Part shown: one piece after another, positions 1 to 64,000 of the stretch
Layout of the letters: each line of letters starts with the position of its first letter
How positions within the stretch are numbered: position 1 is the first letter of the stretch
IMG/VR virus record: IMGVR_UViG_3300008116_000067
Coordinates: 1 to 64,000 of that record
Length of the DNA: 64,000 bases
Direction: 5' to 3' (one strand)
Source of the DNA: a virus
Notes under the pieces: model-generated
The model's database searches: none
The model's input: only the letters and a program-made list of their open reading frames with translations
What the model was told of the DNA's origin: nothing
Program-made: the position numbers and the translations under genes

Positions 1-11
1 AAATTCTTTTT

Positions 12-620
12 ATGAATAAATTATTATACTACTTTTTATACACTTTTAACTTCTTAAAATATAACTTTATTAAATTGTTATGTTTAATTAGTATCATACT
101 ATGTACTTTTTACTTAAAAGACTATCAAAGAGCGGATACTATCGAGAAGACTGATATTGTTGCTCAAATGGAAATTGAAGGATATTACATATATACCTAT
201 AAAGAGATTAAAGAAAATAATGTTGAATTTAATAACTTAACTTATGAAACTCCACAAAAAGTAGTCAATAATCAATTAATTACTAAATCATATAGTGGAT
301 ATAATATTGCTGTTTGGGTCTTATTTATATCATCAGTTATAACATTCCTTTTGGTAGGTTTTTTAAATTATTGGTTTGATTTACATGGTGTTTTTGAGAA
401 GACTGCTTTTCGTTTTATAAAAATGGATTTTGAAGATGGTTTTTATCATTATACACTATTTACTAGATTATTAAAAAAGAGTGATACTAAATTACAAATT
501 AGAGAAGTTAGACATCTACTATATAACTATTCTAATTTAAGAGAAACTAAATGGGAGCCAATCTTTATTTCCAAGGAAGAAATGAGAGAAAAAAAGTTAA
601 ATACTTTGTTTGATAAATAA
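12..620 (+). CDS. Small two-pass membrane protein with RExKLNxLF tail
   Basis: I do not recognise a family. Hydrophobic stretches at about residues 20-36 and 98-118 suggest two membrane segments with a polar domain of about 60 residues between them and a charged C-terminal domain after residue 120. The last 14 residues (EEMREKKLNTLF) belong to a C-terminal tail that recurs in several unrelated small proteins of this window. It is the first gene of a tight plus-strand run that reaches 2229. The start is the first ATG, and no Shine-Dalgarno is visible, as usual for Bacteroidetes phages. Function unknown. Confidence 0.7.
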   Translation: MNKLLYYFLYTFNFLKYNFIKLLCLISIILCTFYLKDYQRADTIEKTDIVAQMEIEGYYIYTYKEIKENNVEFNNLTYETPQKVVNNQLITKSYSGYNIAVWVLFISSVITFLLVGFLNYWFDLHGVFEKTAFRFIKMDFEDGFYHYTLFTRLLKKSDTKLQIREVRHLLYNYSNLRETKWEPIFISKEEMREKKLNTLFDK

Positions 621-649
621 TATTTTTTATCTTTATCAAAAATACTCTT

Positions 650-1162
650 ATGACACCAAATGTTACTTTAATACCAGATTATATCAACTCGGTTGATTTA
701 TTTGATTTTATTATAAACAACTGTGACTTTGATAGATCTATGAAGGCACGTTGGACCGCATCATTTGGTAAGTCATATGATTATAACGGAATGAGTTATC
801 GTGCTATTCCTTTCCCAGACAATTTTACAAATATATTAAACTTGATTAGTGATACGATTGGATTTTTACCAAATAACTGTTTGATAAATCTTTATCATGA
901 TGGTAAGAGTTCAATGGGCTATCATTCTGATAATACCGATATACTAACACCTGGAACTGGTGTGGTTATAATCTCATTGGGTAGTGACCGAATATTAAGA
1001 TTTAAGAACAAGATAGATCCAACTATAATAGTTGATTATACTTTAACAAATGGTTCTTTATTTTACATGGATGACTTAGTTCAGTCAGATTGGTTACACT
1101 CAATTCCGAAGTCTGATACAACATCACCTCGTATAAGTTTAACATTCAGAAATATAATATGA
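650..1162 (+). CDS. AlkB-like 2OG-Fe(II) dioxygenase
   Basis: Probable AlkB-family dioxygenase, which in this family removes alkyl groups from nucleic acid bases using 2-oxoglutarate, O2 and Fe(II). The iron ligands are visible as H92-x-D94 (GYHSDN) and H150 (DWLHS), and the C-terminal R161-x5-R167 (RISLTFR) fits the 2-oxoglutarate and substrate-binding arginines of AlkB. At 170 residues it is slightly shorter than E. coli AlkB, mainly at the N-terminus. Its stop overlaps the next start (ATGA), so the two are likely translationally coupled. Repair or protection of phage DNA or RNA is the probable role; the substrate cannot be read from the sequence. Confidence 0.88.
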   Translation: MTPNVTLIPDYINSVDLFDFIINNCDFDRSMKARWTASFGKSYDYNGMSYRAIPFPDNFTNILNLISDTIGFLPNNCLINLYHDGKSSMGYHSDNTDILTPGTGVVIISLGSDRILRFKNKIDPTIIVDYTLTNGSLFYMDDLVQSDWLHSIPKSDTTSPRISLTFRNII

Positions 1163-1386
1163 TACATTGTCATATATGTTATTCTACTGATATTGATGAA
1201 GATTTCATATGTGATATGTGTGATCAATATTATTGTGAAGATTGTTCATACACATTTACATTACATTATCAACACCAAGGAGCAAGATGTTATTGGTGTT
1301 CTGATCAAAAGAGAAGAAAACCTTTATCACCAGCTGATATAAGAGATAATAAGTTAAAAATAATTTTATGGAAAAATCACAATTAG
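1159..1386 (+). CDS. Cys-rich zinc-finger protein (RING/FYVE-like spacing)
   Basis: A 75-residue protein with four CxxC pairs: C4/C7, C18/C21, C26/C29 and C44/C47. This can bind two zinc ions in a cross-brace, as in FYVE, PHD or RING domains. The tail IRDNKLKIIL matches the recurring RDxKLxxLL C-terminal motif. It overlaps the upstream dioxygenase by 4 nt and the next gene by 19 nt, so it is part of an operon. A cross-brace finger suggests protein or nucleic acid binding. I would not call it a ubiquitin ligase, since nothing else here supports that. Confidence 0.7.
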   Translation: MIHCHICYSTDIDEDFICDMCDQYYCEDCSYTFTLHYQHQGARCYWCSDQKRRKPLSPADIRDNKLKIILWKNHN

Positions 1387-1781
1387 ATAATTTACTTAAA
1401 ATTTACGTTATATTTCATAAAAACTTTTTCCATCATCCAGATTACATAATGGAAAAGTGGGATGCTATTATTGGAACCAAAGTAGAAAGAAAAATTTTAA
1501 CAGAGACCTCTACAACTGGTCAAATTACTTGGTGTAATACTTGGTGTGTAAAATGGGAAGACTATTCTAATATAATTCATTTCTTTACGGTTTTAAGCTC
1601 TTATGACCTTGGTGAGATAACACCAGGTAAAATTATTGATATATATGATAGTTATATTGGTGATCCACATTTAATAAATAAAACTAATTGGAATGGTATA
1701 CACCGAGTTTCATTACATTATATGGAAGACTATATTAAAAAATATTTAAGAGAATATAATTTAGAATTATGTTTAAGATAG
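1368..1781 (+). CDS. Hypothetical protein (137 aa)
   Basis: No recognisable family. The protein is soluble, rich in Tyr, Trp and His, and has two closely spaced Cys in TWCNTWC near residue 60 that could bind metal or form a disulfide. It begins inside the end of the preceding zinc-finger gene and ends 13 nt inside the next gene, so it is embedded in the operon. It lacks the RDxKLxxLL tail shared by its neighbours. Confidence 0.65.
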   Translation: MEKSQLDNLLKIYVIFHKNFFHHPDYIMEKWDAIIGTKVERKILTETSTTGQITWCNTWCVKWEDYSNIIHFFTVLSSYDLGEITPGKIIDIYDSYIGDPHLINKTNWNGIHRVSLHYMEDYIKKYLREYNLELCLR

Positions 1782-1999
1782 GAGATAGATTGGAATCAAG
1801 TGAATATGATAAAATTCAAAATGGTATTGAATATGTCACTATAACAAGTATCAATAAGAAAAATAAAATTTATCATTGGGAAGCAGATGATAAATGGTTT
1901 GGTGGTAGAATTGTATCTGGATATAGATTTGAAGATTCTAAACTTTATATTTCAAAAGAGGATAGAAGAGATAATAAACTAAATGATTTATTAAACTAA
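1769..1999 (+). CDS. Small protein with RRDNKLNDLL tail
   Basis: A 76-residue protein with an N-terminal FKIGDRLESSEYDK segment that looks like a small beta-barrel fold, and the C-terminal tail EDRRDNKLNDLLN. The N-terminal part resembles that of the next gene (FRIGDIVEI), so the two are probably distant duplicates. It overlaps the upstream gene by 13 nt. Function unknown; the tail is the most informative part. Confidence 0.6.
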   Translation: MFKIGDRLESSEYDKIQNGIEYVTITSINKKNKIYHWEADDKWFGGRIVSGYRFEDSKLYISKEDRRDNKLNDLLN

Positions 2000-2001
2000 T
2001 T

Positions 2002-2229
2002 ATGTTTGTTATTATGTGTAAATTTAGAATTGGTGATATAGTTGAAATAGTTGCTATACCAAATAGTGAGTTATATAAAGTTATTAAATTTGATGGTGTT
2101 TTCATTGTTTGTAGAAACATAAAACACTGTGATAATATAAAATATTCAGAGACATATTTCTTTGAGAGTGAGATTCATCTAAATAAATCCGAAACTAGAG
2201 ATAATATTATAGATAACTTATTAAGTTGA
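2002..2229 (+). CDS. Small protein, likely duplicate of the preceding gene
   Basis: A 75-residue protein with CKFRIGDIVEIV near the start and ETRDNIIDNLLS at the end. It shares a GD-containing beta-rich start and an RDN-type tail with the protein that ends 2 nt upstream. A second possible start is the Met just before CKFRIG. Its 3' end overlaps by a few bases the convergent HNH remnant. Function unknown. Confidence 0.6.
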   Translation: MFVIMCKFRIGDIVEIVAIPNSELYKVIKFDGVFIVCRNIKHCDNIKYSETYFFESEIHLNKSETRDNIIDNLLS

Positions 2230-2926
2230 TTTTATCCATTTTCTGATAGCATTATCAGATACTCCATATCTTCGACCAGTCTCTTTATATCCAAACTCTT
2301 TTATTTCTTTTAATAAATCTTCAACCGATGGTCTATCTACTTTTCTAATTGATGTAGAATGACATTTATTACACATTTTGGATGTTTTTTTTATTTGTTT
2401 TCCACAAATACAATATTTATTTTTAGATTTTTTATCATATTTTGATTTTCTTAGTTCCGATGAACTGCTCTTTTTTGTGGATTTACAGTATGTACTTGTC
2501 TGACTATGACAATTTGGACACAATATTCTTAGATTTTCTAATCTATTATCTAAATTATCACCATTTTTATGATCTAAATGTAATGATATTGGTTTATCAT
2601 TCCAGTTTTCTATACCACATTCTTCACATTCATATATCTTTAAACCCTCATCAATTAGTCTTTTTTTAAGTTTATGTGTATTTGTATATGTTGAATTTTC
2701 AACTAAAATGTCTTCTATTGGGTATTTTTTATTAAAAGATCTGAATTTATCACCAGGGTTCCATGCCCTTCCGGTAATGACTTATATCAATATTATAAAT
2801 ATTGAAATATTTTTTTAAACTCTTGTAGTTACCACCGATTGGTCTTATTCCAAGTTTTCTACAAACATCCGCTATTGATAGCGATTCAATAACAAATCTT
2901 TCTAATAAATCTTTATCATACTTCAT
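2221..2926 (-). pseudogene. Frameshifted HNH homing endonuclease at the end of tRNA array A
   Basis: Two frames together encode an HNH endonuclease of the kind found elsewhere in the tRNA region. The first starts at 2926 (MKYDKDLLERFV, then an HTH-like segment) and stops after about 58 codons. The rest is open in another frame from about 2777, with AWNPGDKF, the HNH core (LHLDHKNGDN, LCPNCH), Cys pairs and a C-terminal GVSDNAIRKW helix-turn-helix. The frame changes near 2775, where an expected HYTGRAWNPG reads as HYRKGMEPW followed by a stop. A late-type TTTAATATATA lies upstream. Either a decayed gene or, less likely, one needing frameshifting. Confidence 0.75.
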
Positions 2927-2996
2927 TATTATACATTTTAATTTTTTTTATATATTAAAATGTGTAGTCTTCCTTTACCAATGACTTTTAAGTTCG

Positions 2997-3079
2997 TACT
3001 CCTGGAGGGAGTTGAACCCTCACCCAAATCTATGGACAGCATTTTAAGTGCTGCGTGTCTGCCATTCCACCACAGGAGC
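2997..3079 (-). tRNA. tRNA-Leu(UAA)
   Basis: Class II cloverleaf of 83 nt. Acceptor GCTCCTG pairs with CAGGAGT (G-U at the end), discriminator A. Anticodon loop CTTAAAA gives UAA, and a long variable arm is present. CCA is not encoded. It is the last canonical tRNA of array A. Confidence 0.93.
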
Positions 3080-3099
3080 AAATAAATAGAGGAAAGTTT

Positions 3100-3175
3100 C
3101 AAAGAGTGAATGTGGATTTGAACCACTAAGTTTGATTTTAAGTCAAATTGTAAACCATTTACGAAGTAACTCTTT
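3100..3175 (-). tRNA. Degenerate or chimeric tRNA-Leu(UAA)-like gene
   Basis: The anticodon arm TTTGA-CTTAAAA-TCAAA (UAA) and T-loop TTCAAAT are intact, and AAAGAGT/ACTCTTT can pair at the ends. The parts do not fit a standard cloverleaf: three extra bases lie between T-stem and acceptor, the D-arm is odd, and there is no long variable arm expected of tRNA-Leu. Its 5' part shares a 13-mer with the interrupted Asn tRNA at 7449-7576. It may be decayed or recombinant. Confidence 0.5.
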
Positions 3176-3193
3176 TGATCACCATCTATTTAG

Positions 3194-3266
3194 TTGGGAA
3201 TGTGGGTTACGATCCCACTACCTTTAGTATGTAACACTAACGCTCTCCCGATTGAGCTAATTCCCA
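3194..3266 (-). tRNA. tRNA-Val(UAC)
   Basis: Standard 73-nt cloverleaf: acceptor TGGGAAT/ATTCCCA, discriminator A, D-stem GCTC/GAGC, anticodon loop GTTACAT. The T-loop reads ATCGTAA instead of TTCGAnn, swapping positions 54 and 58. Confidence 0.93.
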
Positions 3267-3275
3267 GTATTTTAG

Positions 3276-3348
3276 TAGGAGATATGGGTTACGATCCCAT
3301 TGCCTTCACCATGTCGAAGTGACGCTCTACCAATTGAGCTAATCTCCT
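3276..3348 (-). tRNA. tRNA-Val(GAC) with C33
   Basis: Acceptor AGGAGAT/ATCTCCT, discriminator A. The anticodon loop TCGACAT gives GAC, but position 33 is C instead of the nearly universal U33 that makes the U-turn. T-loop ATCGTAA. The rest of the fold is normal. Confidence 0.88.
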
Positions 3349-3357
3349 ATTATTTAG

Positions 3358-3427
3358 TACCGCACGTGAGGTTCGAACTCACTTAGTCAACCATATGAGG
3401 GTCGACCCTTTTCCACTAAGCCGCGGC
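3358..3427 (-). tRNA. tRNA-Met(CAU) or Ile2, short
   Basis: 70 nt. Anticodon arm CGACC-CTCATAT-GGTTG gives CAU. T-arm GTGAG-TTCGAAC-CTCAC is normal. The acceptor GCCGCGG/GTGCGGT has a G-G mismatch at 7-66 and two G-U pairs, and the D-arm is weak. A CAU anticodon can be Met or lysidine-modified Ile; the leader peptide of this array contains both Met and Ile codons. Confidence 0.75.
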
Positions 3428-3437
3428 ATTTACTTTG

Positions 3438-3511
3438 AGCACCAGGAGGGATTTGAACCCCCGTTAATACGCTTTGCAGGCGTATGCCTAAAACCACTCG
3501 ACCACTGGTGC
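3438..3511 (-). tRNA. tRNA-Cys(GCA)
   Basis: Acceptor GCACCAG/CTGGTGC, discriminator U (the Cys identity base). Anticodon loop CTGCAAA. It starts 5 nt after the HNH gene on the same strand. Confidence 0.94.
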
Positions 3512-3516
3512 GTGTC

Positions 3517-4203
3517 TTATTTTAACCATTTTCTTATAGTGTTATCAGAAACACCATATTTTCTACCAACCGATGAATATCCTAATTCAGATACCTCATG
3601 CTTAAGTTCTTCTATATCTGGTCTAATATTTTTTCGTTGTAGTAGTTTATAACATATATTACAATTAGTGGATTTTGAATTCATGAAATTACCACAACTA
3701 CATTTTTTTTTATTTTCTTTTATTTTTTTCTCTTTCTCTTTTACTTTCTTTTTATTATTTTCACTCTTTGTCTTTTTACCAGAATAATTATCTGTTTTAG
3801 AATGACAATTTGGACATAATATCATTAGATTACTTAGATTATTATTAAATCTATCACCATCTATATGATGTAACTCAATTGGTATCTTCTCACCTAACCA
3901 CTCACTTAAATTACAACTCTCACATATGTGATTTTTTATCCCGTCTTCTATTAACTTATTCTTTAATTTATGACTTGATAAATAAATATTATTATTTATA
4001 TAATAAAGAGCTTCTTTTCTACTATTTGATATTTTATACCCTTTAGCCCCTTGATTACCAAAATATTCAATACCCATTATATCTAAGTATGAATTAAGTG
4101 TGGAGTATCTACAATTTAATATTTTACATATTTCTATTTTTGGTTTATTTTCACTAACCATACTAATTATCAAATCTCTTTTCTCTAATATATCATGTCT
4201 CAT
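3517..4203 (-). CDS. HNH homing endonuclease inside tRNA array A
   Basis: Site-specific HNH endonuclease of the free-standing homing type. An N-terminal HTH-like part (KPKIEICKILNCRYSTLNSYL) is followed by a zinc-ribbon/HNH core with CESC, ELHHIDGDRFNNN and LCPNCH, then a second Cys cluster (CSCG...CNIC). A C-terminal GVSDNTIRKW helix-turn-helix matches the frameshifted copy at 2221-2926. I chose the ATG at 4203 (MRHDILEK); a GTG at 4227 is possible and sits next to the TATATA element. It separates tRNA-Leu(UAG) from tRNA-Cys and probably spreads into tRNA clusters. Confidence 0.9.
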   Translation of the reverse strand: MRHDILEKRDLIISMVSENKPKIEICKILNCRYSTLNSYLDIMGIEYFGNQGAKGYKISNSRKEALYYINNNIYLSSHKLKNKLIEDGIKNHICESCNLSEWLGEKIPIELHHIDGDRFNNNLSNLMILCPNCHSKTDNYSGKKTKSENNKKKVKEKEKKIKENKKKCSCGNFMNSKSTNCNICYKLLQRKNIRPDIEELKHEVSELGYSSVGRKYGVSDNTIRKWLK

Positions 4204-4255
4204 TTTTTTTAATTCTTTTTTATACACTATATATAAAAAAGTAATGTGTCTGTTG

Positions 4256-4346
4256 TATCAGTGGTCGGACTCGAACCGACAATGTTTTCCACGTGGGTAT
4301 TAGTTCCTAAGACTAACGCGTTTCAACCAAATTTCGCCACACTGAC
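4256..4346 (-). tRNA. tRNA-Leu(UAG)
   Basis: Class II, 91 nt. Acceptor GTCAGTG/CACTGAT, discriminator A, anticodon loop CTTAGGA gives UAG, long variable arm, T-arm GTCGG-TTCGAGT-CCGAC. Confidence 0.92.
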
Positions 4347-4352
4347 ATATCG

Positions 4353-4424
4353 AGCTGATGGAGGGACTTGAACCCCCATTTCATCTTTACAAGAGACGAG
4401 TAATGACCGTTATACGACATCAGC
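4353..4424 (-). tRNA. tRNA-Thr(UGU)
   Basis: Acceptor GCTGATG/CATCAGC, discriminator U, anticodon loop CTTGTAA. All stems pair. Confidence 0.94.
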
Positions 4425-4430
4425 ATTTAG

Positions 4431-4503
4431 TAGTTGATGCGGGTTACGATCCCACTACCTCCGACGTATCAGATCGGCGCTCTACCAATTGAGCTAATCA
4501 ACT
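4431..4503 (-). tRNA. tRNA-Ile(GAU)
   Basis: Acceptor AGTTGAT/ATCAACT, discriminator A, anticodon arm CCGAT-CTGATAC-GTCGG. T-loop ATCGTAA has the 54/58 swap. Class I scaffold, in contrast to the second GAU tRNA at 4591-4675. Confidence 0.93.
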
Positions 4504-4509
4504 ATTTAG

Positions 4510-4582
4510 TAGTCCTACCGGGATTCGAACCCAGACGAAACGCTTAGAAGGCGCTTATGCTATCCAGTTACATCATAGAACC
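4510..4582 (-). tRNA. tRNA-Arg(UCU)
   Basis: Acceptor GGTTCTA/TAGGACT, discriminator A, anticodon loop CTTCTAA gives UCU, which reads AGA/AGG, the main Arg codons of this AT-rich genome. Confidence 0.92.
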
Positions 4583-4590
4583 ATTTTTTG

Positions 4591-4675
4591 TCGGTAGGGT
4601 GGGATTTGAACCCACGTTATACTTTCGTATCCAGTGTATCAGACTGGTCCCTGAAAACCGCTCGGGTACCTACCG
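4591..4675 (-). tRNA. Class II tRNA with GAU (Ile-type) anticodon
   Basis: 85 nt with acceptor CGGTAGG/CCTACCG, discriminator A, a Ser/Tyr-like D-arm (CCCGAGCGG...) and a variable-arm hairpin ATAC-GAAA-GTAT. The perfect anticodon stem CCAGT/ACTGG encloses CTGATAC, the same loop as tRNA-Ile(GAU). A long variable arm is normal for Ser, Leu and bacterial Tyr, not Ile. The stop codon of the upstream HNH gene lies in the anticodon loop. Confidence 0.85.
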
Positions 4676-5235
4676 TTTAATCTATCTAATCTTTTTTGTT
4701 CTTCTAAATTGAAATGTATTTCACCATGACAATTTCTACAAACTAAAATACATTTATCAACTTCACTTTTTAATTTCTCAAAAGAGTTTGTTTTTCCACT
4801 AATTGTAAAGTCTTTCTCTTCGGGGTTTAAATGGTGGAATTCTAATGATGTTATACATTTGTTATAACCACATATTTCACAATTATTACCTTTATACTCT
4901 ACTAATTTTATTTTAACTCTTCTTCTCCATTCTATTACATTTCTCGAATTTCTATTATCTTCTCTTAATTTATCTGATTTATTTTTATATCTTTTAATTG
5001 TACTTATAGATAAGTTAAATTTATCAGAAGCCTCTTTTATACTATGATTTTCACAATATTTTTTTATTTCATTTATATCCAAATCATTTACTTTTTTAAG
5101 TTTACCAATATCATTCATTCCATATCTCTTACAATGATATCCAATTGTCGATTTAGATATTTTTAGTTCTTTACTTATTTCATCATAACTTTTACCTTCA
5201 TTTCTTAATTCAATTATTTTATCTTTTGTTTTCAT
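4639..5235 (-). CDS. HNH homing endonuclease overlapping a tRNA
   Basis: 198-residue HNH endonuclease. Two helix-turn-helix segments (YDEISKELKISKSTIGYH and KEASDKFNLSISTIKRYK) probably read the target site; the HNH core follows with CEICGY, LEFHHLNPEEKDF and LVCRNCHGEIHF. The last 12 codons run into tRNA 4591-4675, and the TGA stop at 4639-4641 overlaps the GAU anticodon, so the C-terminal residues (NGRYPSGFQGPV) are a by-product of tRNA sequence. A late-type TTTAATATATA lies upstream near 5260, suggesting separate expression from the array transcript. Confidence 0.9.
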   Translation of the reverse strand: MKTKDKIIELRNEGKSYDEISKELKISKSTIGYHCKRYGMNDIGKLKKVNDLDINEIKKYCENHSIKEASDKFNLSISTIKRYKNKSDKLREDNRNSRNVIEWRRRVKIKLVEYKGNNCEICGYNKCITSLEFHHLNPEEKDFTISGKTNSFEKLKSEVDKCILVCRNCHGEIHFNLEEQKRLDRLNGRYPSGFQGPV

Positions 5236-5303
5236 AATCTCTAATATATTTTACTTATATATTAAAACTTATGAGCTTTCTTTAACCATTTTGGTTAAGT
5301 TAG

Positions 5304-5377
5304 CGGATTTGATAGGACTCGAACCTACTATCTTCTGCTTAACAGGCAGTAGCTTATACCACTTAAGCTTCAAATCC
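5304..5377 (-). tRNA. tRNA-Asn(GUU)
   Basis: Acceptor GGATTTG/CAAATCC, discriminator G as expected for Asn, anticodon loop CTGTTAA. The outermost anticodon-stem pair is A-A. Confidence 0.92.
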
Positions 5378-5389
5378 TTTATATTTTTG

Positions 5390-5477
5390 AGGGCCCGGTA
5401 GGATTCGAACCTACTTTATTTCAATTTTTCATACAGTGATTAACAGTCACCAGCTAAAACCATTAAGCTACTGACCC
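5390..5477 (-). tRNA. Odd tRNA with GUU (Asn-type) anticodon and 20-nt variable region
   Basis: First tRNA of array A, 13 nt after the attenuator hairpin. Anticodon arm GGTGA-CTGTTAA-TCACT, T-arm GTAGG-TTCGAAT-CCTAC, acceptor GGGTCAG/CGGGCCC with one A-G mismatch, discriminator U instead of the Asn G73. The variable region (about 20 nt, AT-rich) forms no clear stem. It may be a decaying or insertion-bearing Asn tRNA. Confidence 0.75.
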
Positions 5478-5489
5478 GTATGTAAAATA

Positions 5490-5523
5490 AAAAACCCTCA
5501 GATTTTTTGTCTGAGGGTTTTTC
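5490..5523 (-). terminator. Terminator/attenuator hairpin before tRNA array A
   Basis: On the minus strand a 9-bp stem (ACCCTCAGA/TCTGAGGGT) with an A-rich loop is followed by TTTTTT. It lies between the leader ORF and the first tRNA, with no room for a promoter after it, so the array must be transcribed through it. Its 5' arm is complementary to leader positions 5566-5575. Confidence 0.9.
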
Positions 5524-5545
5524 AAGTTTTTTATTCTATAAAAAT

Positions 5546-5662
5546 TTATAGAGTAGTTAAGTCATGAAAACCCTCACTATGTCTAATACATAACGTATTT
5601 AACACCATCACTGTATTCAGTGTGTTATTTACATTAATCATATTTAAGTTAATAGTTCTCAT
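5546..5662 (-). CDS. Leader peptide A of the tRNA-array attenuator
   Basis: A 38-codon ORF. It starts MRTI and ends DLTTL like leader C. Residues 1-27 use only Met, Arg, Thr, Ile, Asn, Leu, Val and Cys (residues 4-14 INLNMINVNNT; 15-27 LNTVMVLNTLCIR), exactly the specificities of the downstream array A tRNAs. Codons 30-33 (GAG GGT TTT C) can pair with the 5' arm of the terminator that follows 22 nt after the stop. A Bacteroidetes-type promoter lies upstream. By analogy with trp/his leaders, stalling at control codons should favour the antiterminator. The peptide itself may have no other role. Inference from sequence only. Confidence 0.85.
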   Translation of the reverse strand: MRTINLNMINVNNTLNTVMVLNTLCIRHSEGFHDLTTL

Positions 5663-5708
5663 TGTTTTTATATTTTAATTGTTTTTATTCTGTTTTAATT
5701 TTACTTTA

Positions 5709-5742
5709 CAAAGATACAAAAGTTTTTTAAATATCCAAAAAG
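5709..5742 (-). promoter_or_regulatory. Bacteroidetes-type promoter for leader A
   Basis: TATCTTTG matches the -7 consensus TAnnTTTG, with TTTTTGG about 19 nt upstream as the -33 element. It lies about 47 nt upstream of the leader A start. Confidence 0.75.
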
Positions 5743-5810
5743 TTTTTTTAATTTTTTATTATATATTAAAAAACTTTTCTCCCTTTTGTGTTTTTGTTAT
5801 ATTTATACTA

Positions 5811-5842
5811 CAAATTTAGTAAAAAGTTTTAAATATACCAAA
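5811..5842 (-). promoter_or_regulatory. Second Bacteroidetes-type promoter upstream of leader A
   Basis: TTTG-N20-TAAATTTG followed by TAGTATAA. The stretch around it is nearly the same as the promoter of leader C (8632-8663), including AATTTGGTA and AAAACTTTT, so both leaders seem to carry a copied promoter block. Confidence 0.7.
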
Positions 5843-5845
5843 TTT

Positions 5846-6247
5846 TTATAATATTTTTTTCCAAAATCTTTCTGGAAGATGTATGTTCTCAATATTTACA
5901 CACTCATTAAATAGTGGTGCAACATCTTTTGGTTTTAATCCAGCTAAACCACATCCTACTTCAGTTACTAAAAATATCAAATTCTGATTGTTTTTAGCAA
6001 ATTCAATAAAATCATCAACAAATGGTTTTATCTCAACTATTGAAAGTGTTCTTCTAATAGAAGCGTCTTTGGTTGGTATTCCATAAGTTCTACCTTGTAA
6101 ACCAGCGGCTTGACCCCATTTAGCTCCCCAGGTAAGAGCTTGTTTAGCTGCTCCTTTTCCGTGTCTACCAGATAAATTAGAACCAAAAACAAATATTTCA
6201 TTTGTGTTTAGTTTTGTGATGTTATCTGATGTTACTCTATTTTCCAT
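5846..6247 (-). CDS. Macro-domain-like protein (A1S_2505-type phage protein)
   Basis: 133-residue protein with the pattern IFVFGSNLSGRHGKGAAKQAL near residue 18, typical of a phage and bacterial macro-domain-like family. Related folds bind ADP-ribose or NAD-derived metabolites, so roles in removing ADP-ribose or countering NAD-based defence are possible. VTEVGCGLAG near residue 95 fits the second ligand loop. It lies upstream of leader A on the same strand. The exact substrate cannot be inferred. Confidence 0.82.
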   Translation of the reverse strand: MENRVTSDNITKLNTNEIFVFGSNLSGRHGKGAAKQALTWGAKWGQAAGLQGRTYGIPTKDASIRRTLSIVEIKPFVDDFIEFAKNNQNLIFLVTEVGCGLAGLKPKDVAPLFNECVNIENIHLPERFWKKIL

Positions 6248-6276
6248 ACGTGTTATATTAAAAATGAATAATAAGT

Positions 6277-6573
6277 TTATCTACCTCTTTTTCTATTGTG
6301 TGTTGTTGTACTATCATAGAAGTCAGGTTCTTTTTTAGAAACCCATTTTATGAATTTTTCCATCTCTGGATGTTCTTTAACCAACTCAGCATTATTATAA
6401 TTCTTTTCTAATTCTTTTTCTGTAAATAATGAATGTATTTTTCGGTGACATATTTTATGTAACCATTCAGTTTCTTTACCACCTCTACATTTGGGAAGGA
6501 AATGGTGACGATCAACAAATTGATTTTCCCACATTTCTCTATCACAAATAGGACAAATGCCAATTACTTTCAT
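6277..6573 (-). CDS. Small HNH endonuclease following tRNA-Ser(GGA)
   Basis: 98-residue HNH nuclease of a widespread short family: CPICDREM, VDRHHFLPKCRGGKE, LHKICHRKIHSLFT, and the conserved C-terminus VSKKEPDFYDST. I chose the ATG at 6573, 4 nt beyond tRNA-Ser(GGA); an upstream in-frame start exists but its 41 codons lie within tRNA sequence. Probably a free-standing mobile endonuclease at the end of array B. Confidence 0.9.
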   Translation of the reverse strand: MKVIGICPICDREMWENQFVDRHHFLPKCRGGKETEWLHKICHRKIHSLFTEKELEKNYNNAELVKEHPEMEKFIKWVSKKEPDFYDSTTTHNRKRGR

Positions 6574-6576
6574 AAG

Positions 6577-6663
6577 AGGAAGAAGTGGGAGTCGAACCCA
6601 GCCCGAGTTAACGAGCCCTTGTTTTCCAAACAAGTGAGAGGACCACCTCTTCTCGCATCTTCC
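6577..6663 (-). tRNA. tRNA-Ser(GGA)
   Basis: Class II. Anticodon arm CTTGT-TTGGAAA-ACAAG gives GGA. Acceptor GGAAGAT/TTCTTCC has a terminal U-U mismatch and discriminator U instead of the usual Ser G73. Long variable arm present. Confidence 0.85.
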
Positions 6664-6668
6664 GTTGG

Positions 6669-6752
6669 CGGAGAGCAGAGTATTCGAAACCCACACGTTG
6701 TCGTGCCACTCGCTTAGCAGGCGGTGCTGAGGACCTCCTCAGTTTACTCTCC
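6669..6752 (-). tRNA. tRNA-Ser(GCU)
   Basis: Acceptor GGAGAGT/GCTCTCC, discriminator G, anticodon loop CTGCTAA gives GCU, variable-arm hairpin CACG-ACAA-CGTG. The anticodon stem needs a bulged A (CACCGC with GCG-A-GTG), which is unusual. Confidence 0.85.
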
Positions 6753-6763
6753 ATTTATTTTGG

Positions 6764-6847
6764 CGGAAGAGTGAGGTATCGATCCCCATACCTTTCGGTA
6801 CCACTAGTTTTCAAGACTAGGTCAAGCGCCAGCTTAATTACTCTTCC
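6764..6847 (-). tRNA. tRNA-Ser(UGA)
   Basis: Acceptor GGAAGAG/CTCTTCC, discriminator G, anticodon arm CTAGT-CTTGAAA-ACTAG, variable-arm stem around a GAAA loop. The T-loop is ATCGATA. Confidence 0.92.
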
Positions 6848-6855
6848 ATATGTTG

Positions 6856-6941
6856 CGGAAAGAGAGGGATTCGAACCCTCGGATCTTGTTTCAGATCTAC
6901 GGTTTTCAAGACCGCTCCACTCAACCAACGTTACCCTTTCC
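6856..6941 (-). tRNA. tRNA-Ser(UGA), second copy
   Basis: Acceptor GGAAAGG/TCTTTCC, discriminator G, anticodon loop CTTGAAA, variable arm GATCT/AGATC, normal T-loop TTCGAAT. It differs widely from the other UGA tRNA, so it is not a recent duplicate. Confidence 0.9.
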
Positions 6942-6949
6942 AATTTTTG

Positions 6950-7021
6950 TAGTCATAGAGGGAATTGAACCCCCACCTGATCGTTCGTAGCGACCTGTCC
7001 TATCCGTTAGACGATATGACT
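6950..7021 (-). tRNA. tRNA-Arg(ACG)
   Basis: First tRNA of array B, directly after the attenuator hairpin. Acceptor AGTCATA/TATGACT, discriminator A, anticodon loop CTACGAA gives ACG (inosine form reads CGU/CGC/CGA). The array B leader has a CGC codon amid six Ser codons. Confidence 0.93.
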
Positions 7022-7028
7022 AAATAAA

Positions 7029-7060
7029 AAAACCCTCAGATTATTAATCCGAGGGTTTAT
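7029..7060 (-). terminator. Terminator/attenuator hairpin before tRNA array B
   Basis: Minus-strand stem CCCTCGGATT/AATCTGAGGG (one G-U) with TTTTTTT after it. It sits between leader B and tRNA-Arg(ACG). The 5' arm TCGGATTA is perfectly complementary to TAATCCGA in leader B (7096-7103). Confidence 0.9.
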
Positions 7061-7083
7061 TATATAATATTATTATTACCTAA

Positions 7084-7158
7084 TTATAAACACAATCGGA
7101 TTACATGTCCACTACTCGAGCGACTTGACGAAACTAATATGTTTAAAATTGTTCTCAT
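7084..7158 (-). CDS. Leader peptide B (Ser/Arg control codons)
   Basis: A 24-codon ORF starting MRTI. Codons 10-16 read SSSRSSS (TCG TCA AGT CGC TCG AGT AGT), matching the downstream array of one Arg(ACG) and four Ser tRNAs; the codon types used are those read by the UGA, GCU and ACG anticodons. Codons 19-21 (GTA ATC CGA) contain an 8-nt segment perfectly complementary to the 5' arm of the following terminator. The layout is that of a ribosome-dependent attenuator. A TACATTTG -7 element lies about 31 nt upstream. Inference from sequence only. Confidence 0.87.
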   Translation of the reverse strand: MRTILNILVSSSRSSSGHVIRLCL

Positions 7159-7188
7159 AATATTTTTTATTTCTTTGTTTATATATTA

Positions 7189-7196
7189 CAAATGTA
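7189..7196 (-). promoter_or_regulatory. Possible -7 element of leader B promoter
   Basis: TACATTTG fits TAnnTTTG, but no clear -33 TTTG is seen at the expected distance, so this promoter is weaker or uncertain. Confidence 0.45.
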
Positions 7197-7216
7197 ATAC
7201 TTCCTTTTTAATTTTC

Positions 7217-7429
7217 CTAATTTATTATTTCTTTTATTTCTTCTATTGTAAAAAGTTTACCTTTATTATCATTTTCACATTTAGTATAACCTTCAATAAA
7301 TGCTTCAATTATATTTTTATCGGTTATTCCTTTTTCTTCTGCCCATTTTTGAGCTTTCTTTTCAATCTTAGAAGGTTTTCTTCTATGATATGGTGTTAAG
7401 TCAGTATAGTTATCACTTCTTTCTGGCAT
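7217..7429 (-). CDS. Hypothetical protein between tRNA arrays B and C
   Basis: 70-residue, charged, helix-rich protein with no family I recognise (KKAQKWAEEKGITDKNI in the middle). It lies between the interrupted Asn tRNA that ends array C and leader B, on the same strand as the arrays. The codon use and the tight fit between RNA genes suggest a real small gene; the plus-strand frame opposite it is a low-complexity shadow. Confidence 0.55.
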   Translation of the reverse strand: MPERSDNYTDLTPYHRRKPSKIEKKAQKWAEEKGITDKNIIEAFIEGYTKCENDNKGKLFTIEEIKEIIN

Positions 7430-7448
7430 ATTTGTTTTTTATTTTTTG

Positions 7449-7576
7449 GTAGGGAGATGGGACTCGAACCCATGACCACGCGGTTAACAGCCGAAGTAAC
7501 TCTTCTAATCAACACTCTTTCGAGGTAAAGTTATAGAAAAGTAAAGTACGTGCTCTACCAACTGAGCTACTCCCTA
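7449..7576 (-). tRNA. Interrupted tRNA-Asn(GUU)
   Basis: Acceptor TAGGGAG/CTCCCTA, D-arm GCTC..GAGC and T-arm are intact, and the anticodon loop is CTGTTAA. An extra 55 nt (about 7494-7548) split the 5' strand of the anticodon stem; removing them restores a perfect ACGCGG/CCGCGT stem. The extra piece is bounded by TACTT direct repeats. It is too short for a group I intron, and the discriminator is C, not the Asn G. Confidence 0.75.
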
Positions 7577-7594
7577 CATATATATTTTAATTTG

Positions 7595-7666
7595 TTGCCC
7601 CGGTGGGGATTGAACCCACGATCCCCTGATTAAGAGTCAGGTGCTTTACCACTCAGCTACAAGGCA
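7595..7666 (-). tRNA. tRNA-Lys(CUU)
   Basis: Acceptor TGCCTTG/CGGGGCA, discriminator A, anticodon arm CCTGA-CTCTTAA-TCAGG gives CUU, T-loop TTCAATC. Confidence 0.92.
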
Positions 7667-7672
7667 ATTTAG

Positions 7673-7745
7673 TGGAGCCGACGGGTTACGATCCCGTTCC
7701 TCTGGTTTTTCAGACCAGCGCAATGACCACATCTGCCACAGCTCC
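7673..7745 (-). tRNA. tRNA-Phe(GAA), copy 2
   Basis: Identical to the tRNA at 8163-8235. Acceptor GGAGCTG/CGGCTCC, anticodon arm CTGGT-CTGAAAA-ACCAG, T-loop ATCGTAA, discriminator A. Confidence 0.94.
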
Positions 7746-7755
7746 TTATATTTTG

Positions 7756-7829
7756 GGTGAATAACGGGCTACGATCCCGCGACCTCTGGATTCACAATCC
7801 AGCGCTCTTACCAACTGAGCTATATTCAC
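7756..7829 (-). tRNA. tRNA-His(GUG)
   Basis: Acceptor GTGAATA/TATTCAC, discriminator C as in His tRNAs, anticodon arm CTGGA-TTGTGAA-TCCAG. The base before position 1 is U, not the usual G-1. T-loop ATCGTAG. Confidence 0.9.
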
Positions 7830-7831
7830 AG

Positions 7832-7904
7832 TGACCCCGGTGGGTTACGATCCCACTCTCCCCATATTAAAAGTATGGTGCTTTCCCGATTAAGCTACGA
7901 AGTC
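7832..7904 (-). tRNA. tRNA-Lys(UUU), divergent copy
   Basis: Same acceptor as the other two Lys(UUU) genes (GACTTCG/CGGGGTC) but a different anticodon stem (CCATA/TATGG) and T-loop ATCGTAA instead of TTCGAAT. Confidence 0.93.
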
Positions 7905-7914
7905 ATATTTTTAG

Positions 7915-7985
7915 CACGGGTACCAAGATTCGAACTCGGAACAACGGTTTTGGAGACCGGCATGATACCATTTCACTATACCCGT
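7915..7985 (-). tRNA. tRNA-Trp(CCA)
   Basis: Acceptor ACGGGTA/TACCCGT, discriminator G, anticodon arm CCGGT-CTCCAAA-ACCG like standard bacterial tRNA-Trp. Confidence 0.9.
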
Positions 7986-7994
7986 GTATGTTAG

Positions 7995-8067
7995 CGCGTC
8001 ACCAAGGACTCGAACCCTGACCCTTCGGGTTGGAACCGAAGATGCTAAGCCATTACACCAATGACGC
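7995..8067 (-). tRNA. tRNA with CCA (Trp) anticodon, second type
   Basis: Acceptor GCGTCAT/GTGACGC, discriminator G, anticodon arm TTCGG-TTCCAAC-CCGAA. The centre of the loop gives CCA. The D-arm resembles Gln or Gly tRNAs, so it may have a different origin from the Trp tRNA next to it. Confidence 0.82.
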
Positions 8068-8078
8068 TTGTATTTTAG

Positions 8079-8152
8079 TGACCCCGGTGGGATTCGAACC
8101 CACGGTCTTCCGATTAAAAGTCGGAGGCTTGAACCAACTCAGCTACGAAGTC
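8079..8152 (-). tRNA. tRNA-Lys(UUU), copy 2
   Basis: Identical to 8330-8403. Acceptor GACTTCG/CGGGGTC, anticodon arm TCCGA-CTTTTAA-TCGGA, T-loop TTCGAAT. Confidence 0.94.
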
Positions 8153-8162
8153 ATATTTTTAG

Positions 8163-8235
8163 TGGAGCCGACGGGTTACGATCCCGTTCCTCTGGTTTTT
8201 CAGACCAGCGCAATGACCACATCTGCCACAGCTCC
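8163..8235 (-). tRNA. tRNA-Phe(GAA), copy 1
   Basis: Identical to 7673-7745, with T-loop ATCGTAA. The two copies show that array C grew by duplication. Confidence 0.94.
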
Positions 8236-8243
8236 TTATTTTG

Positions 8244-8318
8244 GGTGTACGACCGGTAACGATCCGGCTATCTTCACTTTCACAGAGTGACGGGTCTACC
8301 ATTTCCCCTTCATACACC
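8244..8318 (-). tRNA. tRNA-His(GUG), with encoded G-1
   Basis: Acceptor best read as G-1 plus GTGTATG/CGTACAC and C73. Anticodon arm TCACT-CTGTGAA-AGTGA gives GUG. The D-arm is atypical and the T-loop is ATCGTTA. Confidence 0.85.
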
Positions 8319-8329
8319 ATTTATTTTAG

Positions 8330-8403
8330 TGACCCCGGTGGGATTCGAACCCACGGTCTTCCGATTAAAAGTCGGAGGCTTGAACCAACTCAGCTACGAA
8401 GTC
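8330..8403 (-). tRNA. tRNA-Lys(UUU), copy 1
   Basis: First tRNA of array C, 8 nt beyond the attenuator. Acceptor GACTTCG/CGGGGTC, discriminator A, loop CTTTTAA. Leader C has five AAA codons. Confidence 0.95.
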
Positions 8404-8411
8404 ATAAGAAA

Positions 8412-8443
8412 CAAAAAAACCCAAGTCTTTTGAACTTGGGTCT
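8412..8443 (-). terminator. Terminator/attenuator hairpin before tRNA array C
   Basis: Minus-strand stem ACCCAAGT/ACTTGGGT with a short A-rich loop, then TTTTTTT. It separates leader C from tRNA-Lys. Its 5' arm CCAAGTTC is complementary to GAACTTGG in leader C (8513-8520). Confidence 0.9.
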
Positions 8444-8463
8444 GTTTGTAGTTATATTTTATT

Positions 8464-8583
8464 TTATAAAGTCGTTAAGTCTTCAAAAAATAAACACAAT
8501 ACTTTTCCAGTACCAAGTTCTGATTTATTGCTAAACCATTTGCTTGATTTACTAAAATGTTTATGTTTATTAATTGTTCTCAT
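8464..8583 (-). CDS. Leader peptide C (Lys/His/Phe/Trp/Asn control codons)
   Basis: A 39-codon ORF starting MRTIN and ending EDLTTL, both ends shared with leader A. Residues 5-20 are NKHKHFSKSSKWFSNK: apart from Ser, these are exactly the amino acids of array C (Lys, His, Phe, Trp, Asn), with codons AAA, CAT, TTT, TGG and AAT. The next codons (GAA CTT GG) pair with the 5' arm of the terminator that lies 20 nt after the stop. A TTTG-N20-TAAATTTG promoter is upstream. Proposed ribosome-mediated attenuator; not tested. Confidence 0.87.
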   Translation of the reverse strand: MRTINKHKHFSKSSKWFSNKSELGTGKVLCLFFEDLTTL

Positions 8584-8631
8584 TATTTCTATATATTAAA
8601 AGTTTTTTCTCTCTTTGTTAATTTTATACTA

Positions 8632-8663
8632 CAAATTTAATAAAAGTTTTTATATCTACCAAA
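8632..8663 (-). promoter_or_regulatory. Bacteroidetes-type promoter of leader C
   Basis: TTTG-N20-TAAATTTG followed by TAGTATAA, about 49 nt before the leader start. It closely resembles the block at 5811-5842. Confidence 0.72.
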
Positions 8664-8721
8664 TTATTTGTAAAAATTATTGAAAATTGTATCTAAATCG
8701 TTTCCTTTTTCAATAACAATA

Positions 8722-8753
8722 CAAATATAAGGAGATTATTTTAATCTACCAAA
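8722..8753 (-). promoter_or_regulatory. Further Bacteroidetes-type promoter
   Basis: TTTG-N20-TATATTTG on the minus strand, starting right after the 26-residue ORF at 8754-8834. The stretch 8641-8721 contains no other gene I can support. Confidence 0.55.
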
Positions 8754-8834
8754 TTATTTAGGTCCGTAACCTAATAAATTAATTTCATTTAATATTCTAT
8801 TAAAATCCTTTATGAAATCTATAAACTTCTTCAT
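8754..8834 (-). CDS. Possible 26-residue peptide coupled to the upstream gene
   Basis: The start overlaps the stop of the 614-residue gene (TAATG). The peptide is amphipathic and charged (MKKFIDFIKDFNRIL, then NEINLLGYGPK). Coupled translation and the FxxF-like start make it plausible, but it is too short to be sure. Confidence 0.4.
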   Translation of the reverse strand: MKKFIDFIKDFNRILNEINLLGYGPK

Positions 8835-10678
8835 TATTCTATCCAATTTTCTAATACTTCTTTTTCTAAGTTAAGACTTCTTAATAAGTTTTTAACTTTG
8901 TTTAAATATTCATCTTCATCTTCAAACTTAATTCTTGGTAATCTACCATCTAACACACCATTATAATAATCAAGTTTTTTATCAATAGCATCTATCAATT
9001 TTTCAAGATTAGGATTTCTGAATAAATAGTGTAACTCATCTGTGTAGTAACCTTTACCAGGTTTGATATCTAATAATTCACAATGTGATCTTGATAACAT
9101 ACCTAAATCGGTATCATAAACCTCTATTCTTAGATCTGTTATATAATATTTACCCATTTCTTCGGAGTAAGATAACATACCATCATAAAAATTATAATGT
9201 ACACCATCATGGTCTAAGTAATTTTCACAAGCTAATCTACTTGTACTGATAGCATCACTATAAACATCAGACTCATCAGAAACATCACCATAATCAAATC
9301 TGGATATACTTATGGACCAACTATATATGTCATCATCGACTGAAGTTATTATTGATGTGTTATCACCTTCATAATAACTTCTATCTAAAAATTCAGAGTA
9401 GTAAGCATCATGTTCATTAATATATTCTTCTCTAAATTCATCATAAACTATATCATTTGAGTCTTCTGGATACCATCCTAAATATCTCCTATTACCTACT
9501 GATACTTCTACAGCATCATTTCTTCGTATGTATGATTCTAACCAATCAGAGTAAACAGCTTCATCTTCTGGAATCCTTTCATCATAATAATCAGACCAAA
9601 CTCCACTATAATCTTCATAAGTACCATCTGTACAAGTTAATCCCCAATCTTGATCTTCGTTATCATCATTGTATAATAATCTATTATCAACATCTAATCT
9701 TTTGAATGTATCCATATATGGGTAGTAATTAAACTTAGCTTTATCTAATCTAATTCTGATGTCAATCCAATTATGATTTTCGCCTTTATATGTTATATCT
9801 CTTACTTGACTATAACCAGAGTATGTTCTTCTAGCCCATCCCATTTCATCTGAATAATCTTTGAATAATTTAGTTATTGAGTCATCCTTTCCGTAAATTC
9901 TATCCATGAAGAATTCGGCTTCTTCTATATCACTTGATTTATGATCATTTAATTTCCAAACAAGTGCTCTACCTAATACTTTATCTTCTTCATTTAAATA
10001 AACAAGAAGTTGTACTATTTCTGTATTTTCAACATAAATATCTAAATATTTTTGACATTTATCATATCTCATACAAGAATTTCCTAAATCTCCAGCTTCT
10101 TCTTCATAATTAGATACTAAATAATACTTTCTAATATCTTCTCCCTTAACTAAAATGAATTTATTTTCACCAGGTTTGTTTAAGTTTTTGAAGTTATTGA
10201 CAAACTCTTCAACTTCTTTTGAAGAGTATTTACCTGGAAATATTTGATTGACTAATCTACCAATACCTGTTGAGTTTCTTGATTTTGTACTTAATTCATA
10301 ATCTTGATATGTGAATAGGTTTCGTATCTCACCATCTGTTATAGTACCCCCTTTCATCTTTTCCTCTATATCATTAAATAAGTTTTTTGCTATATCTGGG
10401 GTGTATTTAGCCTCAAGTCCTTTTTTTATTAGGGAAACTGCTTTTTTGAATTGTGTGAATTTAATATCACCTTCATTATCACCTAATGAAATAAAAGTCA
10501 TATCTGGTTTTACATCGGTGTATTCAACTTCTAATAGATTTTGAGCAATTACACTCTTTTTTAGATTTCTTAATTTTATTAAAGAATCTTTGAAATCTCT
10601 TGTATAGAAAATCATAGATTCATTTATAGCACTTTCTAATATTAAGTCTTCTTTAAATGAATTATATCTGTGTAACAT
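8834..10678 (-). CDS. Large repeat-containing protein, paralogue of the gene at 47284
   Basis: 614 residues. The N-terminus MLHRYNSFKEDLILES fits the recurring packaged-protein signal. About the first 290 residues align with the plus-strand protein at 47284-48396, including LGNSCMRYDKCQKYLDIYV and GRALVWKL. The C-terminal half holds degenerate repeats rich in Tyr, Asp, Glu and Trp with a recurring D/N-A-V/Y core (for example EDEAVYSDW, RNDAVEVSV, EHDAYYSEF). Function unknown; a virion-associated or host-directed protein is possible. The conserved Cys and Arg around GNSCMRY may be an active or binding site. Confidence 0.8.
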   Translation of the reverse strand: MLHRYNSFKEDLILESAINESMIFYTRDFKDSLIKLRNLKKSVIAQNLLEVEYTDVKPDMTFISLGDNEGDIKFTQFKKAVSLIKKGLEAKYTPDIAKNLFNDIEEKMKGGTITDGEIRNLFTYQDYELSTKSRNSTGIGRLVNQIFPGKYSSKEVEEFVNNFKNLNKPGENKFILVKGEDIRKYYLVSNYEEEAGDLGNSCMRYDKCQKYLDIYVENTEIVQLLVYLNEEDKVLGRALVWKLNDHKSSDIEEAEFFMDRIYGKDDSITKLFKDYSDEMGWARRTYSGYSQVRDITYKGENHNWIDIRIRLDKAKFNYYPYMDTFKRLDVDNRLLYNDDNEDQDWGLTCTDGTYEDYSGVWSDYYDERIPEDEAVYSDWLESYIRRNDAVEVSVGNRRYLGWYPEDSNDIVYDEFREEYINEHDAYYSEFLDRSYYEGDNTSIITSVDDDIYSWSISISRFDYGDVSDESDVYSDAISTSRLACENYLDHDGVHYNFYDGMLSYSEEMGKYYITDLRIEVYDTDLGMLSRSHCELLDIKPGKGYYTDELHYLFRNPNLEKLIDAIDKKLDYYNGVLDGRLPRIKFEDEDEYLNKVKNLLRSLNLEKEVLENWIE

Positions 10679-10711
10679 TATAAAAAATGAATTTTAATTA
10701 TATATTAAAAT

Positions 10712-11338
10712 TCATTCCTCATTTTCATACTCTTTTCTTATACATCTAACTGAAAGGAAATCTCCCAAGTCGGCTTTTCCTCTTCCAACATTGTATATTT
10801 CATCAAACTCTATACCCCATGCTTTTTCACCATCTTTAGTTGATGTCCAGTAGAATGATCCTTTTATAACAATTAATGACTTTTTAATTGTATCGTTAAT
10901 AGTATCGGTCTTGTAACCTTTGTATCCATTGTTATTATTTACAAATGCTTTTAGTTGATCTTCGCTTAATGTATTTATTAGTGTGTCCCAATCTTGTTTA
11001 GATGGTAGAAACCAACCAGTTGGACAAGAACTCATTGCTCCTTCATAGTTTAGTTTTAAAGAATCGTAAGTAGGATTTATAAAACTACCAATTCCTTTTT
11101 GATCTCTTTGAGTTTCAAGATTTAGTAGGTATTTTTGATCTTTATATGGTATTAAATCATCTCGCATCCAAGAAACAAAGTGTTTTATACCACCATTATC
11201 ATCGAATATGGGAATTTCTATAACTCTATATAAATGAAAGTTATGATGTATATGACCTTCTTTTAATCTAACTTGTTTATCTTGTGATAAAGATATAAGT
11301 GATAAAAGTGTAAAGATTAATAATATAAAATATCTCAT
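10712..11338 (-). CDS. Secreted FISUMP-type (C-lectin-like) protein
   Basis: 208 residues with a signal peptide (MRYFILLIFTLLSLISLS). The mature part matches the Fibrobacter major paralogous domain common in Bacteroidetes: W-M-R-D-D-L near residue 57, CPTGWFLPSKQDWDTL near 105, FYWTST near 158 and SVRCIR at the end. In cells these are surface proteins with a C-type-lectin-like fold; in a phage the fold could display a variable binding surface. It starts 4 nt inside the upstream gene (ATGA-type overlap). Likely acquired from a Bacteroidetes host. Confidence 0.82.
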   Translation of the reverse strand: MRYFILLIFTLLSLISLSQDKQVRLKEGHIHHNFHLYRVIEIPIFDDNGGIKHFVSWMRDDLIPYKDQKYLLNLETQRDQKGIGSFINPTYDSLKLNYEGAMSSCPTGWFLPSKQDWDTLINTLSEDQLKAFVNNNNGYKGYKTDTINDTIKKSLIVIKGSFYWTSTKDGEKAWGIEFDEIYNVGRGKADLGDFLSVRCIRKEYENEE

Positions 11339-11598
11339 AATATACTATTTAGTTTTTTATTTCTAATCTCACTTAAATAATCTTGAGTTCTAACAAATGC
11401 TTTTATATTAAATCCGTTTTTAGTTTCAGCATTAAAAACTATTGCGTCTATTAAGATACCAGAATCAAAAAATTTACCATCTTCAAAATAACTACCATTC
11501 GAATTAGGAGTTATACTAATAATGTTGTGATTTTCATTTTCATTTTGACTATTAGCCAATTTTATTATTAAATCGATATCTATATCTTTTAAATTCAT
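11335..11598 (-). CDS. Small protein with RNKKLNSIL tail
   Basis: 87 residues, no known family. The C-terminus (YLSEIRNKKLNSIL) is another case of the RDxKLxxLL tail. It is coupled by overlap to the secreted lectin-like gene and diverges from the Nudix gene. Function unknown. Confidence 0.65.
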   Translation of the reverse strand: MNLKDIDIDLIIKLANSQNENENHNIISITPNSNGSYFEDGKFFDSGILIDAIVFNAETKNGFNIKAFVRTQDYLSEIRNKKLNSIL

Positions 11599-11630
11599 AA
11601 AAATGTTTTTATTTTTTAATATATAAAGAT

Positions 11631-12155
11631 ATGAAATTTAATTCACACAACAAAATTAATTTTATTGGAATGAAATCAAAAAAACATATCAGAGATTTCA
11701 GGATATTTGAATATGTTAATAACAATGTTGATGTTGTTGTTGGTTTATTAGTTTTATGTAAATCCACCAATAGAGTTTTCTTAATTCAAAGAAATGATAC
11801 AAATCAATATTGGTCAATATTAACTGGTGGTTATGATCCAAAAGTTGATGTTGATTATTTAGATTGTATAAAAAGAGAAATGTCTGAAGAACTTAGATTT
11901 AATGATATTAATTCGATAAAAATATCAAATGGTGGTGATGAGTTTATCGCATCTAAAAATAGAAACTTTAAATATTTCTATGGTGTTGTGGATAAAGAAT
12001 TTTCTGTTATATTGGATGATGAAAATTTAAATTGGGGTTGGTTTTCAATGAATGGTGAATCAACAATCAATGGTCAATTTAATTCATTCGGTTTACCTGA
12101 TAATCTTTATCCAGGAGTAATTCAAAAAATACAAACTATATTTAGTATTTATTAA
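11631..12155 (+). CDS. Nudix hydrolase
   Basis: 174-residue Nudix enzyme, which would hydrolyse a nucleoside diphosphate linked to another group. The Nudix box spans about residues 66-88: GGYDPKVDVDYLD, then KREMSEEL with the catalytic E86/E87. The first Glu of the consensus is an Asp. WSILTGG before the box is typical. The promoter TTAATATATA lies 5 nt before the ATG. The substrate (damaged NTP, ADP-ribose or RNA cap) is not evident. Confidence 0.88.
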   Translation: MKFNSHNKINFIGMKSKKHIRDFRIFEYVNNNVDVVVGLLVLCKSTNRVFLIQRNDTNQYWSILTGGYDPKVDVDYLDCIKREMSEELRFNDINSIKISNGGDEFIASKNRNFKYFYGVVDKEFSVILDDENLNWGWFSMNGESTINGQFNSFGLPDNLYPGVIQKIQTIFSIY

Positions 12156-13104
12156 AAAAATCTTTTTCAACATCAAAAGTTGATTTCTTACCAACATTTT
12201 TCAATTCATCTTTAATCCATCTATCAGCAACTTGTCTTCCAGCATTCTTTAATTTTAAAAGAAAATTTAAATCAGTATTCATTTTAGTTGAGTAATCTAA
12301 TTTACCTAATGTTTCATAACCAGATATTAAGTGTACAAATATTTCTTCACTTCCATATTTACCTAAATCTAAACCATCTCTAATTAATTCATTTCTAATT
12401 TGTATCATTCTCATTTCATTCATTAATGAGGAATTGAAACATATTTCAGTTACTCTATCATTTATATCTTTTGCATTCATAGGAACTTGATTTATATTTA
12501 TAGAGTTTAACTTAATTAAGATTAAATCTGTTACTTTTGAGTTTAGAATTAGTGGTGAAAGTGGTGGATTTCCCATATATCCACCATCCCAATAGTAATC
12601 ATCACCAATTTTAACAGCTTGAAAGACACTTGGTAGAGCAGTTGATGCCATTACCGAGTCAATTGTAATGTTTCTACCATTAAATATTTTTACATTATTA
12701 GTTTTAACATTTGTTGCACAGATGAATAATTTCACATTAGTCTTTTTTAGCTCATTAAAATCAACTATATTTAGTAATATATTTCTTAAAGGATTTATAT
12801 TAAGTGGATTGAATTGGTAGGGAGATATAAATTGAGTGAAATATTCAACAAACGGATAACTTAATTTAAATCCATGTTTGGATATATCTACCCAAAGTTT
12901 TTCAAGTAGTTCTTTGGCTTTTTGGCGACCGCCTATATGTAAACCCCATGTCATTACAACAGCATTTACAGCACCAGCTGAAGTACCACAAATTGAATCA
13001 AATGATAACTCTTTTTCATCAAGTTCTAACAATCTATCCAACACACCCCAAGCGAAGGCTCCGTGAGAGCCTCCTCCTTGTAGTGCTAATCCTATTTTAC
13101 TCAT
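12142..13104 (-). CDS. Patatin-like phospholipase
   Basis: 320-residue patatin-family lipid acyl hydrolase. It has the oxyanion loop QGGGSHG (9-15), the nucleophile GTSAG (S42) and the catalytic DGG (D173). No signal peptide is seen, so it should act in the cytoplasm or at the inner membrane. Its 3' end overlaps the convergent Nudix gene and it starts just after the transaldolase stop on the same strand. Possible roles are membrane weakening before lysis or lipid remodelling. Some patatins act in anti-phage defence, but none of the partner genes are present. Confidence 0.92.
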   Translation of the reverse strand: MSKIGLALQGGGSHGAFAWGVLDRLLELDEKELSFDSICGTSAGAVNAVVMTWGLHIGGRQKAKELLEKLWVDISKHGFKLSYPFVEYFTQFISPYQFNPLNINPLRNILLNIVDFNELKKTNVKLFICATNVKTNNVKIFNGRNITIDSVMASTALPSVFQAVKIGDDYYWDGGYMGNPPLSPLILNSKVTDLILIKLNSININQVPMNAKDINDRVTEICFNSSLMNEMRMIQIRNELIRDGLDLGKYGSEEIFVHLISGYETLGKLDYSTKMNTDLNFLLKLKNAGRQVADRWIKDELKNVGKKSTFDVEKDFFNKY

Positions 13105-13105
13105 A

Positions 13106-13762
13106 TTAAATAAACTTTTTAGTATCTTCGATAAACTTTTCTAAACCAATATCAGTTAGTGGGTGATTTAAAAGAGATTTTATTACATCTAATGGAGCAG
13201 TTATAACATCACAACCTAATTTAGAACATTCTATAATGTGCATTGGATTTCTAAGAGATGCTGCTAAAACTTTTGTTTTTATATCAGAGTAATTATCAAA
13301 TATAGATAAAATATCTTTAATTAGTTTTACCCCATCAGATGATACATCATCTAATCTTCCAACAAACGGTGAAACGTATGTAGCACCAGCTTTAGCTGCT
13401 AAAAGAGCTTGACCTGGAGAAAATATTAAAGTACAGTTTGTTTTAATTCCATTTTTGGATAACTTTTTAATCACTTTAATACCATCAGCAGTCATAGGTA
13501 CTTTAACAACTATATTTTCATGTAGTTTTGATAGTTTCAAACCTTCTTCTAACATTGATTCGTAATTAGTTGAAAGAACTTCAGCTGATACGTGACCGGA
13601 TGTGATGTCACAAATATCAATATAATGTTGTAAAACATTTTGATGACCTTGAATTCCTTCTTTAGCCATAAGAGATGGATTTGTTGTAACACCATCTAAT
13701 ATACCAAGTTCGTGAGCTTCTTTGATTTGATTTAGGTTTGCTGTGTCGATAAAAAATTTCAT
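13106..13762 (-). CDS. talC: Transaldolase (TalC/FSA-type)
   Basis: 218-residue small transaldolase of the TalC/fructose-6-phosphate aldolase group. The start MKFFIDTANL, GVTTNPSL (24-31), the Schiff-base lysine K87 in VVKVPM, and the later SPFVGR and AAS.RN segments are all visible. It would move dihydroxyacetone units in the pentose phosphate pathway. TalC is a known auxiliary metabolic gene of cyanophages, thought to raise ribose-phosphate and NADPH for nucleotide synthesis; a similar role here is inference. It forms a minus-strand run with the patatin gene. Confidence 0.93.
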   Translation of the reverse strand: MKFFIDTANLNQIKEAHELGILDGVTTNPSLMAKEGIQGHQNVLQHYIDICDITSGHVSAEVLSTNYESMLEEGLKLSKLHENIVVKVPMTADGIKVIKKLSKNGIKTNCTLIFSPGQALLAAKAGATYVSPFVGRLDDVSSDGVKLIKDILSIFDNYSDIKTKVLAASLRNPMHIIECSKLGCDVITAPLDVIKSLLNHPLTDIGLEKFIEDTKKFI

Positions 13763-13777
13763 ATTTTATTTTATTTT

Positions 13778-13897
13778 TTAAAAGTTAGGATCGTTAGGAT
13801 CTAATTCTTTTACAATGTGTTCTTCTATCCAAGACTTTGGTATATAAGATAAGAGTGAATAGATAACACCAACTAAGATTAATGTAAATGGTAGCAT
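13778..13897 (-). CDS. Small single-pass membrane protein (39 aa)
   Basis: Short ORF encoding an N-terminal hydrophobic helix (PFTLILVGVIYSLLSYI) and an acidic tail (WIEEHIVKEL then DPNDPNF). It fits between the transaldolase and the 176-residue gene with no overlap. Function unknown; small membrane peptides like this are common in large phages. Confidence 0.6.
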   Translation of the reverse strand: MLPFTLILVGVIYSLLSYIPKSWIEEHIVKELDPNDPNF

Positions 13898-13899
13898 AA

Positions 13900-14430
13900 T
13901 TATTTCTTCTTTTTTAATAACTCTTTTGCTGACTTAAAGTTAGCTATAGTTTCATCTGAAAGATTTTTTGTGGGTAGTGATTGAAAATTGTGACATCTTA
14001 AAACTGTTTCATACCATTCAACTGAATTGCTTACATTTAAGAGTATAAAGTTTTTAAGTCTATAATTGTTAACTATTTCTTTGAATGTGTCTTTATTACA
14101 ACCATGTACTCTTAATTTTTCTAATATTGTATTTTTTTGTCTTCCCTTTTCAGCAATTTCTTCTAACATATTCCTAAAGTTTAAGATAGCTTCCTCATAC
14201 TTATCTGTTTCACCTAAGATAACTTTTAGTTGAGTATCTCTATCTCTTTCTTTAATTGTATTTTTGAAAAATTCCGAAGCTTGATAAGAGCTTTTGAATT
14301 CAAATTCAAAAATTTCGCCAATTGTATTTTCACTAATAGCTTTCATAAGAGCTTTTTCATTTCTGAAAAACTTACCGCTACCCCATTTTCTTTTTAAGAA
14401 AAAGACTTTATTATTTTTCTGATTCCACAT
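13900..14430 (-). CDS. Hypothetical protein (176 aa)
   Basis: Charged, helix-rich protein with no family I recognise. It starts 20 nt inside the upstream gene (14411-14743), so the two are likely coupled. The N-terminus WNQKNNKVFFLKRKWGSGKFF is basic and the C-terminus ends KELLKKKK. No transmembrane segment or catalytic motif is seen. Confidence 0.65.
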   Translation of the reverse strand: MWNQKNNKVFFLKRKWGSGKFFRNEKALMKAISENTIGEIFEFEFKSSYQASEFFKNTIKERDRDTQLKVILGETDKYEEAILNFRNMLEEIAEKGRQKNTILEKLRVHGCNKDTFKEIVNNYRLKNFILLNVSNSVEWYETVLRCHNFQSLPTKNLSDETIANFKSAKELLKKKK

Positions 14431-14743
14431 CTTTACACATTTTTTCTACTATATCTTCTTCGATTAAATCTTCAACATCTTTGTTTTCATTTACAAATAA
14501 ATCTGTAGCATCTTGTATATCAACATCTACGTTATTATTTTTAAAGAATTCTTTCATCTTTTCCAAATTGATTTGGTTGCAAATAACAACTGATGTTATG
14601 AAATTATTTTCGTTAACTAAATCAACTGATAATTTCAAATCTAAATCCAACATAGCTTGTTGATCTTTTTCTGAAAGATTATTATTTAGATTCTTATTTG
14701 TTTCTTCAGTAAGATTTGTATTTATTAAATAAACTCTATTCAT
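14411..14743 (-). CDS. Hypothetical acidic protein (110 aa)
   Basis: Acidic protein, rich in Asn, Asp and Glu, with no recognised domain. It precedes and overlaps the 176-residue gene. The segment FITSVVICNQINLEKMKEFF suggests a small alpha/beta fold. Function unknown. Confidence 0.62.
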   Translation of the reverse strand: MNRVYLINTNLTEETNKNLNNNLSEKDQQAMLDLDLKLSVDLVNENNFITSVVICNQINLEKMKEFFKNNNVDVDIQDATDLFVNENKDVEDLIEEDIVEKMCKDVESEK

Positions 14744-14797
14744 ATTAGGTAATATTTTTTATTTATATGAAAAATTCCTTAAAAAGTTATTTAAGTA

Positions 14798-14808
14798 TTT
14801 AATATATA
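14798..14808 (+). promoter_or_regulatory. Late-type promoter TTTAATATATA
   Basis: TATATA ends exactly 4 nt before the ATG at 14813. The same spacing recurs at many genes of this window. Confidence 0.6.
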
Positions 14809-14812
14809 TGTA

Positions 14813-15100
14813 ATGAAATACATTAAAGAATGGGCTTTATTTGAGAGTTATAACTCGGTTGATGAATTTGTTTATTTTGTTGTTAATAGTTTGAAGAAGT
14901 ATAATATTTTTCAATCTGAAATGACAGATTTAATTGATAGATATTATAATGAGATTGAAGAGGCTTATAATAATGGTAAACAACCATTTCAAGTTGCTGA
15001 AAAAATTGCTAAGGATTTAAATTTAGATAGTGGTGGTCTAATGCAATATAGAGTAGGTGGTAGTCATGGTGCTGGTTATCAAGAAATAAAATATTTATAA
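14813..15100 (+). CDS. Small protein with packaged-protein-type N-terminus
   Basis: 95 residues. The start MKYIKEWALFESYNS fits the MKxxKxFxxFxxE signal seen in about nineteen proteins here. The rest is an alpha-helical domain with a Gly-rich C-terminus (GGSHGAGY). It is the first of three closely spaced plus-strand genes. Probably a minor virion or internal protein; no known domain. Confidence 0.65.
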   Translation: MKYIKEWALFESYNSVDEFVYFVVNSLKKYNIFQSEMTDLIDRYYNEIEEAYNNGKQPFQVAEKIAKDLNLDSGGLMQYRVGGSHGAGYQEIKYL

Positions 15101-15102
15101 TT

Positions 15103-15399
15103 ATGAAAAGAATTAAAACATATGATCAATTTTTTGAAGATGGTACAGCTGCTGTAAATGCTTCAACAACAGCCGGTATGGGTGCCGTTACAAATGCTGT
15201 AGTTGGTTCTATACCTGGTGTTCCTAATGGTGCTCCTGGTAGTGATGCTACATTTACTTTAGGTGGAGTTGCTACTAAACAACCAGTTGGTGGACCAGCT
15301 GATGTTTCTGATGCTAGATTTCTTAAAAAGGAAAAAACTAACAAAGTAGAAGATATTAAGAAAAAGAAAAAAGAAAAAGATGATGAAACATCTAAGTAG
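15103..15399 (+). CDS. Small protein with packaged-type N-terminus, Ala/Gly-rich middle
   Basis: 98 residues: MKRIKTYDQFFEDG, then an Ala/Gly/Thr/Pro-rich segment (about 14-70), then a strongly basic Lys-rich tail overlapping the next start by 20 nt. The low-complexity middle and basic tail suggest a flexible DNA-binding or virion-internal protein. No known domain. Confidence 0.6.
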   Translation: MKRIKTYDQFFEDGTAAVNASTTAGMGAVTNAVVGSIPGVPNGAPGSDATFTLGGVATKQPVGGPADVSDARFLKKEKTNKVEDIKKKKKEKDDETSK

Positions 15400-16069
15400 T
15401 TTTAAAATTTTTGAGAAAAAAGAAGAAAAGACTAAAGCTCAAGAAATGATTGAAGATTTCAAAAAAGAGTTTGGTACTGAATTAGATGATAAATTTGAAG
15501 TTGAACAGATTGAACTTTTGATTAAGGCATTTAAATTCTTTAACGAAAAGTTTATCAAAAATAAAATACATAAAATAAAATTAGAAGATTTGGGTGGTGT
15601 TCATGGTAAATGGAAAGATACACCTAAAAAGAAAAATATGACTTTAAATCCAAGTATTTTTAAATTTAAAAAAGAATTTGAAAATGGAGTTGATGATGTT
15701 CCTTATAAATTATTTGTTATTGTTCATGAAATAGGACATTGTATAGACCATATTGAAAAGGTATCATTTTCTAAAAAATGGCAATCAATTTCTGGTTGGA
15801 AAAAATGTGATAGAGATGAAGTTATACCTAAAGGATATGATCGATATATAGAAAAAAGAAAGGGAAGAGAAAAAGCTGGTCCAAAAAAATCAAACTGGGT
15901 TCATAAAGAAGATGCTGATTTTTGTAGAAAATATTCTTCAAGAAATCCGAGAGAAGATTTTGCTGATAGTTTTGCTTTTGCTGTCTTTAAAGTTTGGAAT
16001 AAGTTTAAAGGAGAAGGTGGTAAAGAAAAACTTGAAATAGTTAAAAAAGTTTTATGTGAAATAGATTAA
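15380..16069 (+). CDS. Putative zinc metalloprotease
   Basis: 229 residues with the zinc-binding helix HEIGHCIDH at 116-124, the core signature of gluzincin or M78-like proteases. The N-terminus MMKHLSSFKIFEKKEE fits the packaged-protein signal, so the protease may be carried in the capsid and injected, or act in head maturation. The late ...REDFADSFAFAVF segment has an Asp/Glu that could serve as third ligand. It closes the plus-strand trio and ends at a terminator. Confidence 0.78.
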   Translation: MMKHLSSFKIFEKKEEKTKAQEMIEDFKKEFGTELDDKFEVEQIELLIKAFKFFNEKFIKNKIHKIKLEDLGGVHGKWKDTPKKKNMTLNPSIFKFKKEFENGVDDVPYKLFVIVHEIGHCIDHIEKVSFSKKWQSISGWKKCDRDEVIPKGYDRYIEKRKGREKAGPKKSNWVHKEDADFCRKYSSRNPREDFADSFAFAVFKVWNKFKGEGGKEKLEIVKKVLCEID

Positions 16070-16100
16070 AAAAAGACACTCATTTGAGTGTCTTTTTTTT
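16067..16100. terminator. Bidirectional terminator
   Basis: AAAGACACTCA-TTTG-AGTGTCTTT with flanking A and T runs, between convergent genes. Confidence 0.9.
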
Positions 16101-16686
16101 ATAAATCTCTACTTTTACTATCTAAGAATTGTTTTTCTTCTTCTGATAAAGAATCTAAACCTTCTTTACCAATCTTATCTAAGATAGAATCAACGTCAAA
16201 TTCTGTTTGATTTTGATAATCTTGATTTACAACATCTTTTATTATTTCAATATCTACAAAGTTTTTATCAATTTCTGGAATTGATCTTTTAATTTCTTCA
16301 TTTCCATAATATTCACACTCAACCATCATTTTAACTTTAGTTATTTCTGCAACAACTTTGAAAACACTTTCGGGAATAATACCTTTTGGTATTCTATCAG
16401 AAACAATGAAATTTCCAACTTTCATGGTTATATTAACTCTTACTTTGGACATTTCAAAATTGAGTCTTTCTTCATACATCATTTTTGATGTCATTTCTGA
16501 AATTTCTTCAAATTTCTCTGATGAATTATGACTTTTTGGAACAAAGAACCCAAATGAGCAATAAAACTCAATCTTTGATTCATCAACTTCTTTTTTTGAG
16601 AAACTAACAGATTTGACATTTTCAATCCATTGTTGAATCTCTTCAAATTTAACTAATTCGTCTCTCTTAATATCGACTGTAAACAT
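16099..16686 (-). CDS. Hypothetical protein with Bacteroidetes LDKI...SLT-type tail
   Basis: 195 residues. No known domain in the first 160. The C-terminus SILDKIGKEGLDSLSEEEK is a short motif frequent at the ends of Bacteroidetes proteins, for example the DUF6576 tail of rhomboid proteins, and it recurs at 51967-52464. A -7-like TATATTTG lies upstream (16716-16723) without a clear -33. Function unknown. Confidence 0.7.
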   Translation of the reverse strand: MFTVDIKRDELVKFEEIQQWIENVKSVSFSKKEVDESKIEFYCSFGFFVPKSHNSSEKFEEISEMTSKMMYEERLNFEMSKVRVNITMKVGNFIVSDRIPKGIIPESVFKVVAEITKVKMMVECEYYGNEEIKRSIPEIDKNFVDIEIIKDVVNQDYQNQTEFDVDSILDKIGKEGLDSLSEEEKQFLDSKSRDL

Positions 16687-16731
16687 ATAAAATAAATTAT
16701 TAATTAATGATACTACAAATATAAGGAAAGT

Positions 16732-18378
16732 TTAGATAACTCTAGCATATCTTGGTGTAGAAAATCCACCTGTGTGAATGGAAAGAGCGTATAATAATAT
16801 CTTAGTTAGTATTTTATCAACTTCATTTTTAGTATTTCTTTCTCCGTTTGATAGAGTTCTTGGTGATTCATCTTTATTATCAATAATACTAAGTGCTCTT
16901 ATTATTTGAAGAGATTGAATTTTTGATATTAGTTTTTTTTCTAAACTATTATTATTTCTACCCTTTAAGTCATATGTTATTTTTATACCTACTGGTTTAT
17001 ATTTAGATATTTGATAATTTATATCATCTATAATATTTTTTAATTCATCAACCGTTTTTTCTTTTAATTCATCAACCGTCTGTAATGGATTTTCTTTAAT
17101 AACAGAATAAACATACTTATAAAAAGGTGATTCTTCAATAAATTTTTTCATCATTGTGAAATTTATCTTTCCATGTCTAGCATAAACACCATCAATTTCA
17201 GCATCAACATTTTGAAATTTACTAGAATCTGTTGTATCAATTTTTATATTTCTTTGTCTAATAATTGGTTTAATTTGTCCTTTTGGTATCCAAGTAGATA
17301 AAGTGTCAATTTTAGATCCAATTCCCTTATCAACTTCTGGTTCTAAATGAAATTCAGTAACATCAAAATCTGGTAACTCAGCACCAGCTTCATTGTTTGT
17401 AATCACACGTCCACTTAATAGTTTAACACCAATTTTCTTTAGTGAAATAGGTATAAGTGTTCTTTTTTCAAATTCAGCATTTAATATTCTATTTAAATCT
17501 AAGATATCAACTGCTTTTTTTATTGAGTTACATATTTCATCATAATCATCTTGATTAGAAGTTATAGCCCAAACATCAGCTGGGCAATATTTAGAAAAGT
17601 CCGTAGTTATAAACTGTTTGTAATATTTTGGAAATTCACTAAACTCATCAGCTTTGGATAGTATTTTAAATTTATTTAAAATTACTTTATTTATTGAGTT
17701 TGGATTTTTATCTGAATTATGATAGAATTGATAATTAATTCTATCATCAAATAAAATTCTACCACCAGAACTCGCATTAGCTATATTATTAATAGAGTTT
17801 TTAAAAGTAGCCATCCAAAATTTATCATATAAAAAATAATCCATATTTCTGATTTTAAAATCATTTGTTATGTGGCAATTATTTGGATATACTTCACCTA
17901 TAAATTGATCTAAATATTCATTAACATCATTTTGCGTAAAGTTTCTACCTAATTCTATTCTTCTTGATATTAAAAACATTTGAATTATTTCATTCTCATT
18001 TGTGTTCATACCAGCCCCAGAAGATCCAAAATCAATAGATTTGAATAGGTCTGTTAGTTTATATGTATTACCATCAGAGGTTTTGAAAACTTTATTTCTA
18101 GCAAAAAATGGTTTTGATTTTTCTGGAGAGAAATTTCCGTGTTCATCGGTTATTTGAGATAGGGGATCTAAATCACTATCTATATCAATATATTGATTTG
18201 ATCTTTTATCTAATATTTGTGTTACGATAATCTTAGTACCATTTGGTAATTCGAGAGGTTTATTATTTCTTATTTTATCAATTAAAATATCACCCCTTAG
18301 TTTATCATCTTTTGACTTTTCTAAGTCTTTAAATTTTAAATTTGCTTCAAAGAATTTACTAAATTTAATGATCTCCAT
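16732..18378 (-). CDS. Large packaged-type protein (548 aa), unknown
   Basis: Starts MEIIKFSKFFEANLKF, fitting the packaged-protein signal, and has a TATATA 4 nt upstream of the ATG. The remainder is a soluble alpha/beta protein without a recognised motif; a repeated short phrase KEKTVDELK occurs twice near residue 440. It could be an internal head protein injected with DNA. The size and position resemble T4 Alt-type internal proteins, but no ADP-ribosyltransferase motif was found. Confidence 0.68.
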   Translation of the reverse strand: MEIIKFSKFFEANLKFKDLEKSKDDKLRGDILIDKIRNNKPLELPNGTKIIVTQILDKRSNQYIDIDSDLDPLSQITDEHGNFSPEKSKPFFARNKVFKTSDGNTYKLTDLFKSIDFGSSGAGMNTNENEIIQMFLISRRIELGRNFTQNDVNEYLDQFIGEVYPNNCHITNDFKIRNMDYFLYDKFWMATFKNSINNIANASSGGRILFDDRINYQFYHNSDKNPNSINKVILNKFKILSKADEFSEFPKYYKQFITTDFSKYCPADVWAITSNQDDYDEICNSIKKAVDILDLNRILNAEFEKRTLIPISLKKIGVKLLSGRVITNNEAGAELPDFDVTEFHLEPEVDKGIGSKIDTLSTWIPKGQIKPIIRQRNIKIDTTDSSKFQNVDAEIDGVYARHGKINFTMMKKFIEESPFYKYVYSVIKENPLQTVDELKEKTVDELKNIIDDINYQISKYKPVGIKITYDLKGRNNNSLEKKLISKIQSLQIIRALSIIDNKDESPRTLSNGERNTKNEVDKILTKILLYALSIHTGGFSTPRYARVI

Positions 18379-18382
18379 AAAC

Positions 18383-18393
18383 TATATATAAAA
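18383..18393 (-). promoter_or_regulatory. Late-type promoter TATATA
   Basis: TATATA 4 nt before the ATG of the 548-residue gene. Confidence 0.55.
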
Positions 18394-18402
18394 TATATAA
18401 TT

Positions 18403-18951
18403 TTATAAAGTATCTTTTTTGGGTTTAAATATCTCCAAAACTTTTATCTTAACAATAATTCTACCAGTTTTGTGATTTCCTATTTTATTGAATGCGTTTT
18501 TGCTTAAATCAATTCTCATGCCTTTGGTACCACCCATTCTATCAGTTATTTCAACTGTATCTGATTTATTATTACTTATATTAGTAACTAAAATTCTACT
18601 CTTTTTTGGTAAGTGATTATAAGCAGCAGTTGAGTATTCTCTGTGAACTTTTCGGTGTCCATCGGTTTTATACCAGGTTGCTATATGATCGGTTTTCTCA
18701 ATTTTATCAATATTGTGTTTAACTTCTGTTTTGATAAACTTTATGTTTTTATCTAATTCTTTTTTAAAACCTTTTTCGGTATTATTAAAATCAATTGGTT
18801 TTGATAGTTTTAGAACTTTTATATCTTTAAAATTATTTCTTAATCTTAAATCAATTTTTGTATTTGCTTTTTTATTTATTGCGTAAATAAAATTATAAGT
18901 TAAAGATGAACTTATAAAAATAAGTAAAAGCGTAGCTATTATTCTCTTCAT
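18403..18951 (-). CDS. RlpA-like double-psi beta-barrel protein
   Basis: 182 residues with an N-terminal membrane/signal segment (about 3-24) and a C-terminal RlpA-like domain: HIATWYK near 91, YSTAAYNHLPKKSRILVTN near 109, and VEITDRMG....RIDLSKNAF near 137. RlpA-type domains bind or cleave glycan strands lacking stem peptides. In this lysis-rich neighbourhood (the GH108 gene is next) a role in cell-wall processing at exit is likely. The Asp of TDRMG corresponds to the catalytic Asp of RlpA. Confidence 0.83.
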   Translation of the reverse strand: MKRIIATLLLIFISSSLTYNFIYAINKKANTKIDLRLRNNFKDIKVLKLSKPIDFNNTEKGFKKELDKNIKFIKTEVKHNIDKIEKTDHIATWYKTDGHRKVHREYSTAAYNHLPKKSRILVTNISNNKSDTVEITDRMGGTKGMRIDLSKNAFNKIGNHKTGRIIVKIKVLEIFKPKKDTL

Positions 18952-18999
18952 AAGGAATTTATTTTTAAAAATTATTATATGATTTAAAGGATGAAAAGT

Positions 19000-19188
19000 T
19001 TAAATATCTTTAAACTTTTTAATTATTCTATATTTTAGAAGTGGTTTATCGTTGATGGTGATATCACCTTTTTTATTTTTACCAATCTTTTTTACCTTGA
19101 CTTTTTTATTTTTGAATCTACCGCCTAATACAGTATCACCAACTTCAATTGGAATTTTTATATCTTCAAATGTTTTTAAGTATTTCAT
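19000..19188 (-). CDS. Small basic protein with packaged-type start
   Basis: 62 residues, MKYLKTFEDIKIP followed by a basic, beta-rich part (EVGDTVLGG..KVKVKKIGKNKKG) that looks like an SH3/KOW-like barrel. It overlaps by 4 nt the GH108 gene upstream. Function unknown. Confidence 0.6.
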   Translation of the reverse strand: MKYLKTFEDIKIPIEVGDTVLGGRFKNKKVKVKKIGKNKKGDITINDKPLLKYRIIKKFKDI

Positions 19189-20573
19189 GAAAATGTATTA
19201 ATTGGTTTTTCTAATCTATTTTCCCAACCTTTTCCAAACTCTTCTTTCTCATCAGCATCGGCATTTGTCAAGTATTGTTCTAATCTATTATTTTTTATAA
19301 ATTTATGTAATTTTTTAAGATCTTCATTATCCATTTTATTTATAACTGGTGTTAATTTGTCATGAACATCGTTCCAACTATCAATATTATCAACATCATG
19401 TCCTAAATCATCCATAGCATAAACTAAGACTTTCTTAGCAGCTCCTGGTCCTTGATTAACACAAGCATCATATAAAATGTTCGCAATTGGTTGGCTTTTA
19501 ATATTGTGAAATCCTTGTGGATTCCAATATTCAGCTTCGTATATTTTAGTTGCAGTCTCTTTTGATAAAGTCTTCATTATGTTTTTCCATTTGACACCTA
19601 TATCTTTTTTATTAACAAACTTTTGATCAAGTTTCCATTGTTCGCCAAAAGAAAGTAATCCTCTACCACAGAGTTCTTCATATCTATGACCATAACATTG
19701 TTTTAAAGCTTTAATTTCTTCATTTGTTGATGGTTTTATATTTGTTTTTATTAATGTGAAGGCTGCTATACCATGATTTGTACCAATTAAATATCCAGAT
19801 TTATCACCGGTTGTATAATTTCCACCATCTGTTGGATTTTCTGTATATCCACCCTCAGCAAATGAGACTAATTTATTAGCTTCATCAAAAGAAGATTTTT
19901 TTGAGTTATCAACTTTAGTGTCTTTAACTTCAGCGCTGACCGTAGTTTCTTTCTCTGGTGAAATTGAAGTCATTTTAACTTCTTTTAAAACTGGTTCTTT
20001 AGCTATATCACTATCAGTTATCAACTTACCGATTGGTAAACTTGTTACAGTGAATATTAGAATTGCTAATCTTGTAAACAAGTCTTTTTTAATAGTATAT
20101 GGTAATTCTTTTAATTCTTGAACAAACTTATCAAAATACTTTTTAACTTGTTCTTTATCTAATTTTTGAATAAAGGCTTTGATTTTTTCAGTTGGAAAAA
20201 GTTTAATATCAAAACTAACAGGTTCTTCGCCTTGATTTATATAATCTTTAAATTTACCTAATTTTGTTCTTATTTTAGATGCTTTTGATTTAGCTAAATC
20301 AACATACTTTTTAATATCTTTTTTAAGATCTTTAGTTTGTTTTTCGATCTCCCACTCAATCTGTAATGGATCTTCATCTTTTGTCGGTTCAAACTTTTTG
20401 GACGGTTCGATATCCCAAGTGATAGTATCTCCTACATTTACTTTATCTTCAGGTTTAGTAAAATCCCACTCCATTGTAGGTGAATTACTTTCAACCATTT
20501 TGAAAATTTCATAGATTATTTGTTGAAATTGATTTTCTAAAAGAAAATCATCATATTTAGATATTTTGTTCAT
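19185..20573 (-). CDS. GH108 N-acetylmuramidase with membrane segment
   Basis: 462 residues. N-terminus MNKISKYDDFLLENQ (packaged-type signal), a charged helical region, a hydrophobic segment at about 167-185, then a GH108 muramidase from about 232: FAEGGYTENPTDGG with catalytic Glu E240, and AEYWNPQGFHNIKSQPIANILYD with DACVNQG further on, typical of the GH108 plus peptidoglycan-binding pair. It would cleave the MurNAc-GlcNAc bond. The membrane segment may make it a signal-anchor lysin or a virion-carried enzyme. TATATA lies 4 nt before the start. Confidence 0.88.
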   Translation of the reverse strand: MNKISKYDDFLLENQFQQIIYEIFKMVESNSPTMEWDFTKPEDKVNVGDTITWDIEPSKKFEPTKDEDPLQIEWEIEKQTKDLKKDIKKYVDLAKSKASKIRTKLGKFKDYINQGEEPVSFDIKLFPTEKIKAFIQKLDKEQVKKYFDKFVQELKELPYTIKKDLFTRLAILIFTVTSLPIGKLITDSDIAKEPVLKEVKMTSISPEKETTVSAEVKDTKVDNSKKSSFDEANKLVSFAEGGYTENPTDGGNYTTGDKSGYLIGTNHGIAAFTLIKTNIKPSTNEEIKALKQCYGHRYEELCGRGLLSFGEQWKLDQKFVNKKDIGVKWKNIMKTLSKETATKIYEAEYWNPQGFHNIKSQPIANILYDACVNQGPGAAKKVLVYAMDDLGHDVDNIDSWNDVHDKLTPVINKMDNEDLKKLHKFIKNNRLEQYLTNADADEKEEFGKGWENRLEKPINTFS

Positions 20574-20577
20574 AAAG

Positions 20578-20588
20578 TATATATTAAT
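20578..20588 (-). promoter_or_regulatory. Late-type promoter TTAATATATA
   Basis: TATATA 4 nt before the ATG of the GH108 gene. Confidence 0.58.
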
Positions 20589-20972
20589 TTATGAATCTTT
20601 TTTTCTATCCAACTTCTTCTGTTTTTGTTCTTCTGATAAAAAACTTGAAGGTAATATCTTATCTTCTTGTTTAAATACTTTTAATAATATGAAAACTAAT
20701 GTACCACCTGGTAAAATACTTAATGAAGTAAGACCTAAAACTTTGAAAAGATCACCAGCTTGTTCTTTAACTCTATTTTTCTCTTCTTTCGTCAAATCTC
20801 TTCTTTTACCATCTTCATCCAATAGTTCACCTCTCGATTCTTTTAAAACTAAATCGAATGCTTCTTTTGTTTCTTTGCCTTCTTTTTGTAACTTGTCAAT
20901 AAAATCGTCAAAACGATTTTTTAATTTATCGACAAGTCTATTTAGACCTTTCATTGACTTTAAGTATTTCAT
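20589..20972 (-). CDS. LETM1-like small membrane-associated protein
   Basis: 127 residues from the ATG at 20972 (MKYLKSMKGLN); a TTG 12 nt upstream is possible. The helix-rich body ends with EQAGDLFKVLGLTSLSILPGG and FKQEDKILPSSF, closely resembling the LETM1 core (a hydrophobic ILPGG segment followed by LPS.F), which is also found in Bacteroidetes LETM1-related proteins. One membrane segment is likely. It lies upstream of the GH108 gene and may help at the inner membrane; this link is inference. Confidence 0.65.
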   Translation of the reverse strand: MKYLKSMKGLNRLVDKLKNRFDDFIDKLQKEGKETKEAFDLVLKESRGELLDEDGKRRDLTKEEKNRVKEQAGDLFKVLGLTSLSILPGGTLVFILLKVFKQEDKILPSSFLSEEQKQKKLDRKKDS

Positions 20973-21038
20973 ATTATAAAACAAAAATATTAATAAGTTA
21001 TATACTATATATAAAAAAATATATTTAACTTTGTAATT

Positions 21039-21797
21039 ATGAAAATTTATTATTTAGGAGATATTCACGGCAACTTTAATGTTATACATCAATATATCAA
21101 TCGATTTGATATAAAAGATGCTCATATCATTCAAGTTGGTGATTTTGGTGTTGGGTTTAAATCTCTTGAAAAAGAGAAACGATTGCTTGAAATGTATCAT
21201 GATCGATTGGTTAAGAATAATGTTACTGTTTGGGCAATTCGTGGAAATCATGATTACAAACCACATTTTGATTTAGATCCATTTGGATTTACTAATATTA
21301 AACTAATTCCAGATTACACTGTTTTAGAATTATTTGGTAAGAGAATTCTTTGTGTTGGTGGTGCTGTCAGTGTTGACCGTACTTGGAGATATACATTTAA
21401 ACAAAAGAATGGTGTTTTTGAGAACCAAGGTCTTGGTATTGAAAGTTGGTGGCCAGATGAAATATTTCAATTAGATATAGATAAAATCTGTGCAATGAGA
21501 GATATTGATATTGTTGTAACACATACTTGTCCTCATTACTGTCCACCTGATAATACATTTAGTTTTGGTCCATTTGTTGAAGGCATTATTCGTGATACTG
21601 GTGATGTTGGATTAAAAACAGATTTGAATGTTGAAAGACAAGCTGTGACTGAAATGTTTCATCTTTTAAAACTAAATGGCAATAATGTTAAATATCATTA
21701 CTATGGTCACTTCCATAATAGTGAAGTTCAAAATTATGAAGATTGTCAACATCGTATGTTAGGTGTTGGTGAGTTATGGTTACAGGCTGATTTTTAA
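21039..21797 (+). CDS. Calcineurin-like metallophosphoesterase
   Basis: 252 residues with the metallophosphoesterase set: GDIHGN (D8, H10), VGDFGVGF (near 33), RGNHDYK (near 69), THTCPH (near 164) and YYGHFHN (near 225). These bind two metal ions and hydrolyse phosphomonoesters or diesters. Phage members include Ser/Thr phosphatases and nucleotide or RNA-end phosphatases; the target is not evident. It is divergent from the minus-strand lysis genes, with TATATA about 19 nt before the start. Confidence 0.9.
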   Translation: MKIYYLGDIHGNFNVIHQYINRFDIKDAHIIQVGDFGVGFKSLEKEKRLLEMYHDRLVKNNVTVWAIRGNHDYKPHFDLDPFGFTNIKLIPDYTVLELFGKRILCVGGAVSVDRTWRYTFKQKNGVFENQGLGIESWWPDEIFQLDIDKICAMRDIDIVVTHTCPHYCPPDNTFSFGPFVEGIIRDTGDVGLKTDLNVERQAVTEMFHLLKLNGNNVKYHYYGHFHNSEVQNYEDCQHRMLGVGELWLQADF

Positions 21798-21798
21798 T

Positions 21799-21993
21799 AT
21801 GAGAAGTGAAACAATAATTTATTTAAGGTGGAAACTTACTGGTAGAATTGAGCACTTTGTAAACTTAGGTAAGTTATACTTCTATTACTCTGAAGCTGAA
21901 TTAGGAGTATCGAGGCATACTTTGAATAAAAAAGATTTATTTGATGGTTATCAAAATGATACTATTGAAGTAAGAAAAACTATTGTTAGATAA
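21799..21993 (+). CDS. Hypothetical protein (64 aa)
   Basis: Small protein starting at the ATG 1 nt after the phosphoesterase stop (MRSETIIYLRWKL); an ATG 36 nt further upstream is in frame but would overlap. No known domain. Followed by a strong bidirectional terminator. Confidence 0.6.
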   Translation: MRSETIIYLRWKLTGRIEHFVNLGKLYFYYSEAELGVSRHTLNKKDLFDGYQNDTIEVRKTIVR

Positions 21994-22018
21994 GAGACCA
22001 AATTGGTCTCTTTTTTTT
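21993..22018. terminator. Bidirectional terminator
   Basis: AGAGACCA-AAT-TGGTCTCT plus a T run, between convergent genes. Confidence 0.92.
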
Positions 22019-22226
22019 ATCCAGTTACTATAATTTCACCTAAATTATGTGATAGTATCATCCACTTGAAATTATGTCTTTTTAATAAATTTAATGTTTT
22101 ATTCTGCATGGTAGTTGAATTACCAGTTACAATAGAAAATGGTGGTTTGTTCAACAGAATAAAGTCTTCAACAATCATATCAACATCAATGTGTTTTATT
22201 CCATGTAGATCTAATTTATTTTTCAT
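22017..22226 (-). CDS. Smr-like domain protein
   Basis: 69 residues matching a minimal Smr domain: LDLHGIKHIDVDMIVEDF at the start, FSIVTGNSTTMQNKTLNLL in the middle (normally TGxGxHS) and a short beta-strand end. Smr domains nick or cleave nucleic acids, including RNA on stalled ribosomes. The usual second glycine and His of the TGxG loop are replaced, so activity is uncertain. Confidence 0.72.
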   Translation of the reverse strand: MKNKLDLHGIKHIDVDMIVEDFILLNKPPFSIVTGNSTTMQNKTLNLLKRHNFKWMILSHNLGEIIVTG

Positions 22227-22294
22227 ATTTAATATATATAAAAATATTTAAAAAGATGGTTATTTAATCATTTTTAAAAAATAAATTAATCACT

Positions 22295-22444
22295 ATGGCT
22301 GCAAAAGCATCAAAAACATCAAACGTGAGAACTCACATTGCGAAGCCTCACAAAAAAAGACCTGGAGTTCACTCTAAAAAGAAATCTTCTAAATCTAAAA
22401 GAGCTAAAAACTATAAAAAGTCATATAAAGGTCAAGGTAGATAA
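22295..22444 (+). CDS. Small basic Bacteroidetes-type protein (49 aa)
   Basis: Very basic peptide (about 18 Lys/Arg): MAAKASKTSNVRTHIAKPHK, then KRPGVHSKKKSS and a NYKKSYKGQGR end. It closely resembles a small conserved protein of unknown function in Flavobacteriia, which supports the host assignment. Positive charge suggests RNA, ribosome or DNA binding. It is followed by a duplicated terminator. Too short for most gene callers. Confidence 0.82.
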   Translation: MAAKASKTSNVRTHIAKPHKKRPGVHSKKKSSKSKRAKNYKKSYKGQGR

Positions 22445-22445
22445 T

Positions 22446-22479
22446 AAAAAAAGTGGTATAAATTATACCACTTTTTTTA
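22446..22479. terminator. Terminator, first of a tandem pair
   Basis: AAAGTGGTATAA/TTATACCACTTT hairpin with A and T runs. Part of a 53-nt direct repeat (22437-22489 and 22498-22550). Confidence 0.88.
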
Positions 22480-22497
22480 TTAAAAACATTAATATGA

Positions 22498-22550
22498 GTA
22501 GATAATAAAAAAAGTGGTATAAATTATACCACTTTTTTTATTAAAAACAT
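22498..22550. repeat. 53-nt direct repeat carrying a second terminator
   Basis: Exact-looking copy, 61 nt downstream, of 22437-22489. It includes the last codons and stop of the 49-residue gene (GTAGATAA) and the whole terminator, so the hairpin is present twice in tandem. Confidence 0.88.
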
Positions 22551-22576
22551 ATAATGAATAAAAATGTATAATTAAT

Positions 22577-22900
22577 ATGATTTTACAAATATTTTATATT
22601 GTTTTTTTGATGTTTATTTGGTTTAAAACTGATTTCTTTGTGGAATATTCAAAAATATTTAAACTTTCTAAGTTATTTAAAATCCAAAATTGGAATGATT
22701 ATAGAAATATAAATCCTAAAATAAGTTATTTAGAGTATATTAGAATAAAGCATTCAACATTTTTAGTCAAGATTATTACTTGTGAATATTGTCTTCTTTT
22801 CTGGATAGTTTTAATTAGTTGTTTATTTATGAAAAATATAATATATACACCATTTATATATGTGGTGAGTCTTTTAATATATAAATTGTTATGGAAATAA
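22577..22900 (+). CDS. Small membrane protein with CxxC
   Basis: 107 residues with an N-terminal hydrophobic segment (2-17) and a second hydrophobic region (about 67-105) that follows ITCEYCLLFW. A membrane-embedded CEYC could bind metal or be redox active. It overlaps the next gene by 10 nt. Function unknown. Confidence 0.62.
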   Translation: MILQIFYIVFLMFIWFKTDFFVEYSKIFKLSKLFKIQNWNDYRNINPKISYLEYIRIKHSTFLVKIITCEYCLLFWIVLISCLFMKNIIYTPFIYVVSLLIYKLLWK

Positions 22901-23151
22901 GTAAAATTTTAGTAGTTCAGTCTCCGGTTCACTTTTGGAACCTATTAAAAAATCGAGAAGAGATTTTTGAAAATGTTTTGGATTTAGTAATGTTTATTGA
23001 TACTGTTGACCTTTATATTAATGGTTGTGAGTGTGATAAAAAAACTAACTATAATTTAATGATTGGTCAATATAATAGCATTAAAGATAATCCGGTTATG
23101 ATAAATTATCTCTTAAAATCTTTTGAATGTGATAAAATTAGATTTCAATAA
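22891..23151 (+). CDS. Hypothetical protein (86 aa)
   Basis: Soluble protein with two CxC/CD clusters (NGCECDKK) but no known domain. Overlaps the upstream membrane protein and ends at a terminator. Confidence 0.58.
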   Translation: MEISKILVVQSPVHFWNLLKNREEIFENVLDLVMFIDTVDLYINGCECDKKTNYNLMIGQYNSIKDNPVMINYLLKSFECDKIRFQ

Positions 23152-23182
23152 AAAACCCACTCAAATAGAGTGGGTTTTTTTT
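23150..23182. terminator. Bidirectional terminator
   Basis: AAAACCCACTC-AAATA-GAGTGGGTTTT between convergent genes. Confidence 0.92.
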
Positions 23183-23597
23183 ATTGAACACTTACTATTT
23201 CAATATCAAAGACTAATTCTTTTCCTGCTAATGGATGATTTCCATTAATAACAACGTGGTCTTCATTAACAGCTTCAACTATTACTCTAACTGGTTGTCC
23301 ATCACCAGAATCAGCTTGTAATTCTTGACCTACTTCAACTTGTCCTGGTAATTTATCTAATGGAACTTGTACAAATAATTCTTGTCTAACTTCACCGTAA
23401 GCTTCGTTAGCTGGAATATTTATAGTAACTTTATCTCCTACGTTTTTTCCCAAAATAGCATTTTCAAATCCTGGTATAATTTGACCAGTACCAACTTGAA
23501 ATTGTAATGGATCTCTTCCTTCAGAAGTATCAAAAACTTCATTATCTGGAAATCTCCCTGTGTAATGTACTTCAACAGTACTTCCTTGTGTAACCAT
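23181..23597 (-). CDS. SlyD/FKBP-type peptidyl-prolyl isomerase
   Basis: 138 residues of the FKBP family: VEVHYTGRFPDNEVFDTSEG, LQFQVGTGQIIPGFENAI, and an inserted flap (about 70-125) as in SlyD, which adds chaperone activity. The C-terminus HPLAGKELVFDIEIVSV is characteristic. It would catalyse cis-trans proline isomerisation, perhaps during virion protein folding. Codon use looks less AT-biased than the neighbours, suggesting recent capture from a host. Confidence 0.93.
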   Translation of the reverse strand: MVTQGSTVEVHYTGRFPDNEVFDTSEGRDPLQFQVGTGQIIPGFENAILGKNVGDKVTINIPANEAYGEVRQELFVQVPLDKLPGQVEVGQELQADSGDGQPVRVIVEAVNEDHVVINGNHPLAGKELVFDIEIVSVQ

Positions 23598-23681
23598 ATA
23601 TTATTTTATTTTTTATTTATACTATAAATTTTTAAAAAAGTTTATTTTACAAACTTTTGATAGTTTTTTGATAGAAAATAT

Positions 23682-24008
23682 ATGATTCCTTTTTCTGATA
23701 TTGAAAAACTAAATTCAGTAATTAATGAAGCTGATACGAGGTATAATTATATGATTATATCAGCTCATATATTTAATATGTTAGAAAACCTACCTGATTT
23801 TTATATAAATCCAATGGATAAAAAATTTAATGAAGGTATTATAAAAGTTGGTGTTTATAAATACTATGATGTTTATTTGGACTTATTAATGCCTCCAAAT
23901 GAAATTCTTTTTTATTGTGACAAGTCTTCGATGAGAGATCAGAAGTTGGATATGTTATTAAATGGAAGTGATCATGTATTAAAAGAAAAAAGAGTTAGTA
24001 TTAACTAA
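23682..24008 (+). CDS. Hypothetical protein with RDQKLDMLL motif
   Basis: 108 residues; no known domain. MRDQKLDMLL near residue 86 is the RDxKLxxLL motif, here followed by about 16 more residues. The start lies directly at an AATATATG element. The stop codon is inside a terminator hairpin. Confidence 0.6.
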   Translation: MIPFSDIEKLNSVINEADTRYNYMIISAHIFNMLENLPDFYINPMDKKFNEGIIKVGVYKYYDVYLDLLMPPNEILFYCDKSSMRDQKLDMLLNGSDHVLKEKRVSIN

Positions 24009-24016
24009 CTCTTTTT
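23985..24016. terminator. Terminator overlapping a stop codon
   Basis: AGAGTTAGT-ATTA-ACTAACTCT followed by TTTTT; the stem encodes the last residues of the upstream protein. Confidence 0.8.
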
Positions 24017-24033
24017 GGAATTCATATTTAAAA

Positions 24034-25761
24034 TTATTTATCAAAATTTTTAAAATTTAATATTTTATTTTCATTAGTTTCATCTTTGATAATATTACCT
24101 TGTTTATCCATTTTAGTAACATCTTCAGTTGGTACAACTTTATAATTTACTTCAGGTTCTTTTGGTGTATATTTAGATTCTTCATCATCTTTCCATTTTA
24201 AACCAAAGTCCCATTTAACTCCTGATAAATCACCAATTATTTTATTTTTAAATAGATCTACATATTTTTTACCTTCATTATTTAGAATTAATTTACTAAC
24301 TTCAACAGTCTCACCATTTTCATTTTCAGTTTCCTTAGATACCTTACCAAAAACATTTGAAATTGAACCAATACCACCGTGTCCACCAGAAACAGTAATT
24401 TCATCTTGACCAATTGTAGTATCAGGATCATAATAATTTAAATGTTCTTTAAAGTTATTTAATAAATAAGTCATATATTCACCTAAATCATTAATAGGTT
24501 GTCCAGCACGTGGTCCACTTTTGTAGTTAGGAACTTCCATATCTTTGATATTTCCATAAGCACAAACTTGTAAAGTTCCACCATATTGAAGTAAGATGAA
24601 TTTTGGTAATTTAGGTACTGTCCAAACGTTTCCAAACTTATCAATTCTTCTACTCATTAAATAAATTTCATCTTCTGATAAAAATTCTTTTAATTTAGTT
24701 GGGTTTAGAGAATCAAGTTTATCTAATTTCCCATCTGATATAGCAGTAGATATTTTATTCATTATTATACCCATTTCATAATCTTCTTGTATAATAGTTC
24801 TTGCTCTAAGTGCGTTAGCCCAAGTTCCAGTCGGTACAAAAGCTAAATCACCAATCATTGCATATCCATCAGCGAAAATAGATCCTGAATTACCATCTGT
24901 TACATATCCACCTGTTCTTTGAAAATCCGCTAAGAACTCACTTTGTGACATATAAACTTTTTTATTCTTTTTAGAACCTCTTGTTTTCTTTTGCATTTCA
25001 CCAAGTCTCCATTCAGCATCCTTTAAGAAATCTTTTGGTTGACCAGTTCTTGGAAATTTATTATGCTCACCATAAACCTTTTTCATTGCGTTAAAAATAG
25101 AGAATATAGAAGCGTCATAGCAATTGTGAATTACCGAGATAAGAGTTTTGTGATCACCTCTTTTTAACATTTGGTTAAAAGCAGCTGCAAACTCTAATCT
25201 ACTTTTTTCACTTTTTTTAATATCAGATAAATTGTAATCTAAAAGTCTCTTCCAAGAAACACCATACTCATCATATTTAGCAGCGTCAATCATTCTAATA
25301 ACTGATACTGTTAAATCATCTTGTGGAATTCCTAAGTTTAAGCAAATTGCCTCATAAGCTGAAGCTGTTTCTGATTTACCAACTGGTGCTGATTTATACT
25401 TTTCTTTTTGTTCTGGTGTAAATACTCCGTGATGATCTAAGTAGTAATCAATATATTCGTCTCTTTCATCACCTGGCATATTAGCAAAGTCAACAACAAC
25501 GTTAATAAGTTTTGGATCAACTGTTGTGTATTTCCAACCATCTGAATAATTTAAAATACCATATTTAACAATTGTAAATCCGTTATCAATTAAGTATTTT
25601 TTAACTTCTATCGCACTAAATATACCATCCATATCATCGTGTGTATAAAGAGCAACTTTTTTACCATCTTTGCCTTTCTTTAACCAATAATCTTCTTTCT
25701 TTGGAAGTCTTGGTGAAGCTTCTTCATTTATGAAGTTAAAATATTTTTTTAAAATTCTCAT
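24034..25761 (-). CDS. DHH-family phosphoesterase with packaged-type N-terminus
   Basis: 575 residues. After MRILKKYFNFINEEASP a DHH domain begins: HDDMDG (41-46), a third-motif Asp at D91, and DHHG (109-112). These bind Mn2+ and cleave phosphodiesters, as in RecJ, nanoRNases and c-di-AMP hydrolases. A DHHA1-like part with SGGHGGIGSISN near 470 fits the substrate-binding GGGH motif. The N-terminal signal suggests it may enter the cell with the DNA, where degrading signalling dinucleotides or host oligonucleotides could help. Substrate unknown. Confidence 0.88.
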   Translation of the reverse strand: MRILKKYFNFINEEASPRLPKKEDYWLKKGKDGKKVALYTHDDMDGIFSAIEVKKYLIDNGFTIVKYGILNYSDGWKYTTVDPKLINVVVDFANMPGDERDEYIDYYLDHHGVFTPEQKEKYKSAPVGKSETASAYEAICLNLGIPQDDLTVSVIRMIDAAKYDEYGVSWKRLLDYNLSDIKKSEKSRLEFAAAFNQMLKRGDHKTLISVIHNCYDASIFSIFNAMKKVYGEHNKFPRTGQPKDFLKDAEWRLGEMQKKTRGSKKNKKVYMSQSEFLADFQRTGGYVTDGNSGSIFADGYAMIGDLAFVPTGTWANALRARTIIQEDYEMGIIMNKISTAISDGKLDKLDSLNPTKLKEFLSEDEIYLMSRRIDKFGNVWTVPKLPKFILLQYGGTLQVCAYGNIKDMEVPNYKSGPRAGQPINDLGEYMTYLLNNFKEHLNYYDPDTTIGQDEITVSGGHGGIGSISNVFGKVSKETENENGETVEVSKLILNNEGKKYVDLFKNKIIGDLSGVKWDFGLKWKDDEESKYTPKEPEVNYKVVPTEDVTKMDKQGNIIKDETNENKILNFKNFDK

Positions 25762-25788
25762 TATATTTTATGTCTTTTTTTTATATAT

Positions 25789-27174
25789 TTATTTTGATTT
25801 TCCGAAACCTGTTATTTTGCCCTCTTTATCACCTTTGTCTCTATCTTCTTCGTATCTAACATTAAAGAAGTTTTCATGGTCATTAACAATTTTAACTTCG
25901 GAATCTAAACTAGCATAAGGTCCAAGTTCTCCAGATCTAAATACACCACCTAACATTTCACTATTTAAGAATCCTTCCATGAAGTAACAGTTCTTTAATG
26001 ATGAACCATCAACTCTACAAGAAAGTATTTTTGAATTATCGGCTTCGGTGTGTTCTAACTTTGATTTTGAAAGTTGTGAATTTTTAACTTCACATCCTAA
26101 GAGTGAACAATTTTCAAATATTCCTTCAAGATTGCAGTTTATAAATTCATAATTTCTTAGTGTTGATGATGTTTTTATATCAGCATCAACTATTTCCATA
26201 GTTTGGCTTTCGGTTACATAATTAATTATACAATCTTTTAAATCATTTGTACCGTCTATTAAATGGTAAATTTTAGAATAAATCTTATCATAATAAGTTG
26301 ATATTATGTCATAATTATTATTTTGATCAATTTGAATTTGTATAGTAGGATAATCAACTATGAAATTGTCATATTTTGAAAAGTTTTTAAATCTTTTAAT
26401 ATTGTCTTCTAAATACTCTTCAAGTTTATTAATATCTTCTGAGTTAAATCCAACATCAATTGAATCATATACATTGATGATAAATCTATCCATAAAGTAG
26501 ATTAATTGACCAACATTTTTTTCAAAATCTTTACCACCAATATATCTGAATTCTAATCTTTGACTTTCTTTGTTATTATTTATATGTATGAAATTTATTC
26601 CATAATACTTATCATTTGGAACTCTTAAATTGTTTTTGATGACACCAATTGATATATTAAAGAAATCATATTCTTTATAAGGTATTATTTTTTTGATTGT
26701 TTTTGCATAAACATTATCTTTTCTTGATGGATAATATCTATAAATTTCATCCTCATCAGTATTTAAAATAAGCTTAAGTATGTTTAAATCATTTAAATCT
26801 TTATCATCTTTATTGAAGGATAAGTTAAAGTGTATTGAACACTTATCATTTGTATATCCATAATTTTGAATAAAATTAACTATTTTAACTAAATAGTATT
26901 TAGCATCATAATAGTCAAGTGGTCCTGTAACTAATTCAACCATGTTAGAACCACCTGAAAGGTCTGGTTCAATCTTAAAGTTATCTTTATCTGGAGTAAA
27001 GTCTGAGTGATACTTTCTAAAACCCCAAACTTTTACCGGTTTAAGTTCATTATTAAGTATTTCAAGTGTTTTATAGAAAGAAAGGTCTTTCATATAAAAT
27101 TCAAATTCAAAACCAATTTTAGCTGATTTTAGTTTACTGCTTTGGTTTAAAAATTTATCTGAATATTTCTTCAT
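25789..27174 (-). CDS. Amidoligase-like protein with C-terminal pentapeptide-type repeats
   Basis: 461 residues. The first about 300 resemble putative amidoligases (glutamine-synthetase-like fold): GFEFEF near 21, EPDLSGGSNMVELVTGPL near 68 and CSIHFNLSF near 112. Residues about 330-420 are repeats of the (S/C)xLxxC type, likely a right-handed beta-helix. The start MKKYSDKFLNQSS weakly fits the packaged signal. Family members are thought to form amide bonds in peptide or wall synthesis; in phages the role is open. Confidence 0.72.
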   Translation of the reverse strand: MKKYSDKFLNQSSKLKSAKIGFEFEFYMKDLSFYKTLEILNNELKPVKVWGFRKYHSDFTPDKDNFKIEPDLSGGSNMVELVTGPLDYYDAKYYLVKIVNFIQNYGYTNDKCSIHFNLSFNKDDKDLNDLNILKLILNTDEDEIYRYYPSRKDNVYAKTIKKIIPYKEYDFFNISIGVIKNNLRVPNDKYYGINFIHINNNKESQRLEFRYIGGKDFEKNVGQLIYFMDRFIINVYDSIDVGFNSEDINKLEEYLEDNIKRFKNFSKYDNFIVDYPTIQIQIDQNNNYDIISTYYDKIYSKIYHLIDGTNDLKDCIINYVTESQTMEIVDADIKTSSTLRNYEFINCNLEGIFENCSLLGCEVKNSQLSKSKLEHTEADNSKILSCRVDGSSLKNCYFMEGFLNSEMLGGVFRSGELGPYASLDSEVKIVNDHENFFNVRYEEDRDKGDKEGKITGFGKSK

Positions 27175-27286
27175 AAGAGTATATATTAAAATATATTTCT
27201 AATTTTTTGAGGAAAGATATTTTGTTTTATATATAAAAAATAGTTTAGACATTACTATGTGTCAATACTAAAAATTTTGAAAGATA

Positions 27287-27676
27287 ATGAACTTTTTTTG
27301 TGTATATGTTAAGACCCGTAAAAAGATGGATAAATATATCAAGGTCAATAGGGTTAGGAATAAATATATTATAGATATAAAGAAAATAATTGAAGAGGAA
27401 GAATTAAGTCCAAGTGATGATAAAACATATTTAAAAATTCTAATATTCAATAAAATTCAACAAGCTATAAGTAAAAAGAAGGATATTTATTATATTCCTG
27501 ACTTTGATAATGACTTTTCTATTGAGAAGTTATTAAATTTAAAAAAAATACTCGGTGAAAATGACTTTAATGTCTTAATATTTTATAACGAGTTCCGTAA
27601 AAATCCTGAAATAATAGATGATGTTTTTAGTAATTTGTCTAAATTCTCAAATTCACAAATTATTAGAGATTATTAA
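27287..27676 (+). CDS. Hypothetical protein (129 aa)
   Basis: Charged alpha/beta protein with no recognised domain; the true start may be the ATG at 27326 (MDKYIKVNRVRNKY), since a TATATA element lies far upstream of the first ATG. It separates the packaged-protein genes from the tail module. Confidence 0.58.
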   Translation: MNFFCVYVKTRKKMDKYIKVNRVRNKYIIDIKKIIEEEELSPSDDKTYLKILIFNKIQQAISKKKDIYYIPDFDNDFSIEKLLNLKKILGENDFNVLIFYNEFRKNPEIIDDVFSNLSKFSNSQIIRDY

Positions 27677-27725
27677 TATACAAGAGATTAATAATCTTAA
27701 TATATAAAGAAAAAATCTTATTACT

Positions 27726-29690
27726 ATGGCTATTTTAGGTGGTTCACCATTAGGTCTAATTGGGGTAACATCAAATTCATCTGGTGGATATTCTACATTT
27801 AATGGTGGTAAAACAAGAAATGTTCGTGTATCTAGTTATAATCAATCTAAAGAATTATCATTATTTAGTGGTAAAAGAAAGTTGAGAGCATGGCCTGGTA
27901 TTAAATCATATAGTGGTACTTATAAACAAAGTGGTAAAGATGTAGCTTTTACTGATTTAGATACAACTGGTCAATTAGATGTTGATTACTCTGAGCTTAG
28001 AAACAGTGGTGGTACAAAAGGTGATAATTATACTATGAGTACTCTACATAATAATGATGTATATGATACATCGGTTTTAAATATAATAGAAAAGTTATCT
28101 TCTACTAAAGCTGCTTTAAGACCTTCTGATTTTGCTTATTTAAAAAATCTTGGTGTTTATCCAAATAATAGATTGATGATAGTTAGAAGATTTGCTAGTC
28201 CGAGTGATGATAATATAATGGTGTCTAGAAAACCAACTGAGATACCATCGTTGGCTAATGTTATTAGTTGGGTAGCTGATGGTGCTAATTTTGTTGACAT
28301 AACATTTGGTGAAGTTTGGGGTGAGGCAAAGGCTGACTTTACTAACATGTTGAATAGATTGGGTGAAGACTTTGGTAGAAAAACAGACTCAATGGGATTA
28401 GATGAATTACTTGGTGCTGGAGCTGGTGCTATTCCGCTTCCAGGTTTTACTGAGATTTTTCAGAGAAAGTTTTTAGATGGTATTGGTTTATTGGATGAAG
28501 GTGAAAAATCTGGTATACCAGCTGGTAATCCAAACCTAATTAAAGAAGCTAAGGTTAGAACAACTGTGGGTTATGGTGACGCTGGTTCTGGACTTTCAGC
28601 TAAAGTTTCTTTTAGTTTTGAAACTGAGTACGAGTTAAAGTTTATATCTGGTATTGATCCAACTATTGTTTGGATGGATATAATTGGTAATATTCTTAGA
28701 TTAGGTACATCCGAAAGTGATACTTATGGATTAAGTAGGTCTGCTGGGGCTAAAATAAAAAATTGGGTTGCTAGACCAGATAATTTAGTTTCGGAAGTTA
28801 TATCAACTATAAAGAGCGTCTTATCTTCAACTGCTGCTGAGGTTCATAAAAAAATAACAGAAATTTATACTAATGCAACTAAGGCAATAGATGATGCTCT
28901 TAAAGAGCGAAAGACTCAACAGACAAAGCCTGAAGAAAGCAATGATAGTAATAACCAAAATAAGATTGCTGATGATCCTGAATACCAATTAGCTAAAAAA
29001 GTTGCTAGAGGATCGAGAAAGCTACTTGATGGTATAGTTAATATTGCTGATGATATTTTAAAAGGTACTATATTAAAATATAGAACTGAGATAATTGGTA
29101 TTGTTAATGCGCTTACTGGAGCGCCTTCGACTCCTTGGCATATAACTATTGGTAATCCTCTTAGACCTGTTTTTTGTTCGGGTGATATGTTGGTTCAGGA
29201 TGTTAATCTTAAATTAGGTCCTCAATTAGCATTTAATGATCTACCATCAAGTATAAGCGTTAGTTTCACAATAACAAATGCTCGTAATTTAGGATTACAA
29301 GAGATAATGTCTAAGTTTAACTCTGGTTATTTAAGAACCGTTGACGTTCAAAAAACATACTACGAGATAACAGATCCAGCAAAAGAGGCAATTGGTGGTC
29401 TTCCTTGGGAATCAGCACCTCAAACTGATCCTCCAACTAATGGAAATGGGGGAACAAAATCAGCTGATGGTAATGCTAAGAATGATGCAGCAGCTACAAA
29501 TTCTAAAAATACGGGTGGTGGATCAACTCCAGCTAATACGGCTGGGACAAACGCAGGTGGTGGTAATCCACCAGCAACTGTTAGTGCATCAGGAGCTCAA
29601 AATGATGGTAATAAAACAACAAAGGTAGTTAATGGTAAACAATCAAAAACAACTATTAACAAGAATGTTAAAACTCCACAAAAAAAATAA
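27726..29690 (+). CDS. Tail tube/baseplate junction-like structural protein
   Basis: 654 residues, first gene of the tail module. The segment around 465-535 (PWHITIGNPLRPVFCSGDM, then LGPQLAFNDLPSSISVSF) is like that of tail-tube initiator/baseplate proteins of T4-type phages, which join the tube to the baseplate (gp48/gp54 class). The C-terminal about 100 residues are a Gly/Asn/Thr-rich linker. TTAATATATA lies about 20 nt before the start. Assignment by pattern and context, not certain. Confidence 0.62.
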   Translation: MAILGGSPLGLIGVTSNSSGGYSTFNGGKTRNVRVSSYNQSKELSLFSGKRKLRAWPGIKSYSGTYKQSGKDVAFTDLDTTGQLDVDYSELRNSGGTKGDNYTMSTLHNNDVYDTSVLNIIEKLSSTKAALRPSDFAYLKNLGVYPNNRLMIVRRFASPSDDNIMVSRKPTEIPSLANVISWVADGANFVDITFGEVWGEAKADFTNMLNRLGEDFGRKTDSMGLDELLGAGAGAIPLPGFTEIFQRKFLDGIGLLDEGEKSGIPAGNPNLIKEAKVRTTVGYGDAGSGLSAKVSFSFETEYELKFISGIDPTIVWMDIIGNILRLGTSESDTYGLSRSAGAKIKNWVARPDNLVSEVISTIKSVLSSTAAEVHKKITEIYTNATKAIDDALKERKTQQTKPEESNDSNNQNKIADDPEYQLAKKVARGSRKLLDGIVNIADDILKGTILKYRTEIIGIVNALTGAPSTPWHITIGNPLRPVFCSGDMLVQDVNLKLGPQLAFNDLPSSISVSFTITNARNLGLQEIMSKFNSGYLRTVDVQKTYYEITDPAKEAIGGLPWESAPQTDPPTNGNGGTKSADGNAKNDAAATNSKNTGGGSTPANTAGTNAGGGNPPATVSASGAQNDGNKTTKVVNGKQSKTTINKNVKTPQKK

Positions 29691-29697
29691 TTAGGTA

Positions 29698-30180
29698 ATG
29701 AATATAGATTGTTTTACAAAATTTTTATTTTCATATAAACAGAATAGGTTTATATTAGAAACACCTGTACATACTTATAATAGAACAATTAGTTTAAAAG
29801 AATATACTGTTCAAAAAGATGAAGATATGAGAATAGATTTGGTTATGGAGTCAATATACGGTGATATTAGTTATTATAAAGATGTTGATATTATTTTATA
29901 TATAAATGGTATTGATAATCCTTTAAATATTATGGAGGGTCAAATTATTAAATATCCAAACGTAGGTGATTTACCATACTTTAGATATACTGAAAATGGT
30001 GAAACACCGGACGATACGATTAAGAATGCGTTGGCGGTTGTTAATAAATCAACGAGAGTTGATAAAAATAGATCAAAGTTTGTTGAAAATGATTACTCTT
30101 TACCACCAATACTTCTGACTAAAGCTGATCCACCAGTAACTATTAATGTTGATAAAATAATAGTAGGTGGTTTAAAATAA
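29698..30180 (+). CDS. Baseplate protein with LysM/tail-X-like domain (gp53-like)
   Basis: 160 residues. YTVQKDEDMRIDLVMESIYG then LYINGIDNPLNIMEGQIIKYP is a LysM-like unit as in T4 gp53 and phage tail protein X. Such proteins clamp baseplate parts together. It starts 7 nt after the upstream structural gene and precedes a wall peptidase, which fits a baseplate module. Confidence 0.72.
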   Translation: MNIDCFTKFLFSYKQNRFILETPVHTYNRTISLKEYTVQKDEDMRIDLVMESIYGDISYYKDVDIILYINGIDNPLNIMEGQIIKYPNVGDLPYFRYTENGETPDDTIKNALAVVNKSTRVDKNRSKFVENDYSLPPILLTKADPPVTINVDKIIVGGLK

Positions 30181-30190
30181 TTTATAAATT

Positions 30191-31762
30191 ATGGCTGTTA
30201 TAGAAACTAAAAATTCTACGATATATTTACCAAGTTTTGGTTCAAATTACACTACTGATATTAGTGTAATTTTATTTTTCCCAACCGATGATGTTACAAA
30301 AACTGCATATACATCAATGATAACTTCTAGTGTTACAGATTGGTTTAATAAATATGTTATAGTTATTTTCAATGGTTTTAAGAAGTTATCATTTACTGGT
30401 AATTTTTGGACATCAATACAATCAGAATTTGTTGATGTTATAACTAAAAATAATTTAGTTGTTAATGATATAAGTCTATGTTTTTTTGTTAATTCATCAT
30501 CTGATTCATCATTGGTTCAGGAGAATATGAGTAAAGATGTACTTTCTAGTAAAGTTTCCAATTTCACAAATTTAATGTTAATCGATCCTTACCCGGAAGG
30601 TAAAATAGTTCAAAATATAAAAGATTTATCAACAAAAGGAACTAAAACTTATCTAATTTATAATACTCTAAATTGGAATGCGAAATTTAGTTTAAAATTT
30701 ACAAATTTATCATCTCTTGTTAGTTCATATAGTTTTAATCCAACTCCTATTAATACTAAGGATGTTAATAAAGATAGAAATAAAATAGTTGGTAAATTTT
30801 TCACCAAGTGGAAAAGTGTAATTGAATCAACGTTAATTACCCCAACATTAAAACCAGATCCAATAACAGAGAATAAGGGAAACAAAGAGTTTACTGAAAA
30901 TAAAACTCCTGAGAAAACACCTGAAACAAACTCAGATATAGAAAATCCGGTGAGTAAAGATACTGGTGGTAAGTTAAAAATGACATTTAATGGTATTGAT
31001 AATTCAACAGTTAATACATTTAGTATAAGTAATTCATTGGAGTTTCAAATTTTAATAGATCAAACTGTTGATAGTCAAAATACTGATGATTTTAGTGATG
31101 GTTTAGATGATGAGTATACCGAAACCGGATTTGAAGGGTTGGAAGAAGCTGGTATTATACTTACTCCTTTGGAAAAAGATCTTCAATTATCGGTTGCTGC
31201 TAGTCAAGAAGATGCTAGTACTGGGTTAACACCACCTGGAACACCTGCTAATATAAAACCGGTTAGTAATTTTGACGCTTTATTAAAATTAGCTGGTGAT
31301 TGTGCTAGAGAGTTAGGTAAAAATCCAAGAGTTAAATATGAGAATTTGAAAAAGGGTTATATTAAAGGTGTGCATGGACTTTGTCCTCAGGGAACTCAAG
31401 CTGTTATTTATGCGATGACTGGTGTTAAAAAGTTGGGACAACAATCAGGTAACGCTGATTATTTCTCATTTAAATATAACAAATCGTCTTTCCCATCATC
31501 TCATTACAATCCTAAAATTAAAGTTGGTAAAGATTATTGGAAAGATAAGTCTAAGTGGCAAGTTGGTGATGTTATTGCGGTTGGTTATACTGGAGGTAAA
31601 CCGTATGGTCACATTCAAGTTTGGACAGGATATAATTGGATGAGTGATTTTAAACAAAATGCTTTACAATCAAGTCACGTTGATTGGGACACACCAGCTC
31701 TTTGGAGATTAAATGAAAATGGTATTAAAGCTGTTAGTAAACAAATGGGGCAAATATCATAG
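30191..31762 (+). CDS. Tail-associated NlpC/P60- or CHAP-like cell-wall peptidase
   Basis: 523 residues. An unassigned N-terminal domain (about 1-220) and a low-complexity linker are followed by a cysteine peptidase domain (about 355-520): catalytic Cys in GLCPQGTQAVIYAM, His in GKPYGHIQVWTG, and GDVIAVGY before it. It should cut peptidoglycan peptides during DNA entry. The linker holds EYTETGFEGLEEAG, nearly the same as a linker in the GH19-bearing hub protein at 37877. Confidence 0.8.
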   Translation: MAVIETKNSTIYLPSFGSNYTTDISVILFFPTDDVTKTAYTSMITSSVTDWFNKYVIVIFNGFKKLSFTGNFWTSIQSEFVDVITKNNLVVNDISLCFFVNSSSDSSLVQENMSKDVLSSKVSNFTNLMLIDPYPEGKIVQNIKDLSTKGTKTYLIYNTLNWNAKFSLKFTNLSSLVSSYSFNPTPINTKDVNKDRNKIVGKFFTKWKSVIESTLITPTLKPDPITENKGNKEFTENKTPEKTPETNSDIENPVSKDTGGKLKMTFNGIDNSTVNTFSISNSLEFQILIDQTVDSQNTDDFSDGLDDEYTETGFEGLEEAGIILTPLEKDLQLSVAASQEDASTGLTPPGTPANIKPVSNFDALLKLAGDCARELGKNPRVKYENLKKGYIKGVHGLCPQGTQAVIYAMTGVKKLGQQSGNADYFSFKYNKSSFPSSHYNPKIKVGKDYWKDKSKWQVGDVIAVGYTGGKPYGHIQVWTGYNWMSDFKQNALQSSHVDWDTPALWRLNENGIKAVSKQMGQIS

Positions 31763-33463
31763 TTAATAAAAACATGTTAATATATTATCCCAAGCAACTT
31801 CATTTTCAAGAGTTTTTCCTTTCTTAGCTCCACTATCCATTACTAATTTTCTACCACCATTTGAATAGATACCATTACAAATAGTAATCTTTGTAAAGTT
31901 ATCAACAACTTTAAATTCGCCATTACTTCTAAATATAACCGAATATGGATATCCATCATCTATTGTTAAAGATATTTTCTTAGGTGAGAAAGATGCTTTA
32001 TAGAAAATTTCACCATCGATATTTATACTAGCTCCATAAGGATTTAATCTAGCATGAACTAATTTTAATTCAGTATTTGTTATTCCTTTTAACGATCTTA
32101 TATAATCAGAACCTGGTAGAGTTTTAGTTGATATAGAATCCCAAGCCTTTTGTGTTGAATCATCCCAAGCTCCTAATAATGTTGTTTTTAGTTTATTTTT
32201 ATTTGCCCAAATTTGGAAAGCTATAATATCTAATGTAGTTTCGAAGAATGTTGGTTTATTTGTATTAGAGGCTGTCACACCATTTGTTGTTGTTTGATTT
32301 TGAATTTGGCTTGGTGCTTGTTGTGTATTATCCTCAGCTATAGTAGATTTACCTTCTATATTATTATTTTGATTAGTTGGTATACTTTGTGAAGCTGATT
32401 GTGGGTTAGCATTTATAACTGTTTTTTCTACTGGTGGTGCTATTTTATTAGCTTCTACATTTTTAAATGCTTGGTCCCAATCATTTTTAGTTACTAAGGT
32501 ATAGCTAAATTTATTACCATTCATATTAACATGTTTCTCACAAAGACCAAAAAATTCATTTAAATCTTCTTCACTTGCAAAACATTGAGAGCCATCTTCC
32601 GACCAATCTCCTATTTTCTTACCACCTGGATATCCTAAATGTATACCAATACCAAAGTCTTTTGTACCATTATCATTTGTATCAGCTGGAAATGTTAAAT
32701 TACTTGGTATAAATTCAGGTTTATCAAACTCTTTATCATACCAAACTAATTGTTTGGAATCTGTATGAGTTAGTAAGGCCGGTGCTCCACTCCACTTTGA
32801 TAAAACGTAAACATCTATATATTGAGATGGTACTAAAATTTGAATTGCTTTAGTTTTAGGTTTTTGTACAACTTCTGTATTTTGTGGTCTTGATGTTTCT
32901 GATAAATTTTGACTTTTAGTAGTTAGATTATTATCTAAACTAGTCTTAACATCTTTTCCTATACTACCTAGTAAATTACTAGCTTGACCTTGAAGATTTC
33001 CTAATACGTTACCAGCTTGACCTTGAAGATTTCCTAATACGTTACCAGCTTGACCTAATAAATTACTATTTAGTAGTTTTGGTATGTCATTTATCTTCTC
33101 CATATTCAATCCACTTGCCTTAACTTTTGAATATGCTTGATCAAATGATGTTATATTAATTCCTGTGTTTTGTAGTTTATTTAATCCAGTTTGAACCAAT
33201 TTTAGGTCTATTGAGTTGGAGACTATTTTATTTGCATCAATATCTTTAACCTTTTCTAAATCCATAACGGAAGTAATATCAGCTCCTAAAGATTTTAGCT
33301 TACTTAAATTATCTAAAAGTTTTAATGGGTTTATTCCATTATCACTTAAAGACTTATAATCTTTAAAAAAGTTGCCTACATCAATACCTGATGTGTTAAG
33401 TGCATTTAGTTCAGTTGAACTAAATAGTGATGGAAGAAGGCTAGTAATATCTATAATACCCAT
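31763..33463 (-). CDS. Tail/spike-associated protein with GQAGNVLGNLQ repeats
   Basis: 566 residues. The N-terminal about 130 are helical repeats around KLKSLGADIT and NTGINITSF; then three near-identical units with core GQAGNVLGNLQ (about 133-165). A folded region (about 200-330, IQILVPSQYIDVYVLSKW..LGYPGGKKIGDW) resembles a peptidase or wall-binding domain. The N-terminus is related to the C-terminus of the gp5-like gene that ends 4 nt upstream, so they likely assemble together. Confidence 0.62.
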   Translation of the reverse strand: MGIIDITSLLPSLFSSTELNALNTSGIDVGNFFKDYKSLSDNGINPLKLLDNLSKLKSLGADITSVMDLEKVKDIDANKIVSNSIDLKLVQTGLNKLQNTGINITSFDQAYSKVKASGLNMEKINDIPKLLNSNLLGQAGNVLGNLQGQAGNVLGNLQGQASNLLGSIGKDVKTSLDNNLTTKSQNLSETSRPQNTEVVQKPKTKAIQILVPSQYIDVYVLSKWSGAPALLTHTDSKQLVWYDKEFDKPEFIPSNLTFPADTNDNGTKDFGIGIHLGYPGGKKIGDWSEDGSQCFASEEDLNEFFGLCEKHVNMNGNKFSYTLVTKNDWDQAFKNVEANKIAPPVEKTVINANPQSASQSIPTNQNNNIEGKSTIAEDNTQQAPSQIQNQTTTNGVTASNTNKPTFFETTLDIIAFQIWANKNKLKTTLLGAWDDSTQKAWDSISTKTLPGSDYIRSLKGITNTELKLVHARLNPYGASINIDGEIFYKASFSPKKISLTIDDGYPYSVIFRSNGEFKVVDNFTKITICNGIYSNGGRKLVMDSGAKKGKTLENEVAWDNILTCFY

Positions 33464-33467
33464 TTAA

Positions 33468-35381
33468 TTATAATAATTTTTTAATGTCTATACCATTTTT
33501 TGATAAGTTATTAATGTCAGATTTTAATTTAGTTATACTTAACTTGTTAGAAGCTATTTTTGTATAGTCTTCTGATGTTAACTTACTTAAATCGCTAAGT
33601 TTGTCTGATTCAATTCCTAATGATTTTAATTTGCTTATATCTTTTTCTACTTTATCAACATCCACTCCTTTTGAAGTTAAATCAGTTAATTTTGTCTTTG
33701 ATATATTTGATGATAAAATATTTTTAAATTCACCAGTTTTTCCTTGAGTACTTCCAATTAAATTACCAGCTTGATTTTGAAGATTATTGATTAAACTACC
33801 AGACTGACCTTGATTTAGTAAACTATTTACTTTTTGATTAATGTTGGAACTCAAACTGCTCAAGTTACCAATGAGTGCGTTACTAGTGAAATTCTCAACA
33901 ACACCATCTCTTAATTTAACATTATTTAGAATATTTTTTGATAAACTGTTAATAGATTCCATATCGACTGGAACTCCTTTACTTATAGCATTCTGTATTA
34001 ATATGTCTTTTATAGAACCTTCAATTTCAGCCTGTTTCTCAACTGGTAAGTTATTAACATATTTTTTACCACTATCTTTTAAGCTACTTAATACTGCATT
34101 TGTGGCAATGTCTTTATTTAAAGATGTTATTGGTACACCATCAATTACCGGTCCTCGTAATACGTCCTTAAATGTAACTCTCTCACCTATTTTATTAGAC
34201 CAATAAATTTTATCTAATGTGGATAAATCAGTTTGTTTATTTATCCAAGCTTCTGACATAGTAAATTCTACACCAGGCATTGTTGAGAAAATATAGTTTT
34301 TAACTCGCCAGATATCTTTGTCATCTTTATAAAGAACATATATTTTATCAACAAACTCATCTGTATATTTATCACCTGTTGCCAAACATTGATTTCTTAC
34401 ACCAATTATATTAAGTTCGTACGGTTTATCATATAACTTATAATTCTTCATTTTAATCAACTCTAACAATACATTAACGTCTGGGTGAACATCTGGAACA
34501 TCTGGTGCTAAATCGGCTGGTATAGGTGGTTTCTCAGCGTCTATCGGTGGCTTTTTAAATGTTGAAGATGAAGAACCATCTAATGGTACATATTTAACAG
34601 TTTCTTCGGTTGTTAAATTATTTTCTTCAACGGTGGATTTCCATTTATCGCCCTTTTGTCCATCACTTACACCTTCTGTTCTCTCTTGCATTTTAACACT
34701 ATCATTGTCAACAATATAAACATTTTTAGACAAAAGTTTTGGATCTTTTTGTGTAAAATATAATTGTATATGTGAAAGTAGTGCTGGAGTTGCTATTACA
34801 GGAGCAGCTAAATTTCCTAAAAAAGGACCACCTTGGGAACCCATTAATATTTGTAAAAAAGTATCAAACCAGTTTGTGAAATTATCACCTAAAATTGCTC
34901 TTTGTCCTGAGTTTGGAGAACCTAAATTAATTTTACCAAAATTATCTTTTAGATTAACATCAATCGTTTTTTCTTTAATGTTTAGATTATTGAATTTGTG
35001 ATCTATTTTAACTCCCTCTGATTCATTTACATATATTTGAGTTTTATGATCAAAGATCAAAGCTTTCATTGAAAGATAATCTTCGTTATTTAATTGTTGT
35101 AGTTTATTTTCTAAGTTTTGATTGTAGTGATCTGATGAAATATATTCTGGGTTGTTTAAGTTACCATTTTCAAAAACAATAGTTACTACTTTACCTTTAT
35201 CTGGTATATTAAATTGATTTCCATTTAAATCTTTCCAAGGAGATGCCCATGGTAAATCTTCTACTTTGAAGTTATCATAAACATCAAGAACTCTTATTTG
35301 ACATCTACCAATTTTCTTAGGATCATCATTATTTTCAACTACACCAACGTATGTTTTCTTAGGATCGACAGTTTTAGACAT
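33468..35381 (-). CDS. gp5/VgrG-like OB-fold baseplate spike protein
   Basis: 637 residues. The N-terminal OB-fold is clear: YVGVVENNDDPKKIGRCQIRV, LPWASPWKD and IPDKGKVVTIVFENG, as in T4 gp5 and gpV/VgrG spike proteins that form the central membrane-piercing needle. Residues about 130-180 continue toward a gp5C-like beta-helix. The C-terminal third is helical repeats (LKSLGIESDKLSDLSKLTS) shared with the following protein. There is no lysozyme domain as in T4 gp5; wall cleavage sits on other tail proteins. TATATA lies 4 nt before the ATG. Confidence 0.85.
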   Translation of the reverse strand: MSKTVDPKKTYVGVVENNDDPKKIGRCQIRVLDVYDNFKVEDLPWASPWKDLNGNQFNIPDKGKVVTIVFENGNLNNPEYISSDHYNQNLENKLQQLNNEDYLSMKALIFDHKTQIYVNESEGVKIDHKFNNLNIKEKTIDVNLKDNFGKINLGSPNSGQRAILGDNFTNWFDTFLQILMGSQGGPFLGNLAAPVIATPALLSHIQLYFTQKDPKLLSKNVYIVDNDSVKMQERTEGVSDGQKGDKWKSTVEENNLTTEETVKYVPLDGSSSSTFKKPPIDAEKPPIPADLAPDVPDVHPDVNVLLELIKMKNYKLYDKPYELNIIGVRNQCLATGDKYTDEFVDKIYVLYKDDKDIWRVKNYIFSTMPGVEFTMSEAWINKQTDLSTLDKIYWSNKIGERVTFKDVLRGPVIDGVPITSLNKDIATNAVLSSLKDSGKKYVNNLPVEKQAEIEGSIKDILIQNAISKGVPVDMESINSLSKNILNNVKLRDGVVENFTSNALIGNLSSLSSNINQKVNSLLNQGQSGSLINNLQNQAGNLIGSTQGKTGEFKNILSSNISKTKLTDLTSKGVDVDKVEKDISKLKSLGIESDKLSDLSKLTSEDYTKIASNKLSITKLKSDINNLSKNGIDIKKLL

Positions 35382-35385
35382 GATT

Positions 35386-35397
35386 TATATATTATAT
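35386..35397 (-). promoter_or_regulatory. Late-type promoter AATATATA
   Basis: TATATA 4 nt before the ATG of the spike gene. Confidence 0.6.
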
Positions 35398-35412
35398 AAT
35401 CATGTTTCTATC

Positions 35413-37845
35413 CTATTTTTTACCAAATTTTTCGTTGTTACTTGGGTATGACCATTTAGTATTTGACTTAACAATGTCTTCTATTTTTTGAACATTTTGA
35501 ATAATTGGTGCTGGATATTTTTGGTGATCTCCTTTATTGCTTATACCAAATCCGATTTTTGAGAAGTCTTTTTCACCAATAGGTTTCCAAATTAACCCAT
35601 TATGTTCACTTGGATTTGATTTTGTTTTTATAATATTTTCTAATGTTCCATAGACTTTGTTTTTCTCATTTGAGTTACCAAATTTAATTAAATTAATATC
35701 AGAGAACTTAGATTTCTCATCATAAATTGTATTGGTTGACTTTCCAAAATTTTGTGGCTTTAACTTATTAAGCTCACTGTAATTTGTTTGAAATGGATCG
35801 GTTGTTCCCATTAAACCAGCTATATCTTCTGTTAAGAAATTATTTAACTCTTTTCTAACATCAAACCAAGGACCAAAAGAGTTTGGTGTGTATGGTTTTG
35901 GATAAACATTTTTTGGACCACTTTCTAAACCACCTAATCCAGTTGATAGTTTTATTTTATTTATTGTATTTTCTAATAATTTAGTTCTGATTTTAATTTG
36001 ATTATTGATTTCACCAACTACAAAGTTTTTTGCTGAATTTAAAATTCCAACTGCAACCTTTTTTGAATTTGCCTTAAAGATGTCCAACTCTGTCATATTT
36101 TCTTTCTTAGTTGATTTTGCACCAGCAAATCCTTCATCATCACCCAATTGATCTGTTGATGTTGGTTTATTAATTTTTGATATATCTTTTAAACCCTTTG
36201 TGTCACCAATACCTGCTGAGTTTCCACTTACACTATTACCTCCCGTAGCTGGACCAAAATTAGATTCATCTTCTTTATCACCAGGTACTATATCAATTTT
36301 ATCTAATACGATTGCTGTAGTAACACCGTTGTGTCTTATTGTATTTGTACCAACAGTATAAAATCTTGGATTAGAAGTATCCGCTATTTTACCAGTTGTT
36401 CCACCTTCTTCGCTTTTTTGAGTACTTCTTTCTTCTCTAGCACCTTTATTACCAATTTTCCAAATAGCACCGTTATTATAACCAACATACTGACCAAAAA
36501 ATTCCGCATCTGGTACCCATCTTTCGTATTTGGTTGTTGAATATTTGAAATTCATAACAACATCAAGTGCTGGACCACCGTCACCATATGCTTTTATATT
36601 CGATAGGTCTATATCTTTCTCGTGTGACATTGAATTAAAAAACAATTGACATTCTCTTAAAGAATAAATATATCTGGATACGTTATCTTTTATTATTTCT
36701 AAAGATTCTTTTGATGGATTAGATTGAATTACTTTTCTAACTCTATTAAAATTTCTAACCTCACAAACAACTATTTCACAGTTAAATCTTAATAGATTTT
36801 CTGGTACTATATTTTTACCATTTGGTCTTGACCAATATAATAATTTGTATAAGTGTGCTAAAGTAGCTAAAGTACCAGAAACATCTTCTGTAAATGATAG
36901 TGTTAATTTATCAGTTCCATAATTCACAAATGATGATTTTGAATCAGGTGAACCATCATTTCTTTCTATTAGAAAGTCTAATCCAGCTACTTTTTGTAAG
37001 TAGTGTGATAGATAAGCTTTTTTACCTGGTCTAAATTCACCTTTTTGTGTTTGTGATTGTGCATATCCATTATTAGCTTTTGATTGTAATTCAGATGCTG
37101 GAGCGTCAGGTGAAAAGTAGATACTACCTTTGGTTTTAAAAATTTTCTCAAATTGTTTTTTAAAGTCATATAAAACAATTCTTCTTGATTGTACTTCACT
37201 TATAACACTGTAAGACCTTATAAAATCTTCAATAGAACCATTTAATAATGGAGAACTGATTGCATCAATTATTATTTCAAATCCATACATCACCGGGTCT
37301 TCATTTTCGTATGGTGTATTTTTAAAAGTTTTTAATCTATAATCAGTATCATTACTACCATCCCAAGCTTCTCTATCATTTTTCGCGGTTTTAATTGGTG
37401 TTCTACCATTAATTGCAAATCCGTGTCTAAAGTAGTCTTGTGATGAATCATTAAAAATTAAATATCTATCTCTAGTTGATTTATCACTTAAAAAAGATTT
37501 ACTTTCTCTAAATTTATCTTCTGTTTCAATAAATTTTCTATTTTTAAAATTAACACTATCTATATGAGAATCTAATAAAATTCCATACCAACCATTTGGT
37601 ACAGCTGGTGGAAAAGCTGGTTGTACACTTGAAAGAACGGATCGATTAAAACTGGAGTTTGGTGTAAAACCTGGTTTTTGTCTTACATTATTATCGTCAA
37701 CTATACCAATTAAACTAACAGGTGCTGTTGTACTTGTCCCATCTGTTCTTTTGATACCATCGGATAAAGAGCTGAACTCTTGTTGAAGAGATGTATCTTC
37801 AATCTTATCTTTTGTTAGAATATTTTTAAAAAATTTACCAGGCAT
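35413..37845 (-). CDS. Large baseplate/tail structural protein (810 aa)
   Basis: Starts MPGKFFKNILTKDKI. The region YGFEIIIDAISSPLLNGSIEDF near residue 185 is typical of baseplate or tail-tube assembly proteins of large myophages, but I cannot assign a T4 counterpart. The middle holds Gly/Ser/Asp-rich linkers. It sits between the gp5-like and gp27-like genes and should be part of the hub or tube junction. TATATA is 4 nt before the ATG. Confidence 0.65.
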   Translation of the reverse strand: MPGKFFKNILTKDKIEDTSLQQEFSSLSDGIKRTDGTSTTAPVSLIGIVDDNNVRQKPGFTPNSSFNRSVLSSVQPAFPPAVPNGWYGILLDSHIDSVNFKNRKFIETEDKFRESKSFLSDKSTRDRYLIFNDSSQDYFRHGFAINGRTPIKTAKNDREAWDGSNDTDYRLKTFKNTPYENEDPVMYGFEIIIDAISSPLLNGSIEDFIRSYSVISEVQSRRIVLYDFKKQFEKIFKTKGSIYFSPDAPASELQSKANNGYAQSQTQKGEFRPGKKAYLSHYLQKVAGLDFLIERNDGSPDSKSSFVNYGTDKLTLSFTEDVSGTLATLAHLYKLLYWSRPNGKNIVPENLLRFNCEIVVCEVRNFNRVRKVIQSNPSKESLEIIKDNVSRYIYSLRECQLFFNSMSHEKDIDLSNIKAYGDGGPALDVVMNFKYSTTKYERWVPDAEFFGQYVGYNNGAIWKIGNKGAREERSTQKSEEGGTTGKIADTSNPRFYTVGTNTIRHNGVTTAIVLDKIDIVPGDKEDESNFGPATGGNSVSGNSAGIGDTKGLKDISKINKPTSTDQLGDDEGFAGAKSTKKENMTELDIFKANSKKVAVGILNSAKNFVVGEINNQIKIRTKLLENTINKIKLSTGLGGLESGPKNVYPKPYTPNSFGPWFDVRKELNNFLTEDIAGLMGTTDPFQTNYSELNKLKPQNFGKSTNTIYDEKSKFSDINLIKFGNSNEKNKVYGTLENIIKTKSNPSEHNGLIWKPIGEKDFSKIGFGISNKGDHQKYPAPIIQNVQKIEDIVKSNTKWSYPSNNEKFGKK

Positions 37846-37849
37846 AATT

Positions 37850-37861
37850 TATATATTAAAT
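37850..37861 (-). promoter_or_regulatory. Late-type promoter TTTAATATATA
   Basis: TATATA 4 nt before the ATG of the 810-residue structural gene. Confidence 0.6.
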
Positions 37862-37876
37862 ATTTAACTTCTTTTA

Positions 37877-40645
37877 TTATGCTGATTTTGATATTTTATC
37901 AAAAGCTTCTAACCATGCTTTATATGATCCATTCACTTCATTAATTCCTTTTGTACCACCATTTACGGACTTTCTAGCTGCGGTTAAATCACCACTAATA
38001 ACCTTACTAAATGTTCTAGCTTTCATAAACTCTATAGCTATTTTATATGAGTTTTGTGGATCAAGAGCTAAGTCACCATTACCAGCCAAATTAACTCCTA
38101 TTCTTTTACCATATTTTTCATAATTGGCTTTACCAGTTAATTGTATCAGTCCTCTACCAAAATAAGGAAATCCTTTAGAGTCGGTACCTAAATTATAATA
38201 GTTCTTTTTACCACCTTTGGTTGATCTATAATAGTTTAATGCTGATGAACAAGGACCATTTGATCCATATGGAACGCCGGCTCCGGTACATGCATAATCA
38301 GCTTCCCATCTTTGTAATGAATATCCAGATTCAGCAAATGCTGTTCCTAATAAATAGGCCGCTTTTCTAACGTCATCAATAGAAGCGTCATTTTTAATAA
38401 AGTAAAGAACTTTTTTCAAAGAATCTTTAAATTTGGAATTTGGCTTATAATTTTTTGATACTAAACTAATCAATTTATCTATATTAAATGATTTCCATTT
38501 TCCACCAACATAGTTAGGACTATTAAAATCTATATTTAGATCATCAACTCTAGCAGTTGATTCTAGTGTTGGTGTTGAATCTGGTAATGATAATATTTGT
38601 ATATCCTGAAGAGCTTCTAATTGAATGGCTAATTCTTCTGATCCTTCAAATCCTTCTTCTACATATTCCGAAAGATCATCTTCATAATTATTTACATTTT
38701 CATATATTTCTCCACTACCAATTATTACAACTTCGCCTAAAATGTTATTATTCATAAAACCAGTTTTCTCAATATTAAATAAATAATCAGCATCAACTGT
38801 TTTTGAGATATATGTTCCATCTGATTGTTTCTCTATTATACTTAGTTTGGCGGTAACTTCAATACCATTTTCTAAAACATTTGTTATAGTAGCAAAATAT
38901 CTAACACCATTACTATCCTCTATTGTATAAACATCACCAACATTAAACGTGCTATTTAATTTTGGTGGTGGAGTTAATAAAGTAAATAAGTTATTTATAG
39001 TATCCGTTGGATTTGTATTTTCTGGATTTTTAACATCGGCTGGAGTTTTTTCTGCTGGTGGTGGACCTTCATTTATTTCTTTTGGATTTTTACCTAATTC
39101 TTTTCTAACCAATCTAAGTTCTTGTTTTAAAGATCTACCATCCCAATTGAAATTCATTTCAGATATAATATAATCTCCGGTTTTTCTCCATTGAATCATT
39201 TCTGGATCACTTGGTGATGGAACCGGATTAACTATTGTTACATTAACTTTTTGATATAAATATATTGAGTAGTTTGGATTTGGTAAATCAACTGTTAATA
39301 CAACTTTATTTAACTCATCTAAATTTATTTTATTTTGAGTTATCGCATAATTATAATTTTTATGTACATTATCAGTATCTATCTTACCACTATATGTAGT
39401 TGATATATTATTTTGAAAAGATTCTTTGTCACCTTTAGCACCTTTTAATACCATACTTGTAGACTCATCTGATGTTGTTGAATCTACATCAAAAACTAAA
39501 AATTCTTTTTTAGTTTTGTCATAATATTTAGTTTTAGTTTTATATCCTCTTTCCAAAGAAATTGATGTTGAATTATTTTCAAAATTCTTTTCTTCAATAA
39601 AAGAAGCACTTGTGTTTAAACTCTTATCTGAATTTAATTTTAAAGCTTGTATTTTATCGACATCTTTTATATCACCATTATCAAAAGATGATGTATCAAT
39701 ATATTTATCTTCTTTATTATTTCTTTTTAGTTCTTTCTCTACGTCAACATAGTTAAAACAATAGTAATAGTCTATAAATCCAACCATAAATGATTTATCT
39801 GAAATGTAAGAGTGTTTTATTATTTTATCTATAAATTGATATTGTTTATCTCCAACATTTCGCCAAATCATTTTATCATCGGTGTTAGTTATATTAGAGT
39901 TGAATCCTAATTTTAACTCTTTAGCAATTTCTCTAAGAACTTCATATGAAGTTCCTGTGTAAGGTTGATACTTTATTCTATATAACTCTGATATATCTAG
40001 TGTTCCATATATCGAGTATTGTCCTTTTGAAATGGCAATAAAGTCTTCGATTTTAAATTTTAAATGTATTGATTTTATATTTGGTGATCTTGAATTTAAA
40101 AAAAACTCAAATTTAGTATCATCTTGTGGCATACCAATATTTTTAATAATCCCGTTTGTATCATTAAATATGAATTCTATTACTGGTATTATTCCATTAT
40201 GACCTAGTCTTAAAAATGATATATCTCTATCATTTATTGGAGATCCCATATAATTAATAAATGGAGTTAAACCTATTTGAGAAGCAACTTTTTTATCATC
40301 ATTTAAATTTTGTGTATTTGGAAGTTCCATTGGTGGTAAGTCAACTTTTGGTTGATCTACTTGTGTTATTATAGGTTTTGGCTTTTCTTCAGGTTTTTTG
40401 TCTTCCTCTTCAGGTTTTGTCTTTGGTTGTTCTAACTCAATTGTTTCTGGTAGAACTTTTACAGCAAATTCACTAAACTCTACAAATGTAGAAGTAGTAG
40501 TTACTGATATAACATAATCACCTGGTTGATCAAATTTTAAATTCTTAAATGATACAGAATCATCTACTATGTCAAGTTCAGTTTCACCTATTAAAGCACC
40601 AGGACCACTTTTAACCTTTAAAATTACTTTACCAGTTATAGCCAT
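37877..40645 (-). CDS. gp27-like baseplate hub fused to GH19 lysozyme/chitinase
   Basis: 922 residues with an N-terminal Ig-like domain (1-90), a Pro/Glu/Lys linker, a hub domain (about 130-520) with the tail-hub phrases GTSYEVLREIAKELKLGF and DKIIKHSYISDKSFMVGFID, a linker with EYVEEGFEGSEE, and a C-terminal GH19 domain (about 730-920): AFAESGY with the catalytic Glu, FGRGLIQLTGKANYEKYG and AIEFMKAR. It couples the baseplate hub to a glycosidase that cuts the wall during infection. Two gene functions are fused. Confidence 0.86.
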   Translation of the reverse strand: MAITGKVILKVKSGPGALIGETELDIVDDSVSFKNLKFDQPGDYVISVTTTSTFVEFSEFAVKVLPETIELEQPKTKPEEEDKKPEEKPKPIITQVDQPKVDLPPMELPNTQNLNDDKKVASQIGLTPFINYMGSPINDRDISFLRLGHNGIIPVIEFIFNDTNGIIKNIGMPQDDTKFEFFLNSRSPNIKSIHLKFKIEDFIAISKGQYSIYGTLDISELYRIKYQPYTGTSYEVLREIAKELKLGFNSNITNTDDKMIWRNVGDKQYQFIDKIIKHSYISDKSFMVGFIDYYYCFNYVDVEKELKRNNKEDKYIDTSSFDNGDIKDVDKIQALKLNSDKSLNTSASFIEEKNFENNSTSISLERGYKTKTKYYDKTKKEFLVFDVDSTTSDESTSMVLKGAKGDKESFQNNISTTYSGKIDTDNVHKNYNYAITQNKINLDELNKVVLTVDLPNPNYSIYLYQKVNVTIVNPVPSPSDPEMIQWRKTGDYIISEMNFNWDGRSLKQELRLVRKELGKNPKEINEGPPPAEKTPADVKNPENTNPTDTINNLFTLLTPPPKLNSTFNVGDVYTIEDSNGVRYFATITNVLENGIEVTAKLSIIEKQSDGTYISKTVDADYLFNIEKTGFMNNNILGEVVIIGSGEIYENVNNYEDDLSEYVEEGFEGSEELAIQLEALQDIQILSLPDSTPTLESTARVDDLNIDFNSPNYVGGKWKSFNIDKLISLVSKNYKPNSKFKDSLKKVLYFIKNDASIDDVRKAAYLLGTAFAESGYSLQRWEADYACTGAGVPYGSNGPCSSALNYYRSTKGGKKNYYNLGTDSKGFPYFGRGLIQLTGKANYEKYGKRIGVNLAGNGDLALDPQNSYKIAIEFMKARTFSKVISGDLTAARKSVNGGTKGINEVNGSYKAWLEAFDKISKSA

Positions 40646-40694
40646 AATTTTATTTTTAATTTAATATTTTATATATTAAATCCTTTCTATCTGG

Positions 40695-42305
40695 CTATAA
40701 ATTAACTCTTAATATTTTATATGGGTATTTTCTTTTCTTATAGAAACCTTCTCTTTCTAAATAATGTCTATAAAGAGCATTTCTAAGATCATCTTTATCA
40801 AAAATATCAACTAAGTCAAAAATATTTACTTTATCTTTGTCTGAGTGTAAACGTAAACCACGTCCAATTGATTGTATAATAATTTGTTCTGATTTAAATG
40901 AGTCTGCGAATATAACATTAAAGATTGCATTTATACTTACACCAGTAGATAAAGTACCAAATGAGGCTACTAAAACTTTAACCTTATCACCGGTTATCTC
41001 CATTTGTTTTTTAATTTCTTCTCGTTTTCTACCACTTACTTCACCATCAATATAGAAGAATTCTTTATCATCAATCTCAGCACTCAACTTATTGAATATT
41101 TTCTGTCCATTTTCAATTGTGTGAAAAAGTAGTAATGTATTATTTGAACATTTTTCAACTATCTTTTTGATGAATTCTAATCTTTTATCAGATTGATGTA
41201 TATAAGATTTTTCAAAATCAAATGCTGACTTACCATCACCTGATTTTCTAATTATCTTTAGTCTTTCATTAAAATCGATATCATTATGGTTCATAACAAC
41301 AACTCTAATATCCATTGGTGTTATAATACCTTTCTTTTTTAACTCGTCTGCACTTACTTCAGTTATCTTTGGTCCTAATACTGATTGTATTGTTAAAATT
41401 TCACAAGTATCATCATTAGGAAAGGTACCAGAAACTCCAAAACGACAATAAGCATGTCCAAATGTGTATTCAAGTATAGTTGTTATTGTTTTTGCTTTAG
41501 CTCCATGAGCCTCATCAGTTGCGATGGTATGAAATTGTTGAAAGAAATCTTTGGGCCATTTTTCTAAAGATTGATAAGTACCAATATAAACATTTGGATT
41601 TTCAGTACCGGTATATTTTCTTGGTCTATCGGACATTACTTCCTCAACTCTAACTTCACAAGGTCCCATATCATCATCTAAAATTTGACCTAATTTCTTA
41701 TCTCTATTCTCTACAAGATTATTAACTCCGTAGTTATATTCAACTATATTATCGTAGAATTGAGTAACAAGTGTAATTGAAGGTACTATTATTAAGAATT
41801 TGGCGTCTTCTTTAATTTTCTTTAATGTGTAAAACATTACTATTGATATGATTAGTGATTTACCACCGGAAGTAGCAACCTCTGCCATGCAATATCTATT
41901 TTTTAATATTTTATAGGCGGCTTCTATTTGGTGGTCGTATGGCATGAAAGGTATCCAAACTCCTTCTTTATTTCTAACTTTATGATTTTTGAAAAATTCT
42001 TTACAGAATTCGGTAACTCCTTCTAATGTAACATCTCTATTTATGGGAAAGTCTTCTTTGTTTTCAATTTGAAAAGGAACTTCAATTTCTTTACATCCTT
42101 TTAAAGCTTCTCTCCAAAGTCCAAGGTTAATTCTACCATTTTTAAAGTAAGATTTTTTCCCATCCCATACCCCCATTTTTACAGCGGGTTGAAATCTCCA
42201 ACCTTTAACATGACGAGTAAGCCATAGTTGCATTTGATGATATTCAATTCGTGTAGCATCTGATACAACTATTTCTTCAGTATTTTTATCATATCTAAAC
42301 CTCAT
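40695..42305 (-). CDS. uvsW: UvsW-like DNA/RNA helicase
   Basis: 536-residue superfamily 2 helicase of the T4 UvsW type, which unwinds D- and R-loops and branched DNA to switch from origin- to recombination-driven replication. Visible: an N-terminal DNA-binding part (HVKGWRFQPAVKMGVWDGKK), Q-like region YDHQIEAA, Walker A ATSGGKS (144-150), DEAH (264-267), GVSGTF, and motif VI QSIGRGLR. Length matches T4 UvsW. TATATA lies upstream near 42315. Confidence 0.94.
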   Translation of the reverse strand: MRFRYDKNTEEIVVSDATRIEYHQMQLWLTRHVKGWRFQPAVKMGVWDGKKSYFKNGRINLGLWREALKGCKEIEVPFQIENKEDFPINRDVTLEGVTEFCKEFFKNHKVRNKEGVWIPFMPYDHQIEAAYKILKNRYCMAEVATSGGKSLIISIVMFYTLKKIKEDAKFLIIVPSITLVTQFYDNIVEYNYGVNNLVENRDKKLGQILDDDMGPCEVRVEEVMSDRPRKYTGTENPNVYIGTYQSLEKWPKDFFQQFHTIATDEAHGAKAKTITTILEYTFGHAYCRFGVSGTFPNDDTCEILTIQSVLGPKITEVSADELKKKGIITPMDIRVVVMNHNDIDFNERLKIIRKSGDGKSAFDFEKSYIHQSDKRLEFIKKIVEKCSNNTLLLFHTIENGQKIFNKLSAEIDDKEFFYIDGEVSGRKREEIKKQMEITGDKVKVLVASFGTLSTGVSINAIFNVIFADSFKSEQIIIQSIGRGLRLHSDKDKVNIFDLVDIFDKDDLRNALYRHYLEREGFYKKRKYPYKILRVNL

Positions 42306-42423
42306 TTCATGTTATATATAAAAATGTCTAATTTGTTTATTTATAGATTTTTTGTTGAAATTTTCTGGTTTTTTATAGAGGAGAAAATTAAAATGTGATA
42401 TATAATAAAAAATAAATTTAATT

Positions 42424-42768
42424 ATGGGATTAATATCATATTTAAGAGGTCTTTTTGGATCGAAAAAAACCGAGGTTAAGGTTGAAGTTGCTGAAGTTAA
42501 AGCTGAAGTTGCTGAAGTTAAAGCTGAAGTTGTTGAGGTTAAAGAAGAAGTTAAAACTGTTGAAGAACCTAAAGTTGAAACTGCTGAACCGATTGTTGAG
42601 AGATTAGTTGAAGTGGCTGATAAAAAAGTTACTGCTAAAGAGATTAAATCTAAGGCTAAGAAATCTCCAAAAGTTGAGAAAGAAGTTAAGGCTGAGACTG
42701 AAGTTAAAACTGAGACTAAACCTAAACCAAAAAGAAAGAGACCTGCTAAAAAGAAGTCAGAACAATAA
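42424..42768 (+). CDS. Val/Glu/Lys-repeat protein with basic tail
   Basis: 114 residues. GLISYLRGLFGSKK is followed by repeats of EVAEVKA and EVVEVKE, then a Lys/Pro/Ala-rich end (KPKRKRPAKKKSEQ) like histone H1 or bacterial HU tails. It may be a coiled or disordered DNA-binding or scaffold-like protein. DNA repeats underlie the first half. A terminator follows. Confidence 0.62.
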   Translation: MGLISYLRGLFGSKKTEVKVEVAEVKAEVAEVKAEVVEVKEEVKTVEEPKVETAEPIVERLVEVADKKVTAKEIKSKAKKSPKVEKEVKAETEVKTETKPKPKRKRPAKKKSEQ

Positions 42769-42782
42769 AAATTGTTTAAAGT

Positions 42783-42814
42783 AAAAAACCACTCAATTTG
42801 AGTGGTTTTTTTTT
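42783..42814. terminator. Bidirectional terminator
   Basis: AAAAACCACTCA-ATT-TGAGTGGTTTTT between convergent genes. Confidence 0.92.
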
Positions 42815-42815
42815 A

Positions 42816-43799
42816 TTATTTTAAGTTTCCATATTTTTCAACTATGATATCAACTATTTCCTGACCAATTCTATCTTGAGCTTCATTTGTAGCCGCTCCG
42901 ATATGTGGTGTACACAAGATACCTGGGTGTGATAATAATTCTTTCATTGGTGTTGGTTCATTTTCAAAAACATCTAAAGCCGCTGCTGCGATATGACCAT
43001 TATTCAATGCTTGTAATAAATCTAATTCATTAACAACTCCACCTCTTGATGTGTTAATAATTCTTGAACCAGGTTTCATTATTTGTAATTCTCTTTTTGT
43101 GATAACAGAATCTCCATTTGGTTGTTTAGGTACGTGTAATGAAATATAATCACAGATTGGTAAAATATCATCTATATTGGTTTTTGTATTTACAAAAAAA
43201 CCAGATGTGTTAGTTACATCTTCTCCATCTGATGTAGTCCAGTTTATATTTAAATAAACAGGAACTCTTTTTTCTTCGATATCAACAGCAACCACTTTCA
43301 TACCCATACCAAGCGCGTAAGAAGCTAAAGTTTGTCCAATTCTTCCAAATCCAACAATACCTAAAGTTTTACCTCTTAATTCAACACCTGAACCGTATTC
43401 TTTTTTAAGTTTATTGAAATCACCGTTCTCAATATTTTTAGCAGATTTACCAATAAATCTTGAGATAGCAAACATATTACCGATTACTAATTCAGCAACT
43501 GATTGTGAAGAAGAAGCTGGTGTGTTAAATACAAATATACCTTTTTCTTTAGCATATTCAACATCAATATTATCTGTACCAACTCCGCCTCTACCAATAA
43601 ATTTGATGTTAGGACAATTATCGATAATATCTTTTCTTACTTTTGTTGCACTTCTTACTAAAATACCTTCGTAATTTTCTTCGTTTATTTTAGTAATTAA
43701 ATCTTCCTGATTTACTTTTTCGGTTATAACTACATAACCATTTTCTTCTAATTGTTTTTTAGCACTATCTGAAATGCCATCATTCGCTAATATTTTCAT
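42816..43799 (-). CDS. serA: D-3-phosphoglycerate dehydrogenase-like (SerA)
   Basis: 327-residue D-2-hydroxyacid dehydrogenase of the SerA group, which oxidises 3-phosphoglycerate with NAD+ in the first step of serine synthesis. Features: RSATKVRKDIID, GRGGVGTDNID, Rossmann GIVGFGRIG, an Arg in NTSRGGVV, the Glu in ENEPTP and His in CTPHIGAAT. The C-terminal ACT domain of large SerA proteins is absent, as in many Bacteroidetes enzymes. Probably an auxiliary metabolic gene taken from a host. It overlaps the methyltransferase gene upstream by 20 nt. Confidence 0.88.
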   Translation of the reverse strand: MKILANDGISDSAKKQLEENGYVVITEKVNQEDLITKINEENYEGILVRSATKVRKDIIDNCPNIKFIGRGGVGTDNIDVEYAKEKGIFVFNTPASSSQSVAELVIGNMFAISRFIGKSAKNIENGDFNKLKKEYGSGVELRGKTLGIVGFGRIGQTLASYALGMGMKVVAVDIEEKRVPVYLNINWTTSDGEDVTNTSGFFVNTKTNIDDILPICDYISLHVPKQPNGDSVITKRELQIMKPGSRIINTSRGGVVNELDLLQALNNGHIAAAALDVFENEPTPMKELLSHPGILCTPHIGAATNEAQDRIGQEIVDIIVEKYGNLK

Positions 43800-44553
43800 A
43801 TTTTAAATCTTTGTTTTTTAATCGTTTTAGTGATGTATTGTAATATTCCTCATTTAATTCAGAACCAATATATCTCCTATTAAACTTTTGACATGCTTTA
43901 GCAGTTGTTCCAATTCCTAAGAATGGATCATAAATAAGACTATTTTCAGGAAAATAGATATTCATTATTTTAACTACAAGATCTTCTGAATAAGAAGCTT
44001 TTAATTTTGATTTGATACCATCATTATTTTTAGCCTCAATTAGATTAGTATAATTCTTATAGAATTTCTGACCAGTTTTTTCATTAATCTTACTTATCTT
44101 TTTATTTGTTTTGAAATTGTGTAAATGTTCTTTTTTAACAATTACATAAATTTGCTCACAAATTCTTGATAATTTAGTTGGTGATGTTTGAAAAGGAAGA
44201 GCTGTTGACTTTTTCCAAGTTATCATATCAGCTAAAGTTAAATCTGTTTCTTGGTGTATTTTAGTCATTAATAGGGTTGGTAGAATAGGATTTTCATTGT
44301 GATAAGATAGGTTATAACAAATAACTCCAGTATCTTCTAAAATTCTTGAGAATTCCTTAAACTCTTTTATTCTAACATTTAGATATTCTTCTTCTGATAG
44401 ACCATCTATGTCGGAATAACCATTGTCATAATAAACATCCTTTCTTTTTGATGTGATATTGTATGGTGGACTTGTTATAATACCACCAATAGATTTATCA
44501 CTAATTCTAGACATTGTTAAAATGTTATCTTCATTAAAGATTTTGTTTTCCAT
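43780..44553 (-). CDS. DNA methyltransferase (N6-adenine or N4-cytosine)
   Basis: 257-residue beta-class amino-methyltransferase: motif IV TSPPYN (27-32) near the N-terminus and motif I DPFLGIGTT (about 213-221) near the C-terminus, then YIGSELNEEYY. The target-recognition part lies between. No restriction partner is nearby, so it probably modifies phage DNA against host restriction or marks it for regulation. It overlaps both neighbours. Confidence 0.92.
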   Translation of the reverse strand: MENKIFNEDNILTMSRISDKSIGGIITSPPYNITSKRKDVYYDNGYSDIDGLSEEEYLNVRIKEFKEFSRILEDTGVICYNLSYHNENPILPTLLMTKIHQETDLTLADMITWKKSTALPFQTSPTKLSRICEQIYVIVKKEHLHNFKTNKKISKINEKTGQKFYKNYTNLIEAKNNDGIKSKLKASYSEDLVVKIMNIYFPENSLIYDPFLGIGTTAKACQKFNRRYIGSELNEEYYNTSLKRLKNKDLKYENISE

Positions 44554-44998
44554 CTAATATTTGATTTATTTTTTTATCTCTATTTTCTATTTTCTTCAGC
44601 CCTTCATCTTCTATTGTAGAAAATCTAAGGTGATATACACCGTCAATCTTATTAATAAGATAAAAAACTACAAACTTATCATTTAGAGACTGATTATTTA
44701 TTAAATCTACAAAACCATCTAAAGTATCATTTTTCATGGTTACTGTTGAATAATTCAATGCTATCCACTTAGTATTTCCTATATCATCAGACTTTTCCTT
44801 AACATGATATACAAATGATGGTGAGTCTGTTATATACCATATTCTATGAAAAACTTTTTCAAAAAAGTCTCTTAAATCGTCATTATTTATAACACCTGAA
44901 AAAGGAAAGGAAGTATTATAATAACTTAATTTATCAACATTACTTTTAATCAATTCCTCTACTCTTTCATCTTTAGATAAATTTCTAATATCTTTCAC
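44534..44998 (-). CDS. Hypothetical protein with RDKKINQIL tail
   Basis: 154 residues, no known domain, with IENRDKKINQILDG near the C-terminus, another RDxKLxxLL-type tail. It overlaps the methyltransferase start by 20 nt and follows clpP closely, so it lies in the same operon. Function unknown. Confidence 0.62.
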   Translation of the reverse strand: MKDIRNLSKDERVEELIKSNVDKLSYYNTSFPFSGVINNDDLRDFFEKVFHRIWYITDSPSFVYHVKEKSDDIGNTKWIALNYSTVTMKNDTLDGFVDLINNQSLNDKFVVFYLINKIDGVYHLRFSTIEDEGLKKIENRDKKINQILDGKQNL

Positions 44999-45000
44999 GA

Positions 45001-45684
45001 TTATTTTCTATTTTTTACGATTTCATCAATCATACCATACTTCTTAGCATCTTCCGCTGTCATCCAATAGTCTCTTTCACTGTCTTTATAAACTCTATCA
45101 TAAACTTGTCCAGTTCTTTCTGAGATTATTTCATAAAGTTCTTTTTTAAGTGAGTTGATTTCTTTAGCTTCGATTTCCATATCAGTTGCTTGGGCATATC
45201 CGGTATAACCAAGTGGTTGATGAATCATTGTTCTACTTCTTCTAAGAGCTTTTCTTTTACCATTTGTACCAGAACATAAAATAACAGCTGCCATCGAAGC
45301 TGCTAAACCAGTGTTTACAGTCACAATATCAGGCTTTATGAAGTCCATAACATCTAATAGACCTAATCCAGAGTAAACCGAACCACCACCAGAGTCAATA
45401 TAAATCTTAATATCTTCATCTGATTCGGATTCTAAATAAAGAAGTTGAGCTTTGATTAGATTACATGTATAATCGTCTATATCAGTTGAGAGAAAAATTA
45501 TTCTATCGTCTAATAACTTAGAAAAAACATCAACTGAAATTCCATTATTTTCTAATAAGTAAGAAGTATTGTTATTTTGTATTTTAGTTACTTTTTTAAA
45601 GTAATCATCGAATACTGATGTAGATACTGGAATTCTACTGTTGTCTCTCATATGAGATTTCAACATTTTTTCAATTCTATTCAT
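45001..45684 (-). CDS. clpP: ClpP-like serine protease
   Basis: 227 residues with an N-terminal extension of about 40 and a ClpP core: IYIDSGGGSVYSGL (94-107), catalytic Ser S130 in LAASMAAV, and catalytic His H155 in MIHQPL, followed by the ERDYWMTAEDAKKYGMID end. It would form a proteolytic barrel fed by a host Clp ATPase, or act alone as a head protease as in some phages. No ClpX/A is seen here. Confidence 0.92.
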   Translation of the reverse strand: MNRIEKMLKSHMRDNSRIPVSTSVFDDYFKKVTKIQNNNTSYLLENNGISVDVFSKLLDDRIIFLSTDIDDYTCNLIKAQLLYLESESDEDIKIYIDSGGGSVYSGLGLLDVMDFIKPDIVTVNTGLAASMAAVILCSGTNGKRKALRRSRTMIHQPLGYTGYAQATDMEIEAKEINSLKKELYEIISERTGQVYDRVYKDSERDYWMTAEDAKKYGMIDEIVKNRK

Positions 45685-45789
45685 TAGTATATTTTTATTT
45701 TTTTATCAATTAGTAACTTAAAAGTTTAATATATAAAGTACCAAAAATGACTTGGTAAAAATAATATATACAAAAAAATAAATAATAAT

Positions 45790-46128
45790 ATGGTAACTAA
45801 AGTAGAAGTTAACGGATACGAAATCGTAATCGAAGAAAAAGATGGTGTTATCTCTGTTTCAGCTTTAAAAGATGAAGAAGTTGTTGAGGAATTTGAATTA
45901 GAAACTGAAGAAGGTCAAGGTTTTGATGATGAAGATTCTGAAGAAGGTGATGACGTTCAAGGTTTTGACGAATTTGGTCAAGATGAAGAAGAGGACTTTG
46001 ACTCTGAAGAAGATGAAGATGAAGATTTTGGACAAGATGAAGATTTTGATTCCGAAGAAGATGAAGATGAAGAAGAAGGTGAAAGTAAATTAGAATCTTT
46101 CCAATCTTTTATCAACAAAAGAAAATAA
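45790..46128 (+). CDS. Highly acidic protein
   Basis: 112 residues; about residues 30-100 are dominated by Glu and Asp with repeats of DFDSEEDED. The C-terminus LESFQSFINKRK resembles the packaged-protein motif in reverse position. Acidic head-core proteins (T4 gp67-like) and DNA mimics are both possible. It directly precedes and nearly touches the HAD-like gene. Confidence 0.65.
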   Translation: MVTKVEVNGYEIVIEEKDGVISVSALKDEEVVEEFELETEEGQGFDDEDSEEGDDVQGFDEFGQDEEEDFDSEEDEDEDFGQDEDFDSEEDEDEEEGESKLESFQSFINKRK

Positions 46129-46134
46129 TTTAAA

Positions 46135-47241
46135 ATGATTAATAAATTTAATAAATTCAACGAAGGATTTGCTGGTGAAGTTAATCAAGGAGATGATACA
46201 TATAAATTGTATGAACTTCTTTATTATGCTTTTGACTGGGATGACAACATACTGAATATGCCAACCGAAATCGTTTTATTAGATACTGGTGGTAATGAAG
46301 TGGGTATGTCAACTGCTGATTTTGCTGAGTATCGTTCCGAAATTGGTAAGGGGGAGTTTGATTATAACGGACACAGTATTGTTTCATTTGCTGAAAATCC
46401 TTTCAGAAATTTTAGAGATGAAGTTGACCCTGAAATATTTGTAAAAGATGTTAAAAAAGCTTTAGATCAAAATCTAAAGGCTAAATCTTGGGAAGATTTT
46501 ATTGAGTGTTTAACAACTGGATCTCTTTTCGCAATTATAACTGCTCGTGGTCATGAGCCAGAGCCTATGAGAGAAGGAGTTGAGTTGATCATTAGTCAAT
46601 TATCATCAGATGAAAGAAGAAAAATGATTGAGCATTTAAAAATGTATAAATATCATTATGATCAAGATGTTAATGTTGATGAAAATAAACTAATTAGTGA
46701 TTACTTAGATGTTTGTGAGTTTATCGGCGTTTCTGCTCCTTCAAGGGGTGGTAGTCCTGAAAATCCAGAGAAAGCTAAGGAAGATGCTTTTATGGCTTTT
46801 GTTGATAAATGTAACAAGTTTGCCAAAGATTTAGAAACAAGATTCAATGAATCGGGTGCTGATAAATGGAAAGTTATTGCTAAAATTGGGTTTTCTGATG
46901 ATGACTCTAAAAATGTTAAACACATAAATGATGTAGTAAAAGATTTACATCACGAGGTTTACTCAAATGTTAAAGAGTTTGTTGTTAAAGACACAGGTAA
47001 GCAAGAAATTGAAAAGAATGTTTATACTAAAGAATCGAGAATTAAAAACTTTAAAGATTTTGGTCTTGTTTATGAAGCAAGTGCTGGTGTTATCAGTTCT
47101 CTTCCAAACGCGGCTATGTCTGGTGGTATGAATAGTCAAGATCCTTATGTCACTCGTGGTATACAACAAGGTAACTTTTTAGCTAAATTATCTAAAGAAA
47201 TCTTCGGTAAACACGAAAGTAAAAGAAGAAAAAAGAAATAA
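46135..47241 (+). CDS. HAD-like protein with packaged-type N-terminus
   Basis: 368 residues. MINKFNKFNEGFAGE fits the packaged-protein signal. HAD-superfamily motifs follow: FDWDDNIL (33-40), ITARGH (near 138) and GFSDDD (near 253), suggesting a phosphatase or nucleotidase. The C-terminal about 70 residues (RIKNFKDFGLVYEASAG onward, ending in a basic KRRKKK) contain a second F..F..E-type motif and may be a separate head-targeting piece. Confidence 0.75.
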   Translation: MINKFNKFNEGFAGEVNQGDDTYKLYELLYYAFDWDDNILNMPTEIVLLDTGGNEVGMSTADFAEYRSEIGKGEFDYNGHSIVSFAENPFRNFRDEVDPEIFVKDVKKALDQNLKAKSWEDFIECLTTGSLFAIITARGHEPEPMREGVELIISQLSSDERRKMIEHLKMYKYHYDQDVNVDENKLISDYLDVCEFIGVSAPSRGGSPENPEKAKEDAFMAFVDKCNKFAKDLETRFNESGADKWKVIAKIGFSDDDSKNVKHINDVVKDLHHEVYSNVKEFVVKDTGKQEIEKNVYTKESRIKNFKDFGLVYEASAGVISSLPNAAMSGGMNSQDPYVTRGIQQGNFLAKLSKEIFGKHESKRRKKK

Positions 47242-47244
47242 TAG

Positions 47245-47271
47245 AAACCCACTTTTTTAAGTGGGTTTTTT
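47245..47271 (+). terminator. Terminator fused to a late promoter
   Basis: AAACCCACTT-TTTT-AAGTGGGTTT; its T run continues straight into TTTAATATATA of the next gene. Confidence 0.85.
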
Positions 47272-47279
47272 AATATATA
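47269..47279 (+). promoter_or_regulatory. Late-type promoter TTTAATATATA
   Basis: TATATA 4 nt before the ATG at 47284, overlapping the end of the preceding terminator. Confidence 0.62.
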
Positions 47280-47283
47280 AATC

Positions 47284-48396
47284 ATGAAACTTTTTAGATA
47301 TGATAACTTCATAAATGAGAATGAAGTATTTAATGATAAGATGAGAGTATTTTACTCTGGTAGATTTAGAGAACTACTAACAAAGATATCAAAGGGTAGT
47401 AAAGAAACTCCAAGAATAGTAGCAGAACATTTATTAGAGTGTGAGGATTCAGGTGAAACTTTAGATGTTTACACCTTAATTGACGTTACCGAAAAGAATG
47501 ATAGAATATCATTTGTTCAAGTTAATAGAATTGCTAGAGATACTAACTTAAAAGATTTGAGATCATTTAAGGTTGGTTCTGATTATAAATTTTGGTCTCA
47601 AGGAAGAGTTCCTGAATATAGTGTCGGTAGATGGGTTAGACACTTATTTTTAGATGTTAAGAAGTGGGCTATTACTGATAGTCAGTTGGAAGAGTTTGTA
47701 AACTCATATAAAGCTACTTTTGATAGTAAAGATGAATCTGACTTTAAGTTAGTTAGTGGTGAAGAAATCAGAAAATGGTATTTAGAAGATAATTATTTAG
47801 AAGTTAAAGGTCAATTAGGTAACTCTTGTATGAGATATGAGAGATGTCAAAAATACTTAGATATTTATGTCCAAAATCCTGAAGTTTGTAGTCTATTAGT
47901 CTTATTCGATGGTGATAAAGTTAAAGGAAGAGCTTTAGTTTGGGAATTATCAGATGGTTCAAAATATATGGATAGAATTTATACTATAACTGATTCTGAT
48001 AAAGTTTTATTTAGAGAGTGGGCTGAGAAGAATAATATGAGAACATATGATAATACTGATGAGGTTGGTAGAGTTCATTTAAAAGTTACAAATTTTGGAA
48101 TGTATCCATATATGGACACTTTTGAGTTTTATGATCACCAAAATGGTATTTTATCCGATACGGATTTAAGAAGTAGTAAAAGTGATGATATTTTTCAATT
48201 AAAATCAACTGATGGTCATTACACCAGCAATGAAGGTAGAGTTTGGTCAGAATATGAAAGTGATTGGTTTGATGAAGATGATCTTGTTTGGTGTGAAGAT
48301 GTTAATTCATATGTTTATTATGAAAATGCTTATTGGTTAGATTATCAACAAAGATATGTAAGTCATAACACAAGTGTTGTTTACTCTGTTTCTTGA
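47284..48396 (+). CDS. Packaged-type protein, paralogue of the gene at 8834
   Basis: 370 residues, MKLFRYDNFINENEVF at the start. It shares with the 614-residue protein the LGNSCMRYERCQKYLDIYV core, GRALVWEL, and the last part with V-W-S-E/D-Y and DLVW/DAV-type repeats, but has far fewer repeats. The two lie 37 kb apart on opposite strands. Function unknown. The invariant GNSCMRY and LDIYV suggest an enzyme-like core of about 250 residues. Confidence 0.75.
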   Translation: MKLFRYDNFINENEVFNDKMRVFYSGRFRELLTKISKGSKETPRIVAEHLLECEDSGETLDVYTLIDVTEKNDRISFVQVNRIARDTNLKDLRSFKVGSDYKFWSQGRVPEYSVGRWVRHLFLDVKKWAITDSQLEEFVNSYKATFDSKDESDFKLVSGEEIRKWYLEDNYLEVKGQLGNSCMRYERCQKYLDIYVQNPEVCSLLVLFDGDKVKGRALVWELSDGSKYMDRIYTITDSDKVLFREWAEKNNMRTYDNTDEVGRVHLKVTNFGMYPYMDTFEFYDHQNGILSDTDLRSSKSDDIFQLKSTDGHYTSNEGRVWSEYESDWFDEDDLVWCEDVNSYVYYENAYWLDYQQRYVSHNTSVVYSVS

Positions 48397-48935
48397 ATGA
48401 TGATATCGATGGTGTTAAGTTTAAAGATTATTTAAAAGAAAAAATTGAAACAGAGTTAGGTGATGTAACAAAAGATTATGTATCATCTACTTTTATAGAA
48501 TATTTTAATTCACATAAAGAAGATTCTAAGAATGAATTTTTCATGAAACTAAATTCTATTTTATGTGGTATGTATTCTGATTTTCAAATGAGAAGAATAA
48601 TTGATAGCATTTTAATAGTTGATAATACCGCGATTGATAAAAAAAGAATTTTCTGGTATTTCATTCCTGGTGTTGTTGGAGTTGTATCTAATTTAGATAA
48701 TGATTGGAATAATGATTCTTATAGAGAAAAGTTTGATTGGATTTTATCAAGTATGGATATTGAGAATATTAAAAAAATGGGTATTAAAGAAAACGCTTAT
48801 TTAAATAGAACTTTTTCATTCGGTCTACATAAACTTGAAATGATAATGGCTAAGAATGGTTTATTCAACTTATTACCTGATAACATCTATAAGATGTACT
48901 TATGTTTGGACTTAAAAAAGAACTACAAAATTTAG
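48393..48935 (+). CDS. Hypothetical protein (180 aa)
   Basis: Helical, soluble protein with no recognised domain. Starts 4 nt inside the upstream gene (ATGA overlap) and ends 34 nt inside the next membrane protein gene, so it is translated as part of a run. Confidence 0.6.
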   Translation: MNDDIDGVKFKDYLKEKIETELGDVTKDYVSSTFIEYFNSHKEDSKNEFFMKLNSILCGMYSDFQMRRIIDSILIVDNTAIDKKRIFWYFIPGVVGVVSNLDNDWNNDSYREKFDWILSSMDIENIKKMGIKENAYLNRTFSFGLHKLEMIMAKNGLFNLLPDNIYKMYLCLDLKKNYKI

Positions 48936-49171
48936 TAGAAGATTTACCTGAGATAAAAGAAGATAAAGCAAACCATTTTATTTATGGTTTGCTTATTTAT
49001 TTTATAATAACTTTGTTCTTCGGAGATTTAATCGGAATGATTATTTGCTTTCTTTCGGCAATTCTAAAGGAAGTATATGACCATTACAGCCCAAATCACC
49101 GTTTCGATTGGTGGGATTTCATTTGGACTGTAATGGGTGGTTTAGTTGGATTATTAATCCATTTATCTTAG
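48902..49171 (+). CDS. Small membrane protein with His/Asp pattern (YfiM-like)
   Basis: 89 residues with two hydrophobic segments. DKANHFIYGLLIYFI, AILKEVYDHYSPNH and DWWDFIWTVMGG follow the D.xH...G / KE..D / D..D pattern of YfiM/VanZ-like membrane proteins often found in phage lysis regions. Function not established. Confidence 0.65.
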   Translation: MFGLKKELQNLVEDLPEIKEDKANHFIYGLLIYFIITLFFGDLIGMIICFLSAILKEVYDHYSPNHRFDWWDFIWTVMGGLVGLLIHLS

Positions 49172-49518
49172 GACTTAGATAAGTATCTATCTACAAGGTG
49201 AATTAACAAACCTAAGATGAATGAGAAACCTAAACCAGATAATACTAATACTGGACTATCTTTAATAGCTCCTAATACACAAGCTGTTAAGAATGGTATA
49301 AAAATAACAAATCCAATAATAACAGCTGTCAATTTAGTATGAACTCTTTCGTTCCAAACTAAACGAGAAATTGCGTCTTGCATATCTTTACCATAAGCTG
49401 GTACAGTATGTCTTGTTCCATCTACTTCTTCAATCTCAACATTATATCTAAAGTAACCTGGGTTATCTTTTGATTCTCTCACCAACTCAGCTGAAATAGC
49501 TTTTCTTCTTGCTTTCAT
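49168..49518 (-). CDS. Small membrane protein (116 aa)
   Basis: N-terminal polar domain (KARRKAISAELVRESKDNPG start; YNVEIEEVDGTRHTVPAYGK) and two membrane segments at about 63-82 and 88-106. No family recognised. Preceded by TTTG-N19-TAATTTTG, a Bacteroidetes-type promoter, so it is likely expressed early. Confidence 0.65.
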   Translation of the reverse strand: MKARRKAISAELVRESKDNPGYFRYNVEIEEVDGTRHTVPAYGKDMQDAISRLVWNERVHTKLTAVIIGFVIFIPFLTACVLGAIKDSPVLVLSGLGFSFILGLLIHLVDRYLSKS

Positions 49519-49558
49519 AATTTATATTTAATTTTAGTTATATATCTAATTTGAGATA

Positions 49559-49589
49559 CAAAATTAGTAATAATTTTTAGTTATACAAA
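49559..49589 (-). promoter_or_regulatory. Bacteroidetes-type promoter
   Basis: TTTG-N19-TAATTTTG on the minus strand, upstream of the 116-residue membrane protein. Confidence 0.68.
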
Positions 49590-49612
49590 CAATATTGATA
49601 ATTTTTTATATC

Positions 49613-50809
49613 ATGTGTATGGATAAGTCGTATATAAAAGATTTAGTTCAGAAAATACTGAATAAAGAGTTTTCAAATACAAATAAAAGAAGAGTTGTCG
49701 ATTATCATGATCGATTAAACTTTGCTTGTCCGTATTGTGGTGACTCCAAGAATCAATATAAAAAAAGAGGTAATCTTTACTTTAATAGATTAATTTTTAT
49801 TTGTTTTAACTGTGATAAGAAAGCTTCATTTGATAAAATGTGTAAACATTTTAATGAACAAGTTGATCCTGATAAAAAATTAGAAATGATTGAACACTTA
49901 AATAGTGTTATGACTTATTCTGATTATGAGTCAAATGTATCAGATGCTAAGTTTGAAAACTTAATAAACTTAGAAGATTTGGAAAAAGTATTTTCAATGG
50001 ATCTAACACCTATATCAGATTTTAAACCTATACAGGTTAATAGTGGTGTTTATAAATACTTAGTTGGTCGTGGAATTGATCCATACTATCATAAAAACAT
50101 TTATCAAGCCAAATGGTGGAAAAATGATGATGAAAGTGAGTGGATAATTGTTATGTTAAATCGAAGAGATGATAAGGTTCTTGGTATTCAATTAAGAAAC
50201 TTAAAATCTGGTAAACGTAGGATGTTTAAAATTTTTAACTATGAAAATTTACTTGAGTGGGTTAATTTAATAAAAGAAGAACCTATTGAAATTGATATAA
50301 ATGAGATGGTTATTTATAATAAGTTGTCTTATTATTTTAATATATTGAATATTGATTTTACTGAGAAAGTAACAGTATTTGAGGGATATTTAGATTCTCT
50401 ATTCTATCCTAATTCTATTGGTTTGGTAGGTGTTAATACTGATTATAAATTAATTGAAAGTAGTGGAATGGAACTGCAATACTTTTTTGATAATGATGAG
50501 GCTGGATTTATAAAATCTGAACAAAAGATAAAAGATGGATTTCCGGTATTTCTTTGGAAAAAACTATTTGAAGATATTGTAGATAAAAAGAAATCTGATG
50601 ACCCTTATAAGTTATTACATAGAATATCCAAAGTTAAAGATATTAATAAATTAGCTGAACTTGTTCCAAATCCATATAAAAAATTAGAGCTATTTAACTT
50701 TTTTAGTCACGATGAATTAGATATCAAATGGATACCTAAGAGAATTAAAAAGTTAAAATCTGAAGATGTTGATTATAATAAAAAATTCAATAACATAAAA
50801 TATTTATGA
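49613..50809 (+). CDS. DNA primase (T4 gp61-type)
   Basis: About 398 residues from the ATG at 49613 (MCMDKSYIKDLV); a TTG 18 nt upstream and an ATG at 49619 are alternatives. A zinc ribbon CPYCGDSKNQ/CFNCDK near the start recognises template; a TOPRIM-like domain follows with VTVFEGYLDSLF and FFDNDEAG, which bind metal for RNA primer synthesis. This fits T4 gp61 and related primases. It stands alone here, away from a helicase gene. Confidence 0.88.
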   Translation: MCMDKSYIKDLVQKILNKEFSNTNKRRVVDYHDRLNFACPYCGDSKNQYKKRGNLYFNRLIFICFNCDKKASFDKMCKHFNEQVDPDKKLEMIEHLNSVMTYSDYESNVSDAKFENLINLEDLEKVFSMDLTPISDFKPIQVNSGVYKYLVGRGIDPYYHKNIYQAKWWKNDDESEWIIVMLNRRDDKVLGIQLRNLKSGKRRMFKIFNYENLLEWVNLIKEEPIEIDINEMVIYNKLSYYFNILNIDFTEKVTVFEGYLDSLFYPNSIGLVGVNTDYKLIESSGMELQYFFDNDEAGFIKSEQKIKDGFPVFLWKKLFEDIVDKKKSDDPYKLLHRISKVKDINKLAELVPNPYKKLELFNFFSHDELDIKWIPKRIKKLKSEDVDYNKKFNNIKYL

Positions 50810-50842
50810 TTTTTCCATTTTATATATAAAAATAAAAACTAA

Positions 50843-51175
50843 ATGGAAAAAAACAAAAAAATGTTCTTTGGTTGGAGTAATTTCAAATGGATTTTAACCG
50901 AATTATTGAACATCTATTCAACTAAAAACTCTTACTTTTCTAAGAAAAGAATTGAATCTGGTATAGCATTCATCATTGCTCAATGGGGAATGATATTCTT
51001 CCTTTTACAGAAATATGATAAATTAACTATGGGTGAGTTTATCTTATGGGCAGCTGCTGAGTTTGCAGTTTCTGGATATATCATAAATAAGATACAAAAA
51101 GAGAAAACATCTGTTAATGATCAAATTACGGATAGTGTAACTCAGTCAAATCCTGATAGTGAGGAAAGTAATTAA
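50843..51175 (+). CDS. Small membrane protein, holin-like
   Basis: 110 residues with two hydrophobic segments (about 40-57 and 66-83) separated by a short polar turn, and a charged C-terminus. KKRIESGIAFIIAQWGMIFF recalls membrane proteins of other large phages. Holin function is possible but not shown. Ends at a terminator. Confidence 0.6.
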   Translation: MEKNKKMFFGWSNFKWILTELLNIYSTKNSYFSKKRIESGIAFIIAQWGMIFFLLQKYDKLTMGEFILWAAAEFAVSGYIINKIQKEKTSVNDQITDSVTQSNPDSEESN

Positions 51176-51178
51176 TAA

Positions 51179-51209
51179 AAAAAACCACTCTTTTGAGTGG
51201 TTTTTTTTA
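51179..51209. terminator. Bidirectional terminator
   Basis: AAACCACTC-TTTT-GAGTGGTTT with A and T runs. Confidence 0.9.
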
Positions 51210-51210
51210 T

Positions 51211-51933
51211 TTAGAATTTATATCTAGTTTTTCTATATGATTTAGATTCTCTAAGTCCTGTTTTTTCAACATCAACTTTTTCACCTGCTAAAGCTTCAGC
51301 TTCTGGATCTTTACCAGTTTGTGTTTCAAACTCCATTTGATCTTTATCTGGGTCAAAAGGTGGTCTATTTACTTCATCTTCAACTTCATCATCAAAATGC
51401 TCATCTTCCATATCCTCTGATTGGAAATTTTCATATTGACCTTGTACTTGAGCCTGTCCTTGTCCTTGAGCTCGTTGAGCCTGTGCTTGAAGTCTTTTTG
51501 ATTGAGCTCCTTGAGCCTCAGCTTGAGCTTCAGGATTTTCTAAATACTCAATTACATCTTCTGCTGATGAAGTAGGAACTAATTTATTTCCTTCTTTTTT
51601 AATTTTTCTAACACCATCAACTTCAAATTGATTTGTTTCAGAAGGTAATGTAATTTCATGTCCTTTATATTTAAGAATATTACCCATTAATTGAGAACCT
51701 TCTAAAGTATCGTGTAAATACTCTAAATTATCTTCAACACCTTCTTCGCCACTTGCTAATGGATCTGGATTTACAGAAGGAGCATCTCTTCTCCATCTTT
51801 CTCTTCTCGGATCTGGTGTTGTTGTTGGAGCTGGAGCTGGTTGAACTTCTGGTTTAACTTCTGGTTTAACAGGAGCTTCTAATTCTTCAGCTTCATTTAC
51901 TTTTTTAATAAATTGATTATATCTTTTAATCAT
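51211..51933 (-). CDS. Low-complexity packaged-type protein (Pro, Gln/Ala rich)
   Basis: 240 residues. MIKRYNQFIKKVNEAEELEA fits the packaged-protein signal. Then a Pro-rich stretch (VKPEVKPEVQPAPAPTTT), a folded middle (about 65-120, YKGHEITLPSETNQFEVDG), a Gln/Ala repeat region (AQAQRAQGQGQAQVQGQ) and an acidic region. The design of disordered segments around a small domain resembles internal head proteins. No enzymatic motif. Confidence 0.65.
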   Translation of the reverse strand: MIKRYNQFIKKVNEAEELEAPVKPEVKPEVQPAPAPTTTPDPRRERWRRDAPSVNPDPLASGEEGVEDNLEYLHDTLEGSQLMGNILKYKGHEITLPSETNQFEVDGVRKIKKEGNKLVPTSSAEDVIEYLENPEAQAEAQGAQSKRLQAQAQRAQGQGQAQVQGQYENFQSEDMEDEHFDDEVEDEVNRPPFDPDKDQMEFETQTGKDPEAEALAGEKVDVEKTGLRESKSYRKTRYKF

Positions 51934-51966
51934 ATTCTTTTTTATTTTTTAGTATATATTAATTTT

Positions 51967-52464
51967 TTATTCTTGATTTTCGATTTCCGAAACAACATAA
52001 TCTATAAAAGAATCTAACTCATATTCAATTCCTTCACAAAAATCAAAAACTTCGTAAGTTTTACCACTTGATGTTTGATGATAAAACTCAGGTGATGTTA
52101 CTCCACTTTCATGAAAATAACTTATATAACCGTGTAGTTCACCTTTTAGTACTTTACCATTTGGTAATTTTAAATCTGGTACATATAAAATTCCATGATA
52201 TTGCCATTCTTCACCTAAATCATCACAAGAATCAAATTCAAATCTAAAAAAGCCTGCATCATCAACAAATACTGTTTCACTTTCTTTCTTTGCTAACTTT
52301 TTATGAACTTCTTCTTGATTGCCTAATTTATGTGCATCTAAAAACTCTTTCTCAAGTGTAGTTAAAGAATTAATACCATACTTTGAAATTTTATCAAGTA
52401 AGTCATCAACTCTTTGTTGAGTTGTATATCCCTCATATCTCATTAAGTGTTTCATAATTTTCAT
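51967..52464 (-). CDS. Hypothetical protein with LDKI...SLT motif
   Basis: 165 residues. MKIMKHLMRYEGYT is a weak packaged-type start. LLDKISKYGINSLTTLEKEF near residue 22 is the same Bacteroidetes motif found at the end of the 16099-16686 protein, here near the N-terminus. The rest is a beta-rich domain (FFRFEFDSCDDLGEEWQYHG). Function unknown. Confidence 0.62.
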   Translation of the reverse strand: MKIMKHLMRYEGYTTQQRVDDLLDKISKYGINSLTTLEKEFLDAHKLGNQEEVHKKLAKKESETVFVDDAGFFRFEFDSCDDLGEEWQYHGILYVPDLKLPNGKVLKGELHGYISYFHESGVTSPEFYHQTSSGKTYEVFDFCEGIEYELDSFIDYVVSEIENQE

Positions 52465-52494
52465 TATGTTATATATTAAAAGTTGATATACTTT

Positions 52495-52851
52495 TTATGC
52501 TAAACCCTTTAAATTCCAAGCTAATGGTTCATAATTGGACTTAAAAATTTTATCTTTTATAACTTTATAAGTTTCCATAACATAACCATTTGTATGGTAT
52601 ATACATATTGTATTTTTATCAATTGAATTTGGATCAAAGTCATTATTTACATCATCTAATAGTTTATTTAATTTCTGGTCTCTTTTCCATTTTTTTACTT
52701 CGTCATCCCAAGAATAAATAAAGAATATTAAAAAATCTCCAGAGGTATCTTTATGATCTCTAATCATATTAAAATCTATTCCATCATAAAAAAAGATATT
52801 ATAATTATTATACTCTATTTTATCAATCAAGGTCATCGAATATATCATCAA
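52495..52851 (-). CDS. Hypothetical protein with RDQKLNKLL segment
   Basis: 118 residues. KWKRDQKLNKLLDDVNN near residue 54 is an internal version of the recurring tail, so the part after it may be a later addition. It begins 29 nt inside the upstream gene. Function unknown. Confidence 0.55.
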   Translation of the reverse strand: MMIYSMTLIDKIEYNNYNIFFYDGIDFNMIRDHKDTSGDFLIFFIYSWDDEVKKWKRDQKLNKLLDDVNNDFDPNSIDKNTICIYHTNGYVMETYKVIKDKIFKSNYEPLAWNLKGLA

Positions 52852-53041
52852 TTTTTTTATCTCTTGTGATTTTTATCATCTCTCCTTCAAAAAGTTCGTC
52901 TTTTTCTACTTTATTCTTAAACTGTTCAAAAGCTGATTGACTAATCTTTTTAAGAGCATAAGAACCTTTATTTAATTTACCATTTTTCAATTGTTCATCT
53001 AACCAAGATAAATACAATGGATATTTTACATCATTTTTCAT
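52823..53041 (-). CDS. Hypothetical protein with RDKKIDDIF tail
   Basis: 72 residues, mostly helical, ending ITRDKKIDDIFDDLD, a member of the RDxKLxxLL tail set. It overlaps the next minus-strand gene and diverges from the gene at 53074. Function unknown. Confidence 0.58.
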   Translation of the reverse strand: MKNDVKYPLYLSWLDEQLKNGKLNKGSYALKKISQSAFEQFKNKVEKDELFEGEMIKITRDKKIDDIFDDLD

Positions 53042-53058
53042 AATTTTATATATCCGTT

Positions 53059-53069
53059 TTTTATATATA
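53059..53069 (+). promoter_or_regulatory. Late-type promoter TTTATATATA
   Basis: TATATA 4 nt before the ATG at 53074. Confidence 0.58.
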
Positions 53070-53073
53070 CATT

Positions 53074-53991
53074 ATGAAAATTTTTAAATATGGACAATTT
53101 GTAAATGAGGCCGATCTTTTTACCGGGAGTGGTATAGAAGGATATGATTCTAATAAAATTGGAATAGCAGCTAAAACTCAATTTTGTAGAAATGTTGCTA
53201 ACCTAAAGTCATGGATTTATAAAAATGACGGTCTTGGATTCCAAAGTGCTGTTGAGGAAATATTATCTTCTATGTCTGAAGTTATTGATTTTAATAAAGA
53301 TCCTAAGTATCAAATACCACTTAAATACCTGAAGGATACCGGTAGATTTGATAATAAAAGTGATTTTAAATTCATTGATAAATTACCAGACGGTACTTAC
53401 TATGCTAAATCAATAAGTAACTTTAATCAAGTTTTAGATTCCAATGGTAATTATGATCCTGTTAATAAGTTAAATACTAACTACTCTGATTTAGCGGAGT
53501 TAATTTTTGATATTATCTCTAAAGAGGATACTTCGATTATATCGAAATCTCTTAAACTTGATGATAAATCTCTTAAAGTTGAGTTGTCTAATTTTTTTAG
53601 TGGGAAAAATTTAGTTGAACTAATTAATAAAAACGTAAGTGATATAAGATATTATGTGTCAAATAATAGAAGAATGTCATCAATAGGTGATAATGTGGAA
53701 GTTTTTGTTAAAAACAAATTTGAATCTATTGAAAAGAATGGTGAGAAGGTTTATAAGTGTGTATATCAAGGTGGTGATGGAGATCCAGTTGACATGGTTT
53801 ATGGAGTTGATTTAATAATCGAGAAGTTAAGTTCCGATGAATTTAAATTAGTGCAGGTTAAATCTAGTCCGATGGTGGCTAAGTCATCATCAACAGAGTG
53901 GAGGTATTCTAATATTGATTTATTTTGTTCTAAAATTGGTGATAAAGTTATTATATACACAAAAAAGGATCAAGAAGGTAAAACATTTTAA
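53074..53991 (+). CDS. Packaged-type protein (305 aa), possible nuclease fold
   Basis: MKIFKYGQFVNEADLF fits the packaged-protein signal well. The C-terminal part has GDNVEVFVKNKFE, GGDGDPVDMVYGVDLIIE and KLVQVKSS, an E...D...(Q)xK layout like PD-(D/E)xK nucleases (D-V-D-L then VQVK). If so it may be an injected nuclease. This fold call is tentative. Confidence 0.6.
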   Translation: MKIFKYGQFVNEADLFTGSGIEGYDSNKIGIAAKTQFCRNVANLKSWIYKNDGLGFQSAVEEILSSMSEVIDFNKDPKYQIPLKYLKDTGRFDNKSDFKFIDKLPDGTYYAKSISNFNQVLDSNGNYDPVNKLNTNYSDLAELIFDIISKEDTSIISKSLKLDDKSLKVELSNFFSGKNLVELINKNVSDIRYYVSNNRRMSSIGDNVEVFVKNKFESIEKNGEKVYKCVYQGGDGDPVDMVYGVDLIIEKLSSDEFKLVQVKSSPMVAKSSSTEWRYSNIDLFCSKIGDKVIIYTKKDQEGKTF

Positions 53992-53992
53992 T

Positions 53993-54026
53993 AAAAAAAA
54001 CCACTCATCAAGAGTGGTTTTTTTTA
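53993..54026. terminator. Terminator
   Basis: AAACCACTC-ATCAA-GAGTGGTTT with A and T runs after the 305-residue gene. Confidence 0.9.
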
Positions 54027-54077
54027 TGGATATATTTTCCGGTTTTTTATTTTAATATATAAATAAAAAATATTATT

Positions 54078-54758
54078 ATGAAAAAATGTACAAAATGTAA
54101 AAAAGAAAAAGAAATATCAGATTTTCATAAACATAAAAAAACAAAGGATGGTCTATGTTGTAGATGTAAAGAATGTTCTTTAGAAGATAAGAGAGAATAT
54201 TATAAAAATAATAAAGATAAGGTAAAGGATGGTGTTAAAAAATATAGAGAAGAAAATATTGATAAAGTAAAAGAACGTGTTAAAAATCATTACGAAAAAA
54301 ATAGAGATTCTTTATTGGAATATAAGAAAAAATACCACATTGATAATGATGAAAGAAGAAGAGATTTAAATTATAAGTGGCGAGAGAAAAATAAAGATAA
54401 GATTAGAGAATATGCTAAAGATTATATTTCAGAAAAGAGGAAGAATGATATACTTTTTAAGATAAAAGATAGTATATCTGGTTTAATACGTAGTTCGATT
54501 GTGAGTAAGGGATATAAAAAGTTGTATAGAACTGAATCTATATTAGGTTGTACAATAGATGAATTTAAAGATTATATACAAAGTAAATTCTTAGATGGTA
54601 TGACCTGGGAAAATCATGGTGAGTGGCATTTGGATCATAAAACTCCGGTTTCATGGGCTATAAGTGAATCTGAAGTATATGAGTTAAACCATTATAAAAA
54701 TTTTCAGCCTCTTTGGAAGACTGAAAATTTAATTAAGGGTAATAGATGGTCTGATTAG
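54078..54758 (+). CDS. HNH endonuclease next to the polymerase fragment
   Basis: 226 residues. Two zinc-binding Cys pairs (CTKCKKEK and CCRCKECS), a long charged helix with repeats of Y-x3-N-K-D-K, then an HNH-type core GEWHLDHKTPVSWAISES and NHYKNFQPLWKTENLIKGNR, as in endonuclease VII-like/HNH homing enzymes. It ends 4 nt beyond the polymerase gene end on the opposite strand, consistent with a homing endonuclease associated with the polymerase locus. Confidence 0.88.
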   Translation: MKKCTKCKKEKEISDFHKHKKTKDGLCCRCKECSLEDKREYYKNNKDKVKDGVKKYREENIDKVKERVKNHYEKNRDSLLEYKKKYHIDNDERRRDLNYKWREKNKDKIREYAKDYISEKRKNDILFKIKDSISGLIRSSIVSKGYKKLYRTESILGCTIDEFKDYIQSKFLDGMTWENHGEWHLDHKTPVSWAISESEVYELNHYKNFQPLWKTENLIKGNRWSD

Positions 54759-56074
54759 TATTTCATACCAAATCCTGAAAATATGTCTAATACAACTGAT
54801 AATCTTTCTGTAATCTCTGGCATTCCTAATGGTTCAATAATTGAGTTTATAGGTGATAGAATTGCTTTATAAAATTGAGTTGTATAATCGACTTGCGGAG
54901 CGAACTCGATTGGATAAGAACCTCTAATATAAGCAAAGATATCACCGTTTGATTTATTCTTACAATAGTAATACTTAATCTTAGTACCTGACTTAATCAT
55001 CTCATACTTATCAGCAAATTGCTTATTAGTGTGTAATAAGTAGTTGTAAAGAGCTGATGCTTTAACAGCAAAGTGAGCTCCTGTTACAAACTCTAATGGT
55101 AAAGCTTTATCATTAATAACTTTAGTATCATAGTTAGAACAAGAAGATTGCATTGCAATATCATCAATATCAGCTAACTCAAACTCTTTTCTTAAATCTT
55201 TAACTAATTTTAATAACTCTTTTATGTTAAATGTATTTGAGTTTTCAAATAAGTATTTAACGATGTTGATAATTTTCTCTCTTGCAAAAAGAGGTGTTGA
55301 TGATCTAACTAACTCAACTCCTTTAGGGAATAAGTAAGTTAATCTATCATAAGGAATACCATCTTCAAATACAACGTGTTGAATATATTTCTTTTTAGCG
55401 ATTGATATAATTGATTCTGAAACTCGTTCTAACTCAAAGTCTTCTTTATTTTCAACTCCAAAAGATCCGGCGTATTCTTCTAAACAAGTCTTGAAATAAT
55501 CAGCATATCTAAAATGATCAATACCATGTATATAATCCAATTCGTTAGACCAATTCCAAATGGGTTCACAAGTAAGAGATCCAAAATTTATTAGTTTATT
55601 CAAATCTCTATTTTTAGCAAAATGTCCGTCAATGATTATCATTTCATAATCGGTTGATAATAAATTTTCAAAGTCATTATACTTATCTACATATCCTAAA
55701 CAATTAGGGTTATTAAAATTGACATCTTCTTTAGATAATACAATAAACTTTTTGTCAATACTTTCAAGATTACTTTTATTAATAAAGATATTTTTCCATT
55801 CAGAGTGTTCAATTGCTGGTAAGAAAGAAACAAATAATGAGTCAGTATCTGCATAAATACTTACCGGTTCTGAATTAGGTATTTGAGTTACATTTCTAAT
55901 TCCTAATTTATTATGTAGTTCAAAGTCTAAGTGCCATTGATTATACCAATAGTCTTCATTAACTCTATCCATTGTCTTTGTTAAATCTCTACCTTGTGCA
56001 GTGATGGTACCAGCCACATGATTGTTAAACAAGATAAAGTATGGTGTTGCGAATGCTCCGTAAGATCCATTCAA
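54755..56074 (-). CDS. DNA polymerase B, C-terminal part (T4 gp43-type), interrupted
   Basis: 439 residues from a TTG at 56074; the frame is open only back to a double TGA at 56087-56092. It contains motif B (NGSYGAFATPYF; the catalytic Lys of KxxxNGSYG lies 4 codons upstream of the TTG, in the CTA AAA TTA GTT TTG stretch) and motif C YADTDS (about 73-78), plus palm and thumb regions to a natural C-terminus. The exonuclease and first pal region are not in this window. Function needs the upstream Lys, so start at the TTG alone would be inactive; see the finding on the 37-nt interruption. Confidence 0.88.
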   Translation of the reverse strand: MNGSYGAFATPYFILFNNHVAGTITAQGRDLTKTMDRVNEDYWYNQWHLDFELHNKLGIRNVTQIPNSEPVSIYADTDSLFVSFLPAIEHSEWKNIFINKSNLESIDKKFIVLSKEDVNFNNPNCLGYVDKYNDFENLLSTDYEMIIIDGHFAKNRDLNKLINFGSLTCEPIWNWSNELDYIHGIDHFRYADYFKTCLEEYAGSFGVENKEDFELERVSESIISIAKKKYIQHVVFEDGIPYDRLTYLFPKGVELVRSSTPLFAREKIINIVKYLFENSNTFNIKELLKLVKDLRKEFELADIDDIAMQSSCSNYDTKVINDKALPLEFVTGAHFAVKASALYNYLLHTNKQFADKYEMIKSGTKIKYYYCKNKSNGDIFAYIRGSYPIEFAPQVDYTTQFYKAILSPINSIIEPLGMPEITERLSVVLDIFSGFGMKY

Positions 56075-56092
56075 AACTAATTTTAGTCATCA

Positions 56093-56117
56093 CCCCCTCA
56101 AAATAAATTTGAGGGGG
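56093..56117 (-). promoter_or_regulatory. Hairpin interrupting the DNA polymerase reading frame
   Basis: CCCCCTC/GAGGGGG stem with an 11-nt A/T loop, inside a 37-nt stop-containing segment (56087-56123) between Leu codon CTT and CTA AAA of polymerase. No U run follows, so it is not a standard terminator. Confidence 0.75.
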
Positions 56118-56225
56118 TTAAAAAAGAGCGAGTTGAAGTGCGTTGTAGTAGTCTACCTCTTTCTTCAACTCGCTCGCTTTATTTTTTAATGACTCTAGTT
56201 CTTTAATTTTTTCTTCCCTAGTCAT
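56118..56225 (-). CDS. DNA polymerase fingers segment (35 codons before the interruption)
   Basis: MTREEKIKELESLKNKASEL then KKEVDYYNALQLAL and a stop. This is the fingers helix that in family B polymerases leads straight into KxxxNSxYG, and EVDYYNALQLAL joined to KLVLNGSYGA gives a normal fingers sequence. Upstream of the ATG there is no further polymerase sequence in frame, so the locus is split again. It may be part of a split gene (gp43B-like) or a remnant. Confidence 0.7.
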   Translation of the reverse strand: MTREEKIKELESLKNKASELKKEVDYYNALQLALF

Positions 56226-56302
56226 ATTTTTTAATTTTTTTTCAATTTAGTCCTAATGGGGACTTATAGTTTTTATATATAATAAAAATTTATATAGTTT
56301 AT

Positions 56303-57406
56303 ATGATTAAAGAAGACAAAGTTTTAGTTAAAATAAATATTAGAAATAAATCTCACTATTCTGAGTTGGGATATTTAATTGATAATGAAATAATTGTTGA
56401 TGTTGAACATTTACCAAGTGGATCTAAAACCAAAGTAACTGCTATATGTGATATATGTAAATCCGAAAGTTCAATATCATATTCAAAATATCTAATAAAT
56501 ATGAATAGGAATAACAAAGGATATTATTCTTGCTTTAATTGTAAAAATCATGTTAAAGAAAAGACATGTTTAGAGAAGTATGGTGTTAGATCATATTCGA
56601 TGACAAGTGAATTTAAATCAACTGAAAGTGAAAAATGGAAAGGTATTAAAAAGGGATCCGAAAAAGGTAAAAAGACTATGATGGAAAGATATGGTGTTGA
56701 TTCCTATTTTAAGACTGATATAATGCGTATTAAAAATCGAGAGTGGATGTCATCAGATGAATTTCGTAATAAGTCAAAGGAGACTTTAATTAGTAGATAT
56801 GGAGTGGACTCTTATTCAAAAACAGATGAGTTTAAAAGATTATTATTTGATAATAAAGATATTATCTTAGATAAGATTAAGAGTACTTTTAAAGAAAAAT
56901 ATGGAAATGAATATTTATCAAAGACTGATTATTGGAAGTCAATATTTAATAATAAAAAGAGTGAGATGGTCGATAAAACAAAAAATACTTGTTTAGAGAA
57001 GTATGGTGTTGATAATGTCAGTAAGGTTGAGTCTATTAAAAGTAAAGTTAAATTAACTAAGGAATTAAATGGACTTATTATACCAGAAAGTGAATTAAGT
57101 GATTGGGTTACTTATAAAAAAGTAGTTAGAAACACAACAAAATTAAATAAAAAGTTTTTATACGAAAATTGGGATGGTTTTGACTACTATGATAATGAGT
57201 TTATAAAAGGATATGCTTCATATACACATACGCATAGATTTTACCCTACAATAGATCATAAAATTTCTGTTTATTATGGATATGTTAATAAAATAGATCC
57301 AATTACAATTGGATCTATTGATAATCTTTGTATTACGAAAAGATTTATTAATTCTATAAAAAATTCTTTAATTGAAGAAGAATTTATCTCAAAGTATCAA
57401 CTATAA
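56303..57406 (+). CDS. Putative homing-endonuclease-like protein with EKYGV repeats
   Basis: 367 residues. A zinc-ribbon start (CDICKSESS...CFNCKNH) is followed by repeats of the form C/M-L/M-E-(K/R)-Y-G-V-(D/R)-S (about 91, 130, 161, 235) with Lys-rich spacers, as in phage proteins of the DUF7487 type linked to mobile endonucleases. The C-terminal YTHTHRFYPTIDHKISVYYGY and DNLCITKRFINSIK resemble an endonuclease catalytic part with His/Asp. It sits at the break in the polymerase gene on the opposite strand. Confidence 0.75.
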   Translation: MIKEDKVLVKINIRNKSHYSELGYLIDNEIIVDVEHLPSGSKTKVTAICDICKSESSISYSKYLINMNRNNKGYYSCFNCKNHVKEKTCLEKYGVRSYSMTSEFKSTESEKWKGIKKGSEKGKKTMMERYGVDSYFKTDIMRIKNREWMSSDEFRNKSKETLISRYGVDSYSKTDEFKRLLFDNKDIILDKIKSTFKEKYGNEYLSKTDYWKSIFNNKKSEMVDKTKNTCLEKYGVDNVSKVESIKSKVKLTKELNGLIIPESELSDWVTYKKVVRNTTKLNKKFLYENWDGFDYYDNEFIKGYASYTHTHRFYPTIDHKISVYYGYVNKIDPITIGSIDNLCITKRFINSIKNSLIEEEFISKYQL

Positions 57407-57740
57407 CTGTTGGAGTTTTAGTTGTACTTGTATCTAATTTTTCTTTTGTTTTTGGTTTAAAGAACTTAACTTCTTTTTTTGGTTGAACAATAATAACTGG
57501 TTTTGTTAAACTATCATTCTCCTCTTTTAATTCTTTTATTCTACAAGTGTTATCACTAATTTCTTGTAAATTAGAAAGGTTTTCATCTTCTAAACCATTA
57601 ATAGTTTCTCTTTGATAATTTAAAAAATAAAGTAAAACACCAATAACAATTATTAGTATTGTTATTACTCTATTCTTTTTATCAATAGCCGCATTTTTAT
57701 TATAATATGGTCTTCGTTGGTATCTATTATTCATCTTCAT
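57384..57740 (-). CDS. Single-pass membrane protein with coiled coil
   Basis: 118 residues: basic N-terminus (NNRYQRRPYYNKN), one membrane helix at about 27-43, a coiled coil (about 45-78) and a Lys/Pro/Thr-rich tail. This arrangement is spanin- or anchor-like, but no lipobox is seen. It lies between the polymerase locus and the clamp gene. Confidence 0.6.
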   Translation of the reverse strand: MKMNNRYQRRPYYNKNAAIDKKNRVITILIIVIGVLLYFLNYQRETINGLEDENLSNLQEISDNTCRIKELKEENDSLTKPVIIVQPKKEVKFFKPKTKEKLDTSTTKTPTVIVDTLR

Positions 57741-57763
57741 TAAAATATTGTTTGTAATAAATA

Positions 57764-58543
57764 TTAAACATCATCATCAGACCAGTCTTGTTCGAATGAA
57801 AGCATTAAGTTTGATTCCTCGTCTTTTATTAGCATAAATGTTTCAAATATGTGAAATGTTATTTCTTCTTTACTATCATTTATACAAGAAAGGAATTTTT
57901 TATTTAAGATAAAACTAGCATTTCTATCTTCAATTTCATCAATTTCTAGTTCCCAAGCTGATGTCTCAGTCATTTTAACTAAACCTTTAACTACGTTTAT
58001 ATTTAATAGTTTAGTACCGTTAATAGAAGATAACTTTTTAATATCTAAATAATCATTTCTTTTTATTGAGAAACTCCATTTTTTGTTTTTAAGATCTAAA
58101 CCTTTAGATAAAGATGTTTTATTCATATCTCTAATCTCATAATGTTCACCAGCGATCAAATTAATCTTTAGTTTACCACCAACTAATTGAATAGCTCTTG
58201 CATCCATAACAGTATCATCATCATGATTTTGTTTATATGAGATTTCAAATGTAATTTTCTCATTACTTTGTAGAAACTCTAAGTTTTTAACAAACTTTTT
58301 ACCTTCTAAAATAACGATATCAAATGTATTTTCTAATTCATCTTTCATTTCAAATAAATCAGATGTTTTAAACATATAGTTTTTGAATGCTAAAACAGCA
58401 GCTTTACCTAAAACAGAATAGATTAAGATATCATCATTATCAATTTTTAGTTTTATTGTAGGTGATATTTTAGTTAGGTCTTCTAGTTTCTTCAAGAAGT
58501 CACCAAACTTTTCTGTTTTTACTTTAAATTTTATTTTATCCAT
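57764..58543 (-). CDS. Probable sliding clamp (gp45-type)
   Basis: 259 residues of beta-rich sequence: FKVKTEKFGDFLKKLEDLTK, FIVILEGKKFVKNLEFL, SFSIKRNDYLDIKKLSSI, and the end SNLMLSFEQDW. Length and spacing fit two clamp domains as in T4 gp45, which tethers polymerase and activates late transcription. It lies next to the polymerase locus on the same strand. The match is by pattern and context rather than a strong motif. Confidence 0.65.
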   Translation of the reverse strand: MDKIKFKVKTEKFGDFLKKLEDLTKISPTIKLKIDNDDILIYSVLGKAAVLAFKNYMFKTSDLFEMKDELENTFDIVILEGKKFVKNLEFLQSNEKITFEISYKQNHDDDTVMDARAIQLVGGKLKINLIAGEHYEIRDMNKTSLSKGLDLKNKKWSFSIKRNDYLDIKKLSSINGTKLLNINVVKGLVKMTETSAWELEIDEIEDRNASFILNKKFLSCINDSKEEITFHIFETFMLIKDEESNLMLSFEQDWSDDDV

Positions 58544-58593
58544 TTTACAGATTTAATTTCTACATGATATATTATCAAAAATGAGTTTTGTTT

Positions 58594-58604
58594 ATTAATA
58601 TATA
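58594..58604 (+). promoter_or_regulatory. Late-type promoter TTAATATATA
   Basis: TATATA 4 nt before the ATG at 58609. Confidence 0.6.
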
Positions 58605-58608
58605 AATC

Positions 58609-59172
58609 ATGATTAAAAAGTGGTTAGAATTTATTAATGAGGAATTTATAGACAATTCTGAAAGCTTAGTTGATGTTAAAATGCAAGAGTTATATGATTT
58701 AATTCAAAGTATTTCTGATGAGAGTGGACAGAATTTAATTTATGAATGGGAAAATAAAAATGATCATCAATTGGTTGTAAATTTTAAAAAAGATGATTTA
58801 CAATTAAGATGGGAGTTTGATATTGATGATCTACAAATAAAAAAGTTCGCTGGTGATAGTTTAGACTTCGAAAGTGAAGTTGAATCGGTTGACGAAGGTC
58901 TTGATATGATTGAGAAAGATATACAAATGATACTAAATATATCTGAACGTGTTAAGGCTCAGAGATATAAAGGTCGTAAAATACCGGGTAAATACTTAAC
59001 TAAAAATCCAGGTAAGATGAAAAAAGAGATTGATACTTTTAGAGGTAAAAAAGAATATAAAAAAGATTGGGATGCTGACTATACATCTGGTAAAGGTGGA
59101 GTTGGAAAAAGAGTAAAAACTAAAAAGTCGGCTGCTACAAAAGCCTACCAAAGAATGTTTGGTGATAAATAA
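58609..59172 (+). CDS. Packaged-type protein with basic C-terminus (187 aa)
   Basis: MIKKWLEFINEEFIDN fits the packaged-protein signal. A folded N-terminal domain (about 20-120) is followed by a very basic C-terminus (GRKIPGKYL, KSAATKAYQRMFGDK) likely to bind DNA. First of four adjacent genes of the same kind. No known domain. Confidence 0.68.
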   Translation: MIKKWLEFINEEFIDNSESLVDVKMQELYDLIQSISDESGQNLIYEWENKNDHQLVVNFKKDDLQLRWEFDIDDLQIKKFAGDSLDFESEVESVDEGLDMIEKDIQMILNISERVKAQRYKGRKIPGKYLTKNPGKMKKEIDTFRGKKEYKKDWDADYTSGKGGVGKRVKTKKSAATKAYQRMFGDK

Positions 59173-59191
59173 AAAATAAAAAATAAAGATT

Positions 59192-59500
59192 ATGAAATAC
59201 TTAAAATTATTTGAAAACTTTGATGAGTCACAAAATGACGAATATTATGATGATGATGCTAGAACAACTGATGAAGTTGCTGAGAAATGGTATAAATTAT
59301 TAGATAATGATTTCTTTCATGAGTTCTTAGAAGCTTATCCTACAAATGATGAGTTTATTGATAGATTAAACAATTATAAAAATATGATGGATGAGTCAGA
59401 AGCTGAAATCTACATGTTAGAAACTGAGTTTCCTAATTCTTTTCCAGGTGAAGACGATTGGAATGAGTTCTGTGATGAATTATGTAACGCTGGTTGGTAA
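59192..59500 (+). CDS. Small acidic packaged-type protein
   Basis: 102 residues, MKYLKLFENFDESQND, then a mostly acidic helical domain. The first nine residues are identical to the next gene, showing that the signal itself was copied or conserved while the rest diverged. No known domain. Confidence 0.65.
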   Translation: MKYLKLFENFDESQNDEYYDDDARTTDEVAEKWYKLLDNDFFHEFLEAYPTNDEFIDRLNNYKNMMDESEAEIYMLETEFPNSFPGEDDWNEFCDELCNAGW

Positions 59501-59522
59501 TTAAAAAATAAAATAAAGATTA

Positions 59523-60017
59523 ATGAAATATTTAAAATTATTTGAAAACTTTGAATCTGAAGAAGAATTTAGTGATAGAAAAACTATGTTTGGTACTCGA
59601 ATCAATCCTGAAGGAGATGAGTATTTTGACGATGAAGAAGAATATGATCCTTATTCTTATGAAGGATGTGGATGTTGTCCAGTGTGTACCGGTGAAAAAG
59701 ACTGTGAGTGTGGATGTCCTGAGTGTAATTATCCAGACGAGTTAGAGGAATTAGAAGAATCTAAAAAATCAGGAGTTACTGCTTCTTTGAAAAAGAAATC
59801 AAAAGCCTCTGGAATACCAATGGGTATTTTAAGAAAAGTTTTTGCTAAAGGAATGCAAGCTTGGAATGCTGGTCATAGACCAGGTGTTGCTCAACATCAA
59901 TGGGGAATGGGTAGAGTAAACTCATTTATTACGGGTGCTGGTGGTGCTCGTAAAGCCGATGCTGCGTTATGGGCTAAAGCAAAGGCGGCTAAAGCTAGAA
60001 AAAAGAAAAGAAAATAA
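59523..60017 (+). CDS. Packaged-type protein with Cys cluster and basic tail
   Basis: 164 residues. MKYLKLFENFESEEEF, then CGCCPVC..CECGCPEC (about 52-74), a zinc- or metal-binding knuckle, and a basic Ala/Lys-rich tail (KAKAAKARKKKRK) after a helical region with PGVAQHQWGMGRVNSF. It may bind DNA in the head. It overlaps the next gene by 1 nt. Confidence 0.68.
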   Translation: MKYLKLFENFESEEEFSDRKTMFGTRINPEGDEYFDDEEEYDPYSYEGCGCCPVCTGEKDCECGCPECNYPDELEELEESKKSGVTASLKKKSKASGIPMGILRKVFAKGMQAWNAGHRPGVAQHQWGMGRVNSFITGAGGARKADAALWAKAKAAKARKKKRK

Positions 60018-60253
60018 TGAAGAAGTTAAGTTATTTAAAAGAATTTAAAAACTTTAATCCACATCCAGAAGATAAATTTCCTTATCTAGATGATGTTAAA
60101 TCTAATAATGATGAATTGGATAGAGAGGAAATGGAAGAGCCACTAGAAGTTATATCTGGTTTTGAAGATGATGATTTGGAAGAAATGGATGATACTGAAT
60201 TGGAAAGAATGTATGCTGCTCTTGAAAAGGATGTAGAAAAAAGAAATAAATAA
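60017..60253 (+). CDS. Small acidic packaged-type protein (78 aa)
   Basis: MKKLSYLKEFKNFNPH followed by a Glu/Asp-rich helix. Last of the four-gene set; a terminator follows directly. No known domain. Confidence 0.62.
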   Translation: MKKLSYLKEFKNFNPHPEDKFPYLDDVKSNNDELDREEMEEPLEVISGFEDDDLEEMDDTELERMYAALEKDVEKRNK

Positions 60254-60284
60254 AAAAACCTCTCAAATGAGAGGTTTTTCTTTT
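60253..60284. terminator. Bidirectional terminator
   Basis: AAAAACCTCTCA-AA-TGAGAGGTTTTT between convergent genes. Confidence 0.92.
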
Positions 60285-60286
60285 AA

Positions 60287-61372
60287 TTAAGCATTGTATT
60301 TAAAATTATGATTTTCTTCAATGTTTAATAAAGTATGATAAATCAACTTAATAACATTTTTAACATCATCTTTGTGACAAGTTTCAACCGTTGTGTGCAT
60401 GTATTTCAATGGCATTGAAATCAATACTGATGGTACACCACCATTTGAGAATGCGAAAGCATCTGTATCGGTACCAGTTGATCTTGAAGAAGCCGCTAAT
60501 TGGAAAGGAATTTCTTTTTTAGTTGCTACATCCAATACTAACTTTCTTAATTTGTTATGTACAGCTGGGGCTCTTGTAATAACACCACCTTTACCAGCTA
60601 CATTTTCACCTTCTTTAGATGCGTTGTAACAAGGTGCTGATGTTTCGTGACAAACATCGGTGATGATTGCTACGTTTGGTTTAATAGTTTCTGTAATCAT
60701 AGAAGCTCCACATAAACCAACTTCTTCTTGAACAGAGTTCACGATATAAAGTTTGAATGGTAATTCTTTACCCTTCTCTTTTAATCTACGAGCAACTTCA
60801 GCAATCATAAACCCACCAATACGGTTGTCTAATGCTCTACCTGTATAGTAGTCTTTTCCTAACTTCATAAACCCATCAGTGAATGTTGCTACTGTACCAA
60901 TATTAATACCCATATCTAAAACATCTTGTTTAGAAGATGCACCAACATCGATGAAGATAGAATCTAAATCTACTTCTTTTTTACGATAAGAAATATGAAT
61001 TGCTGGGTGTCCAAAAATACCTTCAACTGGACCATTATCACCCCATAGGGTAACTCTCATTGATGGTGCTATTTGAGAATCTGAACCACCATTTCTGATT
61101 ACTTTGATGTAACCTTTAGAATCAATGTGTTTAACAAACCAACTGATTTCGTCGCAATGGCTTTCAATTACAACTTTGAAATCAGAATCCAAATTACCAG
61201 TAATACCATAAGCAGTTCCGTAGTTATCAATCTCTACTTTATCAACATATTTTGAGATATACTCCATCCATAATTTTTGTGTAGTTTTTTCACAACCATC
61301 GAGTTCATACTCAAAGCCAACAGGACCATTTGAATTTAGATAATCTTTTAAAAAATCTTCGTTTATTTTCAT
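60287..61372 (-). CDS. M42-family aminopeptidase
   Basis: 361-residue dinuclear zinc aminopeptidase of family M42 (PepA/tetrahedral type): SHCDEISW near 70, an Asp in GRALDNRIGG near 180, QEEVGLCGA near 213 with the catalytic Glu pair, and the final MHTTVETCHKDD. Such enzymes trim short peptides in the cytoplasm. The codon use is less AT-biased than the neighbours, suggesting capture from a host. A phage could use it to recycle amino acids, which would fit its tRNA-supply genes; that link is speculation. Confidence 0.92.
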   Translation of the reverse strand: MKINEDFLKDYLNSNGPVGFEYELDGCEKTTQKLWMEYISKYVDKVEIDNYGTAYGITGNLDSDFKVVIESHCDEISWFVKHIDSKGYIKVIRNGGSDSQIAPSMRVTLWGDNGPVEGIFGHPAIHISYRKKEVDLDSIFIDVGASSKQDVLDMGINIGTVATFTDGFMKLGKDYYTGRALDNRIGGFMIAEVARRLKEKGKELPFKLYIVNSVQEEVGLCGASMITETIKPNVAIITDVCHETSAPCYNASKEGENVAGKGGVITRAPAVHNKLRKLVLDVATKKEIPFQLAASSRSTGTDTDAFAFSNGGVPSVLISMPLKYMHTTVETCHKDDVKNVIKLIYHTLLNIEENHNFKYNA

Positions 61373-61442
61373 GTTTATATTTTAATTTATTTAACAAATA
61401 TATACAAAAATGTTTAAAAATATACAAAAAGAGTAAAAATAT

Positions 61443-61453
61443 TTTAATATATA
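61443..61453 (+). promoter_or_regulatory. Late-type promoter TTTAATATATA
   Basis: TATATA 4 nt before the ATG at 61458. Confidence 0.6.
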
Positions 61454-61457
61454 CATT

Positions 61458-61607
61458 ATGAAAGCTAAAGAAATAATGGAGAAATATAAAATTACTAGAA
61501 ATACATTGAGTAATTGGGTTAAAAGAGGATGGATAGAAGTTGAGATTTTACCATCCGGTAGATATATCTATCATGAGGTAAAAATTATTAAAAATAATGA
61601 GTGTTAA
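61458..61607 (+). CDS. Small helix-turn-helix protein (49 aa)
   Basis: MKAKEIMEKYKITRNTLSNW then VKRGWIEVEILPSGRYIY: a MerR/excisionase-type winged helix that would bind DNA. It overlaps the next gene (endonuclease) by 11 nt, so it may be the DNA-reading subunit or regulator of that mobile element. Too short for most gene callers. Confidence 0.78.
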   Translation: MKAKEIMEKYKITRNTLSNWVKRGWIEVEILPSGRYIYHEVKIIKNNEC

Positions 61608-62469
61608 ATTCGATAATAATGATTTTATAAGAGAATCTATAAAAATACATGGTGATAAATATGACTATTCTTTAGTTAATTATACTAAATCATCTGAAAA
61701 GATTATTATTAATTGTATGATACATAGACCTTTTGAACAAAGAGCATCTAATCATCTCAGAGGGCGAGGTTGTTATTTTTGTAAAAAATCTAAAAAATAT
61801 GATTCTGATAAATTTATAGAACTATCTAAGAAAGTACATGGTGATAAATATTTATACAAAAATACAATATATACTGGATCTCATAAAAATGTTGTAATAA
61901 CTTGTAGAATACACGGTGATTTTAACCAATCACCAACTAATCATCTAAGTGGTAAAGGTTGTTCTTTTTGTGCCACTGAAAAAAATAGATTAAGTCAAGA
62001 CTATTTTATCGAAAGATGTAATTTGGTGCATAACTATAAATATGATTATAGTTTGGTTCGGTATAAAAATTTAAGGTCAAAAATATTAATAATTTGCAAA
62101 CATCATGATTCATTTGAACAAAGAGCTAAAAATCATTTATTTGGTCAAGGTTGTCCGGAATGTGGTGATAATTTTGGTGTAAAGGAAAATAAATGGTTAG
62201 ATTCTCTAAATATATCAGAGAGACAAGTTAGAATAGGTGAGTATATAGTTGATGGATATGATCCTGAAACTAAAACTGTTTATGAATTCAATGGTGATTT
62301 TTGGCATGGCAATCCAGATGTTTTTAAACAAAATGATTATAATAATGTTTTGAAAAAGACATTTGGTGAATTATATAAAAAAACATTAAATAAAGAAAAT
62401 AATCTAGTTAAGATGGGTTTTAATATTATCTCTATTTGGGAAAATGATTTTAATAAACTATTTTTGTGA
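61597..62469 (+). CDS. Homing endonuclease with three DUF723-type repeats and PD-(D/E)xK-like domain
   Basis: 290 residues. Three repeats of about 65 residues, each with HGDKYDYS-like start and a Cys-x2-Cys zinc knuckle (CYFC, CSFC, CPEC), as in DUF723 proteins. The C-terminal domain VYEFNGDFWHGNPDVF and MGFNIISIWENDF fits Vsr/EDxHD-like homing endonucleases. The gene starts inside the small HTH gene. A free-standing mobile element. Confidence 0.85.
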   Translation: MSVKFDNNDFIRESIKIHGDKYDYSLVNYTKSSEKIIINCMIHRPFEQRASNHLRGRGCYFCKKSKKYDSDKFIELSKKVHGDKYLYKNTIYTGSHKNVVITCRIHGDFNQSPTNHLSGKGCSFCATEKNRLSQDYFIERCNLVHNYKYDYSLVRYKNLRSKILIICKHHDSFEQRAKNHLFGQGCPECGDNFGVKENKWLDSLNISERQVRIGEYIVDGYDPETKTVYEFNGDFWHGNPDVFKQNDYNNVLKKTFGELYKKTLNKENNLVKMGFNIISIWENDFNKLFL

Positions 62470-62487
62470 AAAAAATATATAATCAGT

Positions 62488-62841
62488 ATGAAATTTCGAT
62501 TAAAAAAAGATTGGTTTATCAATGATTTTTTAGACAAAGTTAAAATCTATGATAAAGGTCACATCTTCACACCAGATGAGTCGGGTAATTATCATATAAC
62601 TGGGGTTAATGGATCAGATCATTTTATGACTTTTGATAATATGTTAAACTTAAAATCTGATGATGAATTGTTATTCGAGCCGGTTAACGATCAAGAGTTG
62701 AATTTAGTTGTTGAGGAAATGCCTATTAATGTTGATGATGAGGTAAAGAAGTGGAGAATCCAATTAGATGTTAATACATCATTAAATAAATTAAAAGAAA
62801 TTAAAAAATTTTTAGAAGAAAATATACCTGACTTATTATGA
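62488..62841 (+). CDS. Hypothetical protein (117 aa)
   Basis: FRLKKDWFINDFLDKVKIYDKGHIF followed by a DESGNYHI part and a helical end; looks like a small beta-barrel plus a helix. Its stop overlaps the aminotransferase start (ATGA), so the two are coupled. Function unknown. Confidence 0.6.
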   Translation: MKFRLKKDWFINDFLDKVKIYDKGHIFTPDESGNYHITGVNGSDHFMTFDNMLNLKSDDELLFEPVNDQELNLVVEEMPINVDDEVKKWRIQLDVNTSLNKLKEIKKFLEENIPDLL

Positions 62842-63926
62842 GAATAAACGAAGCAAATGTAACCTATTCATCAATCGTTAAAATTGGTGAAGATGTCCAA
62901 AAGTTAGAAAACGAATCTGGACTTAAATATCTAAAACTCCACAGAGGTGTGATGGATGTTACAAACATAGATATTGAATCTGTTAATTTAAATCTAAACC
63001 TAAATAATCCAAAATTACAACAATACTCTGGTAATGATGGTTATCCTGATTTAATTCAAAAAGTAAAGTCTAAATTTAATTTAGATAAACATGAGGTTAT
63101 TATAACACCTGGTGGAATGGCAGCTCTTGATTTGATTATAAATTCATTAGCTGAAGAAAATGTTTATATACCAAATTTTCATTGGGGATCTTGGAACAAG
63201 ATATTAAAAACACATAATAAAAATATATTAACTTTTGATGATTTTGATTTAGACAAATTTAATCAGACTAATGGTATTGTTATGTTGTGCTATCCTTCAA
63301 ATCCAACTGGTTATACACCAGACTTAGATACAATTAAAAGATTTTTAAATTGGTCAAAATCTCAAAATGTTACTGTTATTTTAGATTTACCTTATTATTA
63401 CTTATTTAATAATCCAAATAATGGATTATCCGATTCGTTACATGATAATATTGTTGTTGTTAGTTCATTTTCAAAATCTGTTGGATTATCAGGTTATAGA
63501 GTTGGTTATTTAGCAACTAAAAATGAGAATTTGTATAAAACTTTAAAAATAAAAGCTTTATATAAATGGAATTCAACATCTGTTTTACCTCAGTATATTA
63601 TTTCTAAGTTATTAGATAATGATAAAATCATAAATGAGTATCAAGAAATTACTAAAGATAATATTAAGAAAAATATTGATTATTTAGTAGGTCATAATCT
63701 TTTATTTGATGATTATACTAAATGTCCTATTGGTCCATTCGCGGTTATTAATTTAGCATATGAAAGATTATTAAGAAATAGAATTTCAAGTGTTCCTCTT
63801 AATAACTTCTCTTTGATAAAAAATCGAGTTTATGATAATTGTAGTAGAATATCTGTTGCTGTAGATCATAAAATATTCAAAGAATATTTTGATAAAATGT
63901 TATTAAATGAAAAAACCACTATTTAA
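62838..63926 (+). CDS. PLP-dependent aminotransferase (class I/II)
   Basis: 362 residues of fold-type I aminotransferase: GGMAALDLII (phosphate loop, near 92), CYPSNPTGYTPD (Asn binding PLP, near 150), an Asp in ILDLPYYY (near 185), the Schiff-base Lys in SSFSKSVGLSGYRVGY (near 215), and RISVAVDHK with the substrate Arg near the end. Which amino acid it makes is not evident. The start MRINEANV lacks part of the usual N-terminus and resembles the packaged signal weakly. A metabolic gene in a phage is unusual. Confidence 0.88.
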   Translation: MRINEANVTYSSIVKIGEDVQKLENESGLKYLKLHRGVMDVTNIDIESVNLNLNLNNPKLQQYSGNDGYPDLIQKVKSKFNLDKHEVIITPGGMAALDLIINSLAEENVYIPNFHWGSWNKILKTHNKNILTFDDFDLDKFNQTNGIVMLCYPSNPTGYTPDLDTIKRFLNWSKSQNVTVILDLPYYYLFNNPNNGLSDSLHDNIVVVSSFSKSVGLSGYRVGYLATKNENLYKTLKIKALYKWNSTSVLPQYIISKLLDNDKIINEYQEITKDNIKKNIDYLVGHNLLFDDYTKCPIGPFAVINLAYERLLRNRISSVPLNNFSLIKNRVYDNCSRISVAVDHKIFKEYFDKMLLNEKTTI

Positions 63927-63942
63927 AATAGTGGTTTTTTTT
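63911..63942. terminator. Bidirectional terminator
   Basis: AAAAACCACTAT-TTAA-ATAGTGGTTTTT; it contains the last codons of the aminotransferase. Confidence 0.9.
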
Positions 63943-64000
63943 ATCTACCTAAATAATTTAATAATTCAGTCATATTTTTTATTGTAAATCCAAAAGCTTC
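63941..64000 (-). CDS. C-terminal end of a gene cut by the window edge
   Basis: Only the last 19 residues are present (EAFGFTIKNMTELLNYLGR and stop). Convergent with the aminotransferase. No family can be given. Confidence 0.55.
   Translation of the reverse strand, partial: EAFGFTIKNMTELLNYLGR

Follow-up and report, generated by a model that had tools for sequence, protein, structure and literature searches.

A conserved acidic motif shared by two wall-enzyme carriers in huge-phage baseplate gene clusters, possibly used for docking

The window, i.e., the whole 64,000-nucleotide stretch of viral DNA analyzed here, encodes two carriers of wall-hydrolase domains, both in the tail/baseplate gene cluster. 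Their places are called slot 1, behind the hub gene, and slot 2, behind the gene for a wedge protein. We take the hub family to be gp27-like and the wedge protein (PHROG 1269, which carries the name 'baseplate wedge subunit') to be gp53-like. The modules listed below were matched by a profile (A3) of the motif plus about 60 preceding residues, which was seeded from sequences selected by the motif.

29698..30180, + strand: baseplate wedge protein, presumed gp53-like, whose gene immediately precedes slot 2 (PHROG 1269, E 5.6e-5; conserved neighbour)
30191..31762, + strand: slot-2 carrier, 523 aa, with an alpha/beta-hydrolase-like N-domain, the motif-bearing module and a CHAP-like enzyme
30191..30835, + strand: alpha/beta-hydrolase-like N-terminal domain of the slot-2 carrier (residues 1-215; AF2, Foldseek)
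30899..31156, + strand: module of the slot-2 carrier (residues 237-322; profile match 50 bits, window copy in seed)
31112..31147, + strand: motif EYTETGFEGLEE of the slot-2 carrier (residues 308-319)
31391..31627, + strand: CHAP-like cysteine amidase/endopeptidase domain of the slot-2 carrier (residues 401-479)
33468..35381, - strand: baseplate protein with a gp5-type OB fold, lying between slots 1 and 2 (Pfam Phage_base_V, 6.5e-7)
35413..37845, - strand: conserved protein of 810 aa, located between slot 1 and the gene of the OB protein (homologue in 19/20 clusters)
37877..40645, - strand: hub protein, presumed gp27-like, in one 922-aa fusion with the slot-1 module and GH19
37907..38386, - strand: GH19 domain of the slot-1 part (residues 754-913; PHROG 181 E 1.2e-21, Pfam GH19 1.8e-8)
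38624..38869, - strand: module of the slot-1 part (residues 593-674; profile match 49 bits, window copy in seed)
38633..38668, - strand: motif EYVEEGFEGSEE of the slot-1 part (residues 660-671)
38834..38968, - strand: small hub C-terminal domain, candidate motif partner (about residues 560-604)
39077..40375, - strand: hub core (residues 91-523)

The hub-fused carrier has a recognizable GH19 domain and the slot-2 carrier a weak CHAP-like one. The window copy of the latter matches Pfam CHAP weakly (E 0.041) and a PHROG endolysin (8.9e-6), and it was assigned to CHAP because relatives match this family, such as the W01 homologue (Pfam CHAP, 0.0046). The N-terminal domain of the slot-2 carrier was modeled by AF2 with pLDDT values mostly of 60 to 92, and its Foldseek matches are esterases/peptidases (best E 9.6e-4); domains of this type are exchanged between the slots among relatives. 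The T4 gp5-type arrangement, with the lysozyme inside the OB/needle protein, was not found in the window: in Pfam the OB protein matches only Phage_base_V, and its matches to PHROGs with the name 'baseplate hub subunit and tail lysozyme' are confined to the first 83 residues.

A preliminary description of this DNA had noticed that the two genes, on opposite strands, share a linker, and EYTETGFEGLEE and EYVEEGFEGSEE are indeed identical at 9/12 residues. It had placed this likeness in otherwise unrelated regions, which holds except for the approximately 60 residues upstream of the motif, which are weakly alike too. Its position just before the catalytic domain is correct in a loose sense, since the Pfam/PHROG domain matches (CHAP 401-479, GH19 754-913) start 80-90 residues later. 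A 26-aa query against the 67-kb record had the second copy as its sole match (E 0.0038). Chance resemblance of the two motifs was rejected by the comparative data, although the window-only statistics are marginal: of the composition-preserving shuffles (63 window proteins), 1/6 yielded a 9/12 match and 1/6 reached a BLOSUM62 score of 47.

Pattern scans for the motif gave at least 168 matches in at least 168 loci. Most of these are unrelated, e.g., podovirus proteins with LVAKTGIVKRYYKNYY or EYEEETFEGLDE, which are presumably portal proteins. Among the matches listed, 29 were kept by eye because they had a domain resembling wall hydrolases or shared the upstream sequence, and 24 after removal of five identical modules; the profile E-values of these follow from the way in which the profile was built. 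Profile A3 found the module in 24/44 whole records (13/18, 11/11, and 0/15 in three sets), and 20 of the 24 module-bearing phage records have two carriers. The carriers occupy the same two places in 19/20 clusters, and 17 of the 19 tabulated pairs are convergent, with a start-to-start distance of 5.4-9.3 kb. The module-bearing lineage comprises Mahaphage-like huge phages and relatives; among named phages, tblastn for the module gave a clear match in LR745206 only. The slot-2 N-domain pattern had three chance matches in cellular genomes, with no relative among them, and a related-locus search using the entire window hub as the query gave no match.

Across carriers, the motif follows the consensus E[YF]xExx[FY]xGxx(E), and its E, aromatic, E, [FY]xG, and E positions are kept in 37-38/38 motifs, partly through the selection of sequences. 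Ten of the 11 pair-table carriers outside the profile seed fit [ES][YF]xExx[FY]xG. In new contigs from a motif-blind hub scan, EYxE is kept in 8/8 modules and the FxG half in only 4/8. Three phages of the hub sample have a decayed motif, two of them (L274 and L278) in both copies. The motif is conserved in related phages, with a few decayed copies, the opposite of the result that the preliminary description had set beforehand as refuting its proposal. The carriers share one layout, in which a variable N-terminal domain is followed by a small module of predicted strands. Next comes the strongly acidic motif segment, with a net charge of about -17 over 62 residues, and the exchangeable peptidoglycan hydrolase stands last. 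AF2 gave the motif region a pLDDT of about 27-42 and almost no secondary structure, which is weak evidence of disorder because the alignments are shallow and the CHAP domain scores low too. In being short, conserved, present in unrelated proteins, and placed in a region predicted with low confidence to be disordered, the motif resembles a docking short linear motif.

The enzymes behind the motif vary freely and include GH19, GH24, CHAP, VanY/M15, C39, and tail lysozyme domains; carriers with different N-domains and enzymes have only the motif segment in common. Enzymes are swapped at the motif, even from slot to slot. Identity is >0.6 upstream and <0.35 downstream in 15 protein pairs, and a cross-slot comparison (G014 slot 2 with G018 slot 1) gave 0.14 ahead of the motif, 0.75 within it, and 0.73 behind it. 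The phages L277 and L278 have near-identical hubs and different slot-1 enzymes.

Motif segments of the same phage are more alike than those of different phages (p 0.003-0.006 for the 12-mer). This excess is present in the 20 columns upstream of the motif (p 0.0008/0.0002) and absent further upstream (p 0.32/0.40), and no excess was detected at the codon level between same-phage motifs (103/173 versus 0.570 in shuffled pairs, p 0.23). Because the same-phage resemblance is confined to the motif segment and lacks a codon excess, the two motifs of one phage appear, from their sequences, to be coupled at the protein level. Recent gene conversion between the slots was rejected for lack of a codon-level excess; 173 codons are too few to dismiss an old one.

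The hub family is conserved, and the motif clade forms one branch (support 100/99), whose sister W02 has a fused enzyme and no motif; the fused hubs of L254/L299 lack the motif as well. The small hub C-terminal domain occurs in 26/28 module-positive and 0/16 module-negative hub loci. The domain is a candidate socket for the motif. The motif, the hub domain, and the separation of the enzymes coincide on one branch and so count as a single evolutionary event, a point against the docking proposal. The window carrier and L297/L301, the latter without the small domain, are hub-fused exceptions that keep the motif; they count against docking because a hub-fused enzyme needs no tether to the hub. A distance-matrix comparison singled out no partner (partial r 0.35-0.42 for TubeA, 0.31-0.34 for the 810-aa protein, and 0.23-0.25 for the hub). 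Charge complementarity to the acidic motif was not found in the hub C-terminal domain, whose net charge is about zero (22 rows, window row excluded).

We propose, with a probability of roughly 0.5, that the motif is an acidic, probably disordered docking motif attaching two exchangeable wall-enzymes to one baseplate partner. The preliminary description had offered binding to the same baseplate protein or a cleavage site, and the former is the better supported idea, given the two carriers per phage at fixed baseplate-cluster slots, the retention of the motif while enzymes and N-domains are exchanged, the within-phage protein-level resemblance, and its absence in sister phages with hub-fused enzymes; the small C-terminal domain of the hub is a candidate for the partner. 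In this view, both wall-hydrolase carriers that each phage encodes in its baseplate cluster would have a portable segment for attachment, with the motif as its conserved core. Judging from gene position, the carriers are presumably present in the virion. Both motifs would dock to the same hub/baseplate protein, possibly through the hub's small C-terminal domain, which appeared together with the motif on one branch, and two enzymes cutting different bonds would be carried at the tail tip, acting once the tube reaches the wall. Sister lineages instead have their enzymes covalently fused to the hub and lack the motif. More speculatively, a huge-phage lineage may have released its wall-enzymes from the hub, with one common peptide plug added to both enzymes and, on that branch, a small socket domain added to the hub. 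Enzymes of any bond specificity could then be swapped between the two fixed slots with no need to redesign the baseplate.

The breaks of enzyme cassettes at the motif (the 15 pairs and the G014/G018 case) and the differing slot-1 enzymes beside the near-identical L277/L278 hubs would also be expected of an inherited linker serving as a recombination joint, with both carriers derived from one duplicated linker that was kept for cassette exchange and has no binding partner. We regard this as rather doubtful, because conservation is at the protein level and not the codon level, the N-domains are exchanged as well, and the specific positions kept in nearly all motifs, even if partly by selection, go beyond the needs of a spacer or homology patch. 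As a less well supported alternative, which we consider unlikely, the motif may be a maturation cleavage site, at which a phage protease would cut the acidic segment and so detach the two enzymes from their carriers. The motif sits just ahead of the enzyme in a region predicted to be disordered, and it is short and glutamate-rich like the head protease sites of giant phages (phiKZ and SPN3US), which are cut after A-x-E or S-x-E type sequences (PMC5694885). T4 gp5, which is cleaved between its lysozyme and needle, would be a precedent; its cut lies between Ser351 and Ala352 (PMC3004832). However, the glutamate consensus of phiKZ/T4-type prohead proteases is not conserved, since A/G/S-x-E stands at motif positions 9-11 in 23/38 motifs and L/I-x-E, at whatever position, in 7/38, and the best-conserved residues (the aromatic at position 2 and FxG) fall outside such sites. 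The known sites are in head proteins, whereas the carriers are tail genes, and a protease site would not need within-phage resemblance unless the protease co-varies. Finally, the motif is always beside the enzyme, acidic, and conserved, as it might be if it acted within its own protein, e.g., by folding onto its module or keeping the enzyme blocked up to injection. Since the enzymes behind it have unrelated active sites, a common plug is improbable, and AF2 predicts no structure, at low confidence, for the motif region; we give this role very little weight.

Little is known about wall breaching and enzyme change in huge contractile-tailed phages. If docking is correct, a common attachment tag would explain the quick replacement of wall-enzymes in these phages, and the motif would serve as a signature by which virion wall-enzymes could be found in phage genomes that lack annotation. 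It would also indicate a peptide-protein interaction within the baseplate that can be tested. T6SS effector MIX/PAAR linkage and encapsulin cargo peptides are cargo-addressing motifs in which a short conserved tag is placed on unrelated cargo. By description the present motif resembles them, although its cargo is baseplate wall-enzymes and not secreted effectors. Virion-associated peptidoglycan hydrolases, or tail-associated lysins, are likewise modular, with structural and catalytic domains, but here a common short motif is present on two carriers of one phage and enzymes are exchanged from slot to slot, a combination of which no description was found among the literature listings searched. 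The T4 gp5-gp27 tail-tip lysozyme complex (PMC3004832) is similar in that a gp5-type OB protein and a hub presumed to be gp27-like are present and the tail-tip gene set includes a wall hydrolase. By contrast, the enzymes in the present phages lie outside the OB protein, either on two carriers of their own or as hub fusions, and many enzyme families share a common motif with no needle-lysozyme fusion.

The preliminary description had held that two tail wall enzymes encoded on opposite strands share an EYxExGFEGxEE linker just before the catalytic domain, and we located both copies in the window:

30191-31762, plus strand, carrier in slot 2 (behind a gp53-like gene), with a CHAP-like enzyme
31112-31147, plus strand, motif of this carrier
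37877-40645, minus strand, carrier in slot 1 (behind a gp27-like hub), hub-fused and ending in GH19
38633-38668, minus strand, motif of this carrier

Judged in the window alone, the resemblance between the two motifs was marginal. The window covers 64,000 of the 67,251 bases of the source virus record, and its baseplate genes are similar to those of the phages LR745206 (W01, 634 kb) and LR756502 (W02, 642 kb). Al-Shayeb et al. 2020 (PMC7162821) report phage genomes of 634, 636, 642 and 735 kb and assign the largest to the clade Mahaphage, with Bacteroidetes as predicted hosts. The W01 homologue of the window CHAP protein has the motif EFLETDFDGLDE, and EFTESGFVGEEE is found in an M15 peptidase, an enzyme of a different type that the same W01 cluster encodes on the other strand. 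The module, comprising the motif and about 60 upstream residues, had no match in Pfam, PHROGs or NCBIfam in the window proteins.

IMG/VR was searched by three degenerate DNA scans, and a re-scan gave at least 168 loci with a match; among the matches listed, 29 proteins (24 distinct modules) were judged by eye to be wall-hydrolase carriers or clear relatives. The search pattern was also matched in many short contigs (L017, L019, L020 and others) by a protein whose EYEEETFEGLDE or EYDEETFEGLDE has no wall hydrolase downstream of it. A profile of 28 rows (A3), built from scan-derived modules and the window and W01 copies, was run on 44 whole records in three sets, none sampled neutrally: a set of 18 made up of the window, W01-W06 (chosen by hub similarity) and motif-scan hits, a set of 11 mixing motif-scan hits with those of a motif-blind N-domain scan, and a set of 15 from an N-domain search. 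The module was present in 24 of the 44 records, 20 of which had two carriers; the two carrier proteins of G017 are the same as those of G009. Single carriers occurred in G010 (at a contig edge), G011, G015 (a 15-kb fragment) and G016. Third matches were a 96-aa ORF without an enzyme in G022 and a non-carrier in G001 (E 0.046). The profile search of whole records found no module in W02-W06, which are five huge or Flavobacterium phages, or in any of the 15 records from the N-domain search.

Among 38 carriers from 19 phages, position 2 was Y or F and positions 4 and 12 were E in all 38, and E at position 1, F or Y at position 7 and G at position 9 each occurred in 37, counts that include 27 carriers that either had to match the motif to be retrieved or contributed to the A3 seed. 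The profile located the other 11 in the slots where carriers were expected, and 10 of these conformed to [ES][YF]xExx[FY]xG, the exception being slot 2 of G006 (EYQESPISIEDE). A motif-blind scan with the slot-2 N-domain gave 16 stretches, six previously unseen. Four of these six had the motif (L206, L207, L208 and L210, the last a duplicate of L101); L205 was truncated, but the motif was present in its genome, G012, and in L209 the motif was decayed. A hub search returned 44 loci, 28 with the module and 22 of these with two copies. This search added five new contigs with the module (L274, L278, L279, L281 and L290); all eight of their modules kept EYxE and only four kept [FY]xG, the remaining four being the decayed pairs of L274 and L278. 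The slot-1 ORF of L274 (11866-12603) stops directly after the decayed motif and contains no enzyme.

The carriers sit in fixed slots. In 19 of 20 clusters, the common set comprised a helicase, which we take to be UvsW-like, the hub, the slot-1 carrier, an 810-aa protein and the gp5-type (OB) baseplate protein, together with the slot-2 carrier, the gp53-like gene and TubeA, which usually converged on the other genes. Slot 1 was hub-fused in the window and in G011, which has no second carrier. The carriers were convergent in 17 of the 19 tabulated pairs (G017 omitted) and lay on one strand in G006 and G022. Locus L245 of G016 lacked this cluster; the lone carrier of this 281-kb record (9198-11090), with a decayed motif, lies outside any recognisable baseplate cluster.

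By Pfam, the carrier enzymes were GH19, CHAP-like, VanY/M15, GH24-type lysozyme, C39 and tail lysozyme, with several of the matches scoring under the curated cut-off; one further enzyme, unrecognised by Pfam, was GH108-like by eye. The same enzyme never occurred twice within a pair (by Pfam where matched, otherwise by eye), except in G013, where both domains are of the M15 type but belong to different subfamilies, and one of the two is weak. The N-domain was alpha/beta-hydrolase-like in slot 2 of the window and G003 and in slot 1 of G001; most slot-2 carriers have an 'RVR' N-domain, and slot 1 of G002 and G013 has an SLT domain. Fifteen carrier pairs had upstream identity above 0.6 with downstream identity below 0.35, and the opposite pattern also occurred across slots, best seen between slot 2 of G014 and slot 1 of G018 (0.14 upstream, 0.75 in the motif, 0.73 downstream). 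In these two phages, the VanY and lysozyme classes are exchanged between slots. In its second half, each motif is similar to the one that accompanies its enzyme class in the opposite slot. The motif is thus also a joining site for cassettes. Slot 1 of G018 (L246 5196-7868) has tandem peptidase domains (two VanY stretches) behind one motif. The hubs of L277 and L278 are near-identical and their slot-1 GH19 types differ, L278 having that of the window; this difference is a recent cassette exchange.

Slot-1 and slot-2 motifs of the same phage were more alike than shuffled pairings. For the 12-mer, p values (nominal here and below, uncorrected for multiple testing) were 0.006 (19 pairs) and 0.005 (13 dereplicated pairs) in a first test and 0.006 and 0.003 in a second. 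The 20 columns upstream of the motif (0.0008 and 0.0002) and the segment after it (0.01 and 0.025) were also coupled; further upstream, there was no same-phage coupling (p 0.32 and 0.40). Identical residues showed no codon-level excess (agreement 103/173 versus 0.570 shuffled, p 0.23). The two-carrier arrangement is conserved, with a shared motif at the enzyme joint that is coupled at the protein level.

The coupling fits the adaptation of both segments to one partner, and old homogenisation is another possible source of it. We give a probability of about one half to the reading that both motifs would dock to one hub or baseplate protein. The cassette breaks at the motif would also suit a linker and joint with no partner, a less probable reading. 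Cleavage at the motif, which the preliminary description had offered beside docking, appears unlikely, and a purely intramolecular role for the motif in each carrier would be more improbable still. T4 gp5-gp27 and the tail-associated lysins are the known relatives; compared with these, the common tag with free enzyme exchange is peculiar to the present carriers. No description of this combination turned up in our literature searches, including passages of PMC12619734, PMC7162821, PMC5694885 and PMC3004832.

In a hub tree of 40 rows, the 24 motif-bearing hubs formed one group (support 100/99) with W02 as its sister. The W02 hub protein consists of a slot-2-type N-domain (E 6e-11), the hub and GH19, without the motif. 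A small hub C-terminal domain was present in 26/28 module-positive versus 0/16 module-negative hub loci, near-copies counted, a co-occurrence that is only suggestive because it reflects a single evolutionary event. L297/L301 retain a fused enzyme bearing the motif and lack this domain. Seven motif-less hubs in the tree have a C-terminal extension and nine have none, so motif loss is not always paired with a fused enzyme. On the contig of L299, L254 3801-7691 encodes one 1297-aa protein without the motif (alpha/beta domain, GH19, hub and VanY), which puts two enzymes on one hub.

AlphaFold2 predictions of the window slot-2 protein (13 rows) and slot-1 C-terminus (12 rows) both had a mean pLDDT of 53, with the alpha/beta domain well predicted. 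The motif segments (pLDDT about 27-42) had no or almost no predicted structure, in weak agreement with a disordered peptide because the CHAP part was also below 50. Foldseek grouped the slot-2 N-domain with alpha/beta hydrolases. In the window N-domain (30191-30835), compared by eye with its relatives (alignment A8), SGSGN is replaced by NSSSD and the GHxxIP histidine is gone; with these residues seemingly lost, the domain may be a non-catalytic scaffold. The same alpha/beta domain is C-terminal in motif-less proteins of about 1160 aa (complete copies) in other phages (L255-L270). A protein of unknown function (31763-33463) and the OB protein (33468-35381) of the window have common GQAGN/NLQ repeats and 'SKLKSLGI' helical repeats, which probably account for part of the thirty between-protein 12-mer matches with at least 9/12 identity in the window.
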